From Prolixibacteraceae bacterium (GTDB taxonomy: Bacteria > Bacteroidota > Bacteroidia > Bacteroidales > Prolixibacteraceae): a DNA stretch of 64,000 nucleotides. Of the stretch, positions 1-64,000 are shown in pieces (position 1 is the stretch's first letter; each line of letters begins with the position of its first letter). A model generated the notes under the pieces. That model was given only the letters and a program-made list of their open reading frames with translations, was not told the DNA's origin and searched no databases. The position numbers and the translations under genes were made by a program. Location of the stretch: assembly GCA_019459525.1 (NCBI GenBank), contig JAIBEY010000049.1, positions 1-64,000 on the forward strand. The letters run 5' to 3'.

Positions 1-65
1 TTGAGAAATAAACAAAAATTAAATAGTCAAAAAATAATGCTCTCAGAATTTGGATTACAACATAG

Positions 66-209
66 AAGAAACTGTTTAAATTTCATTCATTTTGATTTTT
101 CGGATTACCCCAAGTCCTGAAGGGAGCCCGAAAAATCAAAAAATCACCCTTTAGGGTCGGGGTAAATTTTTTGATTTTGGGCATAATTTCAAATTTTAAA
201 CAGTTTCTT
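66..209. repeat. nested inverted-repeat element
   Basis: A noncoding foldback. Perfect 15-bp outer arms AAGAAACTGTTTAAA (66-80) and TTTAAACAGTTTCTT (195-209) enclose a second perfect pair, GATTTTTCGG (94-103) and CCGAAAAATC (128-137). No open frame of note lies inside. It resembles a non-autonomous extragenic palindrome; whether it is dispersed in the genome cannot be seen from one window. Confidence 0.6.
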
Positions 210-239
210 ATGGTTCTATAGCATTATTTACAGGCAGTT

Positions 240-579
240 ATTTTCCAAATGGACGGCTGATAGTGTACCTAATTTGAAAAACCGTTTGTCAATTGCCCGA
301 GCGGCCTTGTTCAGTGAGCCGAAAAACAAGTGAAGATGGCGTTAAAAAATCTTTTCTGTTTGAGCCGCAGGCGAGTTCAAAAGATTTTCGCCGTCGAACG
401 CTGGTTTTTCGTGCGAAGTGAACACAGCCTTGACCTTTTTTGATTCCTTTTTTTGTTGGTTGGTGAGTTTGTCGAACCAGTTAAGACAAAAAAGGAATTG
501 GGGTCACAGGGGCAAAGCCCCTCTCTGATGTATTTAGGCATAAATCCGGATATTCATATTTTCCAAATGGACGGCTGAT
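240..579. repeat. composite foldback region flanked by 22-bp direct repeats
   Basis: A 22-bp sequence (ATTTTCCAAATGGACGGCTG plus AT) occurs at 240-261 and 558-579. Between the copies are a ~125-bp imperfect palindrome (303-429, with paired blocks CGAAAAAC/GTTTTTCG, AATCTTTT/AAAAGATT and TTGTTCA/TGAACA), a second stem ATTCCTTTTTTTGT/ACAAAAAAGGAAT (443-497) and a compact AGGGGC-AAA-GCCCCT hairpin (508-522). No credible coding frame was found. The arrangement suggests a non-autonomous repeat element. The stretch 1-639 contains no gene that I can support. Confidence 0.5.
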
Positions 580-639
580 CAACAAAGGTAGGCAAACGTC
601 TCCGGAGGTCGGTTTGAGGTGAGTATGTAAAACCATTCT

Positions 640-1650
640 TTATTTGACTGAGATTCGTTTTCCGATTGAAACTTGCATAAAATTAGTACCGTTTCCAATA
701 CCCAAATCATTGAATTTCAGATTGGTATATTGAGTAGATCGAATAATTCCAAACCGAACATAATACCGGCTAAAACGATACCCTACTCCTAACCTTCCGG
801 TATGGTTTGTACTGAAGCGCCAGCGGTTAACCTCCGGAATTATCTCTCTTTCAAACGAATTATCCTGAATTCCTGAACCAACAATATAGGCTAAAGTAAA
901 AATTCCATGCTTTAAAAATACCAATGAGTACGCATAACCCAGATTGGCATTAAAAGCTAAAACACCTGATTTGGAGACATCTCTTGACTTCTGAAAATAA
1001 TCGGAATGGATTCCACGTGGAACAAATGCAGAATCGGCGATGGTCTGATATGAAAAAATACTACCGCCGGCAATGAGTGATCCCGCATTTTTCTTTTGCT
1101 TTTCGGTATCGCTGAAAGCTGCTTTATACGAAAATCTGGAATGATTGAAAATATAATTTACAGTAATACCCAAATTTGCCGACGACATATCCGGACGCTG
1201 ATATTCCCTATCCTTTGTATATGAAGCGAGATGCGAAAAACTTCGGTTCAAGTAATATCCCTTTGAAAATGAAGTTAATACATCAATAGAAAATTTTCCG
1301 GAATAAAGATAATACTGAATCCCGAATCGTTTTGTATCTCCATGTTTTATAGAACTATTCTGAAAAACAGGAATTTTTGTAGCCAGGCTAATTCCAAAAG
1401 AACGGTAGCTAAACCCTGCACCCAGGTTAAAATAACCATTCGGCAGATATTTTAAATGGTAAGGCTCATTCAAATCATTCAACTCAAGCGAATGAGATTT
1501 CTCACCAGAATAGAGTCTGATAATCAAATCATTCCTATAGCTTTCGATATAGTTACTATCTTTTTTAAGCTCGAAAAAACGAAACAACGATTTGGCATCA
1601 GCAGCATACTGAAAAAGCAAAAAACAGGAAATAACTAAAAGGCTACGCAT
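640..1650 (-). CDS. DUF4421 family outer-membrane beta-barrel protein
   Basis: The 336-residue product has an N-terminal signal peptide (about residues 1-19, ending ADA) followed by the family hallmark: a Tyr-rich N-terminal block (SNYIESYRNDLIIRLYSGEK), then alternating hydrophobic/polar strands and a C-terminal barrel-like end. DUF4421 proteins are Bacteroidota-specific predicted outer-membrane proteins of unknown function. The frame stays open upstream to 1800 inside xth, but the ATG at 1650 is chosen because it starts exactly at the signal peptide and lies one base after the xth stop. It is probably translated from the xth transcript. A parS-like palindrome lies inside the coding region at 1009-1024. 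Confidence 0.75.
   Translation of the reverse strand: MRSLLVISCFLLFQYAADAKSLFRFFELKKDSNYIESYRNDLIIRLYSGEKSHSLELNDLNEPYHLKYLPNGYFNLGAGFSYRSFGISLATKIPVFQNSSIKHGDTKRFGIQYYLYSGKFSIDVLTSFSKGYYLNRSFSHLASYTKDREYQRPDMSSANLGITVNYIFNHSRFSYKAAFSDTEKQKKNAGSLIAGGSIFSYQTIADSAFVPRGIHSDYFQKSRDVSKSGVLAFNANLGYAYSLVFLKHGIFTLAYIVGSGIQDNSFEREIIPEVNRWRFSTNHTGRLGVGYRFSRYYVRFGIIRSTQYTNLKFNDLGIGNGTNFMQVSIGKRISVK
1009..1024. other. parS-like ParB-binding palindrome (site 1)
   Basis: On the minus strand this reads TGTTCCACGTGGAATC. It keeps the TTCCACGTGGAA palindrome core and differs from the symmetric TGTTCCACGTGGAACA at two positions. It lies inside the DUF4421 coding region, 5 kb from a second, better copy. Chromosomal parS sites are short CACGTG-centred palindromes clustered near oriC, so the assignment is by motif only; parA and parB are not in the window. 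Confidence 0.4.
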
Positions 1651-1651
1651 A

Positions 1652-2419
1652 TTAAAAATCCATATCAACCAAAACCGGACAATGATCGGAATGAACCGCA
1701 TAGGATAAAATACCGGCATTACATATCTTATCACGCAATTCGGTGGTAACCATGTGGTAATCAATCCGCCAACCTTTGTTGTTTGGGCGGGCGCCAGCAC
1801 GGTAACTCCACCACGAATACTGATGCGGTTCCTGATTTATTTCCCGAAAACTATCCACATAACCATCGGAAACAAAATTGGCAAACCACTCGCGCTCTTC
1901 AGGTAAAAAACCTGATGTATTCTGCTGTTTTTCCGGATTATGAATATCAATCCACAACCTACAAATGTTGTAATCGCCTGATACAATGAGCTTTTTCCGA
2001 GACTTTCTCAATTCCTTCAGATAGCTCTGAAAGTCGGAAAGGAAATCCATTTTATAATCCTGCCGCACACCACCTGTAGTTCCTGAAGGAAAATAAGCGC
2101 AAATGACAGAAACATCGCCAAAATCAGCACGAATCACCCGTCCCTCCGCATCATATTTTTCGTTCCCCATTCCCCTAACAACCAAATCCGGCTTCAGTTT
2201 CGAGAAAATGGCGACACCGCTATAGCCCGGCTTTTGAGCCGAAAATGTATGGCAGTAATATCCTAATGCTTCAAAATCAGACTCTTGCATTTGGCCAGGC
2301 TGAGCCTTTGTTTCCTGAAAACAAACGATATCAGGATTTACTTCCGATAAAAAATCGAGTAATCCTTTACTCAATGCCGACCGAATTCCATTCACATTGT
2401 AACTTAAAATCCTTTTCAC
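1652..2419 (-). CDS. xth: exodeoxyribonuclease III
   Basis: A 255-residue member of the exonuclease III/AP endonuclease family, which cuts the DNA backbone at abasic sites during base-excision repair. Visible motifs are the N-terminal NVNGIRSA, the metal-binding Glu in QETKAQ (E36), the GDYN catalytic Asp/Asn pair, RIDYHM, and the C-terminal SDHCPV carrying the catalytic Asp-His. The length is normal for the family and all expected active-site residues are present. The start at 2419 (MKRILSYNVNG) matches the family N-terminus. It is divergent from rsgA and is followed after one base by the DUF4421 gene. Confidence 0.95.
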   Translation of the reverse strand: MKRILSYNVNGIRSALSKGLLDFLSEVNPDIVCFQETKAQPGQMQESDFEALGYYCHTFSAQKPGYSGVAIFSKLKPDLVVRGMGNEKYDAEGRVIRADFGDVSVICAYFPSGTTGGVRQDYKMDFLSDFQSYLKELRKSRKKLIVSGDYNICRLWIDIHNPEKQQNTSGFLPEEREWFANFVSDGYVDSFREINQEPHQYSWWSYRAGARPNNKGWRIDYHMVTTELRDKICNAGILSYAVHSDHCPVLVDMDF

Positions 2420-2493
2420 AATTTTTACTACTTTTGGTTCAAATTAAATGAGTTGCTAAAGTATAACGAATTCAATAAAAGCGAAAATATACA

Positions 2494-3438
2494 TTGAAAA
2501 AAGGTATTGTTATTAAATCAACAGGAAGCTGGTACACCGTAAAAACCGAAGAAGGCGACCTGATAGAAAGCCGGATAAAGGGAAATTTGCGACTAAAAGG
2601 CATCAGAAGCACCAATCCCATAGCTGTAGGAGATTACGTTGAACTTACTGAATCAAAGGAAGATAGTAATGATGAAGGTCAAACGGTTGGTTTCATTTCC
2701 AAAATTATCGCCCGAACAAACTATATTATCCGCAAATCGCCCAATCTCTCCAAAGAATCGCATATTATTGCAGCCAATATTGATCAGGCTTTTCTGATTG
2801 TGACTATTCAATTTCCGATAACCACAACCACTTTTATCGATCGGTTTTTAGTTTCTGCCGAAGCTTACCGAATTCCTTGTCACCTGATTTTCAATAAAAC
2901 GGATCTGTACAACGACGAACAAATTGAAGTCATGAATTCATGGATTGAAATTTATGAAAACATTGGCTATCACTGCTTAAAACTATCGGCTAAAAACAAT
3001 ACTGGTTTTGAAGAACTTAAAAGCATGATGGCCAATAAAACCAATGTTTTTTCAGGACATTCAGGCGTTGGAAAATCAACCATCATCAACATTTTACATC
3101 CTGCCGGCAAACTTAAAACCGGAGAAATCTCGGATGCACATTCTTCAGGAAAACATACTACAACCAATTCTGAAATGTACGAATTCGAATTTGGCGGTTA
3201 TATTATCGATACACCCGGCATAAAAGGGTTTGGGGTACTCGAAATGGAGAAAGAAGAAATCTCCCACTACTTTCCTGAAATTTTCAAACTTTTGGATGGA
3301 TGTCAGTATTACAATTGCACGCATACCCACGAACCCAACTGCATTGTTAAAAAATCAGTGGAAGAAGGAAAAATTGCGATGAGTCGTTACAATTCGTACC
3401 TTGGATTGCTCGATGGAGAAGAAAAATACAGGAATTAA
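2494..3438 (+). CDS. rsgA: ribosome small-subunit-dependent GTPase A
   Basis: A 314-residue circularly permuted GTPase that acts late in 30S subunit maturation. Domain order is an N-terminal OB fold (about 1-75), then the G motifs in permuted order: NKTD (G4), SAKN (G5), GHSGVGKST (G1, P-loop) and DTPGIKGFG (G3). A C-terminal zinc knuckle follows (C-x6-C-x-H with a later Cys, around residues 268-284). The start codon is TTG at 2494; it is chosen because translation gives the canonical MKKGIVIKSTGSWY N-terminus and no nearby ATG does. Monocistronic, divergent from xth, ending at a shared terminator with uvrC. Confidence 0.93.
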   Translation: MKKGIVIKSTGSWYTVKTEEGDLIESRIKGNLRLKGIRSTNPIAVGDYVELTESKEDSNDEGQTVGFISKIIARTNYIIRKSPNLSKESHIIAANIDQAFLIVTIQFPITTTTFIDRFLVSAEAYRIPCHLIFNKTDLYNDEQIEVMNSWIEIYENIGYHCLKLSAKNNTGFEELKSMMANKTNVFSGHSGVGKSTIINILHPAGKLKTGEISDAHSSGKHTTTNSEMYEFEFGGYIIDTPGIKGFGVLEMEKEEISHYFPEIFKLLDGCQYYNCTHTHEPNCIVKKSVEEGKIAMSRYNSYLGLLDGEEKYRN

Positions 3439-3466
3439 CCTATTTGCACTTAAAAATTGAACTTAG

Positions 3467-3502
3467 AAAAGCTTAAATATTCCGTATTTAAGCTTTTTTA
3501 TT
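3467..3502. terminator. bidirectional terminator between rsgA and uvrC
   Basis: A perfect 13-bp stem, AAAAGCTTAAATA (3467-3479) and TATTTAAGCTTTT (3485-3497), has a 5-nt loop and is followed by a T run on the plus strand. Its A-rich 5' flank gives a T-rich tail on the minus strand as well. It lies between the convergent rsgA and uvrC stop codons. Confidence 0.8.
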
Positions 3503-5311
3503 TCAATAGTTTAGCTTATAAAAATCAAAGATCAAACGTGCTTTAGAATCGCCTATTTCTTCGGCCACCTCCTGGTAGCTGTGATTTTTAAGATTCTCGA
3601 TGCTCTTAAAACGCTTTAAAAGCGCAGTTATGGTCTTCTCTCCTATTCCGGAAATATTTTCGAGCTCAGATTTGATAAATTCGCCCGATCGTTTGTTGCG
3701 GTGAAAAGTAATTCCGAACCGGTGAGCTTCGTCGCGTAACTGCTGAATAATTTTTAAGGTCTCCGAATTTTTATCCAAATACAATGGAACCGAATCGCCA
3801 GGAAAATAAATTTCTTCCAACCGCTTTGCAATTCCGATAATTGCTATTTTTCCACGAAGGTTTAATTTCTCAAGCGCATTTAAGGCTGCACCCAACTGAC
3901 CCTTCCCGCCATCAATTACAATCAACTGCGGTAACGATTGTTCTTCGTCAAGCAGCCGTTTATATCTTCGGTAAACCACTTCCTCCATCGAAGCAAAATC
4001 ATCGGGACCTACAACCGTTTTTACATTGAAATGGCGATAATCTTTTTTTGCTGGCTTTGTATTCCGAAAAACAACACACGAAGAAACCGGATTTGTTCCC
4101 TGTAAATTACTATTATCGAAACACTCGATGTGAACTGGCTGAACTTTTAGCTGAAGATCTTTTTGCATGGTCTCCAAAATTCGATTGGCATTTTTCTCGG
4201 TCTTTGAAACCAACTGATGTTTCATCTTTTCAAGCCGATAATATTTTGCATTTCGCTCAGAAAGATCAAGAAGTTTTTTCTTATCGCCCTGTTTCGGAAT
4301 TTGAAACTTAACACCCTCAAGTTCGATGTCCAACTTTATCGGAACCAAAATTTCTTTTGCATTACTGAATATTTTTTGTCTGATTTCGACAATTGCAAAT
4401 TCCAGCAATTCTTCGGGAGATTCATCCAAAACTTTCTTTAACTCCATGGTATAAGTCTGCATAATTGCTCCCCGAATAATTTTGAGGTAATTCACATAGC
4501 CAAAAGACTCATCCACATCAATGGTGAAAACATCCACATCGCTAATCGTATTACTGACAACCGTTGAGCGAGATTGAAATTTTTCGAGCAAATCCAGTTT
4601 CTCTTTTACAATGGCAGCGTCCTCAAATTTCATTTCAGACGAAAATTGACGCATTAAATCCTTGAGATATTTGATCACGCCCGTGATGTTGCCTTTCAAT
4701 ATCTCCTTTATTTGATCTATACTTTTTTGATATTGTTCGTGCTCAATTCTACCAATACAGGGCGCATTACAATTACCAATGTGATATTCCAGGCAAACCT
4801 TAAACTTCTTCTGACGAATATTCTCTGCCGATAAATTCAACTTACAGTTACGCAATTTAAAAAGTTTGCGGAAAAGATCGAGCAACATCCGGACAGTTAA
4901 AACAGATGTGTAAGGCCCAAAATACGAAGAACCATCGCGAATAACATTTCTGGTTTGAAACACCCGGGGAAACTGTTCGTTTTTTACAACAATCCATGGA
5001 TAGGTTTTATCATCTTTCAAACGAATATTGTAGCGTGGCTGGTATTTTTTAATCAGGTTATTTTCGAGCAATAAAGCATCCTGCTCGGTTTCCACCACCA
5101 TGTGCCGAATGTCAGTAATATTCCTGACAAGTAATTCCGTTTTTCGGTTTTGTTGATTTTTATTAAAATAAGAGGTTACCCGTTTTTTAAGATTTTTGGC
5201 CTTACCTACGTAAATGATTTTTCCGGTCGAATCAAAATACTGATAGATTCCCGGCTGATCAGGAAGAACAGAAACCAAAGACCGGATATATTCAGCATTC
5301 TTTATAACCAT
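3503..5311 (-). CDS. uvrC: excinuclease ABC subunit C
   Basis: A 602-residue UvrC, the dual-incision nuclease of nucleotide-excision repair. Domain order: N-terminal GIY-YIG nuclease (about 14-95; PGIYQYF and IIYVGKAKNL), a Cys-rich segment (FKVCLEYHIGNCNAPCIGR, about 170-190), the UVR motif that binds UvrB (about 200-240), the RNase H-like endonuclease domain (IECFDNSNLQGTNPV onward, including the VIDGGKGQL block) and tandem helix-hairpin-helix motifs (ISGIGEKTITALLKRF) at the C-terminus. The length is typical. The gene lies downstream of apt in the same direction, separated by a small MITE-like repeat, so it may have its own promoter. Confidence 0.95.
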   Translation of the reverse strand: MVIKNAEYIRSLVSVLPDQPGIYQYFDSTGKIIYVGKAKNLKKRVTSYFNKNQQNRKTELLVRNITDIRHMVVETEQDALLLENNLIKKYQPRYNIRLKDDKTYPWIVVKNEQFPRVFQTRNVIRDGSSYFGPYTSVLTVRMLLDLFRKLFKLRNCKLNLSAENIRQKKFKVCLEYHIGNCNAPCIGRIEHEQYQKSIDQIKEILKGNITGVIKYLKDLMRQFSSEMKFEDAAIVKEKLDLLEKFQSRSTVVSNTISDVDVFTIDVDESFGYVNYLKIIRGAIMQTYTMELKKVLDESPEELLEFAIVEIRQKIFSNAKEILVPIKLDIELEGVKFQIPKQGDKKKLLDLSERNAKYYRLEKMKHQLVSKTEKNANRILETMQKDLQLKVQPVHIECFDNSNLQGTNPVSSCVVFRNTKPAKKDYRHFNVKTVVGPDDFASMEEVVYRRYKRLLDEEQSLPQLIVIDGGKGQLGAALNALEKLNLRGKIAIIGIAKRLEEIYFPGDSVPLYLDKNSETLKIIQQLRDEAHRFGITFHRNKRSGEFIKSELENISGIGEKTITALLKRFKSIENLKNHSYQEVAEEIGDSKARLIFDFYKLNY

Positions 5312-5332
5312 TACTATCGCTCCAATAAATTA

Positions 5333-5467
5333 ACTAGTGTTGTATTAACAATTGAATAACGGGTTAGACTCCTTCGTCGTACCTCCTCGGAGTGACGTCA
5401 CTGCGAAGACGAGGAACGAGGATGAAGCAGTCTCAAACAGAAATAGGTGCCTTAACAAAACACTAGT
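5333..5467. repeat. MITE-like element with terminal inverted repeats
   Basis: About 135 bp bounded by near-perfect inverted repeats: ACTAGTGTTGTATTAA at the left end (from 5333) and, reading inward from the right end, ACTAGTGTTTTGTTAA (14 of 16 identical). The interior is an imperfect palindrome (5366-5433, arms AGACTCCTTC and GAAGCAGTCT). It is GC-richer than its surroundings and codes for nothing recognisable. The right inverted repeat contains the apt stop codon. It resembles a non-autonomous transposable or extragenic repeat. Confidence 0.5.
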
Positions 5468-5981
5468 ACTGAATTACCGAATGAGTATCGTAAGTGGCCA
5501 ACTCCCTTTTCTTTTCTGTTTGAATAAAAGTTAAATCACAAATAAATGAAAAGTAAATGTGCTTTACATTCATTTGTTTTACCAAGTTAAGAGCAGCGAG
5601 AGCAGTTCCTCCGGTGGCCAGCAAATCATCATGAATAAGCACAACATCATCTTCAGTTAAAGCATCCACATGCATTTCAATAGAATCAACACCGTACTCC
5701 AATTCGTACGACTCATTAATTACTTCCGAAGGCAATTTCCCTTTCTTCCGAATTGGAACAAAACCTGCATTAATGCAATAAGCAATAGCGCCGCCCACAA
5801 TAAAACCACGCGACTCGAGCGAAACAATTTTGGTGATTCCTTTATCTTTATAAAATTCAGAAATCTGATCAACTACATTTTTAAAAGCAACTGGTTCCTT
5901 TAGCAGGGTTGTAATATCTTTAAAACTGATGCCATCAATCGGGTAATTTTCGATGGTTCGAACAAAATCTTTAAGTTCCAT
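5463..5981 (-). CDS. apt: adenine phosphoribosyltransferase
   Basis: A 172-residue purine-salvage enzyme that converts adenine and PRPP to AMP in the cytoplasm. The PRPP-binding loop is visible as VLIHDDLLATGGTALAAL (about 117-134), preceded by SLESRGFIVGGAIAY and the RKKGKLP flexible loop, all diagnostic of Apt. Length and start are normal. It follows mnmG by 29 bp on the same strand and probably belongs to that operon. Its stop codon lies within the terminal repeat of the MITE-like element, so the last residue or two may have been set by that insertion. Confidence 0.95.
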   Translation of the reverse strand: MELKDFVRTIENYPIDGISFKDITTLLKEPVAFKNVVDQISEFYKDKGITKIVSLESRGFIVGGAIAYCINAGFVPIRKKGKLPSEVINESYELEYGVDSIEMHVDALTEDDVVLIHDDLLATGGTALAALNLVKQMNVKHIYFSFICDLTFIQTEKKRELATYDTHSVIQY

Positions 5982-5994
5982 ATTAAAATTTTAT

Positions 5995-6010
5995 AGTTCC
6001 ACGTGGAACA
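5995..6010. other. parS-like ParB-binding palindrome (site 2)
   Basis: AGTTCCACGTGGAACA contains a perfect 14-bp palindrome (GTTCCACGTGGAAC, 5996-6009) and differs by one base from the symmetric parS form TGTTCCACGTGGAACA. It lies between apt and mnmG, directly abutting the mnmG stop codon. In many bacteria mnmG (gidA) lies near oriC and the parAB genes, which supports a segregation site; the par genes are outside this window. Confidence 0.55.
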
Positions 6011-7897
6011 TTATCTACCTAATAAAACAAGTAACACATTAATATCAGAAGGACTCACTCCTGAAATACGACTAGCCTGACCAATAGTATCCGGTTGAAT
6101 TTCAGCTAATTTTTGTCTGGCTTCGGTACTAATGGTATGAATTTTTTCGTAGTCAAACCGTCCTTTTATAATAATATTTTCGAGTCTTCTGAACTTATCA
6201 GCAACCAGTTTTTCACGATCGATATAGCCAGCATATTTGATAACAATCTCAGCAGATTCCAAAATTTCACTAAATCGATCTGAAGGAATATCCTTCAAAA
6301 AAGCTTTAAAAGGAACAATATCTTCTATCAAATCGAAGATTGAAATCTGCGGACGCAAAATAATATCGATCAATTTTACACCTTGTTTTAGTGTTGCAGA
6401 ACCTTTTCGCTCCAAAATAGGATCGATGTATTGTGGTTTAATCGAGAAATTAGAAACAAAATCTATGATTTTATCCACTGCGATTTTCTTTTCCAGATAC
6501 AAATCAAACCGATTTTGTTTAGCCAAACCAAGTTCATAAGCCATTGGAGTCAAACGAAAATCAGCATTATCTTGCCTCAATAAAATGCGGTATTCAGCCC
6601 TGGAAGTGAACATCCGATAAGGCTCATCAACACCTTTTGTAACCAAGTCATCAACCAAAACACCAATATAAGCTTCATCACGATTCAGCACAAACGCATC
6701 AAGATGATGTACTTTTTGATGAGCGTTTATCCCGGCAACCAATCCCTGAGCCGCAGCTTCTTCGTAACCGGTAGTCCCGTTTATCTGGCCAGCAAAAAAA
6801 AGATTACTGATAAGCTTTGTTTCAAGCGTGTGAGACAATTGTGTCGGATCAAAATAATCGTATTCAATAGCATATCCAGGTCGGTAAATTCGTACATTTT
6901 CCAATCCCGGAACTTCCTTCAGTGCACGCAACTGAACATCCCACGGTAAAGAAGAAGAAAAACCATTCAAATAAAATTCATTGGTGTTCTCGCCTTCAGG
7001 TTCCAAAAATAGCTGATGGGAAGTTCGCTCTGCAAAAGTTACAATTTTTGATTCGATACTTGGACAATACCTTGGACCAGTTCCCACAATTGTTCCATTA
7101 TACATGGGCGAATCGGCAAAACCTTCTTCCAAAATAGAATGAACTTTTTCGTTGGTGTAGGTAATCCAACAACTTTTTTGCTTCAAAGCTGTCTTTACAT
7201 CAGGTAAAAATGAAAACTTTTGAACGGTTTCATCACCCTTTTGCTCTTCCAATTTGGAGAAATCAATTGAACGACCATCAATACGCACAGGTGTACCAGT
7301 TTTTAACCTTCCGGTTTTAAAACCAACACTAAACAATTGATCTGAAATATGATAGGAAGCATTTTCGCCTATCCGTCCACCTTCCATCTGAGACTTTCCT
7401 ATATGCATTAAACCATTCAGAAAAGTTCCATTGGTCAATATAACTGACTTGGAATAAAAATCTACTCCAATTTTTGTTTTCACACCAGTTACAATATTAT
7501 CCTTAATATGCAGTGAAACAACTGCATCTTGCCACAGATCCAGATTTTCAATATTCTCTAAAATATTTCTCCATTGCTCAGTAAAACGAAAACGATCGCT
7601 TTGCGCACGAGGACTCCACATTGCTGGTCCTTTTGACTGATTCAACATTCGGAATTGTATGCTGGTTTTATCAGTAACAATCCCTGAATATCCACCCAAC
7701 GCGTCAATTTCGCGAACGATTTGACCTTTGGCAATTCCTCCCATTGCCGGATTACACGACATCTGGGCGTATTTTGTCATATCCATTGTTATCAACAATG
7801 TTTTTGACCCTAAATTAGCTGCTGCTGCTGCTGCCTCACAACCTGCATGACCTCCTCCAACAACAATAACATCGTACACAGGTAACATTTGATACAT
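6011..7897 (-). CDS. mnmG: tRNA uridine-5-carboxymethylaminomethyl synthesis enzyme MnmG
   Basis: A 628-residue FAD-dependent partner of MnmE that installs the cmnm5 group on the wobble uridine of certain tRNAs. It has the N-terminal dinucleotide-binding motif [19 protein letters not shown] (about 11-29), the [11 protein letters not shown] block with a conserved Cys, the TGTPVRID and PRYCPSIE signatures, and the C-terminal helical domain that binds MnmE and tRNA. Length is typical. It follows ybeY by 12 bp and precedes apt, forming part of a minus-strand operon running from the DUF4175 gene. Confidence 0.96.
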
Positions 7898-7909
7898 TTT
7901 AGTATGTAA

Positions 7910-8332
7910 TTAACTATCTGACAAAACTTTAAGATAAAAATCTTCTTTCTCTGTCATTAATTTTTTATCTTCTTTCTTTTTATCCTTATATCCCAATAAA
8001 TGCAACACACCATGAATAAGAATTCGATGAAGCTCATCGTCAAAACTCGTATTAAACTGCACTGAGTTATCTTTTACACGATCGACACTTATAAAGATAT
8101 CACCACTAATCCGACTATTCTCTACATAATCAAAAGTGATAATATCGGTGAAATAATCATGCTGCAAATACTTCCTATTCACATCCAATAAATAATCATC
8201 GGAACAAAAAATAAAAGAAATATCACCAACAGATTTTCCCTCTAAACCAATAACCCGCTTAATCCAATTCGATGTAACCCTTTTCTTCAAACCGGGAAAA
8301 GGAACATCTTCACTAAAAAACTGTATGCTCAT
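7910..8332 (-). CDS. ybeY: endoribonuclease YbeY (rRNA maturation)
   Basis: A 140-residue UPF0054 metalloprotein involved in 16S rRNA 3'-end maturation and ribosome quality control. The zinc motif is HGVLHLLGYKDKKKED (about 109-124). The first two His ligands are present, but the third position of the proteobacterial HGxLHLxGYDH motif is shifted to a KD pair, a variant that I recall from other Bacteroidota. The start overlaps the stop of the upstream ATPase gene by one base, indicating translational coupling. Confidence 0.9.
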   Translation of the reverse strand: MSIQFFSEDVPFPGLKKRVTSNWIKRVIGLEGKSVGDISFIFCSDDYLLDVNRKYLQHDYFTDIITFDYVENSRISGDIFISVDRVKDNSVQFNTSFDDELHRILIHGVLHLLGYKDKKKEDKKLMTEKEDFYLKVLSDS

Positions 8333-8730
8333 CAGGTTAAACTATACTTTATCCAAACTTTTCTACCTCCATCAGAATAACTCATTTCATCAGAAAGCTG
8401 ACGAATAAAAAAAATCCCCCTACCCTTCTCGTTCATTAAATTCGTAGGATTCGTAGGATCTTTTATACAATCAATACAAAAACCTTTACCTTCATCAACA
8501 ATTTCAACACTGAGCTGACATTCATTTGAAACAACATGAATATAAACCCTCTTGTTTACGTCAAACTTATTTCCATGAATAATGGCATTAGATAAAGCTT
8601 CACTAACGCCTAAAAAAATACGGTTAAAATAAGTCCTGTTCAGATTCGATTCAGTAAAAATCTCATCTAAAAACAACCTCACCCGATTAATATGACTGAG
8701 TTGCGAAGGTATAACCAAAAAATGCTCCAA
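8332..8730 (-). CDS. RsbW-like anti-sigma/serine kinase ATPase
   Basis: A 132-residue single-domain GHKL ATPase of the RsbW/SpoIIAB type. The N box is visible as GVSEALSNAIIHGN (about 42-55), the G1 box as VDEGKGF (about 97-103) and the G2 box as NEKGRGIFFIRQL (about 114-126). No transmembrane segment or receiver partner is fused to it. In Bacteroidota this gene often sits just upstream of ybeY; its partner protein is unknown. Two bases separate it from the DUF4175 gene and it overlaps ybeY by one base. Confidence 0.85.
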   Translation of the reverse strand: MEHFLVIPSQLSHINRVRLFLDEIFTESNLNRTYFNRIFLGVSEALSNAIIHGNKFDVNKRVYIHVVSNECQLSVEIVDEGKGFCIDCIKDPTNPTNLMNEKGRGIFFIRQLSDEMSYSDGGRKVWIKYSLT

Positions 8731-8732
8731 AT

Positions 8733-11700
8733 TTAATTCTTTATCTGGTTTATAAACTGATTGTATTTCTGGTCATAAAAAGACCGCAATTTATAATTAT
8801 TTCGCTTAATTAATTCATTTTCAATACCCTGCTTATTTTTATACTCAAAATAACCAACCGGATTTGTTTTCTTTAATTCAATAGCCGTTTTTGACTCACG
8901 CTTTTCTTCAAAATCGCGTTCTATTTCAGATTTTTCAGCATCCAATAGCTTTGATAAAATCAAATTCTGACGATTGATCAACTCTGAACTAATATTACGG
9001 TTAATTAAATCTTTACGCGATTGTTCCAATAACTGATCAATTGCTTTTAACTGCTCACCTGCTTTCGAACCAACAGATTTACCATTTAGCATTTCCCTTA
9101 TCATTTGCTGCATCATTTCTTGTTGTGCCAGCGTTTGACCAATACCTTTACTCATTTTACCCTTATCGCCTTTCTTCATTTGGTCAATCATCTGTTGCAA
9201 TTGCTCCTTCATCGAACTCTGACTATCTTTCAGTTTTTGCAAACCGGGTTTCGTACCTTTTCCTCCTGGCTTGTCACAATCACCATCTCCTTCCTGAGAC
9301 TCATTTTGTTGCTTTTTAATGTTCTCAATAGCTTCAGATAAAAATAACGACAAATTATTTGCAGCAGTAATACTGTATTGCTGATACATTCCGGAGCCTC
9401 CAATATTTCCCAGTTCCAAACTTTCAAAAGCAGAACTGCTGCTTTTTTCCAACGCCAATATTTCCTTATTAATAACCGAACTTATTTCCGGCACTCGTTT
9501 CGATAAAGCATACAACGAATCTTTAATAAACACCACTTGTCCGTTCAGGTTCTTTTGCTTCAGTTTTAATTCATTGATTATTGGATTATTATAATCCATA
9601 CCACTTAGCTTCTTCAATAACTTTTCCTGATCGAAAGAAACAAAAATTAAGTTATCAAGTATCTGTTTTAAATCTTCGATATTAGCCTGATTTTGCTTTT
9701 TCTTATTATTCTTCAACATCTGATCCATTGCAAAAACCAATTCATCAATGTTTTTTATATTATTTTCAATTCCTGTTGAAGTTTTACGCTTATTCCCTTT
9801 AGCAGAATCATCTAAAATACTGGAGATATTATCCTTAATATTTTTAAATTCCCGATCAAAATTGAGCAAATTCATGGGTTTTTCAATGGTCTTATTCAAT
9901 TCAACCGCTCCGTTATAATCATTCTCCAGATTTTTAATTAATTCCAGATTTTCGCGTTCAATAACATTTGTTTGTTTTAAATCTGAAACACGTTCAATAT
10001 TCTGATTATTAATTCGTTCGTCTTCAGCAAGTTTAGAAAGTCCATCTATCACGCGCTCAATTTTTTGTTCAACCTTCATTTTCTTTAACAATTGCATATT
10101 TTTATCCAATTGTTTCGAAAGATCATCCATCTTTAAATCCATATCTTTCGAGAGTTGATCGAATTTTTTAGTGTCAAATTTTTTAGCCAGCTCATTAAAC
10201 TCTTCAAACAACTTTTTCAAATCATCACTAAAAACTTCATTCAATAATTCTTCAATTTGTTTTTGTTTCTCTATCAATTCCTCCTTTTCTTCCGAAAACG
10301 AATTCATGAAATTGTTGGCATCCTTATTTTGCTGACTAATCTGTTTTAATACATTTTCCAACTCATTCTTTTTATTCATGATATCCTTCACCGTTTGAAA
10401 CTTCTCCCATTCCGAAACTTCTGAACTAATTTGCTTCATTTTGAAATTTTCAAATTCGTTTTGGATTTCTTCAGTCAATCTCGAACTTTTTTCGAATAAT
10501 TGATCCATGGCATTCAAATCAGAATCCTCCTTCGATGTAATTTCTTTATAATCAGGAAACTCAAAAGAAAAAGTTTCACTAATCGTACGTTTAAAATGAT
10601 TCAGATAATCATTATCAGAAACAGAAAAGTAATATTTGAGTGACTTACCTAGTCCCTTAACCGATTCAAAATTAAACGAATAATAAAAATCCTGATTCAA
10701 AAAGAACGGAGTGAACGGGATTTTAATAATGGTATCATTTCCGTTACTGCCAACATTAAAATCAAGTTGATTAAATCCGTAATCATCAATAATAGTTCCT
10801 TTAAAATGTAAAACTTTAAAATCAAGCGAGTCACGAATCTGTGCAACTTTAATTTCAGGGAAAAGATCAGGTACAACTTTAATTTTATACACTAAAACAT
10901 TATCATCCTTCAATTTCTCATTCTTTATGGCAATACTGTAATCCAGGTCAGAATGAATAACCTTAGTAATTTCAAACCTATTACCGTTCTTCAAACCGGC
11001 TGTTTTTGTGCTATCGTTCCATAAAATAAACAAACTATCGGTATCAACCGAATTAAAAATCCATTTTACGGTACTACCTGAAGCCATAGTCAAATCACCA
11101 ATATTCTGAAGCTTTTCAACACTCCTGTTGGTATAAGAAGGTGGTTGTATTTCAACAGCAAACGATGAAATAAAAGGTTTATTCAGTACTGAAATTTTAT
11201 ACACATCCGAAACATACTTTTTATCAGTAAAATATACTGATATTGAACTATTTATATTCTCAATAGTATATAAAAAAGATCCGTTTTCATTCCTCATCAA
11301 AAAATTATTACCGGCAATATTTACATACATCACTTCGGGAATTTCTTTTCCCCGGCAAATCAGATTTAACTCAACTGATTCACCCATAACAATTTCCAAA
11401 TCACTATTCTGAAGCTCAAAAGAAAAAGGAGCAGGTTTTTCAAAGCGTTGCTGGAAATGAATCAAACGAACAGAACTTTCAGCAAAAAAATCGGGAACTT
11501 TAATAAAAACCAGAGCAAAGAGCAATACAACACCAACCAACGATACAAAAACTACTTTTAAATCTTTAAAACGAATGGCATCGGTAAACCTGAATAGTTT
11601 TAATTCATCAATTTTCTGATCTATACTGGCATTTTTCAACTCAAGCGAATAAACCGAATCCGATTCGTTAGCCAATTCAACGATATTAATAAGTTTATCC

Positions 11701-12017
11701 TTAATTTCAGGATAAGTTTTACTAAGAAGCGTAGATATGTCGTAATATGATATCTGTTTTCCAATACCAAACAACTTAATAAGCGGTATCAATAAGAAAT
11801 AAAAAAATATAAAAAGCGTTAGTAATAGCGTGATGATTACAATACTTAACTTTATTTTTGGATCGAAATAGTTAAAATACTCCAACGTAGTTATACAGCT
11901 ATAATAGACCACAACCAGTAAAATAAAAAGTAAAAAACCTCTTACTAACTGATAAAGGTAAAACTTCCTGATGTAGGAATTTAGTTTATCAACAAACTGT
12001 TTATAGCTTTGATCCAT
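8733..12017 (-). CDS. DUF4175 family coiled-coil membrane protein
   Basis: A 1094-residue protein with two adjacent N-terminal transmembrane helices (about 19-48 and 56-83), a third helix near 150-168, a beta-rich Ig-like periplasmic part (about 180-480), then a very long charged region rich in Glu, Lys, Gln and Asn that should form coiled coil (about 490-1090). It matches DUF4175, a large Bacteroidota family with no established function. It heads the operon DUF4175, RsbW-like ATPase, ybeY, mnmG, apt. Two bases separate it from the ATPase gene. A role in envelope architecture is only a guess. Confidence 0.8.
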   Translation of the reverse strand: MDQSYKQFVDKLNSYIRKFYLYQLVRGFLLFILLVVVYYSCITTLEYFNYFDPKIKLSIVIITLLLTLFIFFYFLLIPLIKLFGIGKQISYYDISTLLSKTYPEIKDKLINIVELANESDSVYSLELKNASIDQKIDELKLFRFTDAIRFKDLKVVFVSLVGVVLLFALVFIKVPDFFAESSVRLIHFQQRFEKPAPFSFELQNSDLEIVMGESVELNLICRGKEIPEVMYVNIAGNNFLMRNENGSFLYTIENINSSISVYFTDKKYVSDVYKISVLNKPFISSFAVEIQPPSYTNRSVEKLQNIGDLTMASGSTVKWIFNSVDTDSLFILWNDSTKTAGLKNGNRFEITKVIHSDLDYSIAIKNEKLKDDNVLVYKIKVVPDLFPEIKVAQIRDSLDFKVLHFKGTIIDDYGFNQLDFNVGSNGNDTIIKIPFTPFFLNQDFYYSFNFESVKGLGKSLKYYFSVSDNDYLNHFKRTISETFSFEFPDYKEITSKEDSDLNAMDQLFEKSSRLTEEIQNEFENFKMKQISSEVSEWEKFQTVKDIMNKKNELENVLKQISQQNKDANNFMNSFSEEKEELIEKQKQIEELLNEVFSDDLKKLFEEFNELAKKFDTKKFDQLSKDMDLKMDDLSKQLDKNMQLLKKMKVEQKIERVIDGLSKLAEDERINNQNIERVSDLKQTNVIERENLELIKNLENDYNGAVELNKTIEKPMNLLNFDREFKNIKDNISSILDDSAKGNKRKTSTGIENNIKNIDELVFAMDQMLKNNKKKQNQANIEDLKQILDNLIFVSFDQEKLLKKLSGMDYNNPIINELKLKQKNLNGQVVFIKDSLYALSKRVPEISSVINKEILALEKSSSSAFESLELGNIGGSGMYQQYSITAANNLSLFLSEAIENIKKQQNESQEGDGDCDKPGGKGTKPGLQKLKDSQSSMKEQLQQMIDQMKKGDKGKMSKGIGQTLAQQEMMQQMIREMLNGKSVGSKAGEQLKAIDQLLEQSRKDLINRNISSELINRQNLILSKLLDAEKSEIERDFEEKRESKTAIELKKTNPVGYFEYKNKQGIENELIKRNNYKLRSFYDQKYNQFINQIKN

Positions 12018-12508
12018 TATTTTAAATAATTCATTTTAAATAACTTATAGTTTCATCTTTTTAACAGTTTCAATAAAATACTGTTTATAAAAGCAAGGTA
12101 AAAAACAATAAGATTTGACAAAGATATTCATAGAAATTTGTATTAGATATTATTTTCGGTACCAACAACAAGAATTAGTAAATTCTATTCACCACTGGTT
12201 TAAACAAAAAAACAATCGCTCTTCAACACTTTTTTATTAAAAATACTGGAAATTAACAGATGTTATTAGAAAAACGACTACATTTATATTCAGGGAAGTA
12301 AGCTGTTCATAACTCGTTCAAAAAAGAAAATAAAAAGTTGTTTTCTAATTATACAAGAACAATCGAAAAAAGATATCAAAGCTATTAACAGCACATATAC
12401 ATTTACATTTTCTTTAAATTAGTTTTAAAAATATAATTATAATAATAATTGAAAGTTTTCCAGAATTAAGGGTATCCTTTTTATAAAATAGGGAATATAG
12501 TATATTAG
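12018..12508. other. AT-rich intergenic region, divergent promoters
   Basis: About 490 bp, very AT-rich, between the divergent DUF4175 gene and the receiver gene. No coding frame or RNA gene is recognisable. On the minus strand TATCTTTG (complement of 12119-12126) fits the Bacteroidota -7 element for the DUF4175 operon, but no clear TTTG -33 box stands at the expected distance. That would leave a 5' leader of about 100 nt. Confidence 0.35.
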
Positions 12509-12526
12509 TTGAATAGAAAGAACGGT

Positions 12527-12916
12527 ATGGAAGAGAGGCTAAATATTTTATTGGTAGAAGATAATCTTTTAAATCAACGAGTTGTAACTTATAGTTTAAA
12601 GAAATTTAATCACGAAGTTACTATTGCGAACAATGGAGTTGAAGCAATAGAACGATTTCGCGAACAAAAATTCCATGTAATTTTGATGGATATTATGATG
12701 CCGGTTATGGACGGTTTAGAGGCTACAGTTAAGATACGCGAAGAAGAACGAATAAATGGAATTTCGGAACGCACGCCAATTATAGCACTTACGGCAAATA
12801 CGATGGATAATGATCGCGATAAATGTATTTCATACGGAATGGATGAATTTATGGCTAAACCTTTCGATATTGAAAAACTTAATTTGATTTTTAGCGAACT
12901 CCGAATACCTTCCTGA
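12527..12916 (+). CDS. stand-alone response-regulator receiver protein
   Basis: About 129 residues, a single CheY-like receiver domain with no output domain. The acidic pair is ED in LLVEDN (residues 11-12), the phospho-acceptor is Asp55 in ILMDIMMPVMDG, the Thr switch is in ALTAN, and the Lys is in MAKPF. This sequence pattern is closest to receivers found at the C-terminus of hybrid sensor kinases. ATG at 12527 is preferred over the in-frame TTG at 12509 because GAAAGAACGG lies just upstream of the ATG. No cognate kinase is adjacent. Confidence 0.85.
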   Translation: MEERLNILLVEDNLLNQRVVTYSLKKFNHEVTIANNGVEAIERFREQKFHVILMDIMMPVMDGLEATVKIREEERINGISERTPIIALTANTMDNDRDKCISYGMDEFMAKPFDIEKLNLIFSELRIPS

Positions 12917-12985
12917 TCAAATCCATTTCATAAAACAAACTTGAGGCATTATTTTTTTACTTTTGGCTGTGATTAAAAGCTAAAA

Positions 12986-14008
12986 ATGAACGAACATTTC
13001 GATTTTAGGGAGGATTCTTTTTCGGATAATGAAAAGGAAATAGATAAACAATTAAGGCCGTTAGAGTTTGACGATTTCAGTGGTCAGAGCAAAATTGTTG
13101 AAAATCTGAAAATATTTGTCAAAGCTGCAAAAATGCGTGGCGAAGCTTTGGATCATGTCTTACTGCATGGACCTCCGGGACTTGGAAAAACAACCCTTTC
13201 GAATATTATTGCCAACGAACTGGGCGTATCTTTAAAATTAACATCGGGACCAGTTTTAGATAAACCAGGTGATCTGGCCGGTTTATTAACGAACCTCGAA
13301 CCGAATGCCGTTTTATTTATCGATGAAATACACCGTTTGAGCCCGATTGTAGAAGAATACCTGTATTCGGCCATGGAGGACTACAAAATCGATATCATGA
13401 TTGATAAAGGTCCCAGTGCACGTTCCATACAGCTCGAATTAAACCCTTTTACTTTAATTGGCGCAACTACCCGTTCCGGGTTATTAACAAGTCCCCTGAG
13501 GGCTCGTTTTGGCATCAAATCGCACCTGGAGTACTACGATGTGGATATCCTTACTAAAATTGTGAAACGTTCAGCTTTTATCCTGAATGTAAAAATAGAT
13601 GATCAGGCGGCTGTTGAAATAGCAACACGCAGTCGTGGAACTCCCCGAATTGTGAATGCTTTACTTCGGCGTGTACGCGATTTTGCTCAGGTAAAAGGAA
13701 ATGGGCAGATTGATTTGGAGATTACTTTGTATTCGCTGGATGCTTTAAATATCGACAAGTTTGGTTTAGACGAAATGGATAATAAAATTTTGACAACCAT
13801 CATCGATAAATTCAAGGGCGGACCGGTTGGCGTTTCAACCATTGCCACTGCCGTTGGCGAAGATTCAGGAACGATTGAGGAGGTTTATGAACCATTCCTG
13901 ATAAAAGAAGGCTTTATGAAACGAACTCCGCGAGGAAGAGAGGTAACCGATTTAGCCTATAAACATTTAGGCCGAATTCATTACGGCGACGCCCCTACCC
14001 TTTTTTAA
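12986..14008 (+). CDS. ruvB: Holliday junction branch-migration ATPase RuvB
   Basis: A 340-residue AAA+ motor that with RuvA drives Holliday junction migration during recombination. Visible elements are Walker [10 protein letters not shown] (about 62-70), Walker B FIDEIHRL (about 113-120), sensor 1 GATTRSGLL, the arginine finger in SPLRARFG, and the C-terminal winged helix ([16 protein letters not shown]). Length and start are standard. A Bacteroidota -7-like TACTTTTG lies at 12958-12965. The last 14 bp overlap the 3' end of the convergent glutamine cyclotransferase gene. Confidence 0.96.
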
Positions 14009-15065
14009 CCGGCTTTATTTCGAATAATTTTGGATAAAATTTTCCGGTGACATACATCTTTTTGGTTACCGGATCAATAGCAATTCCATTTAAAACATCA
14101 ATTGGTTTATCCGGATTTGACATGGTCAAAATCCCATCCAGATTAATTTTGGCAAGTACCTTTCCGGTAGCAGGATCTATTTTTGCAATCAGGTTAGTCG
14201 TGTAAATATTGGCATAAATATAACCTTCAGCATATTCCAGTTCATTGAGAAAAAGAGCCGATTCTTTATCATCATAAACCTGAATTTTCTTTACCGGTTT
14301 ATAAGTTACAGGGTCGATATAGGTTAAGAGGTTTGTTCCGTCGCCCATAATCAGGTGTTTTTCATCGTGAGTCATTCCCCAGCCTTCTTTCGATTCGAAA
14401 CGAAAGCTGTCAACCAAAGCCATCGATTCCAGTTCGTAAACAAAACCAATTTGGGTTTTATAAGTGAGTTGAAAAATACGGTTGTTAAAAATGGTAATAC
14501 CTTCGCCGAAATACCGATCGGCCAGTTTTACCGATTGCAGTGTTTTACCGGTTTTCAGGTTGGTTTTATAGATGGCCGATTTGGCATTTTCACCGGTACT
14601 TTCGTACATAAATCCATTGTAAATTTCCAGTCCTTCAGTAAAAAATGCTTCGTTATGAGGAAATGATTGTACCACCTCATACCCGTATTGTTCCGGAATA
14701 ATGTCCGATAAAACTTCGAACGATTTGAAATAAATACCTTCTACCCCATCGCTTTTTGTTGCAACAACTTTCAGGGTATGTTTTCCTAAATTTTTAAATC
14801 TTTTCAGCGTGTGATTAAATTCAGCGGCTTTATTTGAAGTGACTAAAACCGAATCCATAAAAATTTTAGTTTCCTGTAATTCACCGTCTTTCAGTTTTAC
14901 GGCTATGCCAATAGTGATATCGTCGCCATAAATTATTTTTTTATGTACCGATTCAACCTGAATATTTACTGCCGGCTTACGCGAACGGTTCGATTTGTTT
15001 GAACACGAAAACGAACTGATAAACAAGGCTAAAACGATAAAACTGGTAGAAAGTCTGAAATTCAT
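13995..15065 (-). CDS. glutaminyl-peptide cyclotransferase lipoprotein
   Basis: A 356-residue secreted lipoprotein (signal then lipobox, FISSFSC, near residue 20) of the plant/bacterial-type glutamine cyclotransferase family. These five-bladed beta-propellers convert N-terminal Gln to pyroglutamate. Family repeats are visible as [59 protein letters not shown] and LNGIAID. An Ig-like stretch (about 30-110) precedes the propeller. ATG at 15065 was chosen over a longer frame to 15197 because it begins the lipoprotein signal and avoids overlapping the divergent flippase. Enzyme activity is inferred from family membership. Confidence 0.85.
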
Positions 15066-15141
15066 TATCGCATCTTTAAATAACGGTTTTGAAACTGGCA
15101 TCAAATATAAAACAAATTGGCGTTCAACATTATTTTTGAAG

Positions 15142-15170
15142 TTGGCTAAAGGAATACGTTTGTATCTTTG
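15142..15170 (+). promoter_or_regulatory. promoter for flippase gene
   Basis: A Bacteroidota -7 element TATCTTTG (15163-15170) has a TTG (15142-15144) 18 bp upstream. The start codon follows at 15188, leaving a short leader. Assigned from consensus only. Confidence 0.4.
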
Positions 15171-15187
15171 GCAAAAATTTAACGATT

Positions 15188-16660
15188 GTGGGCGCATTAA
15201 AAAAATTAGCCGGCGAAACTGCTATTTATGGAATGAGCAGTATTGTCGGGCGTTTCCTTAACTGGTGGTTGGTTCCGTATTATTCGCGGATTTTTCTTCC
15301 TGAAGAGTATGGCGTGGTAACCAACCTGTATTCGTACATTGCTTTTCTGTTGGTTATCCTCACTTTTGGAATGGAAACCGGCTTTTTTAGGTTTGCCAAT
15401 AAAAGCGACCAAAAAGACAAAATATACGCAACCAGCGCATTTTCGTTGTTCGGAAGTTCGTTGCTTTTTGTACTGGTAGCGTTTATTTTTTCCGGAAATA
15501 TGGCTGGTTTTCTCGATTATCCGAACAGCGAACAATACATAAAATGGCTCGCTATAATTGTAGCGCTCGATGCCGGAACAGCCATTCCGTTTGCCAATTT
15601 GCGTCTCGAAGGAAAAGCCGTCCGATTTGCCACATTGAAAATGGTTAACATCTTTTTCAATATTTTCTTCAATATCTTTTTTCTATCGGTTTGCCCGTAT
15701 TTGCTGAAAAACAATCCTGAAAGTCTGGTTCGTTTCATTTATCAGCCCGAATTTGGCGTTGGTTATGTTTTTGTAGCCAATTTGATTGCATCGGTGATTA
15801 CGCTCGTGATGCTCATTCCCGAAATACGAAAGATAAAACTGGTTTTCGACTGGAGCCTTTTCCGCGAAATGTTTTGGTACTCCTTCCCCATCTTGCTGGT
15901 CGGAATCTTTGGAATGGTCAATCAAAATATCGATAAAATTTTGATTCCGGAACTTGTACCAGCCAGCCAAAAACCCATGGAACAACTCGGAATTTACGGG
16001 GCCAATTACAAGCTTGCTGTTTTGATGAACATGTTTATCCAGGCTTTCCGGTATTCGTTCGAACCATTCTTTTTCAGTCATCAAAAGAGCAGCGATTCGC
16101 GATTGATTTATGCCCAGGTGATGAAATATTTTGTCATTTTCGGATTACTGATATTTTTAGGAATTACCCTTTTTATCGACATTTTTAAAATCATAATCGG
16201 GGCCGAATATCATTCAGGATTACAGGTAGTACCGGCTGTTTTGATGGCCAACTTATTTATGGGGATTTACTTTAATCTTTCGCTTTGGTACAAATTGTCG
16301 GACAAAACCTGGATGGGTGCCTGGATTGCCGGAATTGGTGCGGTGTTAACCATCGCAGCCAATGTGATACTTATTCCGGTAATGGGCTACATGGGTTCGG
16401 CGTACGGCGTGTTGGTCTGTTTCGTGATCATGACAATTATTTCCTATATAGTCGGGCAAAAATATTATAAAGTCGATTACGATTTAAAACGGATATTGAT
16501 GTATTTAGGCGTTTCGGTCGGATTTTATTACCTCTCTGATTCAATACATTTTTCGTCTGAAATAGTTAAGTATGCATTAAATACCAGCTTATTTAGTGCC
16601 TTTTTAGCAATAGTATTTTTGGCCGAAAAGAAGGAACTTCGAACTTTATTGAAACTATAG
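15188..16660 (+). CDS. polysaccharide flippase (Wzx/MATE-like)
   Basis: A 490-residue integral membrane protein of the MOP superfamily with about 14 predicted hydrophobic helices from residue 10 to the C-terminus. The N-terminal motif LAGETAIYGMSSIVGRFLNW is typical of Bacteroidota oligosaccharide flippases, which move undecaprenyl-linked oligosaccharides across the inner membrane. No glycosyltransferases are adjacent, so the substrate is unknown. The start is GTG at 15188, giving MGALKKLAGET; no ATG gives a better N-terminus. Downstream rpiB is 50 bp away. Confidence 0.85.
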   Translation: MGALKKLAGETAIYGMSSIVGRFLNWWLVPYYSRIFLPEEYGVVTNLYSYIAFLLVILTFGMETGFFRFANKSDQKDKIYATSAFSLFGSSLLFVLVAFIFSGNMAGFLDYPNSEQYIKWLAIIVALDAGTAIPFANLRLEGKAVRFATLKMVNIFFNIFFNIFFLSVCPYLLKNNPESLVRFIYQPEFGVGYVFVANLIASVITLVMLIPEIRKIKLVFDWSLFREMFWYSFPILLVGIFGMVNQNIDKILIPELVPASQKPMEQLGIYGANYKLAVLMNMFIQAFRYSFEPFFFSHQKSSDSRLIYAQVMKYFVIFGLLIFLGITLFIDIFKIIIGAEYHSGLQVVPAVLMANLFMGIYFNLSLWYKLSDKTWMGAWIAGIGAVLTIAANVILIPVMGYMGSAYGVLVCFVIMTIISYIVGQKYYKVDYDLKRILMYLGVSVGFYYLSDSIHFSSEIVKYALNTSLFSAFLAIVFLAEKKELRTLLKL

Positions 16661-16710
16661 TCCAATAAAATACTTTTAAGTATTATTTTTGGATTTTATT
16701 AATAACAAAA

Positions 16711-17148
16711 ATGAAAAAATTGAAAATCGCAGTAGCAAGTGATCATGCCGGTTTCGAGCGGAAACAAGCAGTACTGAAATATCTTCAGGAGCAGGAAATT
16801 GAATACAAGGATTTTGGCGCTTATTCTGCTGAAAGCAGCGATTATCCTGACTATGCTCACCCATTGGCTGATGCGGTAAGTAAAGGAGAATTTGATAAAG
16901 GCATTACGCTGTGCGGCAGTGGAAATGGTATAAATATGACTGCCAACAAACACCAGGGAATTCGTTCGGCTATTTGCTGGATGCCTGAAATTGCCATGCT
17001 GGCCAGGTTGCATAACGATGCCAATGTTTGCGCACTTCCGGCACGGTATATAACTGACGAACAAGCGATTGAAATAGTAAACGTATTTTTGACTACCGAT
17101 TTTGAGGGTGGTCGTCACATCAACAGGATAAACAAGATACCTTGTTAA
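16711..17148 (+). CDS. rpiB: ribose-5-phosphate isomerase B
   Basis: A 145-residue RpiB/LacAB-family isomerase that interconverts ribulose-5-phosphate and ribose-5-phosphate in the pentose phosphate pathway. Motifs are the N-terminal SDHAGFERK, the active-site Cys in CGSGNGINM (about residue 68), the anion-binding GIRSAICW and the HNDANVCALPARYI block. The full length is present. It ends one base before the LutB-like gene, so the two are likely cotranscribed. Confidence 0.93.
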   Translation: MKKLKIAVASDHAGFERKQAVLKYLQEQEIEYKDFGAYSAESSDYPDYAHPLADAVSKGEFDKGITLCGSGNGINMTANKHQGIRSAICWMPEIAMLARLHNDANVCALPARYITDEQAIEIVNVFLTTDFEGGRHINRINKIPC

Positions 17149-17149
17149 A

Positions 17150-18520
17150 ATGTCGGAACAGAAAAAGCTATTCTTAAAAAAATCTGAAGAGATTGCTTTC
17201 GACTTAAAACATCGGGCAACAATTAAATTTAACATCGCAAAATACGATGCTGCGGTTGACCGTGGTATGAAAAGATATTCGAATCTGGACTTGGCAAAAT
17301 CCCGAGCTTCGTTTGTTAAGTCACAGGCCATTAATCATTTGTACGATTATTTACTTCAATTTGAAAAAACTATAACTGCGAACGGGGCTTCGGTGGTTTG
17401 GGCTGAGAATACGGATGAAGCCATTGCCGAAGTCAAAAAAATACTGATTGAAAATCATTCAAAAACAGTAGTCAAAAGCAAGTCGATGACTACTGAAGAA
17501 ATTGAACTGAACCATCATCTGGAAGAAATTGGCGTAGAATCGCTTGAAACCGATTTGGGCGAATACATTGTACAACTGGCTGGCGAGAAACCGTACCACA
17601 TCGTTACGCCGTGTATGCACAAATCAAGGCACGATATTGCCGAGCTTTTCACCGAAAAATTCAATACGCCCGAAGGTAGTGCACCCGAATTCCTGACTGC
17701 TTTTGTCAGGCAAAAACTGCGCGAAAAGTTTACTACTGCTGATGTGGGAATTACCGGCGCTAATTTTTTGGTGGCCGATGTCGGCGGAATTTGTCTGACC
17801 GAAAATGAAGGAAACGCCTTGATGTCGGTTTCCTTTCCAAAAATTCACATTGTGATTGCCGGAATAGAAAAAGTGATTCCCCGGATGCAGGATTTAGGCC
17901 TGATGTGGCCGATTTTGGCTGCGCATGGAACCGGACAGCAGATTTCGGTTTACAACTCGCTGATAACCGGCCCCAAAAAGCATGGGGAAACCGATGGACC
18001 GGAGAAAATGATAGTGATTTTGCTTGATAACAAACGAACCGATCTTTATAGTAACGACGATCAGTACGAAGCCTTGAAGTGCATCCGATGCGGGGCTTGC
18101 CTCAATGCTTGTCCGATTTACAAAAATGTTGGTGGCTATACTTACGATGCCACTTACAGCGGACCAATTGGCTCGGTAATTACACCATTTTTCAAAGGAT
18201 TAAAAGAATACAACCATCTTAGTTCAGCTTGTTCGGTTTGTGGAAAATGTACCGAAGTTTGTCCGGTAAAGATTCCGCTTCACCACATGTTGCTGATTAA
18301 CCGGCGCGATGCGGTTAGGGCCGGAACGGGTGGATTTATTTGGAATTCAGGCATGAAAGGATATGAATTTGCATTTTCGAAACGGAGCAGACTAGATTTG
18401 CTGGGAGGAAAAACAAAAAATACTTTTGCTTTGTTAGGAGCTAATGCTTTGGGAGCGAACAAACAAATCCCCAAACTGGCCGATCAATCATTCAGCAAAC
18501 AATGGACTAATAAAAAATAA
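17150..18520 (+). CDS. LutB-like lactate-utilisation iron-sulfur protein
   Basis: A 456-residue protein with an N-terminal LUD domain (about 60-300) and two 4Fe-4S motifs, CIRCGACLNACP (about 307-318) and CSVCGKCTEVCP (about 359-370). This is the layout of LutB, one of three proteins of the LutABC L-lactate oxidation complex. The ORF begins one base after rpiB. LutA and LutC partners are not neighbours in this window, so the exact electron-transfer partner is unknown. An Rrf2 regulator follows after 5 bp, which suggests control by iron-sulfur or redox status. Confidence 0.82.
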   Translation: MSEQKKLFLKKSEEIAFDLKHRATIKFNIAKYDAAVDRGMKRYSNLDLAKSRASFVKSQAINHLYDYLLQFEKTITANGASVVWAENTDEAIAEVKKILIENHSKTVVKSKSMTTEEIELNHHLEEIGVESLETDLGEYIVQLAGEKPYHIVTPCMHKSRHDIAELFTEKFNTPEGSAPEFLTAFVRQKLREKFTTADVGITGANFLVADVGGICLTENEGNALMSVSFPKIHIVIAGIEKVIPRMQDLGLMWPILAAHGTGQQISVYNSLITGPKKHGETDGPEKMIVILLDNKRTDLYSNDDQYEALKCIRCGACLNACPIYKNVGGYTYDATYSGPIGSVITPFFKGLKEYNHLSSACSVCGKCTEVCPVKIPLHHMLLINRRDAVRAGTGGFIWNSGMKGYEFAFSKRSRLDLLGGKTKNTFALLGANALGANKQIPKLADQSFSKQWTNKK

Positions 18521-18525
18521 AACCT

Positions 18526-18969
18526 ATGCTTTCCAATACGTGCAAATATGCTGTAAGAGCGCTGATTTACCTCGGAAAATACTCGGAAGACGGGACTAAA
18601 ATCGGCATCAAAAAAATTGCTTCCGATCTGATGATCCCCACTCCTTTTTTAGGGAAAATCCTTCAGAATCTGGTGAAACAAAAAATATTGGTTTCCACCA
18701 AGGGACCAAACGGAGGATTCGGACTTGGTAAAAAGACAAGCGAAATATCGCTTTACGAAATCGTTCGTATTGTGGATGGCGAAGATTTTTTTAAAAACTG
18801 CCTGATAGGACTTCAACCCTGTTCAACGCACGAGCAAAATGAAAAACCTTGTCCGGTGCATTCACGTTTCGGACCTATCCGTGCACAATTGTACCAGTTT
18901 TACCAGGAAACTACCATTGCCGGAATTTTGGGCGATATGACTGGTTTTGAGGATCTGGTAAAGTTGTAA
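18526..18969 (+). CDS. Rrf2 family transcriptional regulator
   Basis: A 147-residue winged-helix regulator. The N-terminal HTH (CKYAVRALIYLGKY to GPNGGFGLGK, about 5-68) is typical of Rrf2/IscR proteins. Three or more Cys (C92, then C98 and C108 by approximate count: NCLIGLQPCST and KPCPVHS) could bind a 4Fe-4S or 2Fe-2S cluster. It directly follows the Fe-S LutB-like gene and probably controls it or senses the same redox state. Confidence 0.85.
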   Translation: MLSNTCKYAVRALIYLGKYSEDGTKIGIKKIASDLMIPTPFLGKILQNLVKQKILVSTKGPNGGFGLGKKTSEISLYEIVRIVDGEDFFKNCLIGLQPCSTHEQNEKPCPVHSRFGPIRAQLYQFYQETTIAGILGDMTGFEDLVKL

Positions 18970-19031
18970 ATACCCGGCTAAATCAGCTTTTTAAACAGTA
19001 ATTCAATCTTTTAGTTAATCAGTCAATTCAA

Positions 19032-20168
19032 ATGGCCGGAATTTATATTCACATTCCTTTTTGCCGGAAACGTTGTCATTATTGCGATTTTTTTAAATCA
19101 ACTGATTTTAGCCAGAAATCGCGTTTGCTTGCCGGACTGAAAAAGGAATTGGAAAGCCGGGCATTCGAGTTGGCTTCCGACGAAATTGATACCATTTATT
19201 TGGGTGGAGGAACTCCTTCGGTATTGCTGATTGATGAGCTAAAGGATCTCTTAGCCACAATCAATCAGAACTATACGGTTTCAGGAGATGCTGAAATTAC
19301 GATGGAGGCTAATCCTGATGATTTGAGTCAGGCTATTCTTTCTGCCATCCGTGAAGTTGGTTTCAACAGGTTGAGCATGGGAGTCCAGTCTTTCGCCGAA
19401 TCGGATCTGAAACTGATGAATCGGCGGCATGGCGTGATGCAGGCTGTTCAATCGGTAAAATGGGCCAAACGAGCTGGATTTTCAAACATCAGCATCGATC
19501 TGATTTACGGGTTGCCCAATCAGACTATGGAAGAGTGGGAGCGTAACGTGCGCATTGCGGTTGAACTGGACGTACAACACATTTCGGCCTACAACCTCAC
19601 GTACCACGAAGGGACTGTTTTTTACGACCAGCTCAAAAAAGGTGTCCTGAAAGAATTACCCGACGAGCTTAGTCTTCAGCAATTTGAGTTACTCATCAAA
19701 ATATTGGGGGAAGCCGGATTTGAGCATTATGAAATCTCCAATTTCAGCAAACCCGGTTTTTATTCCAAACACAATTCGTCGTACTGGAAAAGCAAAAAAT
19801 ACCTCGGTATCGGCCCTTCGGCTCATTCGTTTGATCTGAACTCCCGCCGCTGGAATGTATCTTCCATTGGAAAATACCTGCAAGGTTTGGAAAACAACGA
19901 ATCCTACAGCGAAGCCGAAATCCTGACCGAACAAGACAATTACAACGACTACATTATTACCGGTTTAAGAACGGTTTGGGGCGTTTCAGAGGAATTCGTC
20001 AGAGCTGAATTTTCTGCCCGGTATCTCATTCATTTTCAGAAAATAAAGGATAAATACATGCAATCCGGACATTTGATTTTTTCGCCGGAAAAGATCAGGC
20101 TTAATCGGGAAGGATTGTTTATTTCAGACCAAATTATGGCTGATTTTATGGTAGTTGAATCCTGCTAA
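19032..20168 (+). CDS. hemW: radical SAM family heme chaperone HemW
   Basis: A 378-residue radical SAM protein. The cluster motif is CRKRCHYCDF (CX3CX2C, about residues 10-17), followed by LGGGTPS and MGVQSF, diagnostic of the HemN/HemW family. The CX2CX motif with aromatic spacing and the short N-terminus without the HemN-specific extension point to HemW, a heme-delivery chaperone, rather than oxygen-independent coproporphyrinogen dehydrogenase. Start at 19032 (MAGIYIHIPFC) is the family N-terminus. Plus-strand, 62 bp after the Rrf2 gene. Confidence 0.9.
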   Translation: MAGIYIHIPFCRKRCHYCDFFKSTDFSQKSRLLAGLKKELESRAFELASDEIDTIYLGGGTPSVLLIDELKDLLATINQNYTVSGDAEITMEANPDDLSQAILSAIREVGFNRLSMGVQSFAESDLKLMNRRHGVMQAVQSVKWAKRAGFSNISIDLIYGLPNQTMEEWERNVRIAVELDVQHISAYNLTYHEGTVFYDQLKKGVLKELPDELSLQQFELLIKILGEAGFEHYEISNFSKPGFYSKHNSSYWKSKKYLGIGPSAHSFDLNSRRWNVSSIGKYLQGLENNESYSEAEILTEQDNYNDYIITGLRTVWGVSEEFVRAEFSARYLIHFQKIKDKYMQSGHLIFSPEKIRLNREGLFISDQIMADFMVVESC

Positions 20169-20249
20169 ATATTGTTAATACAAAATTTTAATGTATCTCA
20201 GTCAAGCTATAAATCCATATCTTAGCAGCTTGAAAAAATTTAAAGTAAA

Positions 20250-20684
20250 ATGATCGTAAAAATTGTCAATCAATCCAATAATCCATTACCCGAATACAGT
20301 ACAGTGCATTCAGCCGGGATGGATCTTCGCGCCAATCTGGTTGAACCCATTGTGTTAAAACCGCTCGAAAGGGTGCTTGTTCCAACGGGTTTATTTATTG
20401 AATTACCTGTGGGTTTCGAAGCCCAGATTCGCCCCAGAAGTGGATTGGCCCTAAAGAAAGGAATTACTGTATTAAATTCTCCGGGAACCATTGATGCCGA
20501 TTATCGGGGCGAAGTGGGCATTATCCTGATCAATCTTTCTGCTGAAGAATTTGTAATCGAACACGGGGAGCGCATTTGCCAGATGGTAATTGCCAAACAC
20601 GAACACATTGGCTGGGAACAGGTTGAAATATTGGAAGAAACGGTACGTGGGGCTGGTGGGTTTGGACATACCGGTAAAAAGTAA
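20250..20684 (+). CDS. dut: dUTP diphosphatase
   Basis: A 144-residue trimeric dUTPase that hydrolyses dUTP to dUMP and keeps uracil out of DNA. All five family motifs are present: AGMDLRA (1), PRSGLALK (2), [13 protein letters not shown] (3), GERICQMV (4) and the C-terminal [10 protein letters not shown] (5). It starts a conserved Bacteroidota run of dut, TPR lipoprotein, DUF4292 and EnvC-like genes, with gaps of only 1-5 bp. Confidence 0.96.
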
Positions 20685-20689
20685 AACGA

Positions 20690-22444
20690 ATGAAAAACAG
20701 ATATCTAGCATACATCGCAGTTGTTTCAATCCTGGCATCATCGTGCGGAACAACCCAAAAACAGGTTACCTCTACCGTTCAGGCTAAACCAGAGGTGGAG
20801 GAATTGAATATTTCGGAAGACGATAAAAATGAATTCGAATACACGTTTATCGAAGGATTAAAACAGAAAATGATTGGAAATCAGCAGGCAGCAATTACAC
20901 TGTTTTCAAAATGCCTGGAGATTAATCCCAACTCATCGTCTGCCATGTTCGAACTGGCTAAAATACACAGTGGGAATGGCGACCAGACCAGTTCGTCGCT
21001 TTTGCTCGAAAAAGCCATCAATATCGATCCGCAAAACAAATGGTATAAAGTGTTGCTTGCCCAGATTTATCAGCAAGGAAAACAGTATAAAAAAGCAGCC
21101 GATTTGTATCAGCAACTTTATGCACTTGATTCCGAAAACCTGGAATACTTGTACATGAATGCCGCCCTGCTTTCGTCTGCCGAGAAATTCGATCAGGCCA
21201 TTGTTGTTTACAATGAATTGGAGAAAAAGATTGGGATAAACGACCAGATTTCGGTAGAAAAACAGCAGATTTATCAGGCTGCCGGAAAGAAGAAAGAAGC
21301 GCAGGCCGAACTTCAGAAACTCATTGATTATAATCCGAAAGAACCACGTTATTATGGTTTGATGGCCGATTATTATCTTTCTGAAAAAGACGAGGTAAAT
21401 GCGCTTAAATACTACCTCAAAATCCTGGAAATCGAACCCGATAACGGTTTTGTTTTGTTTTCGCTCACTTCGTTTTACCGCCAGAAAGAAGATAAGGAAA
21501 AAGCGTGGGAATATATCCGCAAAGGGTTTCAGAATAAATTGGCCGATGTGGAAACCAAAATTCAGTATTACCTGATGATGACGGCTGAAGAAAAGCCTTT
21601 TTTTACTGAAGATCAGGTAAATGAATTGGTTCAGACACTGATCAAAACGAATGGTGATGATTACCGTGTTTATACCGTTTATGCCGAATACCTGATCAGT
21701 AAAGGCAAATTGGAAGAAGCCCGCGACCAACTCCGGAAAGTGTTGGAAACCCAGAAAGACAATTACATGATTTGGGAGCGTATGCTTTTGATCAGTAATG
21801 ATTTGCTCGACTTTAAAAGCATTTATACCGATGCTGAAAAAGCGATTGAGCTCTTCCCAAATCAGCCGGTTCTTTACGGATTGAGAGCGGTGGCCTGTCT
21901 GCAACTCGAAAAATATACCGAGGCTTTGGACATACTGAAAGAAGGAGATGCCTACCTGTTGGATAATAAACTAATGAAAGTTCAGTTTGAATTATACCGG
22001 GCAGAGGCCAATTACAAATTGGGTAGGGTAGAAGATGCCTTTAAAGCCTTTGATGCAGTGATTAGCATTGACCCTGAAAATTGGCTGGCGATGAATAATT
22101 ACGCCTACTATCTTTCGGTAAGGAACGAAAACCTGGAGAAGGCCGAGCAGTTAAGCGGAAAAGCAGTTCGTGCCAACCCGGATAATTCGACCTATCTGGA
22201 TACTTATGCCTGGGTTTTATTTATGCGAAAAGATTATTCGTTAGCCAAGTTTTATATGGAAACTGCCATAAAAAATGGTGGCGATAAAAACGGAGTTATT
22301 GTTGAACACTACGGTGATATTCTTTTTATGCTCGGCCAGAAAGACAAGGCCATGGAACAATGGAAAAAAGCTGAGGAAACAGGCGACTTTTCTGAATTTC
22401 TAAGCGAAAAAATTAAACAGGGGCGGTACCTCGATAAAAAATAG
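20690..22444 (+). CDS. tetratricopeptide-repeat lipoprotein
   Basis: A 584-residue lipoprotein (lipobox VSILASSC, Cys about residue 19) composed almost entirely of TPR-type helical hairpins from about residue 45 to the C-terminus, for example AITLFSKCLEINPNSSSAMF and KAADLYQQLYALDSENLEYL. TPR arrays scaffold protein complexes. It is cotranscribed with dut (5 bp gap), DUF4292 (3 bp gap) and the EnvC-like gene, so an envelope-assembly role is plausible but not shown. Confidence 0.85.
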   Translation: MKNRYLAYIAVVSILASSCGTTQKQVTSTVQAKPEVEELNISEDDKNEFEYTFIEGLKQKMIGNQQAAITLFSKCLEINPNSSSAMFELAKIHSGNGDQTSSSLLLEKAINIDPQNKWYKVLLAQIYQQGKQYKKAADLYQQLYALDSENLEYLYMNAALLSSAEKFDQAIVVYNELEKKIGINDQISVEKQQIYQAAGKKKEAQAELQKLIDYNPKEPRYYGLMADYYLSEKDEVNALKYYLKILEIEPDNGFVLFSLTSFYRQKEDKEKAWEYIRKGFQNKLADVETKIQYYLMMTAEEKPFFTEDQVNELVQTLIKTNGDDYRVYTVYAEYLISKGKLEEARDQLRKVLETQKDNYMIWERMLLISNDLLDFKSIYTDAEKAIELFPNQPVLYGLRAVACLQLEKYTEALDILKEGDAYLLDNKLMKVQFELYRAEANYKLGRVEDAFKAFDAVISIDPENWLAMNNYAYYLSVRNENLEKAEQLSGKAVRANPDNSTYLDTYAWVLFMRKDYSLAKFYMETAIKNGGDKNGVIVEHYGDILFMLGQKDKAMEQWKKAEETGDFSEFLSEKIKQGRYLDKK

Positions 22445-22447
22445 GAA

Positions 22448-23338
22448 GTGAAACGAACAGGCTCTTTAAAATATTCGGTTTTTGTATGGGTTGGCGCACT
22501 GGTGCTGGGCTTATCGTCGTGTAAAACAACGCGGGTTGTCACTACTACCTCCACGGCAAAACCAATCAGCACGAATAAACTGATCAGGAACATCGAAAAC
22601 AATGCCTTCGATTACAGGCATCTGGCTATAAAAAAAATAAACTGTCAGTTCGACAACGGCAAAACAAAAACATCGTTTAAAGCCAGCATCCTGGCCGAAA
22701 AAGATAAGCGGATTACCGTAATGCTGACCAAATTAAACATTCCGGTTGGCCGCCTTTGGCTCACTCCGGATAGCGTAAAATTTATCAACTACATCGAAAA
22801 GAATTATTTTCTTGATGATTACAGTTACCTGAGTTCATGGCTCGATATGGATCTTGATTTTGAAACCGTCCATTCCATTATTTCCAACAATATTTTTGCT
22901 TTACGCGACGAAAAAAACAATAAAGACGAGTTGGATTATGAAGCCAGGATAGATTCCGGAATGTATGTGCTGGAGTCGGTAAAAAAGCTGAAGTCACCAC
23001 GAAGAAACCAGCGGGAAGTGCAACGGAAACCAGCCCGGAAATCGTCAAAAATGCTTCCGGATACCCCAGTTCGTCAATTGATTTACGTCGATCCGGAAAC
23101 TTTTAAACTCCGGAAAATAAAAATGGAAGATTCGGTAAATTCGAGGAATCTGAATATCGATTTTTCAGACTTTACGCCCGTTGAGAAACAATTGTACCCG
23201 GGCGAAATTTTCCTGAATTTTATTAATCCGGAGAGTAATATACAAATCAGGGTTAAGTTAGCCGGTTTTTCGATGGATGCTGAAAATGAGGTTCGGTTTA
23301 AAGTACCCGAAAAATACACCCTGATAAATACCAAATAG
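22448..23338 (+). CDS. DUF4292 family lipoprotein
   Basis: A 296-residue predicted lipoprotein with signal peptide and lipobox (LGLSSC, Cys about residue 25), then a beta-rich domain (about 45-290) matching DUF4292. The family has a LolB/LolA-like beta-strand pattern and no settled function. The start is GTG at 22448, three bases after the TPR gene stop; it begins the signal peptide. A basic, Arg-rich linker (KSPRRNQREVQRKPARKSSK) interrupts the middle. It is followed by one base and then the EnvC-like gene. Confidence 0.78.
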   Translation: MKRTGSLKYSVFVWVGALVLGLSSCKTTRVVTTTSTAKPISTNKLIRNIENNAFDYRHLAIKKINCQFDNGKTKTSFKASILAEKDKRITVMLTKLNIPVGRLWLTPDSVKFINYIEKNYFLDDYSYLSSWLDMDLDFETVHSIISNNIFALRDEKNNKDELDYEARIDSGMYVLESVKKLKSPRRNQREVQRKPARKSSKMLPDTPVRQLIYVDPETFKLRKIKMEDSVNSRNLNIDFSDFTPVEKQLYPGEIFLNFINPESNIQIRVKLAGFSMDAENEVRFKVPEKYTLINTK

Positions 23339-23339
23339 C

Positions 23340-24542
23340 ATGAAGTTTTATCTGCTGCTTTCGGGATTACTATTTTTTACGCTTCTGGTTGATGGTCAGT
23401 CGCTTGACGAATTACGCAAAAAGAAAGCAAAAACCAACGAGCAGATTAAATATACCACACGACTGCTCGAAGAAGCCAAAAAAAACGAAAAACAGACCCT
23501 GAACAAATACAAAATTCTGGACAAACAAATAGAATTGCGTACCAGTTTAATTACCGGAATTAATTCGGAAGTGGGAGTTTTGGGCGAATTTATTGATCAG
23601 AATGCATGGCTGGTTAGTTCTTTAAATGCCGATTTGGAAGAATTGAAAAGGGAATATGCCGCCATGATTGTATTTGCGCAGAAAAATAAGACCAACTACA
23701 GCAAGGTGTTGTTTATCCTTTCGTCCAATAGTTTCAACCAGGCTTACAAACGAATAATATACCTGAAACAATATACCGAATACCGAAAAAGACAGGCCGA
23801 ACTGATTCAGTGGATCCGCGATCTGATTCAGGTTAAAGTTGTTCGTTTGCAGGAACAGCGGACGCAAAAAGAAACGTTGCTGCAATCGAAAAAGAAGGAA
23901 GCCGATCAGTTAACCAAGGAAAAAAAGGAACAGGGAGTTTTCCTGACGACCCTACAGCAGAAGCAAAAAGAATTTGAAAAGAAGCTGAAAGAACAACAAC
24001 GTATTGATGCACAACTGAGCCGGGAAATCCAGAGAATAATAGAGGAAGAAGTAAAAAAAGCTCAGGAAAAAGCGAAAAAAACCGGGAAAGCCGCTCCGGA
24101 TATGACTCCGGAAGAACGGATTATTTCAGCCAATTTTGAACAAAACAGGCGACGTTTGCCCTGGCCGGTTGAACGCGGAGTAATTACCGATCATTTTGGG
24201 GTTCATCAACATCCGGTACTGAAAAATATTCAGGTTAAAAACAACGGGGTTGATATTTCGACCGTACAGGGGGCAAAAGCCCGTGCAGTATTTGGCGGCG
24301 AAGTGAGCCGGGTATTTGTTGTTTCGGGAGGCAATTATGCGGTAATTATTCGCCACGGTAAATTCCTCACCGTGTATTCTAATTTAGTCGATGTACTGGT
24401 TAAATCGGGCGATAAGGTTTCGATAAAACAAACGATTGGCACAATTGGTACCGATACCGAGGACGACAATAAAACAGTCCTTAAATTCCAGATTTGGAAA
24501 GAAAATGTGAAAATGAATCCGGAAGAGTGGATTGCGAGGTAA
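23340..24542 (+). CDS. EnvC-like murein hydrolase activator (degenerate LytM)
   Basis: A 400-residue exported protein: signal peptide (about 1-19), long coiled coil (about 20-250) and a C-terminal LytM/M23 domain (about 275-395). Catalytic M23 enzymes keep an HxxxD and a HxH zinc set; here these positions read NNGVD and YSNL, so two zinc-ligand His are missing although the RHG block remains. That pattern is typical of EnvC-type proteins that activate cell-wall amidases instead of cutting peptidoglycan themselves. Last gene of the dut operon, followed by a strong terminator. Confidence 0.85.
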   Translation: MKFYLLLSGLLFFTLLVDGQSLDELRKKKAKTNEQIKYTTRLLEEAKKNEKQTLNKYKILDKQIELRTSLITGINSEVGVLGEFIDQNAWLVSSLNADLEELKREYAAMIVFAQKNKTNYSKVLFILSSNSFNQAYKRIIYLKQYTEYRKRQAELIQWIRDLIQVKVVRLQEQRTQKETLLQSKKKEADQLTKEKKEQGVFLTTLQQKQKEFEKKLKEQQRIDAQLSREIQRIIEEEVKKAQEKAKKTGKAAPDMTPEERIISANFEQNRRRLPWPVERGVITDHFGVHQHPVLKNIQVKNNGVDISTVQGAKARAVFGGEVSRVFVVSGGNYAVIIRHGKFLTVYSNLVDVLVKSGDKVSIKQTIGTIGTDTEDDNKTVLKFQIWKENVKMNPEEWIAR

Positions 24543-24563
24543 GTGCAAGTTTGCCCGAAAAGG

Positions 24564-24602
24564 AAAGAGGTCGTTTCATCAGCAGAAACGACCTCTTTTG
24601 TA
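24564..24602 (+). terminator. intrinsic terminator of dut-envC operon
   Basis: A perfect 14-bp stem, AAAGAGGTCGTTTC (24564-24577) and GAAACGACCTCTTT (24585-24598), has a 7-nt loop and a short T-rich tail. It lies between the convergent EnvC-like and Crp/Fnr genes and can serve both. Confidence 0.9.
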
Positions 24603-24621
24603 TTTTATTGACGGATTAACA

Positions 24622-25326
24622 TCAGAGCAGATTCGCTACTTTGGTTAGCCCCGGAACATTAATAAATTTAATTTTTCTTCCCTGTAAATCAATCAGTTGA
24701 TCTTGTTTAAACTCAGAAAGTAAACGAATCACGCTTTCGGTTGCCGTACCAACCATGTTGGCCAGTTCTTCGCGGGTTAGCGAAATCTGCAAGGTATTGG
24801 TATTGTCGAGTTCGAAATTTTCTTTCAGGAGCAACAGAATTTCGGCCAGTCGTTCGCGAACGGTTTTCTGGGCAATGTCGGTAATGTAATCGTTGGCTTC
24901 GCGCAGTTCTTTACAAACAATCTGGAGCATGTGGTGCGAAAATTGCCAGTTGTTCTGGATCAGGTACAAAAGTGTTTGGTAGGGAATATGGCTCAGCACC
25001 GATTCTTCAATGACTTTAGCCGTGGTACAAGCCAGTTCCTGGCTTAACAGCGAACGGTACGCGATAATATCGCCCTTTTTGGCAAAGCGGATGATTTGCT
25101 CCTTGCCGTCGATCCCAGTTTTAAAGATTTTAACGATACCACGCGTAACACAGTAAAAACCGGTTAACCGGCTTCCTTCCCGGTAAATGATGCTTCCTTT
25201 TTTATACAGTGAACAGGTTTTATCATAATTGAGCTGGGCAATTTCCTGCTCATTCAGTTTCTTAAATAATTGAAATCCGCTCAGATCGCAATCTTCATCT
25301 CCCGGTCGTTTAATTGAACTTCTCAT
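24622..25326 (-). CDS. Crp/Fnr family transcriptional regulator
   Basis: A 234-residue regulator with an N-terminal cyclic-nucleotide-binding-like beta-roll (about 20-140) and a C-terminal Crp-type winged helix (about 155-220) whose recognition region is LTREELANMVGTATESVIRL. The Cys residues near the N-terminus (C13, C37) do not form a full Fnr cluster motif, so oxygen sensing cannot be claimed. It is divergent from the OsmC gene; a -7-like TATTTTTG reads on the minus strand at 25356-25363. It may regulate the neighbouring stress genes. Confidence 0.85.
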   Translation of the reverse strand: MRSSIKRPGDEDCDLSGFQLFKKLNEQEIAQLNYDKTCSLYKKGSIIYREGSRLTGFYCVTRGIVKIFKTGIDGKEQIIRFAKKGDIIAYRSLLSQELACTTAKVIEESVLSHIPYQTLLYLIQNNWQFSHHMLQIVCKELREANDYITDIAQKTVRERLAEILLLLKENFELDNTNTLQISLTREELANMVGTATESVIRLLSEFKQDQLIDLQGRKIKFINVPGLTKVANLL

Positions 25327-25475
25327 CGGGTTATATTGTTTGTTAAAAGATTAAACAAAAATAAGAGTTAAAAAAGACATCTGTGTTTTTCAAAAACAGA
25401 CCAACATTTAATTCATAAAATCAAGCGTAAAATTAGAACTATTATTCGATTTGCAATATTGTATAAAAATCTGAT

Positions 25476-25892
25476 ATGAAACATGTACTTGACTTGGCCT
25501 GGAAACAAAATCTGGCTTTTGAGTGTGATATGGATGGGCATCATGTGGTTATTGACGCATCAAAAGAGGGTGGGGGCGACGATTTGGGGCCACGTCCAAA
25601 GAAGTTGATGCTAACAGCTTTAGCTGGTTGCACGGGCATTGATGTGATTATGATCCTGAAGAAAATGAAAGTTGAACCAGAGGCTTTCCATGTAATTGTT
25701 GAAGGCGATTTGACCGAGGAACACCCGATGCGCTACCATACCATGAAAGTAATTTACCAGTTTAAAGGGAAAGATTTGCCTTACGATAAATTGGAGAAAG
25801 CAGTAAAACTGTCGGAAGAGAAATACTGCGGAGTTTCGGCAGCCTATCGTTTGGCTATGGATCTTTCGGTGGAAATTCGGGTAATTGAATAA
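25476..25892 (+). CDS. OsmC family peroxiredoxin-like protein
   Basis: A 138-residue OsmC/Ohr-fold protein. The two redox Cys are seen in LAGCTGIDVIMIL (about C49) and EKYCGVSAAYR (about C113), the arrangement used to reduce organic peroxides. The family is split between Ohr, OsmC and YhfA groups; the GGDDLGPRPKKLMLTALAGCTG motif resembles the YhfA-like group. It is divergent from the Crp/Fnr gene and upstream of an AraC regulator. Confidence 0.88.
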   Translation: MKHVLDLAWKQNLAFECDMDGHHVVIDASKEGGGDDLGPRPKKLMLTALAGCTGIDVIMILKKMKVEPEAFHVIVEGDLTEEHPMRYHTMKVIYQFKGKDLPYDKLEKAVKLSEEKYCGVSAAYRLAMDLSVEIRVIE

Positions 25893-25981
25893 AAATACGA
25901 GTTGGAGTGCTTGAGATGCGGTTGGAAAGTGGTACATTAAGCGCATCCAATTGCTTTCATTAGCATAAAAGAAATACATAG

Positions 25982-26854
25982 ATGAATTCCCGATTGTTTG
26001 AAGATGGAAATGAAAAGATTTTTACCATTGGTAGAATCTGCGAACTGAATGATGAAGAGATTGAACACAATCACATGCCCCATCTTCACGATTTTTATTC
26101 CATTTTCTGGATCGAATCGGGCGAGGCCATTCATGCCACCGAGTTTGTTGAATACAGTTTGGGTGCCGATACCATCCTGTTCGTTCCTCCCGGACTAAAG
26201 CACCGCATGTACATCGATAAATCAGTAGGTGGAACGTATATCGTGTTTAACGAGGATTTCATTCAATATAACCGCAAAAACCATGTCCCGTTAAAGGAAT
26301 ACAAGCTATTCAATAATCCTGATTTTAAAAGCCTGATAACTGTTGTTCCTGAGAAACGTGAAAAACTAAGGAACATTACCCGGCTTATTTCTGAAGAATT
26401 ACAAAATCGTGACGATTACAGTCAGGATATTGTTTTGAGTTTGTTACACCTTTTTTTGCTTGAGTCAAGGCGTATTTTTGACCAGCAGTATCAATCGCCC
26501 AAAGAAGAGCCCGATACCACACCCGATACGACTATCATCCGGTTCAAGCAACTGATTGAAGAGAATTACATGACTCAGAAAAATGTAACTCCTTATGCTG
26601 AAATGCTTAACATGAATCCTTCGTGTTTAAACGAACTGGCTAAACGAACCACCGGGATCACCGCAGGCGAACTTATCCGGAATCGTGTAATTGACGAAAC
26701 CAAAAAACTATTGTACTCCAGCAGCATGTCGGGGAAAGAGATTGCTTTTGAGCTTGGATTCGACGATCCGGCCTATTTCAGCCGCTTCTTTCGCAAATAC
26801 ACCGGACTTACGCTAAAAGAGTTTCGGCAGAATAGCAGAAAAAAATACCATTAA
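25982..26854 (+). CDS. AraC family transcriptional regulator
   Basis: A 290-residue regulator. The N-terminal half is a cupin-like sensing domain (about 15-165; HLHDFYSIFWIESGE and FVPPGLKHRMYI), and the C-terminal half is a double-HTH AraC domain (about 185-285) ending with the characteristic IAFELGFDDPAYFSRFFRKYTGLTLKEFR motif. The effector is unknown. It precedes the YceI and pirin genes on the same strand with separate spacing, so it may control them. Confidence 0.88.
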   Translation: MNSRLFEDGNEKIFTIGRICELNDEEIEHNHMPHLHDFYSIFWIESGEAIHATEFVEYSLGADTILFVPPGLKHRMYIDKSVGGTYIVFNEDFIQYNRKNHVPLKEYKLFNNPDFKSLITVVPEKREKLRNITRLISEELQNRDDYSQDIVLSLLHLFLLESRRIFDQQYQSPKEEPDTTPDTTIIRFKQLIEENYMTQKNVTPYAEMLNMNPSCLNELAKRTTGITAGELIRNRVIDETKKLLYSSSMSGKEIAFELGFDDPAYFSRFFRKYTGLTLKEFRQNSRKKYH

Positions 26855-27008
26855 ATCCTTTTTTAGTCCATTTTTTGTGTCAGTTTCCCACTCTATTTTT
26901 GTATCTGTATAAAAACAATTAAAATTTAGACAGTTACAAGGCAACCCCTCTTGGAGGTTTGTAAAACTGGAAACAAAAAACATTCATTAATAATTAAAAT
27001 TGAAAAGT

Positions 27009-27593
27009 ATGAAAACGATTAAATTTTTTGGATTATTGGTATTGGCTGTATCATTATCAACAGCTGCATTTGCGGGTACACAAAAAGTTGATGCTTCAAA
27101 AAGCACAGTGAAATGGTTAGGTAAAAAAGTTACCGGAGAGCATTTCGGAAGTATCGCAGTTAAAGAAGGCTCTCTTGAAGTAGCCAATGGCAAAGTTTCC
27201 GGAGGAAAAGTGGTAATTGACATGCAATCATTGGTTGTTGAAGATATTAAAGATGCCGGCATGAATGGCAAATTGGTTGGTCACCTTAAATCAGATGATT
27301 TCTTTGGTGTGGCCACATTTCCAACTGCCGAACTGGTAGTAACTAAAGTTGAAAGCAATGGCAGTAACCATACTTTTAGCGGAAATCTGACCATTAAGGG
27401 AATTACCAATCCTGCCACATTCACGGCTACTTCAGCGAAAGATGGAAAAAGCACGGTGTACAAAGGGAAATTGACTATCGACCGCAGCAAATACAATGTT
27501 CGTTACGGTTCAAAATCATTCTTCGATAATTTAGGTGACAAAACTATTTACGACGAATTTACCCTCGACTTTTCCCTTGTAGTTGCCGAATAA
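27009..27593 (+). CDS. YceI family periplasmic protein
   Basis: A 194-residue secreted protein with a clear signal peptide (about 1-21, ending TAAFAG) and the YceI lipocalin-like beta-barrel that binds isoprenoid-type lipids in known members. Motifs are STVKWLGKKVTGEHFG, GTVxxK-like strands and the C-terminal SKYNVRYGSKSFFDNLGDK. ATG at 27009 is preferred over the TTG at 27000, because it starts the signal peptide directly. Confidence 0.88.
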   Translation: MKTIKFFGLLVLAVSLSTAAFAGTQKVDASKSTVKWLGKKVTGEHFGSIAVKEGSLEVANGKVSGGKVVIDMQSLVVEDIKDAGMNGKLVGHLKSDDFFGVATFPTAELVVTKVESNGSNHTFSGNLTIKGITNPATFTATSAKDGKSTVYKGKLTIDRSKYNVRYGSKSFFDNLGDKTIYDEFTLDFSLVVAE

Positions 27594-27603
27594 TTTACCA
27601 CTA

Positions 27604-27653
27604 GACTATTTACAATTTACGATTGACTAAAGTGTGATAAATTGTAAATAGTC
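27604..27653. repeat. extragenic palindrome after yceI
   Basis: A perfect 16-bp stem, GACTATTTACAATTTA (27604-27619) and TAAATTGTAAATAGTC (27638-27653), has an 18-nt loop. The loop holds no recognisable gene. It lacks a T-run, so it is more likely a repeated palindrome or mRNA-stabilising hairpin than a terminator. Confidence 0.6.
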
Positions 27654-27684
27654 AATTATTAAATTGTAAATATAAAATCAAACA

Positions 27685-28395
27685 ATGAAACTTACCGTTC
27701 ACCGTTCGGGTTGTCGTGGGCATGCCAATCACGGATGGCTCAAAACCTGGCATACATTCAGTTTTGCCAGTTATTACAATCCTGACCGGATGCATTTTGG
27801 AGCCTTACGCGTGTTGAACGATGATATTATCGAGGCCGGAATGGGTTTCGGGACTCACCCGCACGACAACATGGAAATTATTACCATTGTGTTGAGCGGA
27901 GAACTGGAACACCGCGACAGCATGGGCAACGGATCGGTCATCCGTCCGGGCGAAGTTCAGGTCATGTCGGCCGGAACCGGGATTCAACATTCGGAATTTA
28001 ATCATTCCGCAGAAAATGAAGCCAGTTTGCTCCAGATCTGGGTTTTTCCTGACAAAAAAAATGTGGAGCCGCGCTACGGACAAGCCAAGTTTCCGGAAGA
28101 AGAAATGAATGGCAAATGGCGAACCGTGGTGTCACCCGATGGAGTCGATCATTCGCTTTGGATTCATCAGCAAGCCTGGTTTTCGCATGGAGAATTTGGA
28201 TCGGAATCGGAGGTCAGCTACGAGCTTAAAAAGCCCGGAAACGGAGTTTATTTGTTCCTGATTTCAGGAGAAATTGAAATCGGTTCAGAAACATTAAATC
28301 AACGCGATGGATTGTGCCTGGAGCAGATTGATTCGCCTGTAAGCATGAAAATAACTCAGCCCTCGAAAATACTGGTAATGGAAATACCGGTATAG
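27685..28395 (+). CDS. pirin family protein
   Basis: A 236-residue bicupin. The N-terminal cupin carries the metal-ligand pattern of pirins: HPHDNMEI (two His, about 59-61), and IQHSEFN (His and Glu, about 103-105). Similar proteins (YhhW type) oxidise quercetin in vitro; the natural substrate is unknown. It follows the YceI gene and a palindrome, with a shared terminator beyond. Confidence 0.88.
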   Translation: MKLTVHRSGCRGHANHGWLKTWHTFSFASYYNPDRMHFGALRVLNDDIIEAGMGFGTHPHDNMEIITIVLSGELEHRDSMGNGSVIRPGEVQVMSAGTGIQHSEFNHSAENEASLLQIWVFPDKKNVEPRYGQAKFPEEEMNGKWRTVVSPDGVDHSLWIHQQAWFSHGEFGSESEVSYELKKPGNGVYLFLISGEIEIGSETLNQRDGLCLEQIDSPVSMKITQPSKILVMEIPV

Positions 28396-28416
28396 CACGA
28401 GTAAAAAGTTAAAAAG

Positions 28417-28460
28417 AAAAAAGGCAAAAGTGACCAAATCGGGAACTTTTGCCTTTTTTA
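28417..28460. terminator. bidirectional terminator downstream of pirin gene
   Basis: A long near-perfect stem pairs AAAAAGGCAAAAGT (ending 28431) with ACTTTTGCCTTTTT (28445-28458) around a 13-nt loop. A- and T-rich flanks on both sides suit termination of both the pirin gene and the opposing gene. Confidence 0.85.
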
Positions 28461-28513
28461 CTTTTACCATTCGCATTGTTCTTCTTTTGCCTTTGTTTTA
28501 CTTCTGCCTTGTT

Positions 28514-29698
28514 TCAAGGCCATACTTCCGAAATGTTTTCGCGTATAGGATCTACCCTGATCAATGCCACGTTAAAATCGGTCAGCTCGCGGCCTTTCAC
28601 TTCAAATACAGCTTTAAAATTCTCCGGATTCTCACCTTTTACCTGTCCTTTCGGAAAAACCGCATTCCGTTCGTCTGTCAGGTATTTCATGGCAGCAATA
28701 TTCCCCAGATCGTTGTCCGAAAGCAGGAAAAGCACTTTTCGCCCGTCGCTCGTCCTGAAATGAATCAGGCTCGAATAATCGCGACTCAGGTAATTCTCTG
28801 AACGGTTATCAAAAAACAAAATGCTGTCGGCGGTCTGGTAAGCAAACGAGGTTTGTTCCAGATCATATTTCAGCCCGACCCGCTCAATGGTTTGTTTCAA
28901 AAAATGCAGGGTTTTAATTGAACCGATAAATATCAGGTGTTTGTTTCGGGTATCTTCCCATTGCAGTTGCGACGAGTATTTCATTTCCACATCGGCGACT
29001 CCGCCGCCAAACATTTTCATGAGCCTGAACAGTCCGATTGGCGCCTGGTTGTTGATGTAAGTGGTACGGCTCTTCCTGATTTTCCCAATCAGTTGCGGGT
29101 TGGTTTTCAGAAATTCATCCAGGTCTTCATCCGAGTTAATCCGGGTATCGCGCGAAGTTCCAAAGCGCCCTGTTGCTATGGAATCGTTGAAAAAATAGTG
29201 ATTGCCCAACACAATCAGGATGGGATAATCCGACTTCAGAAATCCTTTCCAAATGGCTTGTTTGGGCTGATTGAACCGATTGGAGTTGAACACCAGGATT
29301 AGTGCCGCCACAAGTAGAATCAAGCCGGAAATAAAGAGTATCGATCCGTTTTGCTCCAGTTTTCTCCTGAACGATTTGAAATGCAGAAACCGGAATTCAA
29401 CCTGGTATTTTCCTTTGGGGATATGGAGAATTATATCGTCGTCTTTCCCTTCGTTTTGGTAATACTCTTCCAGTTTATTCCGAAGGTTCAGGATATAAAC
29501 ACGAACATTCAGTTCCTTCTCCTGACCGGCTTTTTTACCAAACACATCCAGCGCAATCTGTTGCTCTTTGGGTATTTCACCTTTGAGTGAGCAGTTTACC
29601 AGGTAGTTCAACAGCTCGTTGTAAATGCCGGGTTTCGAAAACGTTTTGCTGCTCAGCAACTTCTCTAGGGTTAGCGATATTTTGCGGTGGTCGGTCAT
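28514..29698 (-). CDS. winged-helix-like protein with one transmembrane helix
   Basis: A 394-residue protein. The first ~105 residues contain the pattern ALDVFGKKAGQEKELNVRV, RNKLEEYY and IPKGKYQVEF, which I recognise as the wHTH-like DNA-binding module that precedes periplasmic or TPR regions in many regulators. A hydrophobic helix follows (about 122-142), then a ~250-residue C-terminal part with no family I recognise, probably outside the membrane. ATG at 29698 was chosen over the longer frame to 29800 because the module begins there. It is divergent from the Gfo/Idh oxidoreductase gene, which may be its target. Confidence 0.55.
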   Translation of the reverse strand: MTDHRKISLTLEKLLSSKTFSKPGIYNELLNYLVNCSLKGEIPKEQQIALDVFGKKAGQEKELNVRVYILNLRNKLEEYYQNEGKDDDIILHIPKGKYQVEFRFLHFKSFRRKLEQNGSILFISGLILLVAALILVFNSNRFNQPKQAIWKGFLKSDYPILIVLGNHYFFNDSIATGRFGTSRDTRINSDEDLDEFLKTNPQLIGKIRKSRTTYINNQAPIGLFRLMKMFGGGVADVEMKYSSQLQWEDTRNKHLIFIGSIKTLHFLKQTIERVGLKYDLEQTSFAYQTADSILFFDNRSENYLSRDYSSLIHFRTSDGRKVLFLLSDNDLGNIAAMKYLTDERNAVFPKGQVKGENPENFKAVFEVKGRELTDFNVALIRVDPIRENISEVWP

Positions 29699-29835
29699 TA
29701 AAATGTTCTGAATGAGTACCGTTATCTTTTTCTTTAACGGCAATATTACGCAAATAAGTTCAATCTTTTTGGACATTCGGAGCCGCTCCCTTAACTTCAC
29801 CTGAAACTAATTGAACAATCATTAATTTTCTAACT

Positions 29836-31248
29836 ATGAATAATCAGAAAAATTTTAGTCGCCGTCGGTTTATTGGCACAACGGGAGCTGTTGCTGCCGG
29901 TGCATTGTTTGTCAATCCGGTTACAGCGATGGTTTCAGGAGCTAAAACAAAGCAAAAGCTGGCACTCGTCGGAACCGGTAGCCGCGGAACTTCCTTCTGG
30001 GGCAAAAGCATCCTGAAAAGGTATCCGAACGACATTGAATTTGTTGGTTTGTGTGACATTAATCCTGGTCGCCTGGAGTACGCACAGAAGTACATGGAAG
30101 TAAATTGCCCGGTGTTTACCGACTTCGAGGAGATGATCCTGAAAACCAAACCCGATACCGTGATTGTAACTACCATGGATTCGACTCACCATCTGTTTAT
30201 CATCAAGGCGCTCGAAATGGGCTGCAACGTGATTACCGAAAAACCAATGACTACCGACGAAATGAAATGTCAGGCCATTCTGGATGCTGAAAGAAAAGCG
30301 GGTAAAAAGGTAATCGTGGGATTCAATTACCGCTGGGGAATTCAGTTTAGCGAACTTAAAAAAATGTTGGCTGTGCAGCGTGTGGGTAAAATTACTTCGG
30401 TCGATTTTCACTGGTATCTGAATACGTCGCATGGCGCCGATTATTTCCGCCGGTGGCATGGCGAACGCGACAAGGGCGGAACCTTGCTGGTGCACAAAGC
30501 TACTCACCATTTCGATTTGCTGAACTGGTGGATCGATTCCGATCCGGTTGAAGTAACTGCTTTCGGATCGCTTGACCATTACGGTAAAAACAATGCCTTC
30601 AGGGGCGCAAATTGCCGGAATTGTGGTTATACCGATAAATGTAAATTCTATTGGGACATCACCAAAAGCAAACAAATGGCAGAACTGTACACCAACAACG
30701 AAAAATACGACGGTTATGTGCGCGACAATTGTGTGTGGCGTGATGAAATTGACATTTACGATAAAATGGCCGTTCAGATTAAATATGCCAATGGGGTACA
30801 GGTGAGTTATTCGCTGACGACATATTCGCCTTATGAAGGCTGGACCATTGCATTTAACGGTATGGACGGGCGCATCGATTCGTGGGAAGGCATTCCATGG
30901 CTCATGAAAGAACAGGTTGACCAGGCTGCGCTGCATGAAAAGGAAATGAGCCAATCAGGACAAAAAGAAGAAGGATACGACGAAATTATGGTTTCGGATA
31001 ACTTCGGAAAAACCGAACTGGTGAAAGTACCGCGTGTTCGTTCAGGGCACGGTGGCGGCGACGAACGTTTGCACGACAAAATATTTAAAGATCCGAACAT
31101 GGCCGATCCGTACAAGCATTCGGCCGGAACACGCGACGGGGCCATGTCGTCGTTGATTGGGATTGCAGCCCGCAAAAGTATTGAGGAAGGGCGACCGGTA
31201 AAAATTGCAGAATTGACCGATATCAAGCCGTCAGTGAACCGGGGATAA
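29836..31248 (+). CDS. Tat-exported Gfo/Idh/MocA family oxidoreductase
   Basis: A 470-residue oxidoreductase with a Tat signal (SRRRFIGTTGAVAAGALF, about 7-24). The Rossmann motif follows (LVGTGSRGTSFWG, about 43-55), then the catalytic EKPMT Lys. The substrate domain contains a CRNCGYTDKC cluster (about 261-270) and a KATHHFDLLNWW block like those of glycosidase-type Gfo/Idh members. Related Bacteroidota proteins act on sugars or inositol derivatives in the periplasm; the substrate here is unknown. Strong terminator follows. Confidence 0.82.
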   Translation: MNNQKNFSRRRFIGTTGAVAAGALFVNPVTAMVSGAKTKQKLALVGTGSRGTSFWGKSILKRYPNDIEFVGLCDINPGRLEYAQKYMEVNCPVFTDFEEMILKTKPDTVIVTTMDSTHHLFIIKALEMGCNVITEKPMTTDEMKCQAILDAERKAGKKVIVGFNYRWGIQFSELKKMLAVQRVGKITSVDFHWYLNTSHGADYFRRWHGERDKGGTLLVHKATHHFDLLNWWIDSDPVEVTAFGSLDHYGKNNAFRGANCRNCGYTDKCKFYWDITKSKQMAELYTNNEKYDGYVRDNCVWRDEIDIYDKMAVQIKYANGVQVSYSLTTYSPYEGWTIAFNGMDGRIDSWEGIPWLMKEQVDQAALHEKEMSQSGQKEEGYDEIMVSDNFGKTELVKVPRVRSGHGGGDERLHDKIFKDPNMADPYKHSAGTRDGAMSSLIGIAARKSIEEGRPVKIAELTDIKPSVNRG

Positions 31249-31258
31249 TGAGCATTAT

Positions 31259-31300
31259 CAAAAACGTTGAGGGTTTTCGAAACCTTCAACGTTTTTATTT
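31259..31300. terminator. bidirectional terminator between Gfo/Idh and WYL genes
   Basis: Stem AAAACGTTGAGGGTTT pairs with AAACCTTCAACGTTTT around a short TCG loop, with one G-T wobble, followed by TTTTTATTTT. It lies between convergent stops and overlaps the WYL-gene stop codon. Confidence 0.85.
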
Positions 31301-32250
31301 TAGCGGTAGTTTTCAATAATTCCTGAAATGTATTGATCCAGGATTTGCTTCAGTTCCGGCGGTTCTTCAACCTGAGCATACGAGCCGGAGCTGATCATCC
31401 ACGTGGCAAAACCACGAAGTTCGTTATTTGCAAAGCGTAGTCGGCTTGTTTGATCGTCAACTTTTTCTTCTTCAGTAAAACCATACCAGTATTTCGATTC
31501 GTTAATCAGTTTTATCCGATCGGTTTTCATGATTAGCGAGATATTGGCTTTATCGCTGATCACGTTGAGTTTCCTGATAAATTCGTCCATCGAAATATGC
31601 TGCTTCCCCTTGAAATTTTCTGTACTTACTCTCAAATCCTGAATACGGTCGAGTCTGAAATCGCGATATTCGCTGCGTAACCTGCACCAGGCAAATAAAT
31701 GCCAGCGGCGACTGTAATTACAAAGTCCGATTGGTTCAACCAGCCGTTTGGTTGCGGGAGCACCATACCCGGCCTGGTAATCGATCTCAAGAACCTGCTT
31801 CGAAACCAGAGCCTGCTGAATTTCACTTAGAAAAAGGCGGTTAAAATTCACATTCGATGAGGTATAATTGAGTACCGATATTTGGCTGTACAATTTTTCC
31901 AGCCGGTCTTTTTCCTCCGGATTCAGGATGGCTTTTATCTTGAACAAGGCTGAGCAAAACTCAGCCTTCATTCCGTCATCCGACATTTTTTCAACCAGTT
32001 TTTCGCCAAACAGCAATGCCGAAGCCTCTTCTTTGGTAAACATCACTGGCGGTAATTTGTAATTATCCATCAGAAAATAGCCGACACCAGCCTCGGCGCC
32101 AATCGGAACGCCAGATTCTTCTAAAGCCCGGATGTCGCGGTAAACGGTGCGCAAGCTGATCTCGAATCGTTCAGCGATTTCAGAAGCTTTCACGATTCGC
32201 TTGCTTTGCAGGTGTATTAAAATGGCGTTTAGTCGTTCAATGTGGTTCAT
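31300..32250 (-). CDS. YafY/WYL-domain transcriptional regulator
   Basis: A 316-residue regulator with an N-terminal HTH_11 winged helix (about 5-60; IVKASEIAERFEISLRTVYRDI) and a WYL domain (about 140-225; RWHLFAWCRLRSEYRDFRLDRI), then a WCX region. WYL domains are thought to sense ligands or nucleic acids. Monocistronic, downstream of the repeat-flanked higBA region. Its target is unknown. Confidence 0.88.
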   Translation of the reverse strand: MNHIERLNAILIHLQSKRIVKASEIAERFEISLRTVYRDIRALEESGVPIGAEAGVGYFLMDNYKLPPVMFTKEEASALLFGEKLVEKMSDDGMKAEFCSALFKIKAILNPEEKDRLEKLYSQISVLNYTSSNVNFNRLFLSEIQQALVSKQVLEIDYQAGYGAPATKRLVEPIGLCNYSRRWHLFAWCRLRSEYRDFRLDRIQDLRVSTENFKGKQHISMDEFIRKLNVISDKANISLIMKTDRIKLINESKYWYGFTEEEKVDDQTSRLRFANNELRGFATWMISSGSYAQVEEPPELKQILDQYISGIIENYR

Positions 32251-32261
32251 GATTCCAAGTT

Positions 32262-32410
32262 AAAGGAAAAAGTTCTCAGTATTCAGTCGCAGTTAACAGA
32301 AGAGCAATTTGTGTATTGTTTTTTCCTGCCAACTGCGACTGCCAACTGCGACTAAATATTTTATTTACAGAGACTATGCCCGGTTTCGGTACTGTGTACG
32401 GCATACCAAT
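32262..32410. repeat. direct repeat copy A flanking higBA
   Basis: About 149 bp similar to 33091-33240 (copy B) in the same orientation, roughly 80% identical with small gaps by eye. Shared blocks include AAAGGAAAAAGTT, ATTCAGTCGCAGTTAACAGA, ATTGTTTTTT, CTGCCAACTG and GCCCGGTTTCGG. Copy A ends exactly at the higA stop. Both copies contain an inverted pair AGTCGCAGTT/AACTGCGACT. Confidence 0.75.
32361..32408 (-). pseudogene. remnant C-terminus of a DUF3795 paralogue
   Basis: Reading minus from 32408 gives WYAVHSTETGHSLCK then TAA, matching the last 17 residues of the intact DUF3795 protein upstream (WYAAHMAETGQQSLKSK). Similarity stops at the higA stop codon, so only the tail of a former paralogue remains. 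Confidence 0.65.
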
Positions 32411-32703
32411 CAGGAAGCCAATCTTGCTTTGTTAAGTTGGATCAGATCTTTGTTCATTTCATAGTTTTTTTGAAGTTTGATCCAAAACTCTGCCGGAATA
32501 TTAAAGGCTTTTTCGAGTGCAATTGCAAAAGGTATGGTAATACTCCTTTCTCCTTTAAGCAATAAGGAAACAAAAGACCGATTAAAGCCGGAGATACGGG
32601 CAAGATCGGCTTGCTTAATGTTTTGCGCTTCCATTTCATCTTTAATAAATTCGGCTGGGTGGAATACGTCCCCGGGAACCAAATCATTGGTATATTTCTT
32701 CAT
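32410..32703 (-). CDS. higA: HigA-type antitoxin
   Basis: A 97-residue XRE-family HTH antitoxin of the HigA/VapI type: HPAEFIKDEMEAQNIKQADL, the recognition helix RSFVSLLLKGERSIT, and AEFWIKLQKNYE. It neutralises the cognate RNase toxin and represses the operon. Its ATG overlaps the toxin stop (ATGA), the inverted toxin-first order of higBA. The stop lies exactly at the boundary of direct repeat copy A. Confidence 0.88.
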   Translation of the reverse strand: MKKYTNDLVPGDVFHPAEFIKDEMEAQNIKQADLARISGFNRSFVSLLLKGERSITIPFAIALEKAFNIPAEFWIKLQKNYEMNKDLIQLNKARLAS

Positions 32704-33026
32704 TTTTCGTAATGTTTAGATATTTCATTGATAAGAATAACTTCAATTACAATATCCCCCGAATCTTCCCTTTCGATGGAGAAAATCAGTCGGTATTGTA
32801 TGTTTAAACGGATTGAATATTCACCTGTCAGGTTACCTTTTAGAGCTTCAAAATGCAAGCTATTGAAGAGCCTCAATTCTTCGACAGAGTCAACACTGAT
32901 CAGAAGCTGTATTTTCTTTTTGAATTGCTTAATTATTTCCTTCTGAAAAGGTAATTTACCCGCAAGATTGTCAAGCGGCGTGAGATAGAAATATTCAAGT
33001 TCGTCCGTTTTAAATTTCAACTTCAT
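32700..33026 (-). CDS. higB: HigB-like mRNA-interferase toxin
   Basis: A 108-residue RelE/ParE-superfamily toxin; the C-terminal part has the HigB pattern FEALKGNLTGEYSIRLNIQYRLIF and ends VILINEISKHYEK. HigB toxins cleave ribosome-bound mRNA. The ATG at 33026 gives the expected size; the frame is open to 33146 but that part would read through the operator. It overlaps higA by 4 bp. Confidence 0.85.
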   Translation of the reverse strand: MKLKFKTDELEYFYLTPLDNLAGKLPFQKEIIKQFKKKIQLLISVDSVEELRLFNSLHFEALKGNLTGEYSIRLNIQYRLIFSIEREDSGDIVIEVILINEISKHYEK

Positions 33027-33030
33027 GAAA

Positions 33031-33065
33031 CAAACATACAAAAAGTTTACAAAATTGTAAACAAA
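33031..33065 (-). promoter_or_regulatory. higBA promoter and palindromic operator
   Basis: GTTTACAAAATTGTAAAC (33045-33062) has perfect 8-bp arms and sits immediately upstream of higB. On the minus strand it lies between a TTTG (complement of 33062-33065) and a -7-like TATGTTTG (33031-33038), so bound HigA would block the promoter. The predicted start is almost at the ATG, suggesting a near-leaderless transcript. The -33/-7 spacing (23 bp) is longer than ideal. Confidence 0.55.
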
Positions 33066-33090
33066 TGAATCGTTTTTTGAAAAGAAGTAT

Positions 33091-33240
33091 AAAGGAAAAA
33101 GTTTACAGAATTCAGTCGCAGTTAACAGAAAGAGCAAATTGTGCATTGTTTTTTTCTGCCAACTGAGACTGAAAACTGCGACTAACTACTTGCTTTTTAG
33201 CGACTGTTGCCCGGTTTCGGCCATGTGCGCGGCGTACCAA
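33091..33240. repeat. direct repeat copy B flanking higBA
   Basis: The partner of copy A (32262-32410). It contains the last part of the intact DUF3795 gene (to its stop at 33186) and about 95 bp beyond. The higBA module occupies exactly the space between the copies. Confidence 0.75.
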
Positions 33241-33536
33241 ACAGCCCCGTTTTCGCGGATGGTGAGGATACACTTTTCGCGGTTCGAACCAAAAATAAAT
33301 GCGAATACCTTCGAAATTGGGTTGTTGAATTTCTTGCAGGCATTGGGCGTTTCGAGCTTACAATCGGCGCAACTACTAAATTGCTGATCCATGTTACAAG
33401 TTCGGATTTGGCACCAGTGTTTTCCCTGAATTTGTTTACAGCTTGGGCATTTTCCACTGACGTATTTCCGGCAGGCACCGCAGTACAGTCCGCAATAGGC
33501 AATCAGATGAACATCATTTTTAAATTCGCTCTTCAT
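33186..33536 (-). CDS. DUF3795 domain-containing protein
   Basis: A 116-residue Cys-rich protein. Cys pairs in YCGLYCGAC, KCPSC and SCADC match the DUF3795 family, small presumed metal-binding proteins of unknown function. Its start overlaps the stop of the upstream GyrI-like gene by 4 bp, showing translational coupling. Its 3' end is inside direct repeat copy B, and a decayed copy of that end lies beyond higBA. Confidence 0.82.
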   Translation of the reverse strand: MKSEFKNDVHLIAYCGLYCGACRKYVSGKCPSCKQIQGKHWCQIRTCNMDQQFSSCADCKLETPNACKKFNNPISKVFAFIFGSNREKCILTIRENGAVWYAAHMAETGQQSLKSK

Positions 33537-33985
33537 TTCACTTCAACTTGAATTTCGGTTACACAGTTTTCCTGATTTTCGAAATCGCAGATATGATAAA
33601 CCTCACGGCAAATAACCCTGCAGGATTGGCCTGGTTGCAAAATAGAAGGCATCAGTTTCTGGTAGGTTTCGCCCAGTTTTGCCCACGGTCCTTTGTGAAT
33701 TTCGCTGATGCAGTTAAATTCAGGAAATTCGGCGAACCTGAATTTTCCGGCGTCCCCATTCGGTTTATTTACCGGAAGGGCAATGGTTAATTCGAAGGGT
33801 GTTGCCGGGTTTCCGTCGGTTGCATCGTAAACCCAGATTTGCGGACCCGAAATTTCGAGTTGAAGTTCCAGAGCTTTTTCGACCAGTTCATTAGGTAGAT
33901 TTCCAGTGTCGGCCGTCATTGTTTTCAACGTGGTGTTGAGGCTGATGCAAAGTACAGTTGTTTTTTGTACGGTTTTCTTTTCCAT
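33533..33985 (-). CDS. GyrI-like effector-binding domain protein
   Basis: A 150-residue single-domain protein. The C-terminal half (GKFRFAEFPEFNCISEIHKGPWAKLGETYQKLM) is typical of the GyrI-like/AraC effector-binding fold that binds small hydrophobic molecules. No DNA-binding domain is fused. It overlaps the DUF3795 gene by 4 bp, so the two probably act together. Confidence 0.72.
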   Translation of the reverse strand: MEKKTVQKTTVLCISLNTTLKTMTADTGNLPNELVEKALELQLEISGPQIWVYDATDGNPATPFELTIALPVNKPNGDAGKFRFAEFPEFNCISEIHKGPWAKLGETYQKLMPSILQPGQSCRVICREVYHICDFENQENCVTEIQVEVK

Positions 33986-34131
33986 GGCAAATGTGTTTTA
34001 AGTGAATAAAATTAGGATTAAAAATTGTGCTGAAAGTGTTTAATTGTTTTCATGGAAGCAAAGGAAACGCAGGCGAGTGACAACAGTATGTCAGCAGGGT
34101 GGGAGAGTGGGCGATTTAATTTTCAGGTTGC

Positions 34132-34159
34132 TTTGTGTTCGTTTTCTTTTGTACCTTTG
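34132..34159 (+). promoter_or_regulatory. promoter for ParE-type TA pair
   Basis: TACCTTTG (34152-34159) matches the -7 element and TTTG (34132-34135) lies 16 bp upstream, a bit shorter than usual. The antitoxin ATG is at 34194. Confidence 0.4.
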
Positions 34160-34193
34160 AGTAAGTTATATTTAACCGGCTAACTCATTTGTT

Positions 34194-34421
34194 ATGAACA
34201 TAGAAGCAGAAAAATCAATGATTATTGAGCAAGTTAAAAAGGTTTACGATGCTGACTTGCTTGGTGCTCTTAAGAGTATGCTTGATTATGCCCAAAAAAA
34301 AGAGCAGAAAATTTATGATATTCCGGAGGCTCACCAAAATCTAGTTATGGAGCGATTTGAAAAAACAAGAGCGAATCCTGACATGCTTTTGGATTGGGAT
34401 GAAGTCAGGAAAACGCTATAA
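34194..34421 (+). CDS. putative antitoxin of a RelE/ParE-type module
   Basis: A 75-residue acidic protein whose C-terminus (MERFEKTRANPDMLLDWDEVRKTL) matches the short addiction-module antitoxin family paired with ParE-like toxins. It has no recognisable HTH. Five bp separate it from the toxin gene. A good Bacteroidota promoter precedes it. Confidence 0.7.
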   Translation: MNIEAEKSMIIEQVKKVYDADLLGALKSMLDYAQKKEQKIYDIPEAHQNLVMERFEKTRANPDMLLDWDEVRKTL

Positions 34422-34426
34422 ACCCA

Positions 34427-34828
34427 ATGAAAAAGTATAGAATAAAGATTGCTGCCGAGGCTCTATCTGACATTCGTGATATAACCGTTTGGTACGATTC
34501 ACAGAGAGCTGGCCTTGGAAAAATATTTAAGGATACAGTCATAAAACAAATAAACGATCTTGCTGAAACCCCTCTTATATTTACCGTTCGTTATAAGGAA
34601 ATTCGCTGTATGCTGGTCAAGAAATTTCCATATATGGTTCATTTTTATTTCAATCAAAAGATTTCTACTGTTGAAGTCTGGCAGTTATCAGCACTGACCG
34701 AAATCCCAAATTATGGGAAGAGAAAACAAGTCGAATTTAATTTATTGTATCTGTTAACACAGGAATCCTTGATCAAACCTTCACACCATGCAATCCATCA
34801 ATCCATTTACCGGAAAAGTCATTTGTGA
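34427..34828 (+). CDS. RelE/ParE-family toxin with extended C-terminus
   Basis: The first ~100 residues are ParE-like (KIAAEALSDIRDITVWYD at the N-terminus, KEIRCMLVKKFPYMVHFYF in the core), a fold that inhibits gyrase or cleaves mRNA. Family members are usually about 95-100 residues, but this frame runs to 133 and its last 41 bp overlap the aldehyde dehydrogenase start at 34788. The extra C-terminus (from about residue 100) has no family likeness and looks like read-through into former intergenic DNA. Confidence 0.72.
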   Translation: MKKYRIKIAAEALSDIRDITVWYDSQRAGLGKIFKDTVIKQINDLAETPLIFTVRYKEIRCMLVKKFPYMVHFYFNQKISTVEVWQLSALTEIPNYGKRKQVEFNLLYLLTQESLIKPSHHAIHQSIYRKSHL

Positions 34829-36146
34829 CTACAAAGAATATTCTTCTTCTGAAGTTGAGAAAATCATTCTTAAAGTTGATCAGGCATTTCATTCTTGGAA
34901 ACTGACAAGCTTTGAGCAGCGCGCCATTTTTATGAAAAACCTTCAGGCCAGATTGCTCGTGAAGAAGGAAGAATTGGCCGGAATTATCGTTTCAGAAATG
35001 GGAAAAGTGAAGCGAGAGGCCATTGGGGAGATCGAAAAATGCGCTTCAGTTTGTGGCTATTATGCCGAAAATGCCGAGTCGTTCCTGAAGAATGAACCCA
35101 TTAAAACAGAGGCATCCGAAGCCTATATTTCCTATCAGCCTATTGGTACCGTTTTGGCCGTGATGCCCTGGAATTTCCCTTTTTGGCAGGTATTCCGGTT
35201 CTTAGCTCCGGCACTGATGGCGGGTAATACAGGTGTTCTGAAACACGCTTCGAACGTTTCAGGCTGCGCATTGGCCATCGAACAATTGGTTAGCGAGGCC
35301 GGTTTCCCGGAGAATGTTTTTCGCACCTTGCTGATAGGTTCCAACGCGGTAAAAGCAGTGATTGAGAATCCGTTGATCAAAGCAGTTACGCTCACCGGAA
35401 GTACTCCCGCCGGACGATCGGTGGCTTCCATAGCTGGTTATGCTTTGAAAAAATCGGTGCTCGAATTGGGTGGGAGCGACCCATACCTGATTTTAGAAGA
35501 TGCCGACATTGAAACCGCTGCACGATTGTGTGTCACGAGCCGTTTGCTCAATGCCGGACAAAGTTGTATTGGCGCCAAACGATTTATTATTGCTGAAGTG
35601 ATTTACGATCAGTTCAAAGCTGAATTTGTGCGGTTAATGAGCGAGGCTAAATTTGGAGATCCGCTTGATCCTGAAACTTCGATTGGACCATTGGCACGCA
35701 TCGATTTGCGCGACGAATTGCACCAACAAGTTGTGAAAAGTGTTGAAATGGGAGCAACAGTTTTGTTTGGTGGGTTTATTCCTGAAGGAAGTGCTGCATT
35801 TTATCCACCTACTGTTTTGGAAAATGTAGTTCCCGGAATGCCCGCTTATCACGAAGAATTGTTTGGGCCTGTAGCTGTTTTATTCCGTGCAAATTCAGAA
35901 GAAGCCATCCGGATTGCCAACGATACTGTGTTTGGGCTGGGTGCTGGTGTATTTACATCTAACATCGAAAAGGGCAAAGCGTTGGCAGAAAAGGGACTGG
36001 AAGCAGGTTGTGTATTTGTAAACGATTTTGTAAAATCGGACCCGCGTTTGCCTTTTGGAGGAATTAAGGAAAGTGGCTACGGGCGCGAATTATCGGTTGT
36101 TGGTATTCGCGAATTTGTGAATGTAAAGACGGTGGTAGTGAGGTAA
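34788..36146 (+). CDS. NAD(P)-dependent succinate-semialdehyde dehydrogenase-like aldehyde dehydrogenase
   Basis: A 452-residue ALDH. The N-terminus MQSINPFTGKVI is typical of succinate-semialdehyde dehydrogenases; the catalytic Glu is in LELGGSDPYLIL (about 226) and the catalytic Cys in NAGQSCIGAKRF (about 260). It would oxidise succinate semialdehyde to succinate, but other aldehydes are possible. The start overlaps the upstream toxin gene by 41 bp, so ALDH translation may depend on that transcript. Confidence 0.88.
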   Translation: MQSINPFTGKVICDYKEYSSSEVEKIILKVDQAFHSWKLTSFEQRAIFMKNLQARLLVKKEELAGIIVSEMGKVKREAIGEIEKCASVCGYYAENAESFLKNEPIKTEASEAYISYQPIGTVLAVMPWNFPFWQVFRFLAPALMAGNTGVLKHASNVSGCALAIEQLVSEAGFPENVFRTLLIGSNAVKAVIENPLIKAVTLTGSTPAGRSVASIAGYALKKSVLELGGSDPYLILEDADIETAARLCVTSRLLNAGQSCIGAKRFIIAEVIYDQFKAEFVRLMSEAKFGDPLDPETSIGPLARIDLRDELHQQVVKSVEMGATVLFGGFIPEGSAAFYPPTVLENVVPGMPAYHEELFGPVAVLFRANSEEAIRIANDTVFGLGAGVFTSNIEKGKALAEKGLEAGCVFVNDFVKSDPRLPFGGIKESGYGRELSVVGIREFVNVKTVVVR

Positions 36147-36201
36147 AACTAATACTTATGAGTGATAAGCTAGATTGAAATTTATAAATTCTTTCAAAAA
36201 A

Positions 36202-36232
36202 AGAGAAGAAATGTTGCAACCATCTCTTCTCT
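36202..36232. other. hairpin after aldehyde dehydrogenase gene
   Basis: Stem AGAGAAGA (36202-36209) and TCTTCTCT (36225-36232) with a 15-nt loop. No T-run follows, so it may be a weak terminator or a 3'-end stabiliser. Confidence 0.4.
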
Positions 36233-36314
36233 AGTTGATAATAAATATTGCCAATTTATTAACTGTGATCAGTTCAAAAGTATGAAAATATTTCGAAATA
36301 ATAGTTTAGGGAAA

Positions 36315-36350
36315 AAAACGGCTGCCCAATAGGGTGGCCGTTTTCGTTTA
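36315..36350 (+). terminator. terminator upstream of amidohydrolase gene
   Basis: Stem AACGGCTGCCC pairs with GGGTGGCCGTT (two G-T wobbles) around AATA and is followed by TTTCGTTT. It should end transcripts coming from the ALDH gene. Confidence 0.7.
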
Positions 36351-36358
36351 TACCGAAT

Positions 36359-36389
36359 TTTGCTTAACTCTTTCAATGTTTTACTTTTG
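36359..36389 (+). promoter_or_regulatory. promoter for amidohydrolase gene
   Basis: TTTG at 36359-36362, a 19-bp spacer and TACTTTTG at 36382-36389 match the Bacteroidota -33/-7 consensus closely. The ATG is at 36412. Confidence 0.65.
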
Positions 36390-36411
36390 CTTTTCTTAAA
36401 CCTGAAGTTTT

Positions 36412-38067
36412 ATGAACAGAATTCAAATGCTTCCCCTGATTCTTACAAGTGTAGTTTTATCCTGTAATTCCCCGAAAATGAAAGTTGACCAGATTGTTAC
36501 CAATGCCATAATTTATACCGTTAATGATTCGTTTGCCATTGCCGAAAGTTTTGCAGTAAATAAAGGCAAATTTGTTGCGGTGGGTACCAACGACGAAATT
36601 GCTGCTAAGTACGCTTCCGACCAAACCATAAATGCTGAGGGCAAGGTAATTTATCCGGGCTTTATTGATGCTCACTGTCATTTTTATGGTTACGGAATGA
36701 ATTTGATGCAGTATGCGGATCTTGCCGGAACGATTAACCAGGAAGTGATTTTTAAAAAACTTCAGGAGCACCATTCGATGGTTGGTGGCCATTGGCTACT
36801 TGGCCGCGGCTGGGACCAGAATTTGTGGCCCGAAAAGGAATTTCCGGATAACCAGCGGCTCAATGAATTGTTCCCGGATGTGCCGGTTTACTTGGTCCGT
36901 GTAGATGGACACGCAGCTTGGTGTAACGCCAAAGCGCTCGAACTGGCCGGGATTACAGCAAATACCCAAATTGATGGAGGAGAGGTATTGCTGAAAAACG
37001 GCCAACCAACAGGCGTGCTGATCGACAATGCCAAAGAATTGGTTTTTAAGCATATCCCGGCTCCTTCCGGCGAATTGAAAACAAAAGCTTTGCTGGCTGC
37101 TCAAAGCAACTGTTTTGCTGTTGGGTTAACTTCTGTAACCGACTGCGGGCTACCCAAAGAAACTATCCTGTTGATGGATACCTTGCAAAAACAGGAAAAA
37201 TTAAGAATGCGGATTAATGCGATGATGGATCCGAGTGAAGAGAACTTTGATTATTTTCTGAAAACAGAACCTTATATTACAGACTATTTACAGGTAAATA
37301 CCATTAAATTGTATGCCGATGGAGCGCTGGGTTCGCGTGGTGCTTATCTGCTCGGCGATTATTCTGACGACCCGGGCAACCAAGGTTTGCTCATGAACGA
37401 ATCGACCTATTTCGAGGCCATTTGCCGGAAAGCCTATGATGCAGGTTTTCAGGTAGCAACCCACTGCATTGGCGACGGAGCCAACCGGTTTATTCTGAAC
37501 ATTTACGGCCAGTTTCTGAAAGGAAAGAATGACCGGCGATGGAGAATTGAACATGCACAGGTTGTTCATCCCGACGATTTTGCGTTGTTTGGAGAATTTG
37601 CTGTTGTTCCGTCTGTTCAGGCTACCCATGCGACTTCTGATATGTTTTGGGCCGACGAGCGTTTAGGCGTTGAACGGATAAAGATGGCATATGCCTATCA
37701 ACAAATGCTGGCTCAAAACGGCTGGCTTCCAAATGGTACTGATTTTCCGATCGAGAATATCAATCCGATGCTTACATTTTTTGCCTCAGTAGCCCGGAAA
37801 AATACGGAAGGCTTGCCGTCGGATGGCTTTCAGATGGAAAATGCACTGACACACGAACAAGCCCTGCGGTCAATCACTATATGGGCTGCGAAGGCTGGTT
37901 TTGAGGAGTTAAAGAAAGGAAGCATTGAGCCGGGTAAAATGGCCGACTATGTTTTAATGGAAACTGATTTACTGAACAGTTGCCCAGAAGAGATACTCCG
38001 GGCTAAAGTTCTGAAAACAGTTTCTGGTGGAGTAGAGGTTTATGTAGATAACAATCCGGCAGAATAA
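36412..38067 (+). CDS. YtcJ-like amidohydrolase lipoprotein
   Basis: A 551-residue metal-dependent hydrolase of the Amidohydrolase_3/YtcJ family. The N-terminus is a lipoprotein signal (TSVVLSC, Cys about 18). Metal-binding and fold motifs are GFIDAHCHFYGYG (about 84-96), THCIGDGANRF (about 351-361), RIEHAQVVHPDD (about 378-389) and GTDFPIENINP (about 443-453). Substrate unknown; related enzymes act on N-acyl or amide compounds. It has its own promoter and converges on the next gene with only 3 bp between stops. Confidence 0.85.
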   Translation: MNRIQMLPLILTSVVLSCNSPKMKVDQIVTNAIIYTVNDSFAIAESFAVNKGKFVAVGTNDEIAAKYASDQTINAEGKVIYPGFIDAHCHFYGYGMNLMQYADLAGTINQEVIFKKLQEHHSMVGGHWLLGRGWDQNLWPEKEFPDNQRLNELFPDVPVYLVRVDGHAAWCNAKALELAGITANTQIDGGEVLLKNGQPTGVLIDNAKELVFKHIPAPSGELKTKALLAAQSNCFAVGLTSVTDCGLPKETILLMDTLQKQEKLRMRINAMMDPSEENFDYFLKTEPYITDYLQVNTIKLYADGALGSRGAYLLGDYSDDPGNQGLLMNESTYFEAICRKAYDAGFQVATHCIGDGANRFILNIYGQFLKGKNDRRWRIEHAQVVHPDDFALFGEFAVVPSVQATHATSDMFWADERLGVERIKMAYAYQQMLAQNGWLPNGTDFPIENINPMLTFFASVARKNTEGLPSDGFQMENALTHEQALRSITIWAAKAGFEELKKGSIEPGKMADYVLMETDLLNSCPEEILRAKVLKTVSGGVEVYVDNNPAE

Positions 38068-38070
38068 TCT

Positions 38071-39318
38071 CTATTCCCGGGTATTTTTCCAATCGGCCCA
38101 GTTAATAGACGAAAAATAGCTACGAAGCATTCCATCGAATAAACGAACTGCCTGAAGCCTCGAATGTGTTGAACTTATCTTTTTAGCCTCTTCCGGAGCA
38201 CTTTGCATACGTTGATCAAGAAATGTATGGAAGTCTTTAATGGTCTGGGGATAATTGGTAATCTTTTTTTCCCGGGCAATAAGCTGAATGTCTTCCGGCA
38301 TTTTTAAACCTTCAACCTTAATTTCAGGAATGTACCTGTTCAATATTTTTGATACGTTATCATCTAATTTGGTCTGCCATTCGGCGTAATTACCGATGAG
38401 TTTAATCAGGTCTTCTCTATTCTTAACGGTGGGCTCGTCAGTAAGCGACCCGAGTTGTAGTTTCAAGTCATTAATCAACATTTCGTGGGTATTCCAGATG
38501 GTCTTGGCTGCCAAAAGCGTGCTGATGTCCTGGTATGGATTATCGCTGGGTAAGCCAATAAATGAAACCTTAATCTGGTAAGCCGGATTACTGGCTTTGG
38601 ACTCCTCGATAGTTGTTTTAGCCGAATTAACCGCTGCCTGAAGCTTCTTTACCGATTGCTGAACCAAAGAGAACTGCATGTTGTAAAAATTGCTCTCGAT
38701 GGTATCGCATGCAGCCTGTATGGCTTTTAATTTTTCGCTAACCGGTTCACTTTTCATTCCGCCTGCCTGAATATTTTGTGTGGTAAACCAAACATCGGAG
38801 GCTCCGGCCAGTTTAAAATAAACGGTTGCTTCAGCACTATTTTCTTCCAGGGTTGAATTTTCTCCTTGGGTAAATTGCCATACGGCCTTCCTATTTACCT
38901 TCATAAACGACTGAGAAAATCTGCTTTTTGTTACGACAAGTTCAGCGTTTGATTGATTGGCCTGTACATGGGCTTTGATAAATTCATCGGGAACAAACCG
39001 GGTGGCCTCATTTTTTATTTTCCATTCGGCCAGAACATCTCCCTGCTGGTAGGTTAAGCCATCCTTTCCTCTTGACATGATTTGAGCCGTTCCTGCAATG
39101 TCAGCATAAGTATCCGGAAATTTGCAAAAATCTCTACGCCCTCCCTCCAATTCTACTTCTATCAATAACTTCTGACCTGCTGTTACGGTCAATACGTCAC
39201 CGCTTTTGTATGATTTCCCGTCAATTTTAATTTGTAAAAATGGTTTTCGAACTGGTTGAACAGCAAAAACACACGCAGAAAGCAAAACCATTACCAGGAT
39301 AAAGAAAAATCTTTTCAT
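38071..39318 (-). CDS. secreted protein of unknown function
   Basis: A 415-residue exported protein with a signal peptide (about 1-19, ending VFA). The N-terminal ~170 residues are beta-rich, with an Ig-like pattern (LLIEVELEGGRRDFCKFPDT and KAVWQF), and the rest is mostly helical (about 190-415). I recognise no family or catalytic motif. It is 66 bp downstream of the T9SS amylase on the same strand, so it may belong to the glucan-utilisation operon, but nothing in the sequence links it functionally. Confidence 0.6.
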   Translation of the reverse strand: MKRFFFILVMVLLSACVFAVQPVRKPFLQIKIDGKSYKSGDVLTVTAGQKLLIEVELEGGRRDFCKFPDTYADIAGTAQIMSRGKDGLTYQQGDVLAEWKIKNEATRFVPDEFIKAHVQANQSNAELVVTKSRFSQSFMKVNRKAVWQFTQGENSTLEENSAEATVYFKLAGASDVWFTTQNIQAGGMKSEPVSEKLKAIQAACDTIESNFYNMQFSLVQQSVKKLQAAVNSAKTTIEESKASNPAYQIKVSFIGLPSDNPYQDISTLLAAKTIWNTHEMLINDLKLQLGSLTDEPTVKNREDLIKLIGNYAEWQTKLDDNVSKILNRYIPEIKVEGLKMPEDIQLIAREKKITNYPQTIKDFHTFLDQRMQSAPEEAKKISSTHSRLQAVRLFDGMLRSYFSSINWADWKNTRE

Positions 39319-39384
39319 ATTTCCAGGTATTACCTACATGAATTTCTATAAAATTAATTAAAAATCGAAAGGAAAGAAATGTTT

Positions 39385-42141
39385 TTAGTTCTTAACGACT
39401 TTTTCAGTGAAAAAATGATCGTTAATTAGAATTTTAATCAAATATAATCCTGGTTTATACGAATTTAAATTTAGAGTAGGTCTGCTGTTGCCTGGTTTTT
39501 GCGTTTGGAGCAATTTACCTTCAGATGAATATAATTCAAGCAATTGTACGGGTTCCTGTGATTCGAATTGAACGATGCTGTTTGTAGGATTGGGGTAAAA
39601 CATGAAATCTTTTTTGTTGGATAATCCTGAATTTGCAGTGACGATTTCGTCGAAAGCAGGTAATTTTTTATCGCTGTACAAACGGAATTCCCCGGCATTC
39701 AGAAGCAGGTTTGAATTGAGATCAGTAACCGAAAGTTCTGCTCCCGTAAAAAATTCATACCAGGTACCAGTGTGCTGGAATTCAGGATTAATGGTCTTTA
39801 GCGTTAGTCCGAAATTACCTATCAGCGTGATGTGGTGGCTATTCAGGCTAAGCTGAATTTTTTTTAATTCTCCGTCAAGCGACAGGGTTTCCTGGCCTGA
39901 AGTAAATACGTCGTATTGCGATCGTAAACGCAACATAGCAGCATATACGTTGAATAACTGACGTCGTTTGGTGTCATCCAAATAATTCCAGAGTACAGGT
40001 TTTTCGCCAACGCGCCCATTCTGATTGATCGAGATATCGTAACCCAGTTCGCCAAACTGCCAGATCATTTTCGGTCCGGCGAGCGTTAGAAAGAAGGTTG
40101 CGGCAAGTTTACTCCGGTCGATAGCGGTATCCAGATTTTTGGTGTCGTATGCAGCCAACGAGTTTCCTGCGGTTAAGGTGTTGTACATTTGCCGCTCTTC
40201 GTCGTGGCTTTCCATATAGGCTACCAATCCAGGCTGGGCGAACCCTCTTTTTTGGTACGATGCCCAATTGAAATCGGATTTGCCCGATTCGTTGAAACCT
40301 TTTGCGGCTTCGTAAAAAGTACCTGACGAGTTGCCCCAGATTAACATTCCGTTTCCATGCGCGGCCAACTCTTTTTCTTCCTGGTTGGGAGCAAAATGTT
40401 CCAGTATTACGATTGCTTTTGGATTAACTTCCCAGATTTTATCGGCCATACGTTTCAGTATAGCAATGCGGGCAGCATCGTACGCACTTCCATCGCCGGG
40501 AGTATTGGTAAAACCTTTGGTAAAGTCGAAGCGGAAACCATCAACTTTGTATTCAGTTAACCAGTATTGGTTAACGCGGTCAACAAAATCTTTGGTAGCC
40601 TGGCTTTCGTGGTTAAAGTCATAACCCCAACTGTATGTGGTGTTGGGCGAAGTTTCGTTAAACCACGGATTGTCAGCCGACGGGCGCCCAAGTACATCGT
40701 TCCAGTACATTTTAACCATCGGGTTTGACCCGTATGTATGGTTAAGAACCATATCCTGAATCACAATGAATCCCTGTTTGTGAGCTTCATCTATCAAGGC
40801 TTTCAAGTCGTTTTTTGTACCATATGCCTTGTCGGGGGCAAAATAGAAATTCGGATTGTAGCCCCAACTGCTGTTACCTTCAAATTCGCTAAAAGGCATC
40901 AGTTCAATGGTATTTATGCCCAATTTTTTCAGATAAGCCAGTTTTTCCTGAACGGCTTTGTATGTTTTTTCTGTGGTAAAATCGCGAATGAGCAATTCGT
41001 AAACCGATAGCTTACTCTTTTCGGGAATGGTGTATGATGTGGTTTTCCAGGAATATGGCGTTTGGGCCGTTTGCAAAACGGATGCTCTGTCAGATGCCTT
41101 TCCTTCGGGATAAGGTAAAAGGTTGGGGTAAACTGTTGATGAAATGTATTTATCGTCGTACGGGTCGGAAATTTTGTCGGAGTACGGATCGGCAACTTTC
41201 AGTTTTCCGTCAATCAGGTATTGAAAAATATATTCTTTTTGTGGAGTGAGGTTTTCGAGTTTAAGCCAGAAATAATCACCGTCTTTTTTCATCTGATACG
41301 CATTATCGGGTAGCCAGTCGTTAAAATCGCCGGTAACAAACAGGTGCGATTTCTTGGGGGCATAAACGACGAGCGTAGCCGATTGATCGTTGATATAAGT
41401 AATACCGGTTGGTAAGCCGGTGGGTTTGGTCTCGGTAATTGTGGTTTCGCGAATGCAGACATAAACCGAGTCGCGTTTCACGGTTGCATTTTGAGTGACT
41501 TTTACTTTTAGCCAGTAATTCCCGGCATTGGGTATGGTAACGTTTTGGGTAACGGATGTTCCGTTTTCGGATGCAATTTCCTGATCGTTCAGGAATAATT
41601 TCAGGTTGGAGCTTATACTGGCCGAGGCTGTAAAGGTGATGGATTCGTTTTTTTCGAATACATTAATCTGTTGAGGCGATGTGATACTAATGTTGAGCCC
41701 TTCCGAATAAACAGCGACAAAAATATCTTTTCCTCCGGTGGCTTTCGCTTCTTTACTTCCGTCGGCACTGCGAAATACAAAAGCCATCTGTTTAATTGTT
41801 TCTCCTGAAGGAACTCCGTAAAATGTACGAATATCAGGGGTAATTTCGAGCGTATAACTATTGGATGTTACGCGTGTAAGTTTGGCCTTCGGAATATTCG
41901 AATTCCAGGCAGCAATCACATATTTCCAATCCGACGTTGAGGTACTTTTATCAGTTATTACGCCCGTGTGGGCATAAATATCACCGGTAAAATCTTTTAG
42001 TCCGGCAGTTCCCTGGGTGGCATCAAAAGTGATGGTTACGGCTTTGTTTTCGTTTGGTAATGCCGGAGTAGGACTCACTTGTGCAGAACCCAGTTTACAA
42101 AGCGCTACTAACCAGAAAAGCAGATTGATTCGTTGAAACAT
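39385..42141 (-). CDS. T9SS-exported GH13 alpha-amylase-like enzyme
   Basis: A 918-residue multidomain enzyme: signal peptide (1-20), N-terminal beta domain found on Bacteroidota amylases (about 28-150), Ig-like domain (about 155-235), CBM48/E-set domain (about 245-335), GH13 catalytic domain (about 375-760), and a C-terminal T9SS sorting domain (about 845-918; FYPNPTNS to EKVVKN). Catalytic residues by count are D539 (GFRFD), E581 (IVILE) and D647 (ESHD). It should be secreted through the type IX system and cleave starch outside the cell. Its ATG lies about 17 bp after the terminator that follows the SusF-like gene, so it depends on read-through. Confidence 0.9.
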   Translation of the reverse strand: MFQRINLLFWLVALCKLGSAQVSPTPALPNENKAVTITFDATQGTAGLKDFTGDIYAHTGVITDKSTSTSDWKYVIAAWNSNIPKAKLTRVTSNSYTLEITPDIRTFYGVPSGETIKQMAFVFRSADGSKEAKATGGKDIFVAVYSEGLNISITSPQQINVFEKNESITFTASASISSNLKLFLNDQEIASENGTSVTQNVTIPNAGNYWLKVKVTQNATVKRDSVYVCIRETTITETKPTGLPTGITYINDQSATLVVYAPKKSHLFVTGDFNDWLPDNAYQMKKDGDYFWLKLENLTPQKEYIFQYLIDGKLKVADPYSDKISDPYDDKYISSTVYPNLLPYPEGKASDRASVLQTAQTPYSWKTTSYTIPEKSKLSVYELLIRDFTTEKTYKAVQEKLAYLKKLGINTIELMPFSEFEGNSSWGYNPNFYFAPDKAYGTKNDLKALIDEAHKQGFIVIQDMVLNHTYGSNPMVKMYWNDVLGRPSADNPWFNETSPNTTYSWGYDFNHESQATKDFVDRVNQYWLTEYKVDGFRFDFTKGFTNTPGDGSAYDAARIAILKRMADKIWEVNPKAIVILEHFAPNQEEKELAAHGNGMLIWGNSSGTFYEAAKGFNESGKSDFNWASYQKRGFAQPGLVAYMESHDEERQMYNTLTAGNSLAAYDTKNLDTAIDRSKLAATFFLTLAGPKMIWQFGELGYDISINQNGRVGEKPVLWNYLDDTKRRQLFNVYAAMLRLRSQYDVFTSGQETLSLDGELKKIQLSLNSHHITLIGNFGLTLKTINPEFQHTGTWYEFFTGAELSVTDLNSNLLLNAGEFRLYSDKKLPAFDEIVTANSGLSNKKDFMFYPNPTNSIVQFESQEPVQLLELYSSEGKLLQTQKPGNSRPTLNLNSYKPGLYLIKILINDHFFTEKVVKN

Positions 42142-42157
42142 GCTGATTGTGTGATAA

Positions 42158-42194
42158 AAAAGCTTATCCGCCCAATTTGAGCGGATAAGCTTTT
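42158..42194 (-). terminator. intergenic terminator/attenuator ahead of amylase gene
   Basis: A perfect 14-bp stem (complement of 42158-42171 and 42181-42194) with a 9-nt loop, followed on the minus strand by TTTTTTATC. It lies between the SusF-like stop and the amylase ATG (42141), leaving no space for another promoter. Confidence 0.85.
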
Positions 42195-42213
42195 AATTTT
42201 AATATTCAGGTAA

Positions 42214-44082
42214 TTAATTTTTTGTAAGTGTTGCCTTAAGCGCCCATGGGTCAAAGGTAACCGTATAGTTTCCGTCGGAAGGTACACCAATATTGTCGCC
42301 TCCCGGAGATAGGGCATTCATGCTTCCTCCGTAATTTATATCCCAGGCATCATTTGCCCTGAATTTAAACTGACCGGAAGACTTTAAATCAGCAGTTATG
42401 GTGAATACATTTTTAACTGCATCCCAGGTCATTGGAGTGCTGGCTCCCCAACCACCGGGAGTGGCGTCTCCGATGATACCCCAGCGGTTTGCGCTGTAAG
42501 TGTAAGCATTGGGGTGGCTTAAGTCCAGAACAATGGCATAATCAGCTTCAGCGGCCATCGGAATGTTATCGCCTCCGGCATTGAGTTTGGAATCTTTGGA
42601 ACTGCTTCCATAATTAAAATCCCAATTGTGGTTTGCCCTGAATTTCATTTCAGCTTTTGTCAGATGGATTACTCCTCTCCAGGTACGTGAAGCCGGATCG
42701 TAAGCCAAGGCGGTTTCATCACCCCATCCGCCCGGAGTAGCATCGCCAATAACGCCCCAAACCGTTTTAACTGCGGTATAAGTCAGGGCAGTTGCATCGG
42801 CGTTTATTTTGTAGTAACCGGCCGGTGAACTGAAATTATCGCCGCTGGCATCCAGTTTACCTGCAGCTCCGGCGCCATAATTTGGTCCGTCCCAGTTGTT
42901 CTGACTTGCAAACTTCCAGGCATTCGAGGCATTTGCCATATAAACATATCCTTCGAGTTTGTCAGGAGTTGCAATGGTACTGATTACCTGTGGCGATTTA
43001 TCCGGAGACCAGTTTGCCAATGCGGAACCAGGGTAGCTGGCTTCCACGTAGTCGCCCGGAATATTCCAGGTAAGGATGTCGGCTAAAGTGGTAAAGGTAA
43101 CATCTGCACCATAAGCCGTTCCGGCGCTGTTTGTCGCATAGGCACGTAAATGATAGGTGGTAAATTTATTCAGATTGGTCAGGTTACTTACAAAAGCACC
43201 CAGCCCATTTCCACCATCAATTTTGCCGTCGGTTATGGTCGGATTAGCGCTCATACCCCATACAAGTCCTCTTGCGGTAACAGTTCCTCCGCCATCGTAA
43301 CTAACATCGCCACCAGAAACTGCTGCAACCTTAGTGATGCCGGTTACTGCAGCTGTTGTAACAGTTGGTAAATCAATCAGTGTTTTAAATGATACGGCAG
43401 GGCCATAACCAGTGCCAGCGCTGTTTGTAGCATAAGCGCGTACATAGTAGGTTGTGTTTCCTTTCAAACCGGTTAGTGCGCTTACGAAAGCACCAGCTCC
43501 TTTGCCATCAGTTGTTTTGCTGTCGGCAATGGTTGGGGTAGCGGTTATACCAAAACAAATACCACGGTCGGTAACTTCTGCACCACCGGTAACGGTTACG
43601 TTACCACCACCTGCGGCCGAATTACCGGTAATGGTGGTAATAGCTGCTGTGGTTAAGGTTGGGACTACGGGCAATGTAGTAAAAGAATACTCTTCTCCGT
43701 AAACGGTGCCGTTGGTACCATTGGCATAAGCCCGTGCATAATATTTGGTTGCATAGGTCAGGTTGCTTAGCGTTACATTGAAGGTTGCCGATTTATCGTC
43801 GCCGCTGTAAGCTGTCTTGTTATTGGTAACAGTCGGATTTGCCGAGGTATTGTAACATACTCCCTTTTCGGTAAAACCATCGCCCTGAGCTACCACAAAA
43901 CCCACAACCGTTGCTGTGCTTGAAGTAACATCCAGTAATTGAGAGGTAGAAAGTTTCGGATCTAATCTTACTTCCGAAGTTTCCTTGGTACACGCGCCAA
44001 AAATGATTGTCGCAGTAACCAGGACGGCCAGTATTCTATATATGGACATTCGTTTCATAGAGATTGTTTTAAAATGTTTCAT
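42214..44082 (-). CDS. SusF-like starch-binding outer-membrane lipoprotein
   Basis: A 622-residue lipoprotein (lipobox TIIFGAC, Cys about 31). Three tandem ~95-residue FN3-like repeats (about 45-335), each ending TTYYVRAYATNSAGTGYG or similar, are followed by SusE/F-type starch-binding modules (about 345-430, 433-530 and 530-622; the last two start WGVIGDATPGGWG and WGIIGDATPGGWG with W-x-NYG tryptophans). It should bind glucan at the cell surface. Starts at residue 9 (44058) or 12 (44049) are also possible. It follows SusE by 5 bp. Confidence 0.85.
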   Translation of the reverse strand: MKHFKTISMKRMSIYRILAVLVTATIIFGACTKETSEVRLDPKLSTSQLLDVTSSTATVVGFVVAQGDGFTEKGVCYNTSANPTVTNNKTAYSGDDKSATFNVTLSNLTYATKYYARAYANGTNGTVYGEEYSFTTLPVVPTLTTAAITTITGNSAAGGGNVTVTGGAEVTDRGICFGITATPTIADSKTTDGKGAGAFVSALTGLKGNTTYYVRAYATNSAGTGYGPAVSFKTLIDLPTVTTAAVTGITKVAAVSGGDVSYDGGGTVTARGLVWGMSANPTITDGKIDGGNGLGAFVSNLTNLNKFTTYHLRAYATNSAGTAYGADVTFTTLADILTWNIPGDYVEASYPGSALANWSPDKSPQVISTIATPDKLEGYVYMANASNAWKFASQNNWDGPNYGAGAAGKLDASGDNFSSPAGYYKINADATALTYTAVKTVWGVIGDATPGGWGDETALAYDPASRTWRGVIHLTKAEMKFRANHNWDFNYGSSSKDSKLNAGGDNIPMAAEADYAIVLDLSHPNAYTYSANRWGIIGDATPGGWGASTPMTWDAVKNVFTITADLKSSGQFKFRANDAWDINYGGSMNALSPGGDNIGVPSDGNYTVTFDPWALKATLTKN

Positions 44083-44087
44083 ACAAA

Positions 44088-45122
44088 CTAGTTTTTAGTA
44101 ATTGTATAGGTACCGCCAACTTCACCTTTAATGGCATTCGGATTGGTTATGGTTAGTACAATGGTGTATTTCCCGGCAGCAACCGTGATATTTGATCCAT
44201 CAACAGTTAGTTTGTCGGTTGTGCCACCCAAATTCCAGGCCCATCCATCATTTAACCTGAATTTGATATCACCAGCCACCAAATCGATTGTAATTTTCCA
44301 GGTGCCGGTAGCTGCATCGTAATCCATTTTCTGGTCCGGAGAATCCCATCCGTTCGGAGTTGCAGAACCAACTAATCCAATCATGTACGATTCAAGACTG
44401 AAAGTAAGTGCTTTGGTATCGGCAGTGAATTTATACCATCCGTTTGCTGAGGCTGTTATTCCGGTACCATTAACTGCAAGGGCCGTACCGCTTGCTCCAT
44501 ACGAAACATTGGTATCCGGGTCTTTTAATGTAAATGGTTTGGCTACATCAAGTTTTACGTAACCGGTATATTTTCCGTCACCTAAAGCTGATTCAATTTT
44601 CTGGGTAAGGCCCGAGCCAACCAAATCTAAACGAGGTAAGCCATAAACAGTAACATTGGCTGTTTTTGTTTCAGAAATGTAGGCTAATGGATTGGTACTG
44701 GTACCAAGAGCGCCGGTACCGGCATCGACAACCAGCACCGATCTGATTCGGAAATCTACCGAAGAAACCTGATCGGCTGGAAACTTTTTAAGCAGGATTC
44801 CATTCAGGTCGCTTACTGTAATTTTTAACGAGCCCGCCTGAATATCGGAAATTACCGCAATTGGATCGGCAAATTTGGTTCCTGCAGCACAGGCTTCCAA
44901 AAAGTAATTTGCAGAAGCCGTAAATCCCGGATCAACATCGGTTCCGGTAAACTCAAGGACTGTGTTTCCCTTGGTTCTCTGGAGCGTTAAATCAGGCATC
45001 GTTTTAATCGTTGGCGCAACAGGACTTGTGGCCATAACCACCTTTGTTTCATCTTTTTCGCAAGAGAACAAAAGTCCGAGTAACCCAATGAAAGCTATAT
45101 ATTTAAATAAATTCTTATTCAT
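44088..45122 (-). CDS. SusE-like starch-binding lipoprotein
   Basis: A 344-residue lipoprotein (lipobox LGLLFSC, Cys about 21). Residues about 30-150 match the SusE N-terminal domain (TLQRTKGNTVLEFTGTDVDPG), and the C-terminal ~180 residues form one or two starch-binding modules (IGLVGSATPNGWDSPDQK; KFRLNDGWAWNLGG). Third gene of the sus operon, 18 bp after susD. SusE proteins bind alpha-glucan at the surface. Confidence 0.85.
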   Translation of the reverse strand: MNKNLFKYIAFIGLLGLLFSCEKDETKVVMATSPVAPTIKTMPDLTLQRTKGNTVLEFTGTDVDPGFTASANYFLEACAAGTKFADPIAVISDIQAGSLKITVSDLNGILLKKFPADQVSSVDFRIRSVLVVDAGTGALGTSTNPLAYISETKTANVTVYGLPRLDLVGSGLTQKIESALGDGKYTGYVKLDVAKPFTLKDPDTNVSYGASGTALAVNGTGITASANGWYKFTADTKALTFSLESYMIGLVGSATPNGWDSPDQKMDYDAATGTWKITIDLVAGDIKFRLNDGWAWNLGGTTDKLTVDGSNITVAAGKYTIVLTITNPNAIKGEVGGTYTITKN

Positions 45123-45140
45123 TGTTTCGAAGTTTAGAGG

Positions 45141-46757
45141 TTAATAACCCGAATTTTGTTTGATGTTAGGATTGGCAGATACTTCATCACCTGGAATCGG
45201 GAAGATATTCAGATGTTTGTCGGTATTTGTTCCTTTAAATATGCCGCCTTTCCATTGCCAGTTGTAACCGCCATCAGTAAATTTACCGAAACGAACCAGG
45301 TCAGTACGGCGTTGAGCTTCGTAATAGAACTCACGGCCACGTTCGTCAATCAGGAATTGGTCGGTTAACTGATCGGCTGTAATATTTCCGCTGGTGTTTC
45401 CATAAGCGCGGGTTCTTACGGCATTGATGTCTTTAATTGCGTTGGCCTTATCGTTTAAGCGATACAGAGCTTCTGCACGCATTAACAAGGCATCGGCGTA
45501 TCGGAAAATCGGAAAATCGGTACTTGCATAAGCCGGGTTGTAATTGGTTGCTTGTGTTCCATCGGCATTTTTGGCTGTGAATTTATACACACCAATTCCG
45601 TAATCGCCGTTTGATGAGGCGCTTGGAATATTCATGCTTTTCTTCATTTTCAGATATACCCGTTTGTCTTTGCTCTGTGCAAAAGTAGGATCGGTTGCCG
45701 GAACAGGTACATTTCCGTAGGTAGCGATGGTATCAACCAGCACGTTCATAAAATCTTTCCTGGACCGGTTTCCGTTCCAGTTTGTATTCGATGTCAGTCC
45801 GTGGTAATCTTCGGCCCTAAGGTAAACTGCGTCGCTGCTCGATTCAATGATAAAGGTAGTTCCCACATAACCCTGGGTATTTACTCCGTCTTGTTCCCAG
45901 GCAAAAATCATTTCCGGATTCCGGGGCCCATCATTGTCGGCGCTAAAATTCTGCCGGTAGTTGGTTGCCAGCGAATATTTGCCGCTGTTGATTACTTTAT
46001 CGGCATAAATTTTACAACTGTCCCATTTAGCTGTTCCGGTATAAACCTGGGCATTCAGATATACGCGGGCCAGAAGCATCCAGGCCGCAGCTTTGTCTGC
46101 CTGTGGGTACGAGAATTTGGGTTCTCCCAGTTTGGTATCTATATCTTTCAATTCAGAAACGATATAGTTGAATAATTTAGCCCTTTCGATTTGTTTGGGG
46201 TAGAATTTACCAACTCCGTCGGCATCGGTTGTAAAGGGTGGGTTTCCGAATAAATCCATATGCCAGGTATAAGCCAGCGCCCTCAAAAAACGAGCTTCGG
46301 CATTGTACTGCATAACAGCCGGATCGGTATTTCCGTTGGTAAACTTGATGAAATCGTTGGCATAAGTAATACTCAAACTTAAACGCTGATAAAGTGCGGT
46401 AAGGAAAGGATTACTTGCACTCCATGTCTGGGTATTCAAATCAGAGATACCCACATCGCCCCAGGCACAAATGGCCTCGTCGGTGGTAAGCTCCTGCAAA
46501 TTCCAAAGGGCGCGGGTAGTTGTAAAAAAGTTCCCGTCCGAAGCCGAAATATCGTCTCCCCCGTTAGCTCCCTGTCCCGAAATGATGAAGCTGGCATAAA
46601 TTTTACCCAAAGCTTCTTTCATGTAAATAGGATCGTCGCCTAAATTACCTGCCAAAATGGTATCGGGATCTTTAGGAGTAACATCCAGATCATTCACACA
46701 CGATGTCACCATCAGTGCTGAAAGAACAATTCCTAATATTTTAATTTTTTTATTCAT
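45141..46757 (-). CDS. SusD/RagB starch-binding lipoprotein
   Basis: A 538-residue SusD-family lipoprotein (lipobox MVTSC). Family motifs are AEARFLRALAYTWHMDLFGNPPF (about 150-172), the N-terminal SPDxL-like region and the C-terminal ERGREFYYEAQRRTDLVRFG (about 480-500). SusD caps the SusC transporter and captures maltooligosaccharides before import. It begins 20 bp after the SusC stop and is co-transcribed with it. Confidence 0.92.
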   Translation of the reverse strand: MNKKIKILGIVLSALMVTSCVNDLDVTPKDPDTILAGNLGDDPIYMKEALGKIYASFIISGQGANGGDDISASDGNFFTTTRALWNLQELTTDEAICAWGDVGISDLNTQTWSASNPFLTALYQRLSLSITYANDFIKFTNGNTDPAVMQYNAEARFLRALAYTWHMDLFGNPPFTTDADGVGKFYPKQIERAKLFNYIVSELKDIDTKLGEPKFSYPQADKAAAWMLLARVYLNAQVYTGTAKWDSCKIYADKVINSGKYSLATNYRQNFSADNDGPRNPEMIFAWEQDGVNTQGYVGTTFIIESSSDAVYLRAEDYHGLTSNTNWNGNRSRKDFMNVLVDTIATYGNVPVPATDPTFAQSKDKRVYLKMKKSMNIPSASSNGDYGIGVYKFTAKNADGTQATNYNPAYASTDFPIFRYADALLMRAEALYRLNDKANAIKDINAVRTRAYGNTSGNITADQLTDQFLIDERGREFYYEAQRRTDLVRFGKFTDGGYNWQWKGGIFKGTNTDKHLNIFPIPGDEVSANPNIKQNSGY

Positions 46758-46777
46758 TTCTATTTTTTATTAGAATA

Positions 46778-49765
46778 TTAATAGGATAAACTTATGCCAA
46801 GCATAAATGTACGTGGCCTTGGGTATGCGTTGTTATCAATTCCGGGAACACCATCTACGCCACCAACATTCGAATATCCGACTTCAGGATCGATACCTCT
46901 GTATTTGGTGATAGTCAATACATTTTGAACGGTAAAGCTGACGCGTGCATTTAAATTGTCATAGAAGTTGTCGAACCGGTAGCCTGCACTTAAATTATCC
47001 AGTTTGAAGAACGAAGCATTCTCAACAAAGTAATCGCTGGTAAACTGGCGTTTTACAAATTGAGTTTCGCTCAGGTATTTGGGAAAATTTTTCCAGTAAC
47101 CAATCTGCGAAATCTGGTCGTACGATGCCCCGGCGGCAACCTGGTTGTAAACGTAGTTTCCGATATTGGCACGGGTTGATGCAGAAATATCAAAATTTTT
47201 ATAGTTGAAACGGGCCGAAAACCCAAACAAATAATCAGGTACCGGATTGTGGTAGATGTATTTATCGGCATTGTCGCCATTCACGGTTCCGCCTTTTCCT
47301 GAAAGATCAACATAAAGCCCTTCGATTGGGGCGCCACTGGCATTGTAAACCTGCTTGTTCAGGAAATAGGAGTAGGCCGGATAGCCAACCCTTGTTACTT
47401 GCTTCTGTCCGGTAAAGGCGTCTCCATAAAGGATTCCAATGTAATTCGGATCGTCGCTTATCAGCAGTTTGGTGATTTCATTTTTGTTGTACGTTACATT
47501 GAATCCCAGATTTAACGACATATCTTTTTTCGACATGGCAACCAGGTTCAACGAAAGTTCGGCCCCTGTATTTTCGAGACTTCCCACATTGGTTAATAAG
47601 GTATTGGAAAAGTTGCTGCCACTTGGAATAGTAACTGTATTCAATAAGTCGTCAGTAACGCGTTTGTAAACGTCAATTGATCCGGTAATACGATCCTTTA
47701 TAAAACCAAAGTCAATTCCCACGTTTTGGGTCGTTGTCTGTTCCCATTTAATGTCGGGATCATAGGCGCTCGGGCGCAGGGTTGGAAGGAATGTGCCGCC
47801 AATAGGGTAATAATTACCAGCCGAAGACGAAATGTACCTGGCCTGTGCCGGATAGTCGTTACCGATGTCCTGTTGCCCGGTAACCCCCCAGCCTAATCGT
47901 AATTTCAGGTCGGTAATGGCTTTTACATTTTTCAGGAACGATTCATCTTTGATTTTCCATGCAAATGCTGCCGATGGGAAAAGTCCCCATTGGTTATCTT
48001 CAGCAAAACGCGACGAACCATCGTTACGAACAGTGAATGTAAGTAAGTATCTGTTGTTCAGTGTATAATTTAAACGTCCGAAGAACGAAACCAAATAATT
48101 TTCGGTAATGAAAGAGGAATTTTCTGTTTCCTGATACGGATGTTCATTATCTACAATACCACGGGTGAGCGTATTCCCTTCGCGTTTAAAATGCTGCCAC
48201 GAATAACCGGCGGTTGCATCAATCCTACTTTTTATTTGGGTAATTTCTTTCGAATAATTTAAATAGAAATCAAGAAGGTCGTTGTAATTCTTTCCGTCGT
48301 AATCGCTTAACCGGCCCCAAAGCGGAGTGGTAAGTACCGACGGTGAAGTTACCGGGCGATTGTTGTGCCCGACGGATTTGGTAAAGTCGGTTGCCAGGTT
48401 TAAAACGGCATGCACTTCAGGAAGGAACGGAAGTTTATAGTCGAACTTGGCGCTACCAATGACCCGTTGTACATTCGATTTATTGTCGGCCGCCAAAAGT
48501 TGTTCTACCGGATTGGGTGTTCCGAGATTGGCTCCGTAGTTACCCCACTGAAAATAACCATCGGAGCTGGTATTGCCATCTTTAACCGGTTTGGTCGGAT
48601 CCATATTGATTGCCGAACCTAAAGCCCCGGCATCGCCAAAATTGTTGTTGGTAGCCATACCCCTGAGGTTGAGGTTCACCTTTAAAGCATTCTCCATAAA
48701 ACTGGGGTCGAGGCTTAACGAACCGGTGATGCGGTTCATATCGGTGTTTTTCATGATACCTTTCTGATCGGTATATCCGATTGAAACCCGGTAAGGCATG
48801 GTTCCCGATGCGCCCGACATGCTGAAATTATGATCATGCGATAGGGCAGTCCTGAAAATCTCTTTCTGCCAGTTTGTATTTTCGTTCCAAAGTTTGCTGT
48901 AACTGTCGGCTCCATACAAATCTTTATGGTCGTAGGCAATTTGCCTGAGTTCATCGCCCGAGTACACATCAATGAATTCGATAGCGCTGGCAATTGATGT
49001 ATTTACGTCGTAAGTAAGTTTTACTTCGCTTCCGGCTTTACCCTTTTTGGTAGTTATTAATATGACTCCGTTTGAAGCTCTCGATCCGTAAATGGCAGTA
49101 GCCGAAGCATCTTTCAATACCGTAAACGTTTCAATATCGTTCGGGTTAATGAACGAAAGGAAGTTGCTGCTTCCTGAAATATTGTTGTTGTCAATCGGAA
49201 CTCCATCGATAATTATCAACGGGTCGTTCGACGCATTTAACGACGAACCTCCGCGAATACGAATAGTTGCACCGCTTCCGGGGGCGCCACCTGCGGTAGT
49301 AATCACCACACCGGCACTTTTACCTACCAGCAAATCTTGCGGCGAAGTAATAGCTCCCTGGTTGAAGTCTTTCGAGTCGATGGCAACTACCGAACCGGTG
49401 GCATCCCCCTTTTTAACCTGACCGTATCCGATTACAACAACCTCTTCCAGTTCTTCGTTGTCAACCACAAGCGCAATCGAAAGACTTTTTTGTCCATCAA
49501 TGATAACTTCTTGCATGGTATAACCTACAAACGAAAACTGGACGACATCACCCTTCGTTACACCGAGAGTAAATATACCATCAAAATTGGTGATGGTTCC
49601 GTTGGTAGTTCCTTTTACTACAATAGAAACACCCGGTAAAGCTTCACCCGATGAGCTATCGGTAACCTTACCCGTTAATACTGACTGCTGAGCCATTGCC
49701 ATAGTCCCAAGCAAAAGCGACAAAATCAATATTAATACATTTAGGTTTTTGCGAATAATCCTCAT
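46778..49765 (-). CDS. SusC/RagA TonB-dependent outer-membrane transporter
   Basis: A 995-residue SusC: signal peptide (about 1-25), carboxypeptidase-D regulatory-like N-terminal extension (about 30-105; LTGKVTDSSSGEALPGVSIV), TonB box region, plug (DVIVIGYGQVKKGD), and a 22-strand barrel. The last residues MLGISLSY are a typical barrel C-terminus. With SusD it imports maltooligosaccharides into the periplasm using TonB energy. Its promoter faces lacI across a 330-bp region with a LacI-type operator. Confidence 0.93.
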   Translation of the reverse strand: MRIIRKNLNVLILILSLLLGTMAMAQQSVLTGKVTDSSSGEALPGVSIVVKGTTNGTITNFDGIFTLGVTKGDVVQFSFVGYTMQEVIIDGQKSLSIALVVDNEELEEVVVIGYGQVKKGDATGSVVAIDSKDFNQGAITSPQDLLVGKSAGVVITTAGGAPGSGATIRIRGGSSLNASNDPLIIIDGVPIDNNNISGSSNFLSFINPNDIETFTVLKDASATAIYGSRASNGVILITTKKGKAGSEVKLTYDVNTSIASAIEFIDVYSGDELRQIAYDHKDLYGADSYSKLWNENTNWQKEIFRTALSHDHNFSMSGASGTMPYRVSIGYTDQKGIMKNTDMNRITGSLSLDPSFMENALKVNLNLRGMATNNNFGDAGALGSAINMDPTKPVKDGNTSSDGYFQWGNYGANLGTPNPVEQLLAADNKSNVQRVIGSAKFDYKLPFLPEVHAVLNLATDFTKSVGHNNRPVTSPSVLTTPLWGRLSDYDGKNYNDLLDFYLNYSKEITQIKSRIDATAGYSWQHFKREGNTLTRGIVDNEHPYQETENSSFITENYLVSFFGRLNYTLNNRYLLTFTVRNDGSSRFAEDNQWGLFPSAAFAWKIKDESFLKNVKAITDLKLRLGWGVTGQQDIGNDYPAQARYISSSAGNYYPIGGTFLPTLRPSAYDPDIKWEQTTTQNVGIDFGFIKDRITGSIDVYKRVTDDLLNTVTIPSGSNFSNTLLTNVGSLENTGAELSLNLVAMSKKDMSLNLGFNVTYNKNEITKLLISDDPNYIGILYGDAFTGQKQVTRVGYPAYSYFLNKQVYNASGAPIEGLYVDLSGKGGTVNGDNADKYIYHNPVPDYLFGFSARFNYKNFDISASTRANIGNYVYNQVAAGASYDQISQIGYWKNFPKYLSETQFVKRQFTSDYFVENASFFKLDNLSAGYRFDNFYDNLNARVSFTVQNVLTITKYRGIDPEVGYSNVGGVDGVPGIDNNAYPRPRTFMLGISLSY

Positions 49766-49920
49766 GTTTTAATAATTATTGGTTCAAATACTCATTTTTA
49801 GATTCATTCATCCAAAACTTTTTAGTTAATTCTGTTACGGTTTTTCGTTTAGTACTTCATAAAATTAATTCCGTGACCAAAGTATCTATTCCGTTAAAAT
49901 TTAGTTAAAAAATGTTATAA

Positions 49921-49955
49921 ACTCTTTTCTGCAATCGTTTGCGGTTTCGTTTGCA
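49921..49955. promoter_or_regulatory. LacI-type operator in susC-lacI intergenic region
   Basis: TGCAATCGTTTGCG (49930-49943) is an imperfect LacI-family palindrome, and a second CGTTTGCA half lies at 49948-49955. The surrounding 22 bp (49921-49942, starting ACTCTTTTC) match the permease-operon site with one mismatch. The rest of the 49766-50096 region is AT-rich, with a -7-like TACTTTGG on the minus strand (49877-49884) for susC and a TTTG/TATCTTTA pair (50027-50056) for lacI. Confidence 0.65.
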
Positions 49956-50096
49956 CTCCAAGTGTTATAAAACAGGTGGTGACTGGTAGGTACATTTTCG
50001 TTGTTTTTGGGCATGTTTTGTAACTTTTTGAGCAAAAAAATAAATTGCTATCTTTATGTGAATTTCATTCAAAAAGACCAAACCCAAACGACTCGC

Positions 50097-51116
50097 ATGC
50101 GCAGTAACCAGATTACAATTAAAGATATTGCCCGAATATTAGGTATCTCCCCCTCTACGGTGTCGAGGGCTCTCAAAGACCATCCGGATATCAATGTTGA
50201 TACCAAAAGGGCTGTGAATGAGCTGGCTAATAAATTAAAATATCAACCCAATGCCGTAGCGCTCAGTCTGAAAAATAGCCGTAGCAATACCATTGGGGTA
50301 ATTATTCCTGAAATTGTCCACTATTTTTTTTCGTCGGTTATTAGCGGTATCGAAGATGTTGCGTCGCAAAGAGGATTTACAGTTATTATCTGCCAGTCGA
50401 ACGAAAGTTTCATTCGCGAGGTAGCCAATGCCCATACTTTGCTTTCGCACCGGGTCGATGGAATTTTGGTTTCCATTTCCAAGGAAACGCATTCGTTCGA
50501 ACACCTGGTTAACTTGCAGGAAGTTGGAATCCCCCTGGTATTTTTCGACCGTATTGCCCCCGATATGCATGCCGACCAGGTGATTATTGATGATATGCAA
50601 GCCTCGTACAAAGCTACCCGCCACCTGATTGAAACCGGACGAAAACGCATTGCCCATTTTGCCGGGCCACAAACCCTGGTAATTGGCCGCGACCGGCTGC
50701 AAGGTTACCTGAATGCCCTGGCCGAGGCAGGACTGCCTGTTGACAACCGCCTGATTATTGAAGCCGACACATTTGAGAAAGCCCGCAATGCCGTGGTTGA
50801 AATGCTCGATGCCGGCATCGTTCCTGATGGTGTTTTTGCAGTAAACGACCTTACTGCCATTGGAGCCATGCAAACCATTCAAAAACGCGGATATAAAATT
50901 CCTGATGAAATCTCCATTGTCGGGTTTTCTGATGGTCGTTTTTCCGGAATTACTGATCCGAATTTATCGTCGGTCGATCAGCACGGCTACGAAATGGGGA
51001 CCACAGCAGCCGAAATGCTTTTTAGGCGTATTTTATCCGGCGAAACCGAATACATTCCTGAAGTAAAAATCCTGAATGCCGATTTGATTGTGAGGGGAAG
51101 TTCGGCGAAAGAATAA
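50097..51116 (+). CDS. LacI family transcriptional regulator of alpha-glucan genes
   Basis: A 340-residue LacI-family protein. N-terminal HTH TIKDIARILGISPSTVSRAL (about 6-25) is followed by the hinge and a periplasmic-binding-protein-like sensor (about 65-338; GVIIPEIVHYFFSSVISGIED and FDRIAPDMHADQVIIDD). It probably senses a maltodextrin and binds the two matching operators. ATG at 50097 is chosen as the start because the HTH begins right after it; the frame upstream to 50001 is unlikely. It is divergent from susC. Confidence 0.88.
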   Translation: MRSNQITIKDIARILGISPSTVSRALKDHPDINVDTKRAVNELANKLKYQPNAVALSLKNSRSNTIGVIIPEIVHYFFSSVISGIEDVASQRGFTVIICQSNESFIREVANAHTLLSHRVDGILVSISKETHSFEHLVNLQEVGIPLVFFDRIAPDMHADQVIIDDMQASYKATRHLIETGRKRIAHFAGPQTLVIGRDRLQGYLNALAEAGLPVDNRLIIEADTFEKARNAVVEMLDAGIVPDGVFAVNDLTAIGAMQTIQKRGYKIPDEISIVGFSDGRFSGITDPNLSSVDQHGYEMGTTAAEMLFRRILSGETEYIPEVKILNADLIVRGSSAKE

Positions 51117-51129
51117 GCGTGTGAACTTT

Positions 51130-51231
51130 ACAAATTACAAATCCAGAAAATAAAATGCTGATTTGCCAGCCTTTGGACGGCAAACCGGCATTGGAGACTA
51201 CTTGCTCTAGTGCATATTTGGTAAAGCAGGT
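51130..51231. repeat. hairpin repeat unit 1 (after small membrane peptide 2)
   Basis: About 100 bp similar to 51479-51577. On the minus strand it contains stem AATGCCGGTTTGCC with GGCAAATCAGCATT (complement of 51154-51192, one mismatch and one wobble) followed by TTATTTT, so it can act as a terminator for the peptide cassette. Shared blocks are GCCAGCCTTTGGA, GGCAAACCGGCAT and GTAAGCAGGT-like ends. Confidence 0.65.
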
Positions 51232-51296
51232 ATAAATGTAACTTTGATATCTTAGGCGCCATCAGCAGTCAGCTTCATACAAGTTTGAATGATTTT

Positions 51297-51431
51297 TTAG
51301 AATAGATTACTAACGAAATTCTTAAATAAATCCCAATTTGAAAAAAATAAATATGATAAAAATACTGTCAATAAAATAACTAACAGGTTAATTTTGTCCT
51401 TCTTGATTTTAATTTTTTCTTTAGTCTCCAT
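51297..51431 (-). CDS. small membrane peptide 2 (44 aa)
   Basis: Found by reading the minus strand; too short for routine calling. A lysine-rich N-terminus (METKEKIKIKKDK) precedes one hydrophobic helix (about 14-30) and a short C-terminal amphipathic segment NWDLFKNFVSNLF. It is a paralogue of the 43-aa peptide at 51673 (same layout of Lys-rich start, helix, and W-D/E-x-x-K). No leader GG motif. Could be an immunity protein, chaperone or part of the peptide product. Confidence 0.5.
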   Translation of the reverse strand: METKEKIKIKKDKINLLVILLTVFLSYLFFSNWDLFKNFVSNLF

Positions 51432-51478
51432 TTTCGTTTTTTAGATAAAAATACATAATAATGATCACTACAGCCGGA

Positions 51479-51577
51479 TTACAAATCGCAGAACAAAAAA
51501 ATGCTGATTACGTGCCAGCCTTTGGATGGCAAACCGGCATCAGCGACTTTTGGCTTTGGTGCATCAGGTAAGCAGGT
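51479..51577. repeat. hairpin repeat unit 2 (after small membrane peptide 1)
   Basis: Second copy of the ~100-bp unit. On the minus strand its hairpin (complement of 51501-51541) is followed by TTTTTTTG (complement of 51493-51500), a good intrinsic terminator. Together with copy 1 it shows that peptide gene plus hairpin was duplicated as a cassette. Confidence 0.65.
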
Positions 51578-51672
51578 TCTATTGCAATATAATTGGGATA
51601 CAAATCGGTAGCTAAGTATTTCTTACGAGATAATATTCAATACTTATTCAAGTTAAAGCTGTAATCGCTTTT

Positions 51673-51804
51673 CTAAAATCCAAACAAAAATTGTTTGATT
51701 TCTTCCCAATATCCAAAAATATATTTGTAAAAAATAAGAAAAGTGATGAGAATAATAATAATTCTCACAATCTCCTTTTGTTTGTTTTTAATAAGTACTT
51801 TCAT
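51673..51804 (-). CDS. small membrane peptide 1 (43 aa)
   Basis: A 43-residue ORF read on the minus strand: basic N-terminus MKVLIKNKQKEIVR, one hydrophobic helix (about 15-31) and a C-terminal tail YWEEIKQFLFGF. Its layout matches the second small peptide (44 aa), and the W(D/E)-x-x-K tail is also present in the 46-aa double-glycine peptide (WDDFKEGFF). No GG leader. The two peptides likely arose by duplication. Confidence 0.5.
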   Translation of the reverse strand: MKVLIKNKQKEIVRIIIILITFLIFYKYIFGYWEEIKQFLFGF

Positions 51805-51845
51805 ACGATAAGTTGAAATTAAATAAACCTTTGATATATTTCAAT

Positions 51846-51885
51846 AACTGGCATGAAGTTAGATAATTTTTACTTCATGCCAGTT
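51846..51885. other. strong hairpin downstream of double-glycine peptide 2
   Basis: A perfect 14-bp stem, AACTGGCATGAAGT (51846-51859) and ACTTCATGCCAGTT (51872-51885), with a 12-nt loop. It lies between peptide 2 and the membrane peptides. No T-run on the minus strand, so it may stabilise the precursor mRNA 3' end. Confidence 0.6.
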
Positions 51886-51898
51886 GGATTAGAGTTTA

Positions 51899-52060
51899 TT
51901 AATGTGTAGCGTAAAAAACAACATATTGAGTAACAGCATCAGCACATCCTCCTGAGGTTAAGAAATTACCATTAATGCTATTACCCAAAAACCAACCAAT
52001 ATCAAAACCAAACGAGCCACCGTTAATTTTTTGATAATCATCTTTATTAATATCTTTCAT
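51899..52060 (-). CDS. double-glycine leader peptide 2 (53 aa)
   Basis: Read directly from the minus strand. The 15-residue leader MKDINKDDYQKINGG ends with the GG cleavage motif, and the mature 38 residues (SFGFDIGWFLG... to ...VVFYATH) are Gly- and aromatic-rich with a single Cys in SGGCAD. Such peptides are cut by C39 peptidase-ABC exporters, and one lies 0.8 kb upstream. It may be a bacteriocin, signal, or modified peptide; no modification enzyme is nearby. Confidence 0.72.
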   Translation of the reverse strand: MKDINKDDYQKINGGSFGFDIGWFLGNSINGNFLTSGGCADAVTQYVVFYATH

Positions 52061-52083
52061 AATTTTAAATGTTTAAATTGTAA

Positions 52084-52224
52084 TTAAAAAGCACCAAAAA
52101 AACCTTCTTTAAAATCGTCCCAATCCTTTATTATTCCAGCTACAGCAGCAATAATAATTCCAGCCACAACTGGAGCAAGGCCACCATCAACCTCTATTAA
52201 CTCATTTTTTTTTAATTCTTTCAT
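52084..52224 (-). CDS. double-glycine leader peptide 1 (46 aa)
   Basis: A 46-residue precursor: leader MKELKKNELIEVDGG with the GG motif at 14-15 and a mature 31-residue peptide beginning LAPVVAGIIIAAVAGII, a GxxxG/Ala-rich hydrophobic helix, followed by KDWDDFKEGFFGAF. This is the layout of class II (unmodified) bacteriocins. It lies 23 bp upstream of peptide 2 and directly after the wHTH gene and a palindrome. Confidence 0.78.
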   Translation of the reverse strand: MKELKKNELIEVDGGLAPVVAGIIIAAVAGIIKDWDDFKEGFFGAF

Positions 52225-52280
52225 AATCTTAAAAGTATTAAAAGTCTTCCTACTCTGTTATTTAGGCTTTTCGGAATCGG

Positions 52281-52307
52281 CCTAAGTTTTTGTGCACTAA
52301 ACTTAGG
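52281..52307. promoter_or_regulatory. palindrome upstream of the peptide genes
   Basis: CCTAAGTTT (52281-52289) and AAACTTAGG (52299-52307) form a perfect 9-bp inverted repeat about 57 bp before the first peptide ATG. A second stem, GCAGAGTGC/GCACTCTGC (52322-52348), overlaps the end of the wHTH gene. They could be an operator for the wHTH protein or a terminator. Confidence 0.4.
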
Positions 52308-52317
52308 ACTAAGGTAT

Positions 52318-52635
52318 TCAGGCAGAGTGCATAAAAAAAGCACTCTGCAAATTAAAGATAGAAAAGCCACCAAAAATTTCTTTTGTTTTTTCTTTGGAGA
52401 TTATTTTAAGCGAATAACTGAGTTCAATTTCATGCCCATTAGAGAAATAGTAAGTGTTGCGTTGTTTCGAATAATCAATCTGTACACCCATTTCCCTGAA
52501 ATTGTCTAAATGTTCGTACAGCCGCCTTTTGCCTATATGCAAGTAGTTTGCAAATTCTTCCGGTGTTCCGGTTTTCTCATGCTTTATCATCTTAATGATT
52601 TGCTGAAACCTTTCCAATTGTTCGATCGCTTTCAT
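52318..52635 (-). CDS. small winged-helix regulator of the peptide cassette
   Basis: A 105-residue protein with one HTH domain (about 18-65; TGTPEEFANYLHIGKRRLYEHL) of the DeoR/HTH_11 kind and a short C-terminal part. No ligand domain. It lies between the exporter genes and the peptide genes on the same strand and is the likely regulator. It may instead sense a partner protein. Confidence 0.72.
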   Translation of the reverse strand: MKAIEQLERFQQIIKMIKHEKTGTPEEFANYLHIGKRRLYEHLDNFREMGVQIDYSKQRNTYYFSNGHEIELSYSLKIISKEKTKEIFGGFSIFNLQSAFFMHSA

Positions 52636-52674
52636 GTTTTATATGTATTAAGATATTTTTTATCAGACCTCTTT

Positions 52675-52707
52675 AGACTTGACAGGTTTCCAAAACCTGT
52701 CAAGTCT
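52675..52707. repeat. 15-bp palindrome at the exporter gene 3' end
   Basis: AGACTTGACAGGTTT (52675-52689) and AAACCTGTCAAGTCT (52693-52707) form a perfect 15-bp stem with a 3-nt loop. The ABC transporter's TGA stop (52700-52702) lies inside it. This is the shape of a dispersed extragenic palindrome. Confidence 0.65.
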
Positions 52708-54865
52708 CGAAAGTAAAACTAGGCATTTGCCTTTGCCACATGCGATAGTAATAGCCTTTTTGTGGGTACAATTGCTCGTGAGTTCCTTGCTCGGTAATTT
52801 GGCCTTCTTTGAGCACAATAATCTCGTGGGCATCAATTACAGCACTTAGGCGGTGAGCAATCAGGATCACTGTTTTGCCAGATGCTGCCAATTGCTTTAT
52901 GGTTGTTTGAACTGCCTGTTCCGATTCCGAATCGAGGTTCGAGGTAGCTTCGTCCATAATCAGGATTTCGGGCTGTCGGTACAAGGCGCGGGCAATGGCC
53001 AGTCGTTGGCGTTGTCCACCCGATAAGGTGGCTCCATGTTCGCCAATATAGGTGGCAAAACCGTTGGGTAGTTTTTCAATAAACTCAATCAAATCCAATT
53101 GTTTGCATACAGCAAAGAGCAGTTCCATGTTGGGCGCCATTTCGCCAACTGCAATGTTTTCGATCACACTTCCGGCAAACAATTCGAGGTTTTGCGGAAC
53201 AATGCCCACTAAAAGGCGAAGGCTTTCGGGACTTACATACCGAATGTTGACATCTCCTATTAAAATTTGTCCTTTGTTTAACGGATAAATGCCCTGAATG
53301 AGCGCAGCGATGGTGCTTTTGCCCGATCCGCTTTCGCCAATAATGGCAGTTAACTGGCCTTGTTTGAGCACCATGTTGAAATCTTCGAAAACATCAGTGC
53401 GTGTGCCATAGCTGAACGAAACATTGCGGAAGATAATATCTCCAAGTAAACTGGTATTGAGTTCAACCGTATGCACTATTTCGTCGTCGCGTTCCAAATC
53501 CATAATTTCGAAGAGGCGGTCGGCAGCAATTGTGGCATTTTGTATGGTTTTGTTCATGCCAATCAATGAACTTACTGGTCCGGTGAAATACCCGATAAGG
53601 GCATAAAAAGACATCAGTTCGCCGGGAGTAATGGATTGTTCAATAACCAGATAACTACCCGACCACAATAGCACGATTGTAAAAGTACGTGTAATAAGTT
53701 GTGACGCATTTCCTGTAAAAATACCGTTCAACCCCGATTTATAGGTGCTGTCGAGCAAACGCATAAAACGGGTTTCGGTTTTCAGGTTGTTAAACTCTTC
53801 AAGGTTTAATTGTTTGATGGTTTTTATGGCGTTGAGCGACTCAACCAGTTGTGTTTCCAGCTCTGCTGCGTTTTCCATAATCTTGCGTTCCCTCTTTTTA
53901 TTGAGTTGGTTGGTAATCCAATAGAGTAGGGCATACAGCGGTATTACTATTGCCATAATTAAAGCCAGTTTCATGCTGTAAATAAACATCAGTGCAAACG
54001 AAAACACGAGTATAAAAAGGTTGACCAGAATACTAATCATGGTATCGTTGATAAACGCCCTGATTTTTACCGCATCGTTGATTCGCGAAATGATTTCGCC
54101 TGTGCGCATGGTATCGAAAAAGCGTTGTGGAAGTTTAAGCAGATGTTTGTAATAACCCAAAATCAGGCGGGCATCGATCAACTGTCCGGTTTTCAGTATA
54201 AAGACGGTTTGGAGCGAACCAATTATGATTTGAAGCGCCAAAATAATCACCATACCAATGCTGAGCAGGTTTAGGAGGTTCCGGTTTCCATCGGGCAATA
54301 CAAAGTCGGTGATTTTCTGGATGTAAATGGATGTTGACAAGCCCAAAACGGTGTAAACAATAGCTCCAACCAATGCCTGAATAAGTATTTTGCGGTGCGG
54401 ATAAAGCAGGTAACGAAACCGGGCTATAACCGGCACTTTTTCGTTACGGGCTGTAAATTCCTGATTGGGCGATAGCATGATAAGTATACCGGTCCATTCT
54501 TCGGCAAATTCAGCATGTGTTTTCTTATGCAGTTGCCCATCGCCCGGATCCATGATCTCGACATAATCTTTGGTGAACTTGTAAACAACCACATAGTGTT
54601 GCAAAACTTTTTTCAGAATCACATGGGCAATGGCCGGAAGTGGAACTTCGCTCATGGCCTCCAGTTCGCCTTTTACTCCTTTGGCCGAAAAACCCAATTT
54701 TTCGGCTGCTTTGATGAGTCCCCAGGCATTGGTTCCCTTTTTATCGGTTCCGGCCCATTGCCTGATGCGGGCAATAGGAATTTTTAGGTTGTAATGTGCT
54801 GAAACCGATGCCAGACAGGCTGCACCGCAATCGGTAATATCATGTTGTTTTATTTTTATAGACAT
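52700..54865 (-). CDS. peptidase-containing ABC transporter (C39, PCAT)
   Basis: About 721 residues. Domain order: C39 double-glycine peptidase (about 1-135; catalytic Cys in ITDCGAACLAS, His in HYVVVYKF, Asp in IMDPGDG), ABC transmembrane domain (about 150-440), ABC ATPase (about 470-715; Walker A GESGSGKST, signature LSGGQRQRLAIARAL, Walker B ILIMDEATSNLD, H-loop IAHR). It would cleave GG leaders and export the peptides. ATG at 54865 is chosen because the peptidase begins there; a TTG at 54922 that overlaps the HlyD stop by 4 bp is the alternative. Confidence 0.93.
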   Translation of the reverse strand: MSIKIKQHDITDCGAACLASVSAHYNLKIPIARIRQWAGTDKKGTNAWGLIKAAEKLGFSAKGVKGELEAMSEVPLPAIAHVILKKVLQHYVVVYKFTKDYVEIMDPGDGQLHKKTHAEFAEEWTGILIMLSPNQEFTARNEKVPVIARFRYLLYPHRKILIQALVGAIVYTVLGLSTSIYIQKITDFVLPDGNRNLLNLLSIGMVIILALQIIIGSLQTVFILKTGQLIDARLILGYYKHLLKLPQRFFDTMRTGEIISRINDAVKIRAFINDTMISILVNLFILVFSFALMFIYSMKLALIMAIVIPLYALLYWITNQLNKKRERKIMENAAELETQLVESLNAIKTIKQLNLEEFNNLKTETRFMRLLDSTYKSGLNGIFTGNASQLITRTFTIVLLWSGSYLVIEQSITPGELMSFYALIGYFTGPVSSLIGMNKTIQNATIAADRLFEIMDLERDDEIVHTVELNTSLLGDIIFRNVSFSYGTRTDVFEDFNMVLKQGQLTAIIGESGSGKSTIAALIQGIYPLNKGQILIGDVNIRYVSPESLRLLVGIVPQNLELFAGSVIENIAVGEMAPNMELLFAVCKQLDLIEFIEKLPNGFATYIGEHGATLSGGQRQRLAIARALYRQPEILIMDEATSNLDSESEQAVQTTIKQLAASGKTVILIAHRLSAVIDAHEIIVLKEGQITEQGTHEQLYPQKGYYYRMWQRQMPSFTFET

Positions 54866-54918
54866 AGTAGTATTTTCGATTGTGTGGTTTGAACTTACAT
54901 CAGTAGATGGATAAATAG

Positions 54919-56067
54919 TCAATGTTTAATAATTTTAGGATTTAACCAGTCATCAGCCTTGTCGAACAGTAATTCGTATAAACTCCTTCGATTTATCATA
55001 AACCTAGAAGTCAGCGTTAACCCATTTTTCAATTTGCCCTGATAACCTGATTTCAGGGAAAGGCAATCCTGATTTAACTTACATTTTACCTTAAAATACA
55101 CCGATTCCTTTTCCTGATAAGGTTGGTTCGAAATGTCAATAATCTCGCCTGAAGCCAATCCCCATTGATTATAGTTGTAAGCATCGACCTGAAATGTTGC
55201 GGATTTGCTTTTTTGCAGATAACCAATATCTTTTGGGCTCACAAAACATTCTACAATCAGGCTATCGGACGGAGTTATGGTTGCAATAGTTTGGTTTGGA
55301 AAGATAAAACTACCCATTTGTACACCGGTAAAATTTGAAATATAACCATTGGCAGGGGCAATCACCACGTAAAAACGTTCTTCAAACCGAAGTTGATCAC
55401 GGTTGTCGGTAAGCGATTGAATTTCGGTTTTGTATTGAAACAGTTGCTGGTGCCAGTTTGCCTTTTTTTGGCTAGTATAAAAATCGTGTTCTTTGATGAG
55501 TTGATTCAATTCCAACTCTTTTTTCTCAAAGTCGGCGACAGCAATGACTTCTTTTTCGAACAACGATTTGGTGCGCTGAAAATCTTTACTGGCAGTTTCA
55601 AGCCTCAACTGGTATTCTTTTAACTTCTGATTGAATTCTAGAGAACTACTTTGCAACAATTCACTTTGAATAGAGGTATTCCGGCCGCTTGTCAAATTTT
55701 CAAGGTCGCGTATATAAACTGAATACAATTCGATTTTATCTTCAAGCATCCGTAATTGGTCATCAATTTTTTCAGGAGCTAACCATATTAAGGTATCGCC
55801 AACCGTAACCTTCATGTTTTCGCGGATGTGGATTTTTTGTACTTGCCCTGTAACTGGAGCCTGAATACTAGTTGGTTCAGTTTGCGAACGGATAATTCCG
55901 CGGGATTGAACCGTAATGTCAAGCATCAGAAAAGGAAGGGAAATTAAGAAAGCAAAAGCCATTCCGATCAACAAAAGATAAATTACATCCGATTGTCGTG
56001 AAAAGTTTGAATAGTGATTTTCTATGGAAAACCGGACGATTTCTTTGGGAAAAATTGTCTGTTTCAT
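54919..56067 (-). CDS. HlyD-family membrane-fusion protein
   Basis: A 382-residue adaptor: cytoplasmic N-terminus, one transmembrane helix (about 28-50), lipoyl/barrel-sandwich halves (about 65-95 and 230-260), a long coiled-coil hairpin (about 100-220) and beta domain. It links the PCAT exporter to an outer-membrane channel; no TolC-like gene is in the window. The stop overlaps the alternative TTG start of the exporter gene. First gene of the cassette. Confidence 0.9.
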   Translation of the reverse strand: MKQTIFPKEIVRFSIENHYSNFSRQSDVIYLLLIGMAFAFLISLPFLMLDITVQSRGIIRSQTEPTSIQAPVTGQVQKIHIRENMKVTVGDTLIWLAPEKIDDQLRMLEDKIELYSVYIRDLENLTSGRNTSIQSELLQSSSLEFNQKLKEYQLRLETASKDFQRTKSLFEKEVIAVADFEKKELELNQLIKEHDFYTSQKKANWHQQLFQYKTEIQSLTDNRDQLRFEERFYVVIAPANGYISNFTGVQMGSFIFPNQTIATITPSDSLIVECFVSPKDIGYLQKSKSATFQVDAYNYNQWGLASGEIIDISNQPYQEKESVYFKVKCKLNQDCLSLKSGYQGKLKNGLTLTSRFMINRRSLYELLFDKADDWLNPKIIKH

Positions 56068-56094
56068 GGGGTGATGTTTGTTGGGGTTTATTGT

Positions 56095-56208
56095 TTATCC
56101 GGAATCAAGAGAAAAGGTTTCCCATAATTCTTCTAAATTTTGTGAAATGATCGATTTTAAGGATGAATAATTCATTTTTATATATGAAATGAAAATTCTT
56201 GATGTCAT
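56095..56208 (-). CDS. possible small ORF upstream of hlyD (37 aa)
   Basis: A 37-residue frame beginning MTSRIFISYIKMNY and ending 27 bp before the HlyD ATG. It is acidic toward the end and has no GG leader. It could be a leader peptide or chance frame in AT-rich DNA; I would not rely on it. Confidence 0.2.
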   Translation of the reverse strand: MTSRIFISYIKMNYSSLKSIISQNLEELWETFSLDSG

Positions 56209-56348
56209 CGATTTCCTCCATTAATTAAATCGGCATCCAGAGGTTGGTAAATATTTGGCTTAAATGTTCTTTGCGAAACGGAATCACAAAGAAACGAAGA
56301 GGAAAAACACACATAAATTTTAAGGACTACGTTTTTTCAAAAAAAATC

Positions 56349-56371
56349 ACTCTTTTCTGCAAACGTTTGCA
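56349..56371. promoter_or_regulatory. LacI-type operator upstream of maltodextrin permease operon
   Basis: TGCAAACGTTTGCA (56358-56371) is a perfect 14-bp palindrome, the classic LacI-family operator form. Its upstream flank ACTCTTTTC (56349-56357) repeats the sequence in front of susC. It is about 66 bp upstream of the -33 element, too far to block RNA polymerase directly. The remainder of 56209-56690 is noncoding. Confidence 0.75.
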
Positions 56372-56436
56372 ATAGGCTTTTTTTGTTTTTTCGGGTTGTT
56401 TGGCCTGATAAATAAGGCTTTTCGCTTGTTCGGGCA

Positions 56437-56469
56437 TTTGGAATATCCGAAAATCCTTCTTTATATTTG
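56437..56469 (+). promoter_or_regulatory. promoter of the permease operon
   Basis: TTTG (56437-56440), a 21-bp spacer, then TATATTTG (56462-56469), an exact TAnnTTTG element. The permease ATG at 56691 is about 215 bp downstream, so the mRNA would have a long leader. Confidence 0.6.
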
Positions 56470-56690
56470 TACAGTTAATTCCGTTTTTCGTTAATTCCAT
56501 TTACTACTTCATTCGGTTTCCCGAAAATTCTTTCGGGCTAATCGCGCAAATTAAATCCACGCGTTTGATGGTCATGTTGCTTTTTTACCGGATAAGGCCT
56601 GTTGCCTGATCAGGTTTAAAAAGTGTTGTTTTGGTTATTTGCCAAAGTATTCCGACATTCCATCAAATAAACCGATTAATTGTAAATCAC

Positions 56691-58205
56691 ATGAAGAAAA
56701 AACCTGCTTTAAGTTTTTGGCAAATCTGGAACATGAGTTTTGGCTTTTTGGGTATTCAGTTTGGCTTTGCGTTGCAAAATGCCAATGTGAGCCGCATATT
56801 CGAAACCCTTGGCGCCAATGTTGACGATATCCCCATTTTGTGGATTGCCGCACCAGTCACCGGATTGGTGATGCAACCAATTATCGGTCATTTGAGCGAC
56901 AAAACCTGGGGACGTTTTGGTCGCCGCCGTCCGTTTTTTATGCTTGGTGCCATCCTGGCTTCGCTGGCTTTGCTCGTCATGCCCAATTCGCCTTCGTTGT
57001 GGATTGCTGCCGGAATGCTCTGGATCATGGATGCCTCCATCAACATTTCGATGGAGCCGTTTCGGGCCTTTGTGGGCGACATGCTTCCGGGCGAGCAGCG
57101 TACCCGCGGATTTGCCATGCAGAGTTTCTTTATTGGTTTGGGAGCTGTAATAGCTTCGGGTTTGCCGTACATTCTGAGCGAGTGGATTGGGGTAGCCAAT
57201 GTGCCCGAAGCTGGCGAAAAAATTCCGCCTTCCGTCAGATACGCTTTTTATCTGGGCGGGGCAGTTTTTTTCCTGGCCGTTTTGTGGACTGTTTTCCGCA
57301 CCAAAGAATATTCTCCTGACGAATTGAAAGAATTTGAGGAAGAAAACATTCAAAGTCAGGGCTTGTCGCGATTGGTTTATCGCTCTCCCGTCGAATTGCT
57401 GAAAAGTTTTTTCAAGCATGGATTTATTTGGTTGTTGGTAGGAACCGGATTCAGCTACCTGATTTTTTTACAGGGCTGGGAAAAAGAACTTTACGTGATC
57501 TCAGTTGGTCTGGCCGTTTTCGGAATCATTTTGCTGATCACTGCCTGGAATACCCGTCAGGGGCTTACCCGGAATGGATTGGTTGAGGTGGTTACCGACT
57601 TGATGAACATGCCCAGAACCATGAAACAGTTGGCAGTGGTTCAGTTTTTTTCGTGGTTTGCGCTGTTTGCCATGTGGATTTATTCAACCTCGGCAGTTAC
57701 CAGCCACATTTACGGAACCAGCGATACCACTACCGAATTGTATAACAAAGGTGCCAACTGGGTCGGATTTTTATTCGCGATTTACAATGGGTTTGCCGCC
57801 GTCATGGCATTTATCCTTCCGGTATTGGCCAAAGCAACCAGCCGGAAAATGGCTCATGCCATTTCGCTGGTAATTGGCGGAATCGGCCTGATGTCGTTTT
57901 ATGTAATTAAAGATCCGAACCTGTTGCTGGGTTCAATGGTTGGTGTGGGAATTGCCTGGGCAAGTATTTTATCCATGCCTTACGCCATTCTGACGGGTTC
58001 ATTGCCTGCCGGAAAAATGGGAATTTACATGGGAATTTTTAATTTCTTCATTGTGATTCCGCAAATTTTTGCAGCCAGTATTCTTGGCTTTTTTACCAAA
58101 ACCTTGTTTGGCGGACATGCCATTTATGCCCTCGTTTTGGGAGGCGTATCCTTGCTGATTGCCGCTGCAAGTGTATTGTTTGTTGATGATGTTGACCAAA
58201 AGTAA
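56691..58205 (+). CDS. MFS maltose/maltodextrin permease
   Basis: A 505-residue 12-helix MFS protein of the glycoside-pentoside-hexuronide/SUT-like type used for maltose and maltooligosaccharides in Bacteroidota. The N-terminus SFWQIWNMSFGFLGIQFGFALQ and loop GRFGRRRPFFMLGA are the family signature. ATG at 56691 begins this family motif; an earlier start at 56631 is unlikely. It would move periplasmic maltodextrins into the cytoplasm for the GH65 enzyme encoded downstream. Confidence 0.88.
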   Translation: MKKKPALSFWQIWNMSFGFLGIQFGFALQNANVSRIFETLGANVDDIPILWIAAPVTGLVMQPIIGHLSDKTWGRFGRRRPFFMLGAILASLALLVMPNSPSLWIAAGMLWIMDASINISMEPFRAFVGDMLPGEQRTRGFAMQSFFIGLGAVIASGLPYILSEWIGVANVPEAGEKIPPSVRYAFYLGGAVFFLAVLWTVFRTKEYSPDELKEFEEENIQSQGLSRLVYRSPVELLKSFFKHGFIWLLVGTGFSYLIFLQGWEKELYVISVGLAVFGIILLITAWNTRQGLTRNGLVEVVTDLMNMPRTMKQLAVVQFFSWFALFAMWIYSTSAVTSHIYGTSDTTTELYNKGANWVGFLFAIYNGFAAVMAFILPVLAKATSRKMAHAISLVIGGIGLMSFYVIKDPNLLLGSMVGVGIAWASILSMPYAILTGSLPAGKMGIYMGIFNFFIVIPQIFAASILGFFTKTLFGGHAIYALVLGGVSLLIAAASVLFVDDVDQK

Positions 58206-58270
58206 GATAGCAGCCGCCTTCTCATTCCCCCAAAGGGGAAAAGCCGGAGAATTGAACTGCGCCGCTTTTT

Positions 58271-58317
58271 AGCCCTGAAGGGGCAGAATATACTAGCCCG
58301 GGGTAACGCCCCGGGGG
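58271..58317. repeat. GC-rich double-hairpin extragenic repeat
   Basis: Two adjacent hairpins, GCCC-TGAAG-GGGC (58272-58284) and CCCGGGG-TAACG-CCCCGGG (58297-58315), in the 220-bp gap between permease and pgmB. It is far GC-richer than its surroundings, and resembles a Bacteroidota intergenic repeat. It may lower downstream expression. Confidence 0.55.
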
Positions 58318-58426
58318 TAATGATAAAGATTGAATCCCGTCCGCGAGAAAATAAGGAGCAAAACGATGACCTCTTTTCGGACGGAACGGCAATGACCATA
58401 GAAAATGAATTAAAACAAATTATTAC

Positions 58427-59113
58427 GTGACGACAATTGAAGCTTGCTTATTTGATCTCGACGGGGTAGTGGTTGATACCGCCAAATACCATTTTATAGC
58501 CTGGAAGGCTTTGGCAGAAGAACTGGGGTTTGAATTTACCCTTGAAGACAACGAACGGCTGAAAGGTGTCAGCCGGATGCAGTCGCTCGAAATATTGCTT
58601 GAAATCGGAGGATTACAATTTCCGGAGCAGGAAAAACTGGCGATGGCTGAAAAGAAGAACACCCTTTATGTGAGTTACATCGAAAAAATGACTCCAGAAG
58701 AAACGTTACCCGGTGTGGAACAATTTCTTCAGGAATTGCGCGACAACGGAATCAAAATCGGATTGGGTTCGGCCAGTAAAAATGCCCCGATGATTTTGGA
58801 TCGCATCCAACTAACCCATCTTTTTGATGTCGTTGTGGACGGGAACTCCATTTCGGAAGCCAAGCCGAATCCTGAAGTTTTTCTGAAAGGGGCAGAAAAG
58901 CTGAAAGTTTTGCCAGAGTATTGCGTGGTATTTGAAGATGCCATTGCAGGTATTGAAGCTGCGCAACATGCAAACATGTTCAGCATCGGAATTGGTGACC
59001 CCGAAACCCTAGGTTTTGCCGATTTGGTCATCCCCGGTTTCGATGGATTTACAGTCAGTAAATTTAAAAGTGCATTTGGAGAAATGACAATTGAAAACCA
59101 CACAGACACATAG
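58427..59113 (+). CDS. pgmB: beta-phosphoglucomutase
   Basis: A 228-residue HAD-superfamily enzyme that converts beta-glucose-1-phosphate to glucose-6-phosphate. The nucleophile/acid pair is D8 and D10 in FDLDGVVVDT; other motifs are GVSRMQSLE, GSASKNAP and KPNPEVFL with FEDAIAGIEA. The start codon is GTG at 58427 and gives MTTIEACLFDLDG. It lies between the permease and GH65 genes, so phosphorolysis product feeds directly into it. Its final residues are encoded by the start of a palindromic repeat. Confidence 0.93.
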   Translation: MTTIEACLFDLDGVVVDTAKYHFIAWKALAEELGFEFTLEDNERLKGVSRMQSLEILLEIGGLQFPEQEKLAMAEKKNTLYVSYIEKMTPEETLPGVEQFLQELRDNGIKIGLGSASKNAPMILDRIQLTHLFDVVVDGNSISEAKPNPEVFLKGAEKLKVLPEYCVVFEDAIAGIEAAQHANMFSIGIGDPETLGFADLVIPGFDGFTVSKFKSAFGEMTIENHTDT

Positions 59114-59164
59114 AACACAATAAAAAAAACCACAAAACGATGTGCCCTATGTGCCTATGTGGTT
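59096..59164. repeat. palindromic repeat, copy 1 (after pgmB)
   Basis: Inverted arms at 59096-59119 and 59141-59164 match at about 21 of 24 positions. Each has a CCACA/CATAG motif (complement CTATG/TGTGG). The 5' arm includes the pgmB stop codon. A second copy is found at 61603-61668. Confidence 0.6.
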
Positions 59165-59294
59165 ATATAACAACTTGTAGAACTTCGATTGAAATTGTAA
59201 TATATGAAACGAGCCATGAGAGACAACCTCACACACAGGAGAATGACTGTAATGGCGAGTTCCATCTGGCAATTAAAAAACAAATTATAGACAG

Positions 59295-61604
59295 ATGAAA
59301 AACTACATCATACACGACGAGTGGAAGATCATTGAAGAGGGATTTCACCAAGAGGAAAACCGTGTCACCGAAAGTTTGTTGAGTATTGGCAACGGACGAA
59401 GTGGTCAGCGTGCCAATTTCGAAGAGAAATACAGCGGAGATACGCTTCGTGGAAGCTATGTAGCCGGGGTTTATTATCCCGACAAAACCCGCGTAGGCTG
59501 GTGGAAGAATGGTTATCCGGAATATTTTGCCAAAATCCTGAATGCGACCAATTGGATCGGAATTGATGTTTCGGTTGATGGCGAAGAATTGGATTTAAAT
59601 ACCGCCGAAATCCTGTCGTTTTACCGCAATCTGGATATGAAGTCGGGTTTACTTACCCGTCGGTTTGTGGCTCAGTTGCCCTCCGGAAAACAGGTTGAGG
59701 TTTATTCCAGGCGATTTCTGAGTATTGCCGATCAGGAAATTGGGGCCATCAGGTATTCGGTAAAAGCACTTAACTTTTCCGGCAAAATTTCCTTTCTGCC
59801 TTACATCGATGGCGATGTGGTGAACGAGGATTCCAATTACGACGAAAATTTCTGGATGAGCATTACTCAAAAAGTAGATTGTTGCTCGGGATTCGTCTGT
59901 ATGGAAACCAAAAAAACAGCTTTTCAGGTTTGTACCGGAATGCAATTCAGGGTAAAGCTGAATCAGGAGCTGATTACTCCTGAAACAACGCCTGTTGAGA
60001 AAGAAAAATATATCGGTTCCGGTTTTAGTGTTCCGGTGAAACAGGGGGATGAGGTTGGTATTGAAAAATATGCTGCCATCCTTTCAACACTTTATTATCC
60101 GGCCAATAAACTTCAGGATGCTACTGAAAAAGCGTTGAAAAGAGCTGCTACCAAAGGATTCGACAAACTTTTTGCCGATCAGGAAAAAGCCTGGGCCAAT
60201 CGTTGGGAGACCAGCGATATCCGGATTGAGGGCGACGTGGCTGCACAACAGGGCATCCGGTTCAACATCTTCCAACTGAATCAAACCTATTTGGGCGACG
60301 ATGAACGCCTGAACATCGGACCAAAAGGCTTCACCGGTGAAAAATACGGCGGTGTAACATACTGGGATACCGAAGCCTATTGTTTGCCGTTTACACTCGG
60401 AACTGCACCGCAAATGGTTTCCAAAAACCTGCTGTTGTACCGCTATAAACATTTGCAGAAAGCCATTGAGAATGCCGAAAAGCTTGGATTTACTGATGGT
60501 GCAGCCTTGTACCCGATGGTAACCATCAATGGCGAAGAATGCCACAACGAATGGGAAATCACCTTCGAAGAAATCCACCGGAATGGCGCTATTGCCTATG
60601 CCATTTATAATTACATCAATTATACCGGCGATCAGGAATACCTGGCGCCATATGGTTTTGAGGTGTTACTGGCCTTGTCGCGGTTTTGGAGTCAGCGCAT
60701 TAACTGGTCTGAAGAGAAAAAGAAGTTTGTGCTGCTGGGGGTTACCGGCCCAAACGAATACGAAAACAACGTGAACAACAATTTCCACACCAGCTACATG
60801 GCCGTGTGGACACTAAAATATACGCTGGAAGCCATTGATTACCTGAAAAAAGAGCATCCGCTACTGTTCGAGGATCTGGTGAAAAAGCTTAAACTGAAAG
60901 AAGTTCAGGAAAAATCGCGCTGGAAAAAGATTATTAAAGACATGTATTTCCCGTACGATTTTACACGCAAAATTTATCTTCAACAGGATGGTTTCCTCGA
61001 TAAAGAACTGATTCCGGCAAGTGAACTGAAACCCGAAGACCGGCCGATCAATCAGAAATGGTCGTGGGACCGCATTTTACGTTCGCCATACATCAAACAG
61101 GCCGACACCTTGCAAAGTATTTACTGGTTCGAAGAGCAGTTCGACCGCGAAAGCATTGAACGGCATTTCGATTTTTACGAGCCGCTCACCGTGCACGAAT
61201 CATCGTTATCCAGCTGTATCCATGCGATTCTGGCTGCATCGATTGGCCGTCAGGATAAAGCGTACGAAATGTATTTGCGCACGGCCCGTCTCGATCTGGA
61301 TGATTACAACAACGACACCTGCGACGGTTTGCACATCACCAGCATGGGCGGCACCTGGATGGCTTTTGTTCAGGGTTTTGGCGGAATGCGTGTACGAAAC
61401 GGCCAACTGCATTTTGAGCCGTTTATTCCTGAAGGCTGGAATTCGTATTCGTTCCGGCTGAATTTCCGCGAAGCTCACCTGGAATTTAAAATGGATAAAA
61501 CACAGTTCCGCGTCTTTAATCATTCGAAGGCCAACATCGACTTGGTGGTGCATGGAAAACAGGTTCATTTGCATGCAAAAAAGGAAATAACGATAAACGG
61601 ATAA
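59295..61604 (+). CDS. GH65 maltose phosphorylase
   Basis: A 769-residue inverting phosphorylase of glycoside hydrolase family 65: N-terminal beta-sandwich (about 1-270), helical linker, (alpha/alpha)6 barrel (about 320-690) and C-terminal jelly roll. The catalytic Glu lies in HNEWEITFEEIHRNGAI (about 417-433), and the phosphate-binding TSMGGTW block is near residue 675. It splits maltose with phosphate to glucose and beta-glucose-1-phosphate. Kojibiose and trehalose phosphorylases share this fold, but the maltodextrin context favours maltose. Confidence 0.9.
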   Translation: MKNYIIHDEWKIIEEGFHQEENRVTESLLSIGNGRSGQRANFEEKYSGDTLRGSYVAGVYYPDKTRVGWWKNGYPEYFAKILNATNWIGIDVSVDGEELDLNTAEILSFYRNLDMKSGLLTRRFVAQLPSGKQVEVYSRRFLSIADQEIGAIRYSVKALNFSGKISFLPYIDGDVVNEDSNYDENFWMSITQKVDCCSGFVCMETKKTAFQVCTGMQFRVKLNQELITPETTPVEKEKYIGSGFSVPVKQGDEVGIEKYAAILSTLYYPANKLQDATEKALKRAATKGFDKLFADQEKAWANRWETSDIRIEGDVAAQQGIRFNIFQLNQTYLGDDERLNIGPKGFTGEKYGGVTYWDTEAYCLPFTLGTAPQMVSKNLLLYRYKHLQKAIENAEKLGFTDGAALYPMVTINGEECHNEWEITFEEIHRNGAIAYAIYNYINYTGDQEYLAPYGFEVLLALSRFWSQRINWSEEKKKFVLLGVTGPNEYENNVNNNFHTSYMAVWTLKYTLEAIDYLKKEHPLLFEDLVKKLKLKEVQEKSRWKKIIKDMYFPYDFTRKIYLQQDGFLDKELIPASELKPEDRPINQKWSWDRILRSPYIKQADTLQSIYWFEEQFDRESIERHFDFYEPLTVHESSLSSCIHAILAASIGRQDKAYEMYLRTARLDLDDYNNDTCDGLHITSMGGTWMAFVQGFGGMRVRNGQLHFEPFIPEGWNSYSFRLNFREAHLEFKMDKTQFRVFNHSKANIDLVVHGKQVHLHAKKEITING

Positions 61605-61668
61605 CCACAATAGGCACATAGAACACAGTAGAATATAAATCTATTGTGGCCTATGTGTCTATGTGGTT
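61603..61668. repeat. palindromic repeat, copy 2 (after GH65 gene)
   Basis: Arms at 61603-61627 and 61645-61668 are the same repeat family as after pgmB. Its left arm overlaps the GH65 stop codon. It could act as a 3' stabiliser or terminator within the operon. Confidence 0.6.
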
Positions 61669-61704
61669 CAATAACAAATATAAACCTGAAATAGAATATC
61701 ACAA

Positions 61705-63546
61705 ATGAAGAAATTATCTATATTCATTATCGGCGTCGCCTTCAGCATCTCCACCTTTGCGCTGAATGTCGATCGCGTTGAACCGACCTTTTGGTGGGTT
61801 GGCATGAAAAACCCGACCGTTCAGTTGATGGTTCACGGGCAGGAAATTGCCAGTACTGAAATCAGCCTGAATTATCCGGGTGTGAAAATCCAAACCATTA
61901 GCCGTCAGGAAAATCCGAATTATGTATTTATCGATCTCGTGATTTCTCCGGAAGCCAAAGCCGGAACTTTCCCGATTCAGTTCAGGAAAAGCAAAAAGGA
62001 AGTGGTTTCATATACTTACGAGTTGAAAAACCGTGAACCTCATTCGGCCAGCCGCAAAGGGTTCGATGGTTCGGATGTGATTTACCTGATTACCCCCGAC
62101 CGTTTTGCGAACGGAAATCCGGCTAACGATGTGGTTGCCGGAATGAAAGAATTACCCAACCGGTCGCACATGAATGGCCGTCACGGCGGCGACATTCAGG
62201 GTATCAAAAATAGCCTGGATTATTTGGCCGGAATGGGTTTTACTTCAGTGTGGCTCAACCCGGTTTTAGAAAATAACATGACCCAGGTTTCTTACCACGG
62301 ATATTCAACCACCGATTTTTACAAGGTCGATCCACGTTACGGAACCAATGAAGAATACCGCGAATTGGGAAAAGCGATTCATCAGAAAGGTATGAAACTG
62401 ATGATGGATATGATTTTCAACCATATTGGCTCCGAACATTGGTGGATGAACGACATGCCATCAGCCGACTGGCTCAATTATTATCCTGAATACAAAATTA
62501 CCAGCCATCGTCGTACGGTTAATCAGGATCCGCACGCATCGGAAGCTGACAAAAAAATGATGGCCGACGGTTGGTTTGTACCTTCGATGCCCGACATGAA
62601 CCAGCGCAATCCGTTTTTGCTGAATTACCTGATTCAGAACAGCATCTGGTGGACTGAATATGTGGGGCTGGACGGCATTCGTATGGACACTTATCCGTAT
62701 CCAGATAAGTTTGCGATGGCAGAATGGACCCGCCGGATGCTGCAAGAATATCCAGATTTTTACATGGTAGGCGAGGAGTGGGCCATGAATCCGGCCATTG
62801 TTTCATACTGGCAGAAAGGCAAAGTAAATGCTGATGGCTATGTCTCCGAACTTCCCGGCCTGATGGATTTCCCGCTGAACAACGCGGTTGTAAAAAGCCT
62901 GAAAGAACCGGAGAGCTGGGGTGGCGGTTTGGTAGCCTTGTACGAAGCGCTGTCGAACGACTTTTTATACCCAAACCCTGATGCTCTGGTGATTTTTCCT
63001 GATAACCACGATATGTCGCGGTTTTACACGCAATTGGGCGAGAATGTTGATTTGCTGAAAATGGGCATCGCTTATTATGCCACAACCCGCGGAATTCCCC
63101 AGATCTTTTACGGAACCGAAATCCTGATGTCGAATCCGGGAACCGAGGAGCATGGCGTAATCCGCTCCGATTTTCCGGGTGGATGGAACGGCGATCAGGT
63201 TAACGCGTTTACCGGAACCGGACTTTCGGCCAAACAGAAAGATGCACAGGATTATTTCCGGAAAGTGCTGAACTGGCGTAAAACAAACAGCGTTGTTCAT
63301 TCGGGCGAACTGAAACATTTTGCTCCTGAAAATGGCATTTACGTGTATTTTCGCTACAATTCATCCGGAAAAGTGATGGTTGTACTGAATAAAAATACTT
63401 TGGAGAAGAGTTTGGATACCAGTCGTTTCAGCGAAGTAATGGAAGCGTGTACTTCAGGAAAGGAAATCATCTCAGGAAAAACGATTGCCGATTTGAAAAA
63501 CCTGCAAGTACCAGCCTTGTCGGCCATTATTATTGAGTTGAAATAG
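61705..63546 (+). CDS. GH13 neopullulanase/cyclomaltodextrinase-like enzyme (SusA-like)
   Basis: A 613-residue periplasmic GH13 enzyme: signal peptide (about 1-19, ending TFA), N-terminal beta domain typical of cyclomaltodextrinases (about 20-115), (beta/alpha)8 barrel (about 125-530) and C-terminal beta domain. The catalytic Asp is in GIRMDTYPYPD (about 331), the acid Glu in MVGEEW (about 360) and the third Asp in FPDNHDMSR (about 434). It should cut imported maltooligosaccharides to smaller sugars for the permease. Confidence 0.92.
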   Translation: MKKLSIFIIGVAFSISTFALNVDRVEPTFWWVGMKNPTVQLMVHGQEIASTEISLNYPGVKIQTISRQENPNYVFIDLVISPEAKAGTFPIQFRKSKKEVVSYTYELKNREPHSASRKGFDGSDVIYLITPDRFANGNPANDVVAGMKELPNRSHMNGRHGGDIQGIKNSLDYLAGMGFTSVWLNPVLENNMTQVSYHGYSTTDFYKVDPRYGTNEEYRELGKAIHQKGMKLMMDMIFNHIGSEHWWMNDMPSADWLNYYPEYKITSHRRTVNQDPHASEADKKMMADGWFVPSMPDMNQRNPFLLNYLIQNSIWWTEYVGLDGIRMDTYPYPDKFAMAEWTRRMLQEYPDFYMVGEEWAMNPAIVSYWQKGKVNADGYVSELPGLMDFPLNNAVVKSLKEPESWGGGLVALYEALSNDFLYPNPDALVIFPDNHDMSRFYTQLGENVDLLKMGIAYYATTRGIPQIFYGTEILMSNPGTEEHGVIRSDFPGGWNGDQVNAFTGTGLSAKQKDAQDYFRKVLNWRKTNSVVHSGELKHFAPENGIYVYFRYNSSGKVMVVLNKNTLEKSLDTSRFSEVMEACTSGKEIISGKTIADLKNLQVPALSAIIIELK

Positions 63547-63645
63547 GGAAAAGTGGTCAGTGGTCAGTCGCAGTTGCCAGTAAAAAACAAAATGCGCAAC
63601 ATTTGATAACAATTACAACAACGACAACTTTTAAAACATCCTGTT

Positions 63646-64000
63646 ATGAACAAATTTAAGAACCTGTTTATCATTCCGTTATTGGCTTTGGCCTTGTTTG
63701 CCTGCCAGCCAGCGGTAAAAACCAATCCGGTAACAACGGGTATTCCGGAGTGGACCAAAAATTCAGTACTCTATGAAGTCAATATCCGTCAATATACGCC
63801 TGAAGGAACGTTTAAGGCTTTCGAGTTGCACCTTCCGCGCCTGAAAGAACTGGGTGTGGATATTTTGTGGATCATGCCGATTCACCCGATTTCGGAGAAA
63901 AACCGCAAAGGAAGTTTGGGTTCGTATTACGCGGTAAAAGATTACAAGGGAATTAATCCTGAATTTGGAACGCTGGAGGATTTTAAGAGCTTGGTAAACA
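63646..64000 (+). CDS. GH13 family lipoprotein, cut off by the window end
   Basis: The first ~118 residues of a GH13 enzyme: lipoprotein signal with lipobox LALFAC (Cys about 20), then the start of the catalytic barrel (TKNSVLYEVNIRQYTPEGTF; LGVDILWIMPIHPISE; GSYYAVKDYKGINPEFGTLEDF). It runs off the right edge. As in SusG, a cell-surface, lipid-anchored amylase is expected. Confidence 0.88.
   Translation, partial: MNKFKNLFIIPLLALALFACQPAVKTNPVTTGIPEWTKNSVLYEVNIRQYTPEGTFKAFELHLPRLKELGVDILWIMPIHPISEKNRKGSLGSYYAVKDYKGINPEFGTLEDFKSLVN

Follow-up and report, generated by a model that had tools for sequence, protein, structure and literature searches.

A wHTH protein with its own C-terminal double-glycine leader, and a predicted operator in its tail codons, in a Bacteroidota peptide export cassette

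Here, we provide evidence from sequence comparison that a double-glycine (GG) peptide export cassette of a Prolixibacteraceae bacterium encodes a small wHTH protein that itself ends in a GG leader, that carries an inverted repeat and promoter-like boxes in the codons of its tail, and whose recognition-helix residues match the bases of this repeat. We propose that this protein controls the GG-peptide genes locally, probably by repression, and that it is bound or cleaved by the C39 exporter, which would tie peptide production to export capacity; we regard this reading as an even bet. The export cassette as such is of an already known kind. Its unusual part is the wHTH protein, which the initial annotation of this DNA had treated as an ordinary neighbour.

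In the analysed stretch of 64,000 nucleotides (the window), ORF and domain searches place an HlyD adaptor, a C39-ABC exporter, the wHTH gene and two GG precursors on the minus strand (Table 1), confirming the earlier description of these genes as running in one direction within a starch locus. TonB/SusC-like, SusD, SusE, SusF/E and alpha-amylase genes flank the cassette on one side, and genes for an MFS transporter, a GH65 enzyme and a cyclomaltodextrinase on the other. The exporter matches TIGR01193 over its full length (residues 26-729; 552.1 bits, cut-off 523.85), and its translation probably begins at the ATG at 54865, which gives 721 aa. Its Cys32, His109 and Asp125 (counted from the TTG start), which we take to be the catalytic residues of the C39 peptidase, are kept in 1.00, 1.00 and 0.97 of 74 aligned relatives. 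Against TIGR01843 the adaptor scores 131.7 bits, below the cut-off of 208.65. An exporter-based scan found 146 loci, of which 80 were kept; exporter and GG peptides stay together in relatives, and with the domain matches this lends good support to the earlier proposal of a GG-peptide export system. The leader on the wHTH protein, the inverted repeat with its promoter-like boxes, the DUF805b element and the two leaderless hydrophobic ORFs were absent from that annotation.

Both precursor leaders are as previously quoted, with GG at residues 14-15. Precursor A passes TIGR03949, a class IIb bacteriocin model (lactobin A/cerein 7B), with 33.4 against 21.5 bits; the cassette had been called unannotated, which is therefore not quite right. 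Precursor B matched no Pfam or NCBIfam family at E<=1. In the window, as in three relatives (L047, L048, L061), an A peptide (..DWxxFKxG..) is immediately followed by a B peptide (..FAYDVG../..FGFDIG..), by patterns drawn up after the sequences had been viewed, and the suggestion of a two-component pair gains support from this adjacency; L112 and L115 have an A peptide without B. The cassette would make and export this pair, which may be bacteriocin-like. The 44-aa candidate immunity ORF sets the start coordinate, 51297, of the examined region. Direct repeats of 69 nt lie at 51147-51215 and 51496-51564; their core occurs nowhere else in this genome and, among 216 loci, only in three that overlap this stretch.

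Table 1. Features of the cassette, in window positions
Feature	Position	Strand	Basis
HlyD-type periplasmic adaptor, 382 aa	54919..56067	-	HlyD_3 above cut-off
C39 peptidase/ABC exporter	52700..54922	-	NCBIfam TIGR01193 and Pfam Peptidase_C39 passed
Putative wHTH regulator, 105 aa, C-terminal GG leader (GG = residues 89-90) and 15-aa tail	52318..52635	-	ORF, profile, AlphaFold
27-nt inverted repeat GCAGAGTGC-N9-GCACTCTGC within wHTH tail codons	52322..52348		z -5.42
Promoter-like boxes	52309..52335	-	Prediction: TTTA 52332-52335 (-33) and TACCTTAG 52309-52316 (-7)
Palindrome CCTAAGTTTAGTGCACAAAAACTTAGG	52281..52307		Genome and order-wide search
Rfam DUF805b element RF02914	52247..52284	-	42.5 vs gathering 35.6 bits
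GG precursor A, 46 aa, hydrophobic helix with end DWDDFKEGFFGAF	52084..52224	-	ORF, TIGR03949
GG precursor B, 53 aa, SFGFDIG.. start, one Cys	51899..52060	-	ORF
Terminator-like stem-loop, 14-bp perfect stem, downstream of peptide genes	51846..51885		z -7.78
Leaderless hydrophobic ORF, 43 aa, end YWEEIKQFLFGF, candidate immunity protein	51673..51804	-	Similar ORF downstream of A/B pair in Marinifilum L048
Leaderless hydrophobic ORF, 44 aa, end NWDLFKNFVSNLF, candidate immunity protein	51297..51431	-	ORF comparison

C39 substrates usually follow a leader rule of hydrophobic residues at -12, -7 and -4 and an acidic residue at -8/-9, then GG. The C-terminus of the wHTH protein is itself a GG leader, KIISKEKTKEIFGG, with T at -7, where a hydrophobic residue is usual; the C23 paralogue fits the rule. 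An HTH-only profile collected 40 wHTH proteins in 37 loci near related exporters, and 38 of the 40 have GG or AG close to the C-terminus. Every one of the 37 loci has at least one protein ending in this way (GG in 34, AG in three), and the full leader pattern fits 34/40 C-termini compared with 0.9% of shuffled C-termini. The AlphaFold model is confident to about residue 70 and has a wHTH fold (helices 2-18, 25-31 and 36-48 plus a two-stranded wing) with a disordered GG end; HTH_11 was detected in 21 of 36 family members at E<=0.01. These counts cover family members with at least 40 bits to the HTH profile, at most 200 aa and a complete ORF in the region; 18 family matches beyond the collected regions, all at E>=1.4e-5, are left aside.

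Order-wide, the family set comprised 61 proteins (20 GG-tailed, 41 GG-less). A same-strand C39 exporter lies within 6 kb of 11 GG-tailed and 8 GG-less members and within 300 bp of 5 and 0, respectively; a tree test of this link gave three supported pairs, too few to correct for kinship. For nine of the 20 GG-tailed proteins no C39 exporter was found within 6 kb (in some cases the contig ends close by), and neither exporter nor GG peptide was seen beside the GG-tailed L136 and L171. Members lacking a nearby exporter would suit a GG end unrelated to C39, for instance one that is simply flexible or that serves in dimerization or degradation, on an ordinary local repressor or activator. The predicted sites that GG-less family members also carry point the same way, as does leader composition: -7 is hydrophobic in 0.75 of 32 regulators, and F/Y occupies -3 in 13 of them against 0/43 peptides, whose -4 and -7 values were partly fixed by how they were selected. 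We nevertheless consider this explanation rather unlikely, as GG/AG is nearly universal beside this exporter type, regulator leaders keep hydrophobic -12 and -4 and acidic -8, and immediate C39 adjacency is confined to GG-tailed members. Co-variation of regulator and peptide leaders per locus was not supported, within-locus similarity being not above between-locus similarity (p 0.25). K/R at -3 is apparently shared by regulator and peptide leaders in some loci, an observation made post hoc.

The core of the inverted repeat, GTGC-N9-GCAC at 52327-52343, is the predicted operator. Its spacer holds the TTTA -33 box of a predicted Bacteroidota-type promoter, the -7 box differs by one base from the consensus TAnnTTTG, and a transcript start is predicted near 52304. 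The core pattern GTGY-N9-RCAC alone is not unusual in the window (3 matches, 1.7 expected). In 24 of 60 tails a -33-like box lies at the centre of an inverted repeat and is accompanied by a correctly spaced -7-like box, where 0.42 would be expected and control HTH windows gave 0/60; the promoter-box pattern was formed after the discovery set had been viewed. Copies of the repeat also lie ahead of other GG-peptide genes, outside the wHTH gene, in a count that left out those in second wHTH copies (e.g., L124, L132, C23), and an identical 17-nt core of the element occurs in Marinifilum and Flavobacterium. In the C23 paralogue the promoter-type match falls on an AT-rich repeat instead of the CTCT operator, and no perfect CTCT copy was seen at the second C23 peptide module.

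Two other elements precede the peptide genes. The palindrome has four copies in this genome, each ahead of a GG peptide, and a search of 246 further genomes of the order found none. DUF805b was rejected as a GG-peptide-specific element, since it is a general element with hits in 168 of 247 genomes from the order; among 29 loci inspected, a simple pattern found its core motif in 26, and by eye two (L203, L210) lead into a GG-like peptide.

In 12 Flavobacterium wHTH genes, dS falls from 1.63 in the HTH to 0.76 in the leader and 0.23 in the tail, and dN/dS of the leader is 0.20, which suggests conservation at the protein level for the leader and at the DNA level for the tail. The same constancy might be read differently, with the wHTH protein as a precursor that the exporter cuts at GG in order to secrete the 10-27 aa tail as a pheromone, the HTH being a long leader or co-regulator; the leader pattern is of the right kind, and the tail is almost constant within Flavobacterium. 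However, because synonymous sites of the tail are nearly frozen as well, the DNA element explains this constancy, which weakens the case for a conserved secreted peptide. Between genera tail sequences vary with operator class, and this too, like the repeat copies outside the wHTH gene, makes a pheromone precursor unlikely.

The predicted operator would be read by the wHTH protein itself. Bases of the repeat track residues 36 and 37, the first two of the recognition helix in the AlphaFold model, with G where the residue is R/K and C otherwise. Among the 60 GG-tailed proteins of the discovery set, after whose inspection this pattern was formed, 32 have a perfect site of the predicted class and none has one of the three other classes; no perfect site of any class was found in the other 28. 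The corresponding counts are 18 and 0 for 42 non-redundant GG-tailed proteins and 5 and 1 for 43 GG-less proteins. In fresh genomes, with one near-duplicate removed, 11 sites fell into the predicted class and 2 into the others (binomial p 1.1e-5; permutation 0/20000). The final test used one fixed pattern because automatic choice of the best repeat sometimes picked AT-rich repeats. Within the fresh set, L247 and L263 share the same two GG-less genes, without a site in either, and L223, apparently the same protein as L058, has no site. A tree test of the residue/base link yielded one supported pair, too few to correct for kinship. At the level of sequence, the predicted DNA recognition by the wHTH protein is well supported. 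Folding of the tails is indeed stronger than that of control windows (mean z -1.66 vs -0.32; 25/60 at p<=0.05), as would be expected of an RNA stem-loop serving as attenuator or processing site instead of a protein-binding DNA site; yet the arm bases track recognition-helix residues, the 9-nt spacer is fixed and a -33-like box lies within it, and we hold such a role to be very improbable.

It is attractive to propose that a wHTH dimer binds the inverted repeat spanning the -33 box of the GG-peptide promoter, which would overlap the 3' end of the regulator's own gene, and that it thereby represses rather than activates. The GG leader at its C-terminus could allow the C39 domain of the neighbouring exporter to dock on the wHTH protein or to remove its short tail, which would free the protein from DNA. 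Peptide synthesis would then be limited to times when the exporter has unoccupied sites; newly made peptides would compete for these sites and the regulator would re-bind. On this coupling to the exporter, which we infer, rests a broader suggestion, to which we give slightly less than an even chance: a Bacteroidota-wide class of exporter-sensing DNA-binding regulators, each with a C-terminal export leader that the C39 peptidase-transporter would read directly and so license the synthesis of its cargo. In such a class the operator would sit within the codons of the tail, and a code of two residues would keep neighbouring systems separate. A search of the open-access literature found no description of a regulator with a C-terminal GG leader and an operator in its tail codons.

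To our knowledge, little is understood of the way in which Gram-negative bacteria adjust the output of exported and possibly toxic peptides to their capacity for export, and we know of few descriptions of local regulators of GG-peptide clusters in Bacteroidota. Here, a single small gene joins DNA recognition with an export signal. The recognition code would allow operators, and hence overlooked GG-peptide genes, to be predicted from protein sequence. A wHTH protein of the same type adjoins clusters in L130 and L133 that we read from their sequences as lanthipeptide-like, and the family may therefore aid genome mining across the phylum.

The cassette resembles class IIb bacteriocin systems (lactobin A/cerein 7B, TIGR03949; TIGR01193 exporter; HlyD-type adaptor) in its GG-leader precursor, C39-ABC exporter, adaptor and two small adjacent peptides, but differs in its Bacteroidota host and leader-bearing regulator, and its immunity ORFs are candidates by position and weak similarity. 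Bacteroidetocins are likewise Bacteroidota GG-leader peptides with an ABC transporter carrying a double-glycine peptidase domain (PMC6671954). Their locus, as described there, consists of a transmembrane protein, the peptide, a thiol oxidoreductase and the transporter, compared with HlyD, wHTH and two peptides here, and the main text of that paper does not use the word 'regulator' (PMC6671954). Bacteroidetocin peptides have at least two cysteines (PMC6671954), whereas the 46-mer has none and the 53-mer one. In a structure search the wHTH model had no match at E<=0.001; BirA/NiaR-type DNA-binding domains (PDB 9ebr, 1j5y, 2ewn) were among the best (9ebr, E 0.013, TM-score by query 0.49), but the protein has a C-terminal GG leader in place of a ligand-binding or ligase domain. 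FlgM of flagella is an export-coupled regulator, and the logic proposed here would be alike in that regulator activity follows the state of an export machine; the machine is a different one, and the regulator in this case would bind DNA itself and bear a peptide leader at its C-terminus.

The cassette for export of double-glycine (GG) peptides described in the initial annotation is present with all its named genes on the minus strand, inside a starch locus. The exporter passed both the TIGR01193 and Peptidase_C39 profiles, and the 46-mer passed TIGR03949. This placement is common to close kin, as the same transporter gene adjoins the cassette in L044 and L046 and the same LacI-type gene as in the window lies downstream of it in L045. 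A paralogous cassette on contig C23 (locus L011) contains three GG peptides and an exporter 85% identical to that of the window.

Genes of the peptide export cassette in the window
Feature	Position	Strand	Remark
HlyD	54919-56067	-	
C39-ABC exporter	52700-54922	-	likely start 54865
wHTH	52318-52635	-	
GG precursor A, 46 aa	52084-52224	-	
GG precursor B, 53 aa	51899-52060	-	

The regulator of the cassette itself carries a GG leader. The window wHTH ends in SLKIISKEKTKEIFGG followed by FSIFNLQSAFFMHSA, and the C23 copy in FRKELSYNELQKVNGG followed by 20 aa. Named genomes were scanned with the exporter first (80 of 146 loci kept) and then with the HTH part only, so that GG played no part in selection. 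This yielded 40 wHTH in 37 loci. GG or AG is present in 38 of these proteins, usually at residue 88-91, and is followed by a tail of 10-27 aa; L047 and L061 each contribute one of the exceptions, in both cases a second copy. The full leader pattern was present in 34/40, as compared to 0.9% of shuffled C-termini (any GG, 10%). The remaining 43 exporter loci showed no such wHTH within the stretch covered, with some contigs ending nearby. When 36 members were scanned against Pfam and NCBIfam, all matches were of HTH type or due to chance. An order-wide survey found matches in 52 of 295 genomes and 61 family members above the cut, 20 GG-tailed (C-terminal GG leader plus short tail) and 41 GG-less. 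A same-strand C39 exporter was more frequent near the GG-tailed members, both within 6 kb (11/20 vs. 8/41, p 0.008) and within 300 bp (5/20 vs. 0/41, p 0.003), kinship being ignored in both tests; on the tree this link has only three supported pairs, for which a sign test says nothing.

The DNA half of the mechanism proposed here, i.e., a predicted operator and its recognition, is well supported by comparison of proteins and sites. Half-sites read [G/C]T[G/C]Y with a spacer of 9 nt; base 1 tracks residue 36 and base 3 residue 37 (R/K with G, otherwise C), the two residues with which the recognition helix begins in the model. Among 60 GG-tailed proteins, perfect sites were of the predicted class in 32 and of the three other classes together in none, with no perfect site in the other 28; counts were 18 and 0 for the 42 non-redundant proteins, and 5 and 1 for 43 GG-less proteins. 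The rule was fixed in writing and then tried on other genomes of the class, where 15 GG-tailed proteins gave 5 predicted and 0 other, and 36 GG-less proteins 7 and 2, several of the GG-less sites lying 2-13 nt downstream of the stop codon. Without one near-duplicate (L219), this fresh set stands at 11 vs. 2 (binomial p 1.1e-5, permutation 0/20000). Pooled over discovery and fresh sets, 50 proteins have sites of a single class, and each residue matches its base in 49 of them; on supported tree branches the link is represented by one pair only. In the window alone, the core site pattern was not rarer than chance (3 matches vs. 1.7 expected).

Across 12 Flavobacterium wHTH genes, pooled dS fell from 1.63 (HTH) to 0.76 (leader) and 0.23 (tail), with dN/dS of 0.10, 0.20, and 0.63, which indicates that the leader is conserved as protein and the tail mainly as DNA. 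Tail regions contain inverted repeats, and their predicted folding is stronger than that of control windows (mean z -1.66, n=60, vs. -0.32, n=154; p<=0.05 in 25/60). A repeat centred on TTTA/TTTG, with TAnnTT(T/A)(G/A) after it at -33/-7 spacing, a pattern set up only after the sequences had been seen, occurs in 24/60 tails (0.42 expected) and 0/60 HTH control windows; with one Flavobacterium retained, it occurs in 14/49 tails (0.35 expected). In C23 it matches a different, AT-rich repeat. Flavobacterial promoters possess a -33 box. Their -7 box is TAnnTTTG according to PMC9723704.

Copies of this element also occur outside the wHTH gene. Under a strict rule, seven of the 14 copies examined have a GG ORF no farther than 330 nt away, which is true of 4.9% of random positions; another has a GG ORF at 352 nt, three (L056, L061, L071) have one in a looser list only, and no GG ORF was seen for three. 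Marinifilum shares AGTCCAAGTTTATTGGACT between the regulator tail and the DNA ahead of its A/B pair, and the identical 17-nt core is present in Flavobacterium. C23 retains a CTCT-N9-AGAG site in a decayed stretch ahead of one further GG peptide; its remaining peptide module showed no perfect copy.

Transcription in the window is predicted to start near 52304. A 27-bp palindrome and the Rfam element DUF805b come after this position. The palindrome has four copies in this genome, each ahead of a GG peptide, and is present in L044-L047 and in 0/246 other genomes of the order searched; DUF805b matches 168/247. Where a start codon was found, DUF805b (L012:1924-1958, L184-L212) lies a nearly constant 20-29 nt upstream of very different genes and may therefore be a generally used promoter or leader element. 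On C23 (L011 4600-5250 and 8650-9330), wHTH 3'-end remains, palindrome, and DUF805b precede each further GG-peptide gene, as if the peptide modules had been copied along with the regulator's end.

The guess that the two peptides form a two-component pair gains support from A (DWxxFKxG-like end) directly preceding B (FAYDVG-like start). Among L044-L183, window, and L011, this arrangement occurs in the window, L047, L048, and L061, as judged by patterns drawn up from these very sequences; L112 and L115 have A and lack B. Leaderless hydrophobic ORFs 3' of the pair, two in the window and one in Marinifilum L048, resemble A at their C-termini and might tentatively be considered the best immunity candidates. 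The window further contains two imperfect 69-nt direct repeats (51147-51215 and 51496-51564, 75% similarity), with a 44-aa hydrophobic ORF between them; their core forms a strong stem-loop and is found nowhere else in this genome. Near 8237 on an uncultured Aquimarina contig (L068), six GG peptides with identical leader MKELNLNELVQINGG and a GG-tailed wHTH nearby possibly represent a peptide array.

The predicted site overlies the -33 box, which argues for repression rather than activation. We infer for the exporter half of the mechanism that the GG leader would serve the exporter as a handle on the wHTH: free exporter would open the peptide genes, and cargo filling the exporter would close them again. 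Residue -3 is F/Y in 13/32 regulators vs. 0/43 peptides and residue -7 is hydrophobic in 0.75 vs. 0.98, the peptide value being partly due to selection; these features would suit docking or slow cutting.

No description of the GG-tailed wHTH or its predicted operator was found in searches of the open-access literature, and their novelty is provisional because most subscription journals lay outside the search. GG-tailed wHTH also adjoin other GG-peptide clusters (L150, L165), and neither these nor lanthipeptide-like clusters were seen alongside those of L136 and L171. In L130 and L133, GG-tailed wHTH genes are flanked on one side by precursors whose leaders read ..NVKGG/..SVKGG and on the other by genes that end in WDECLLLS, which we take to be LanC-like. 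We read these clusters as lanthipeptide-like, and the GG-tailed regulator type would thus not be confined to unmodified peptides.
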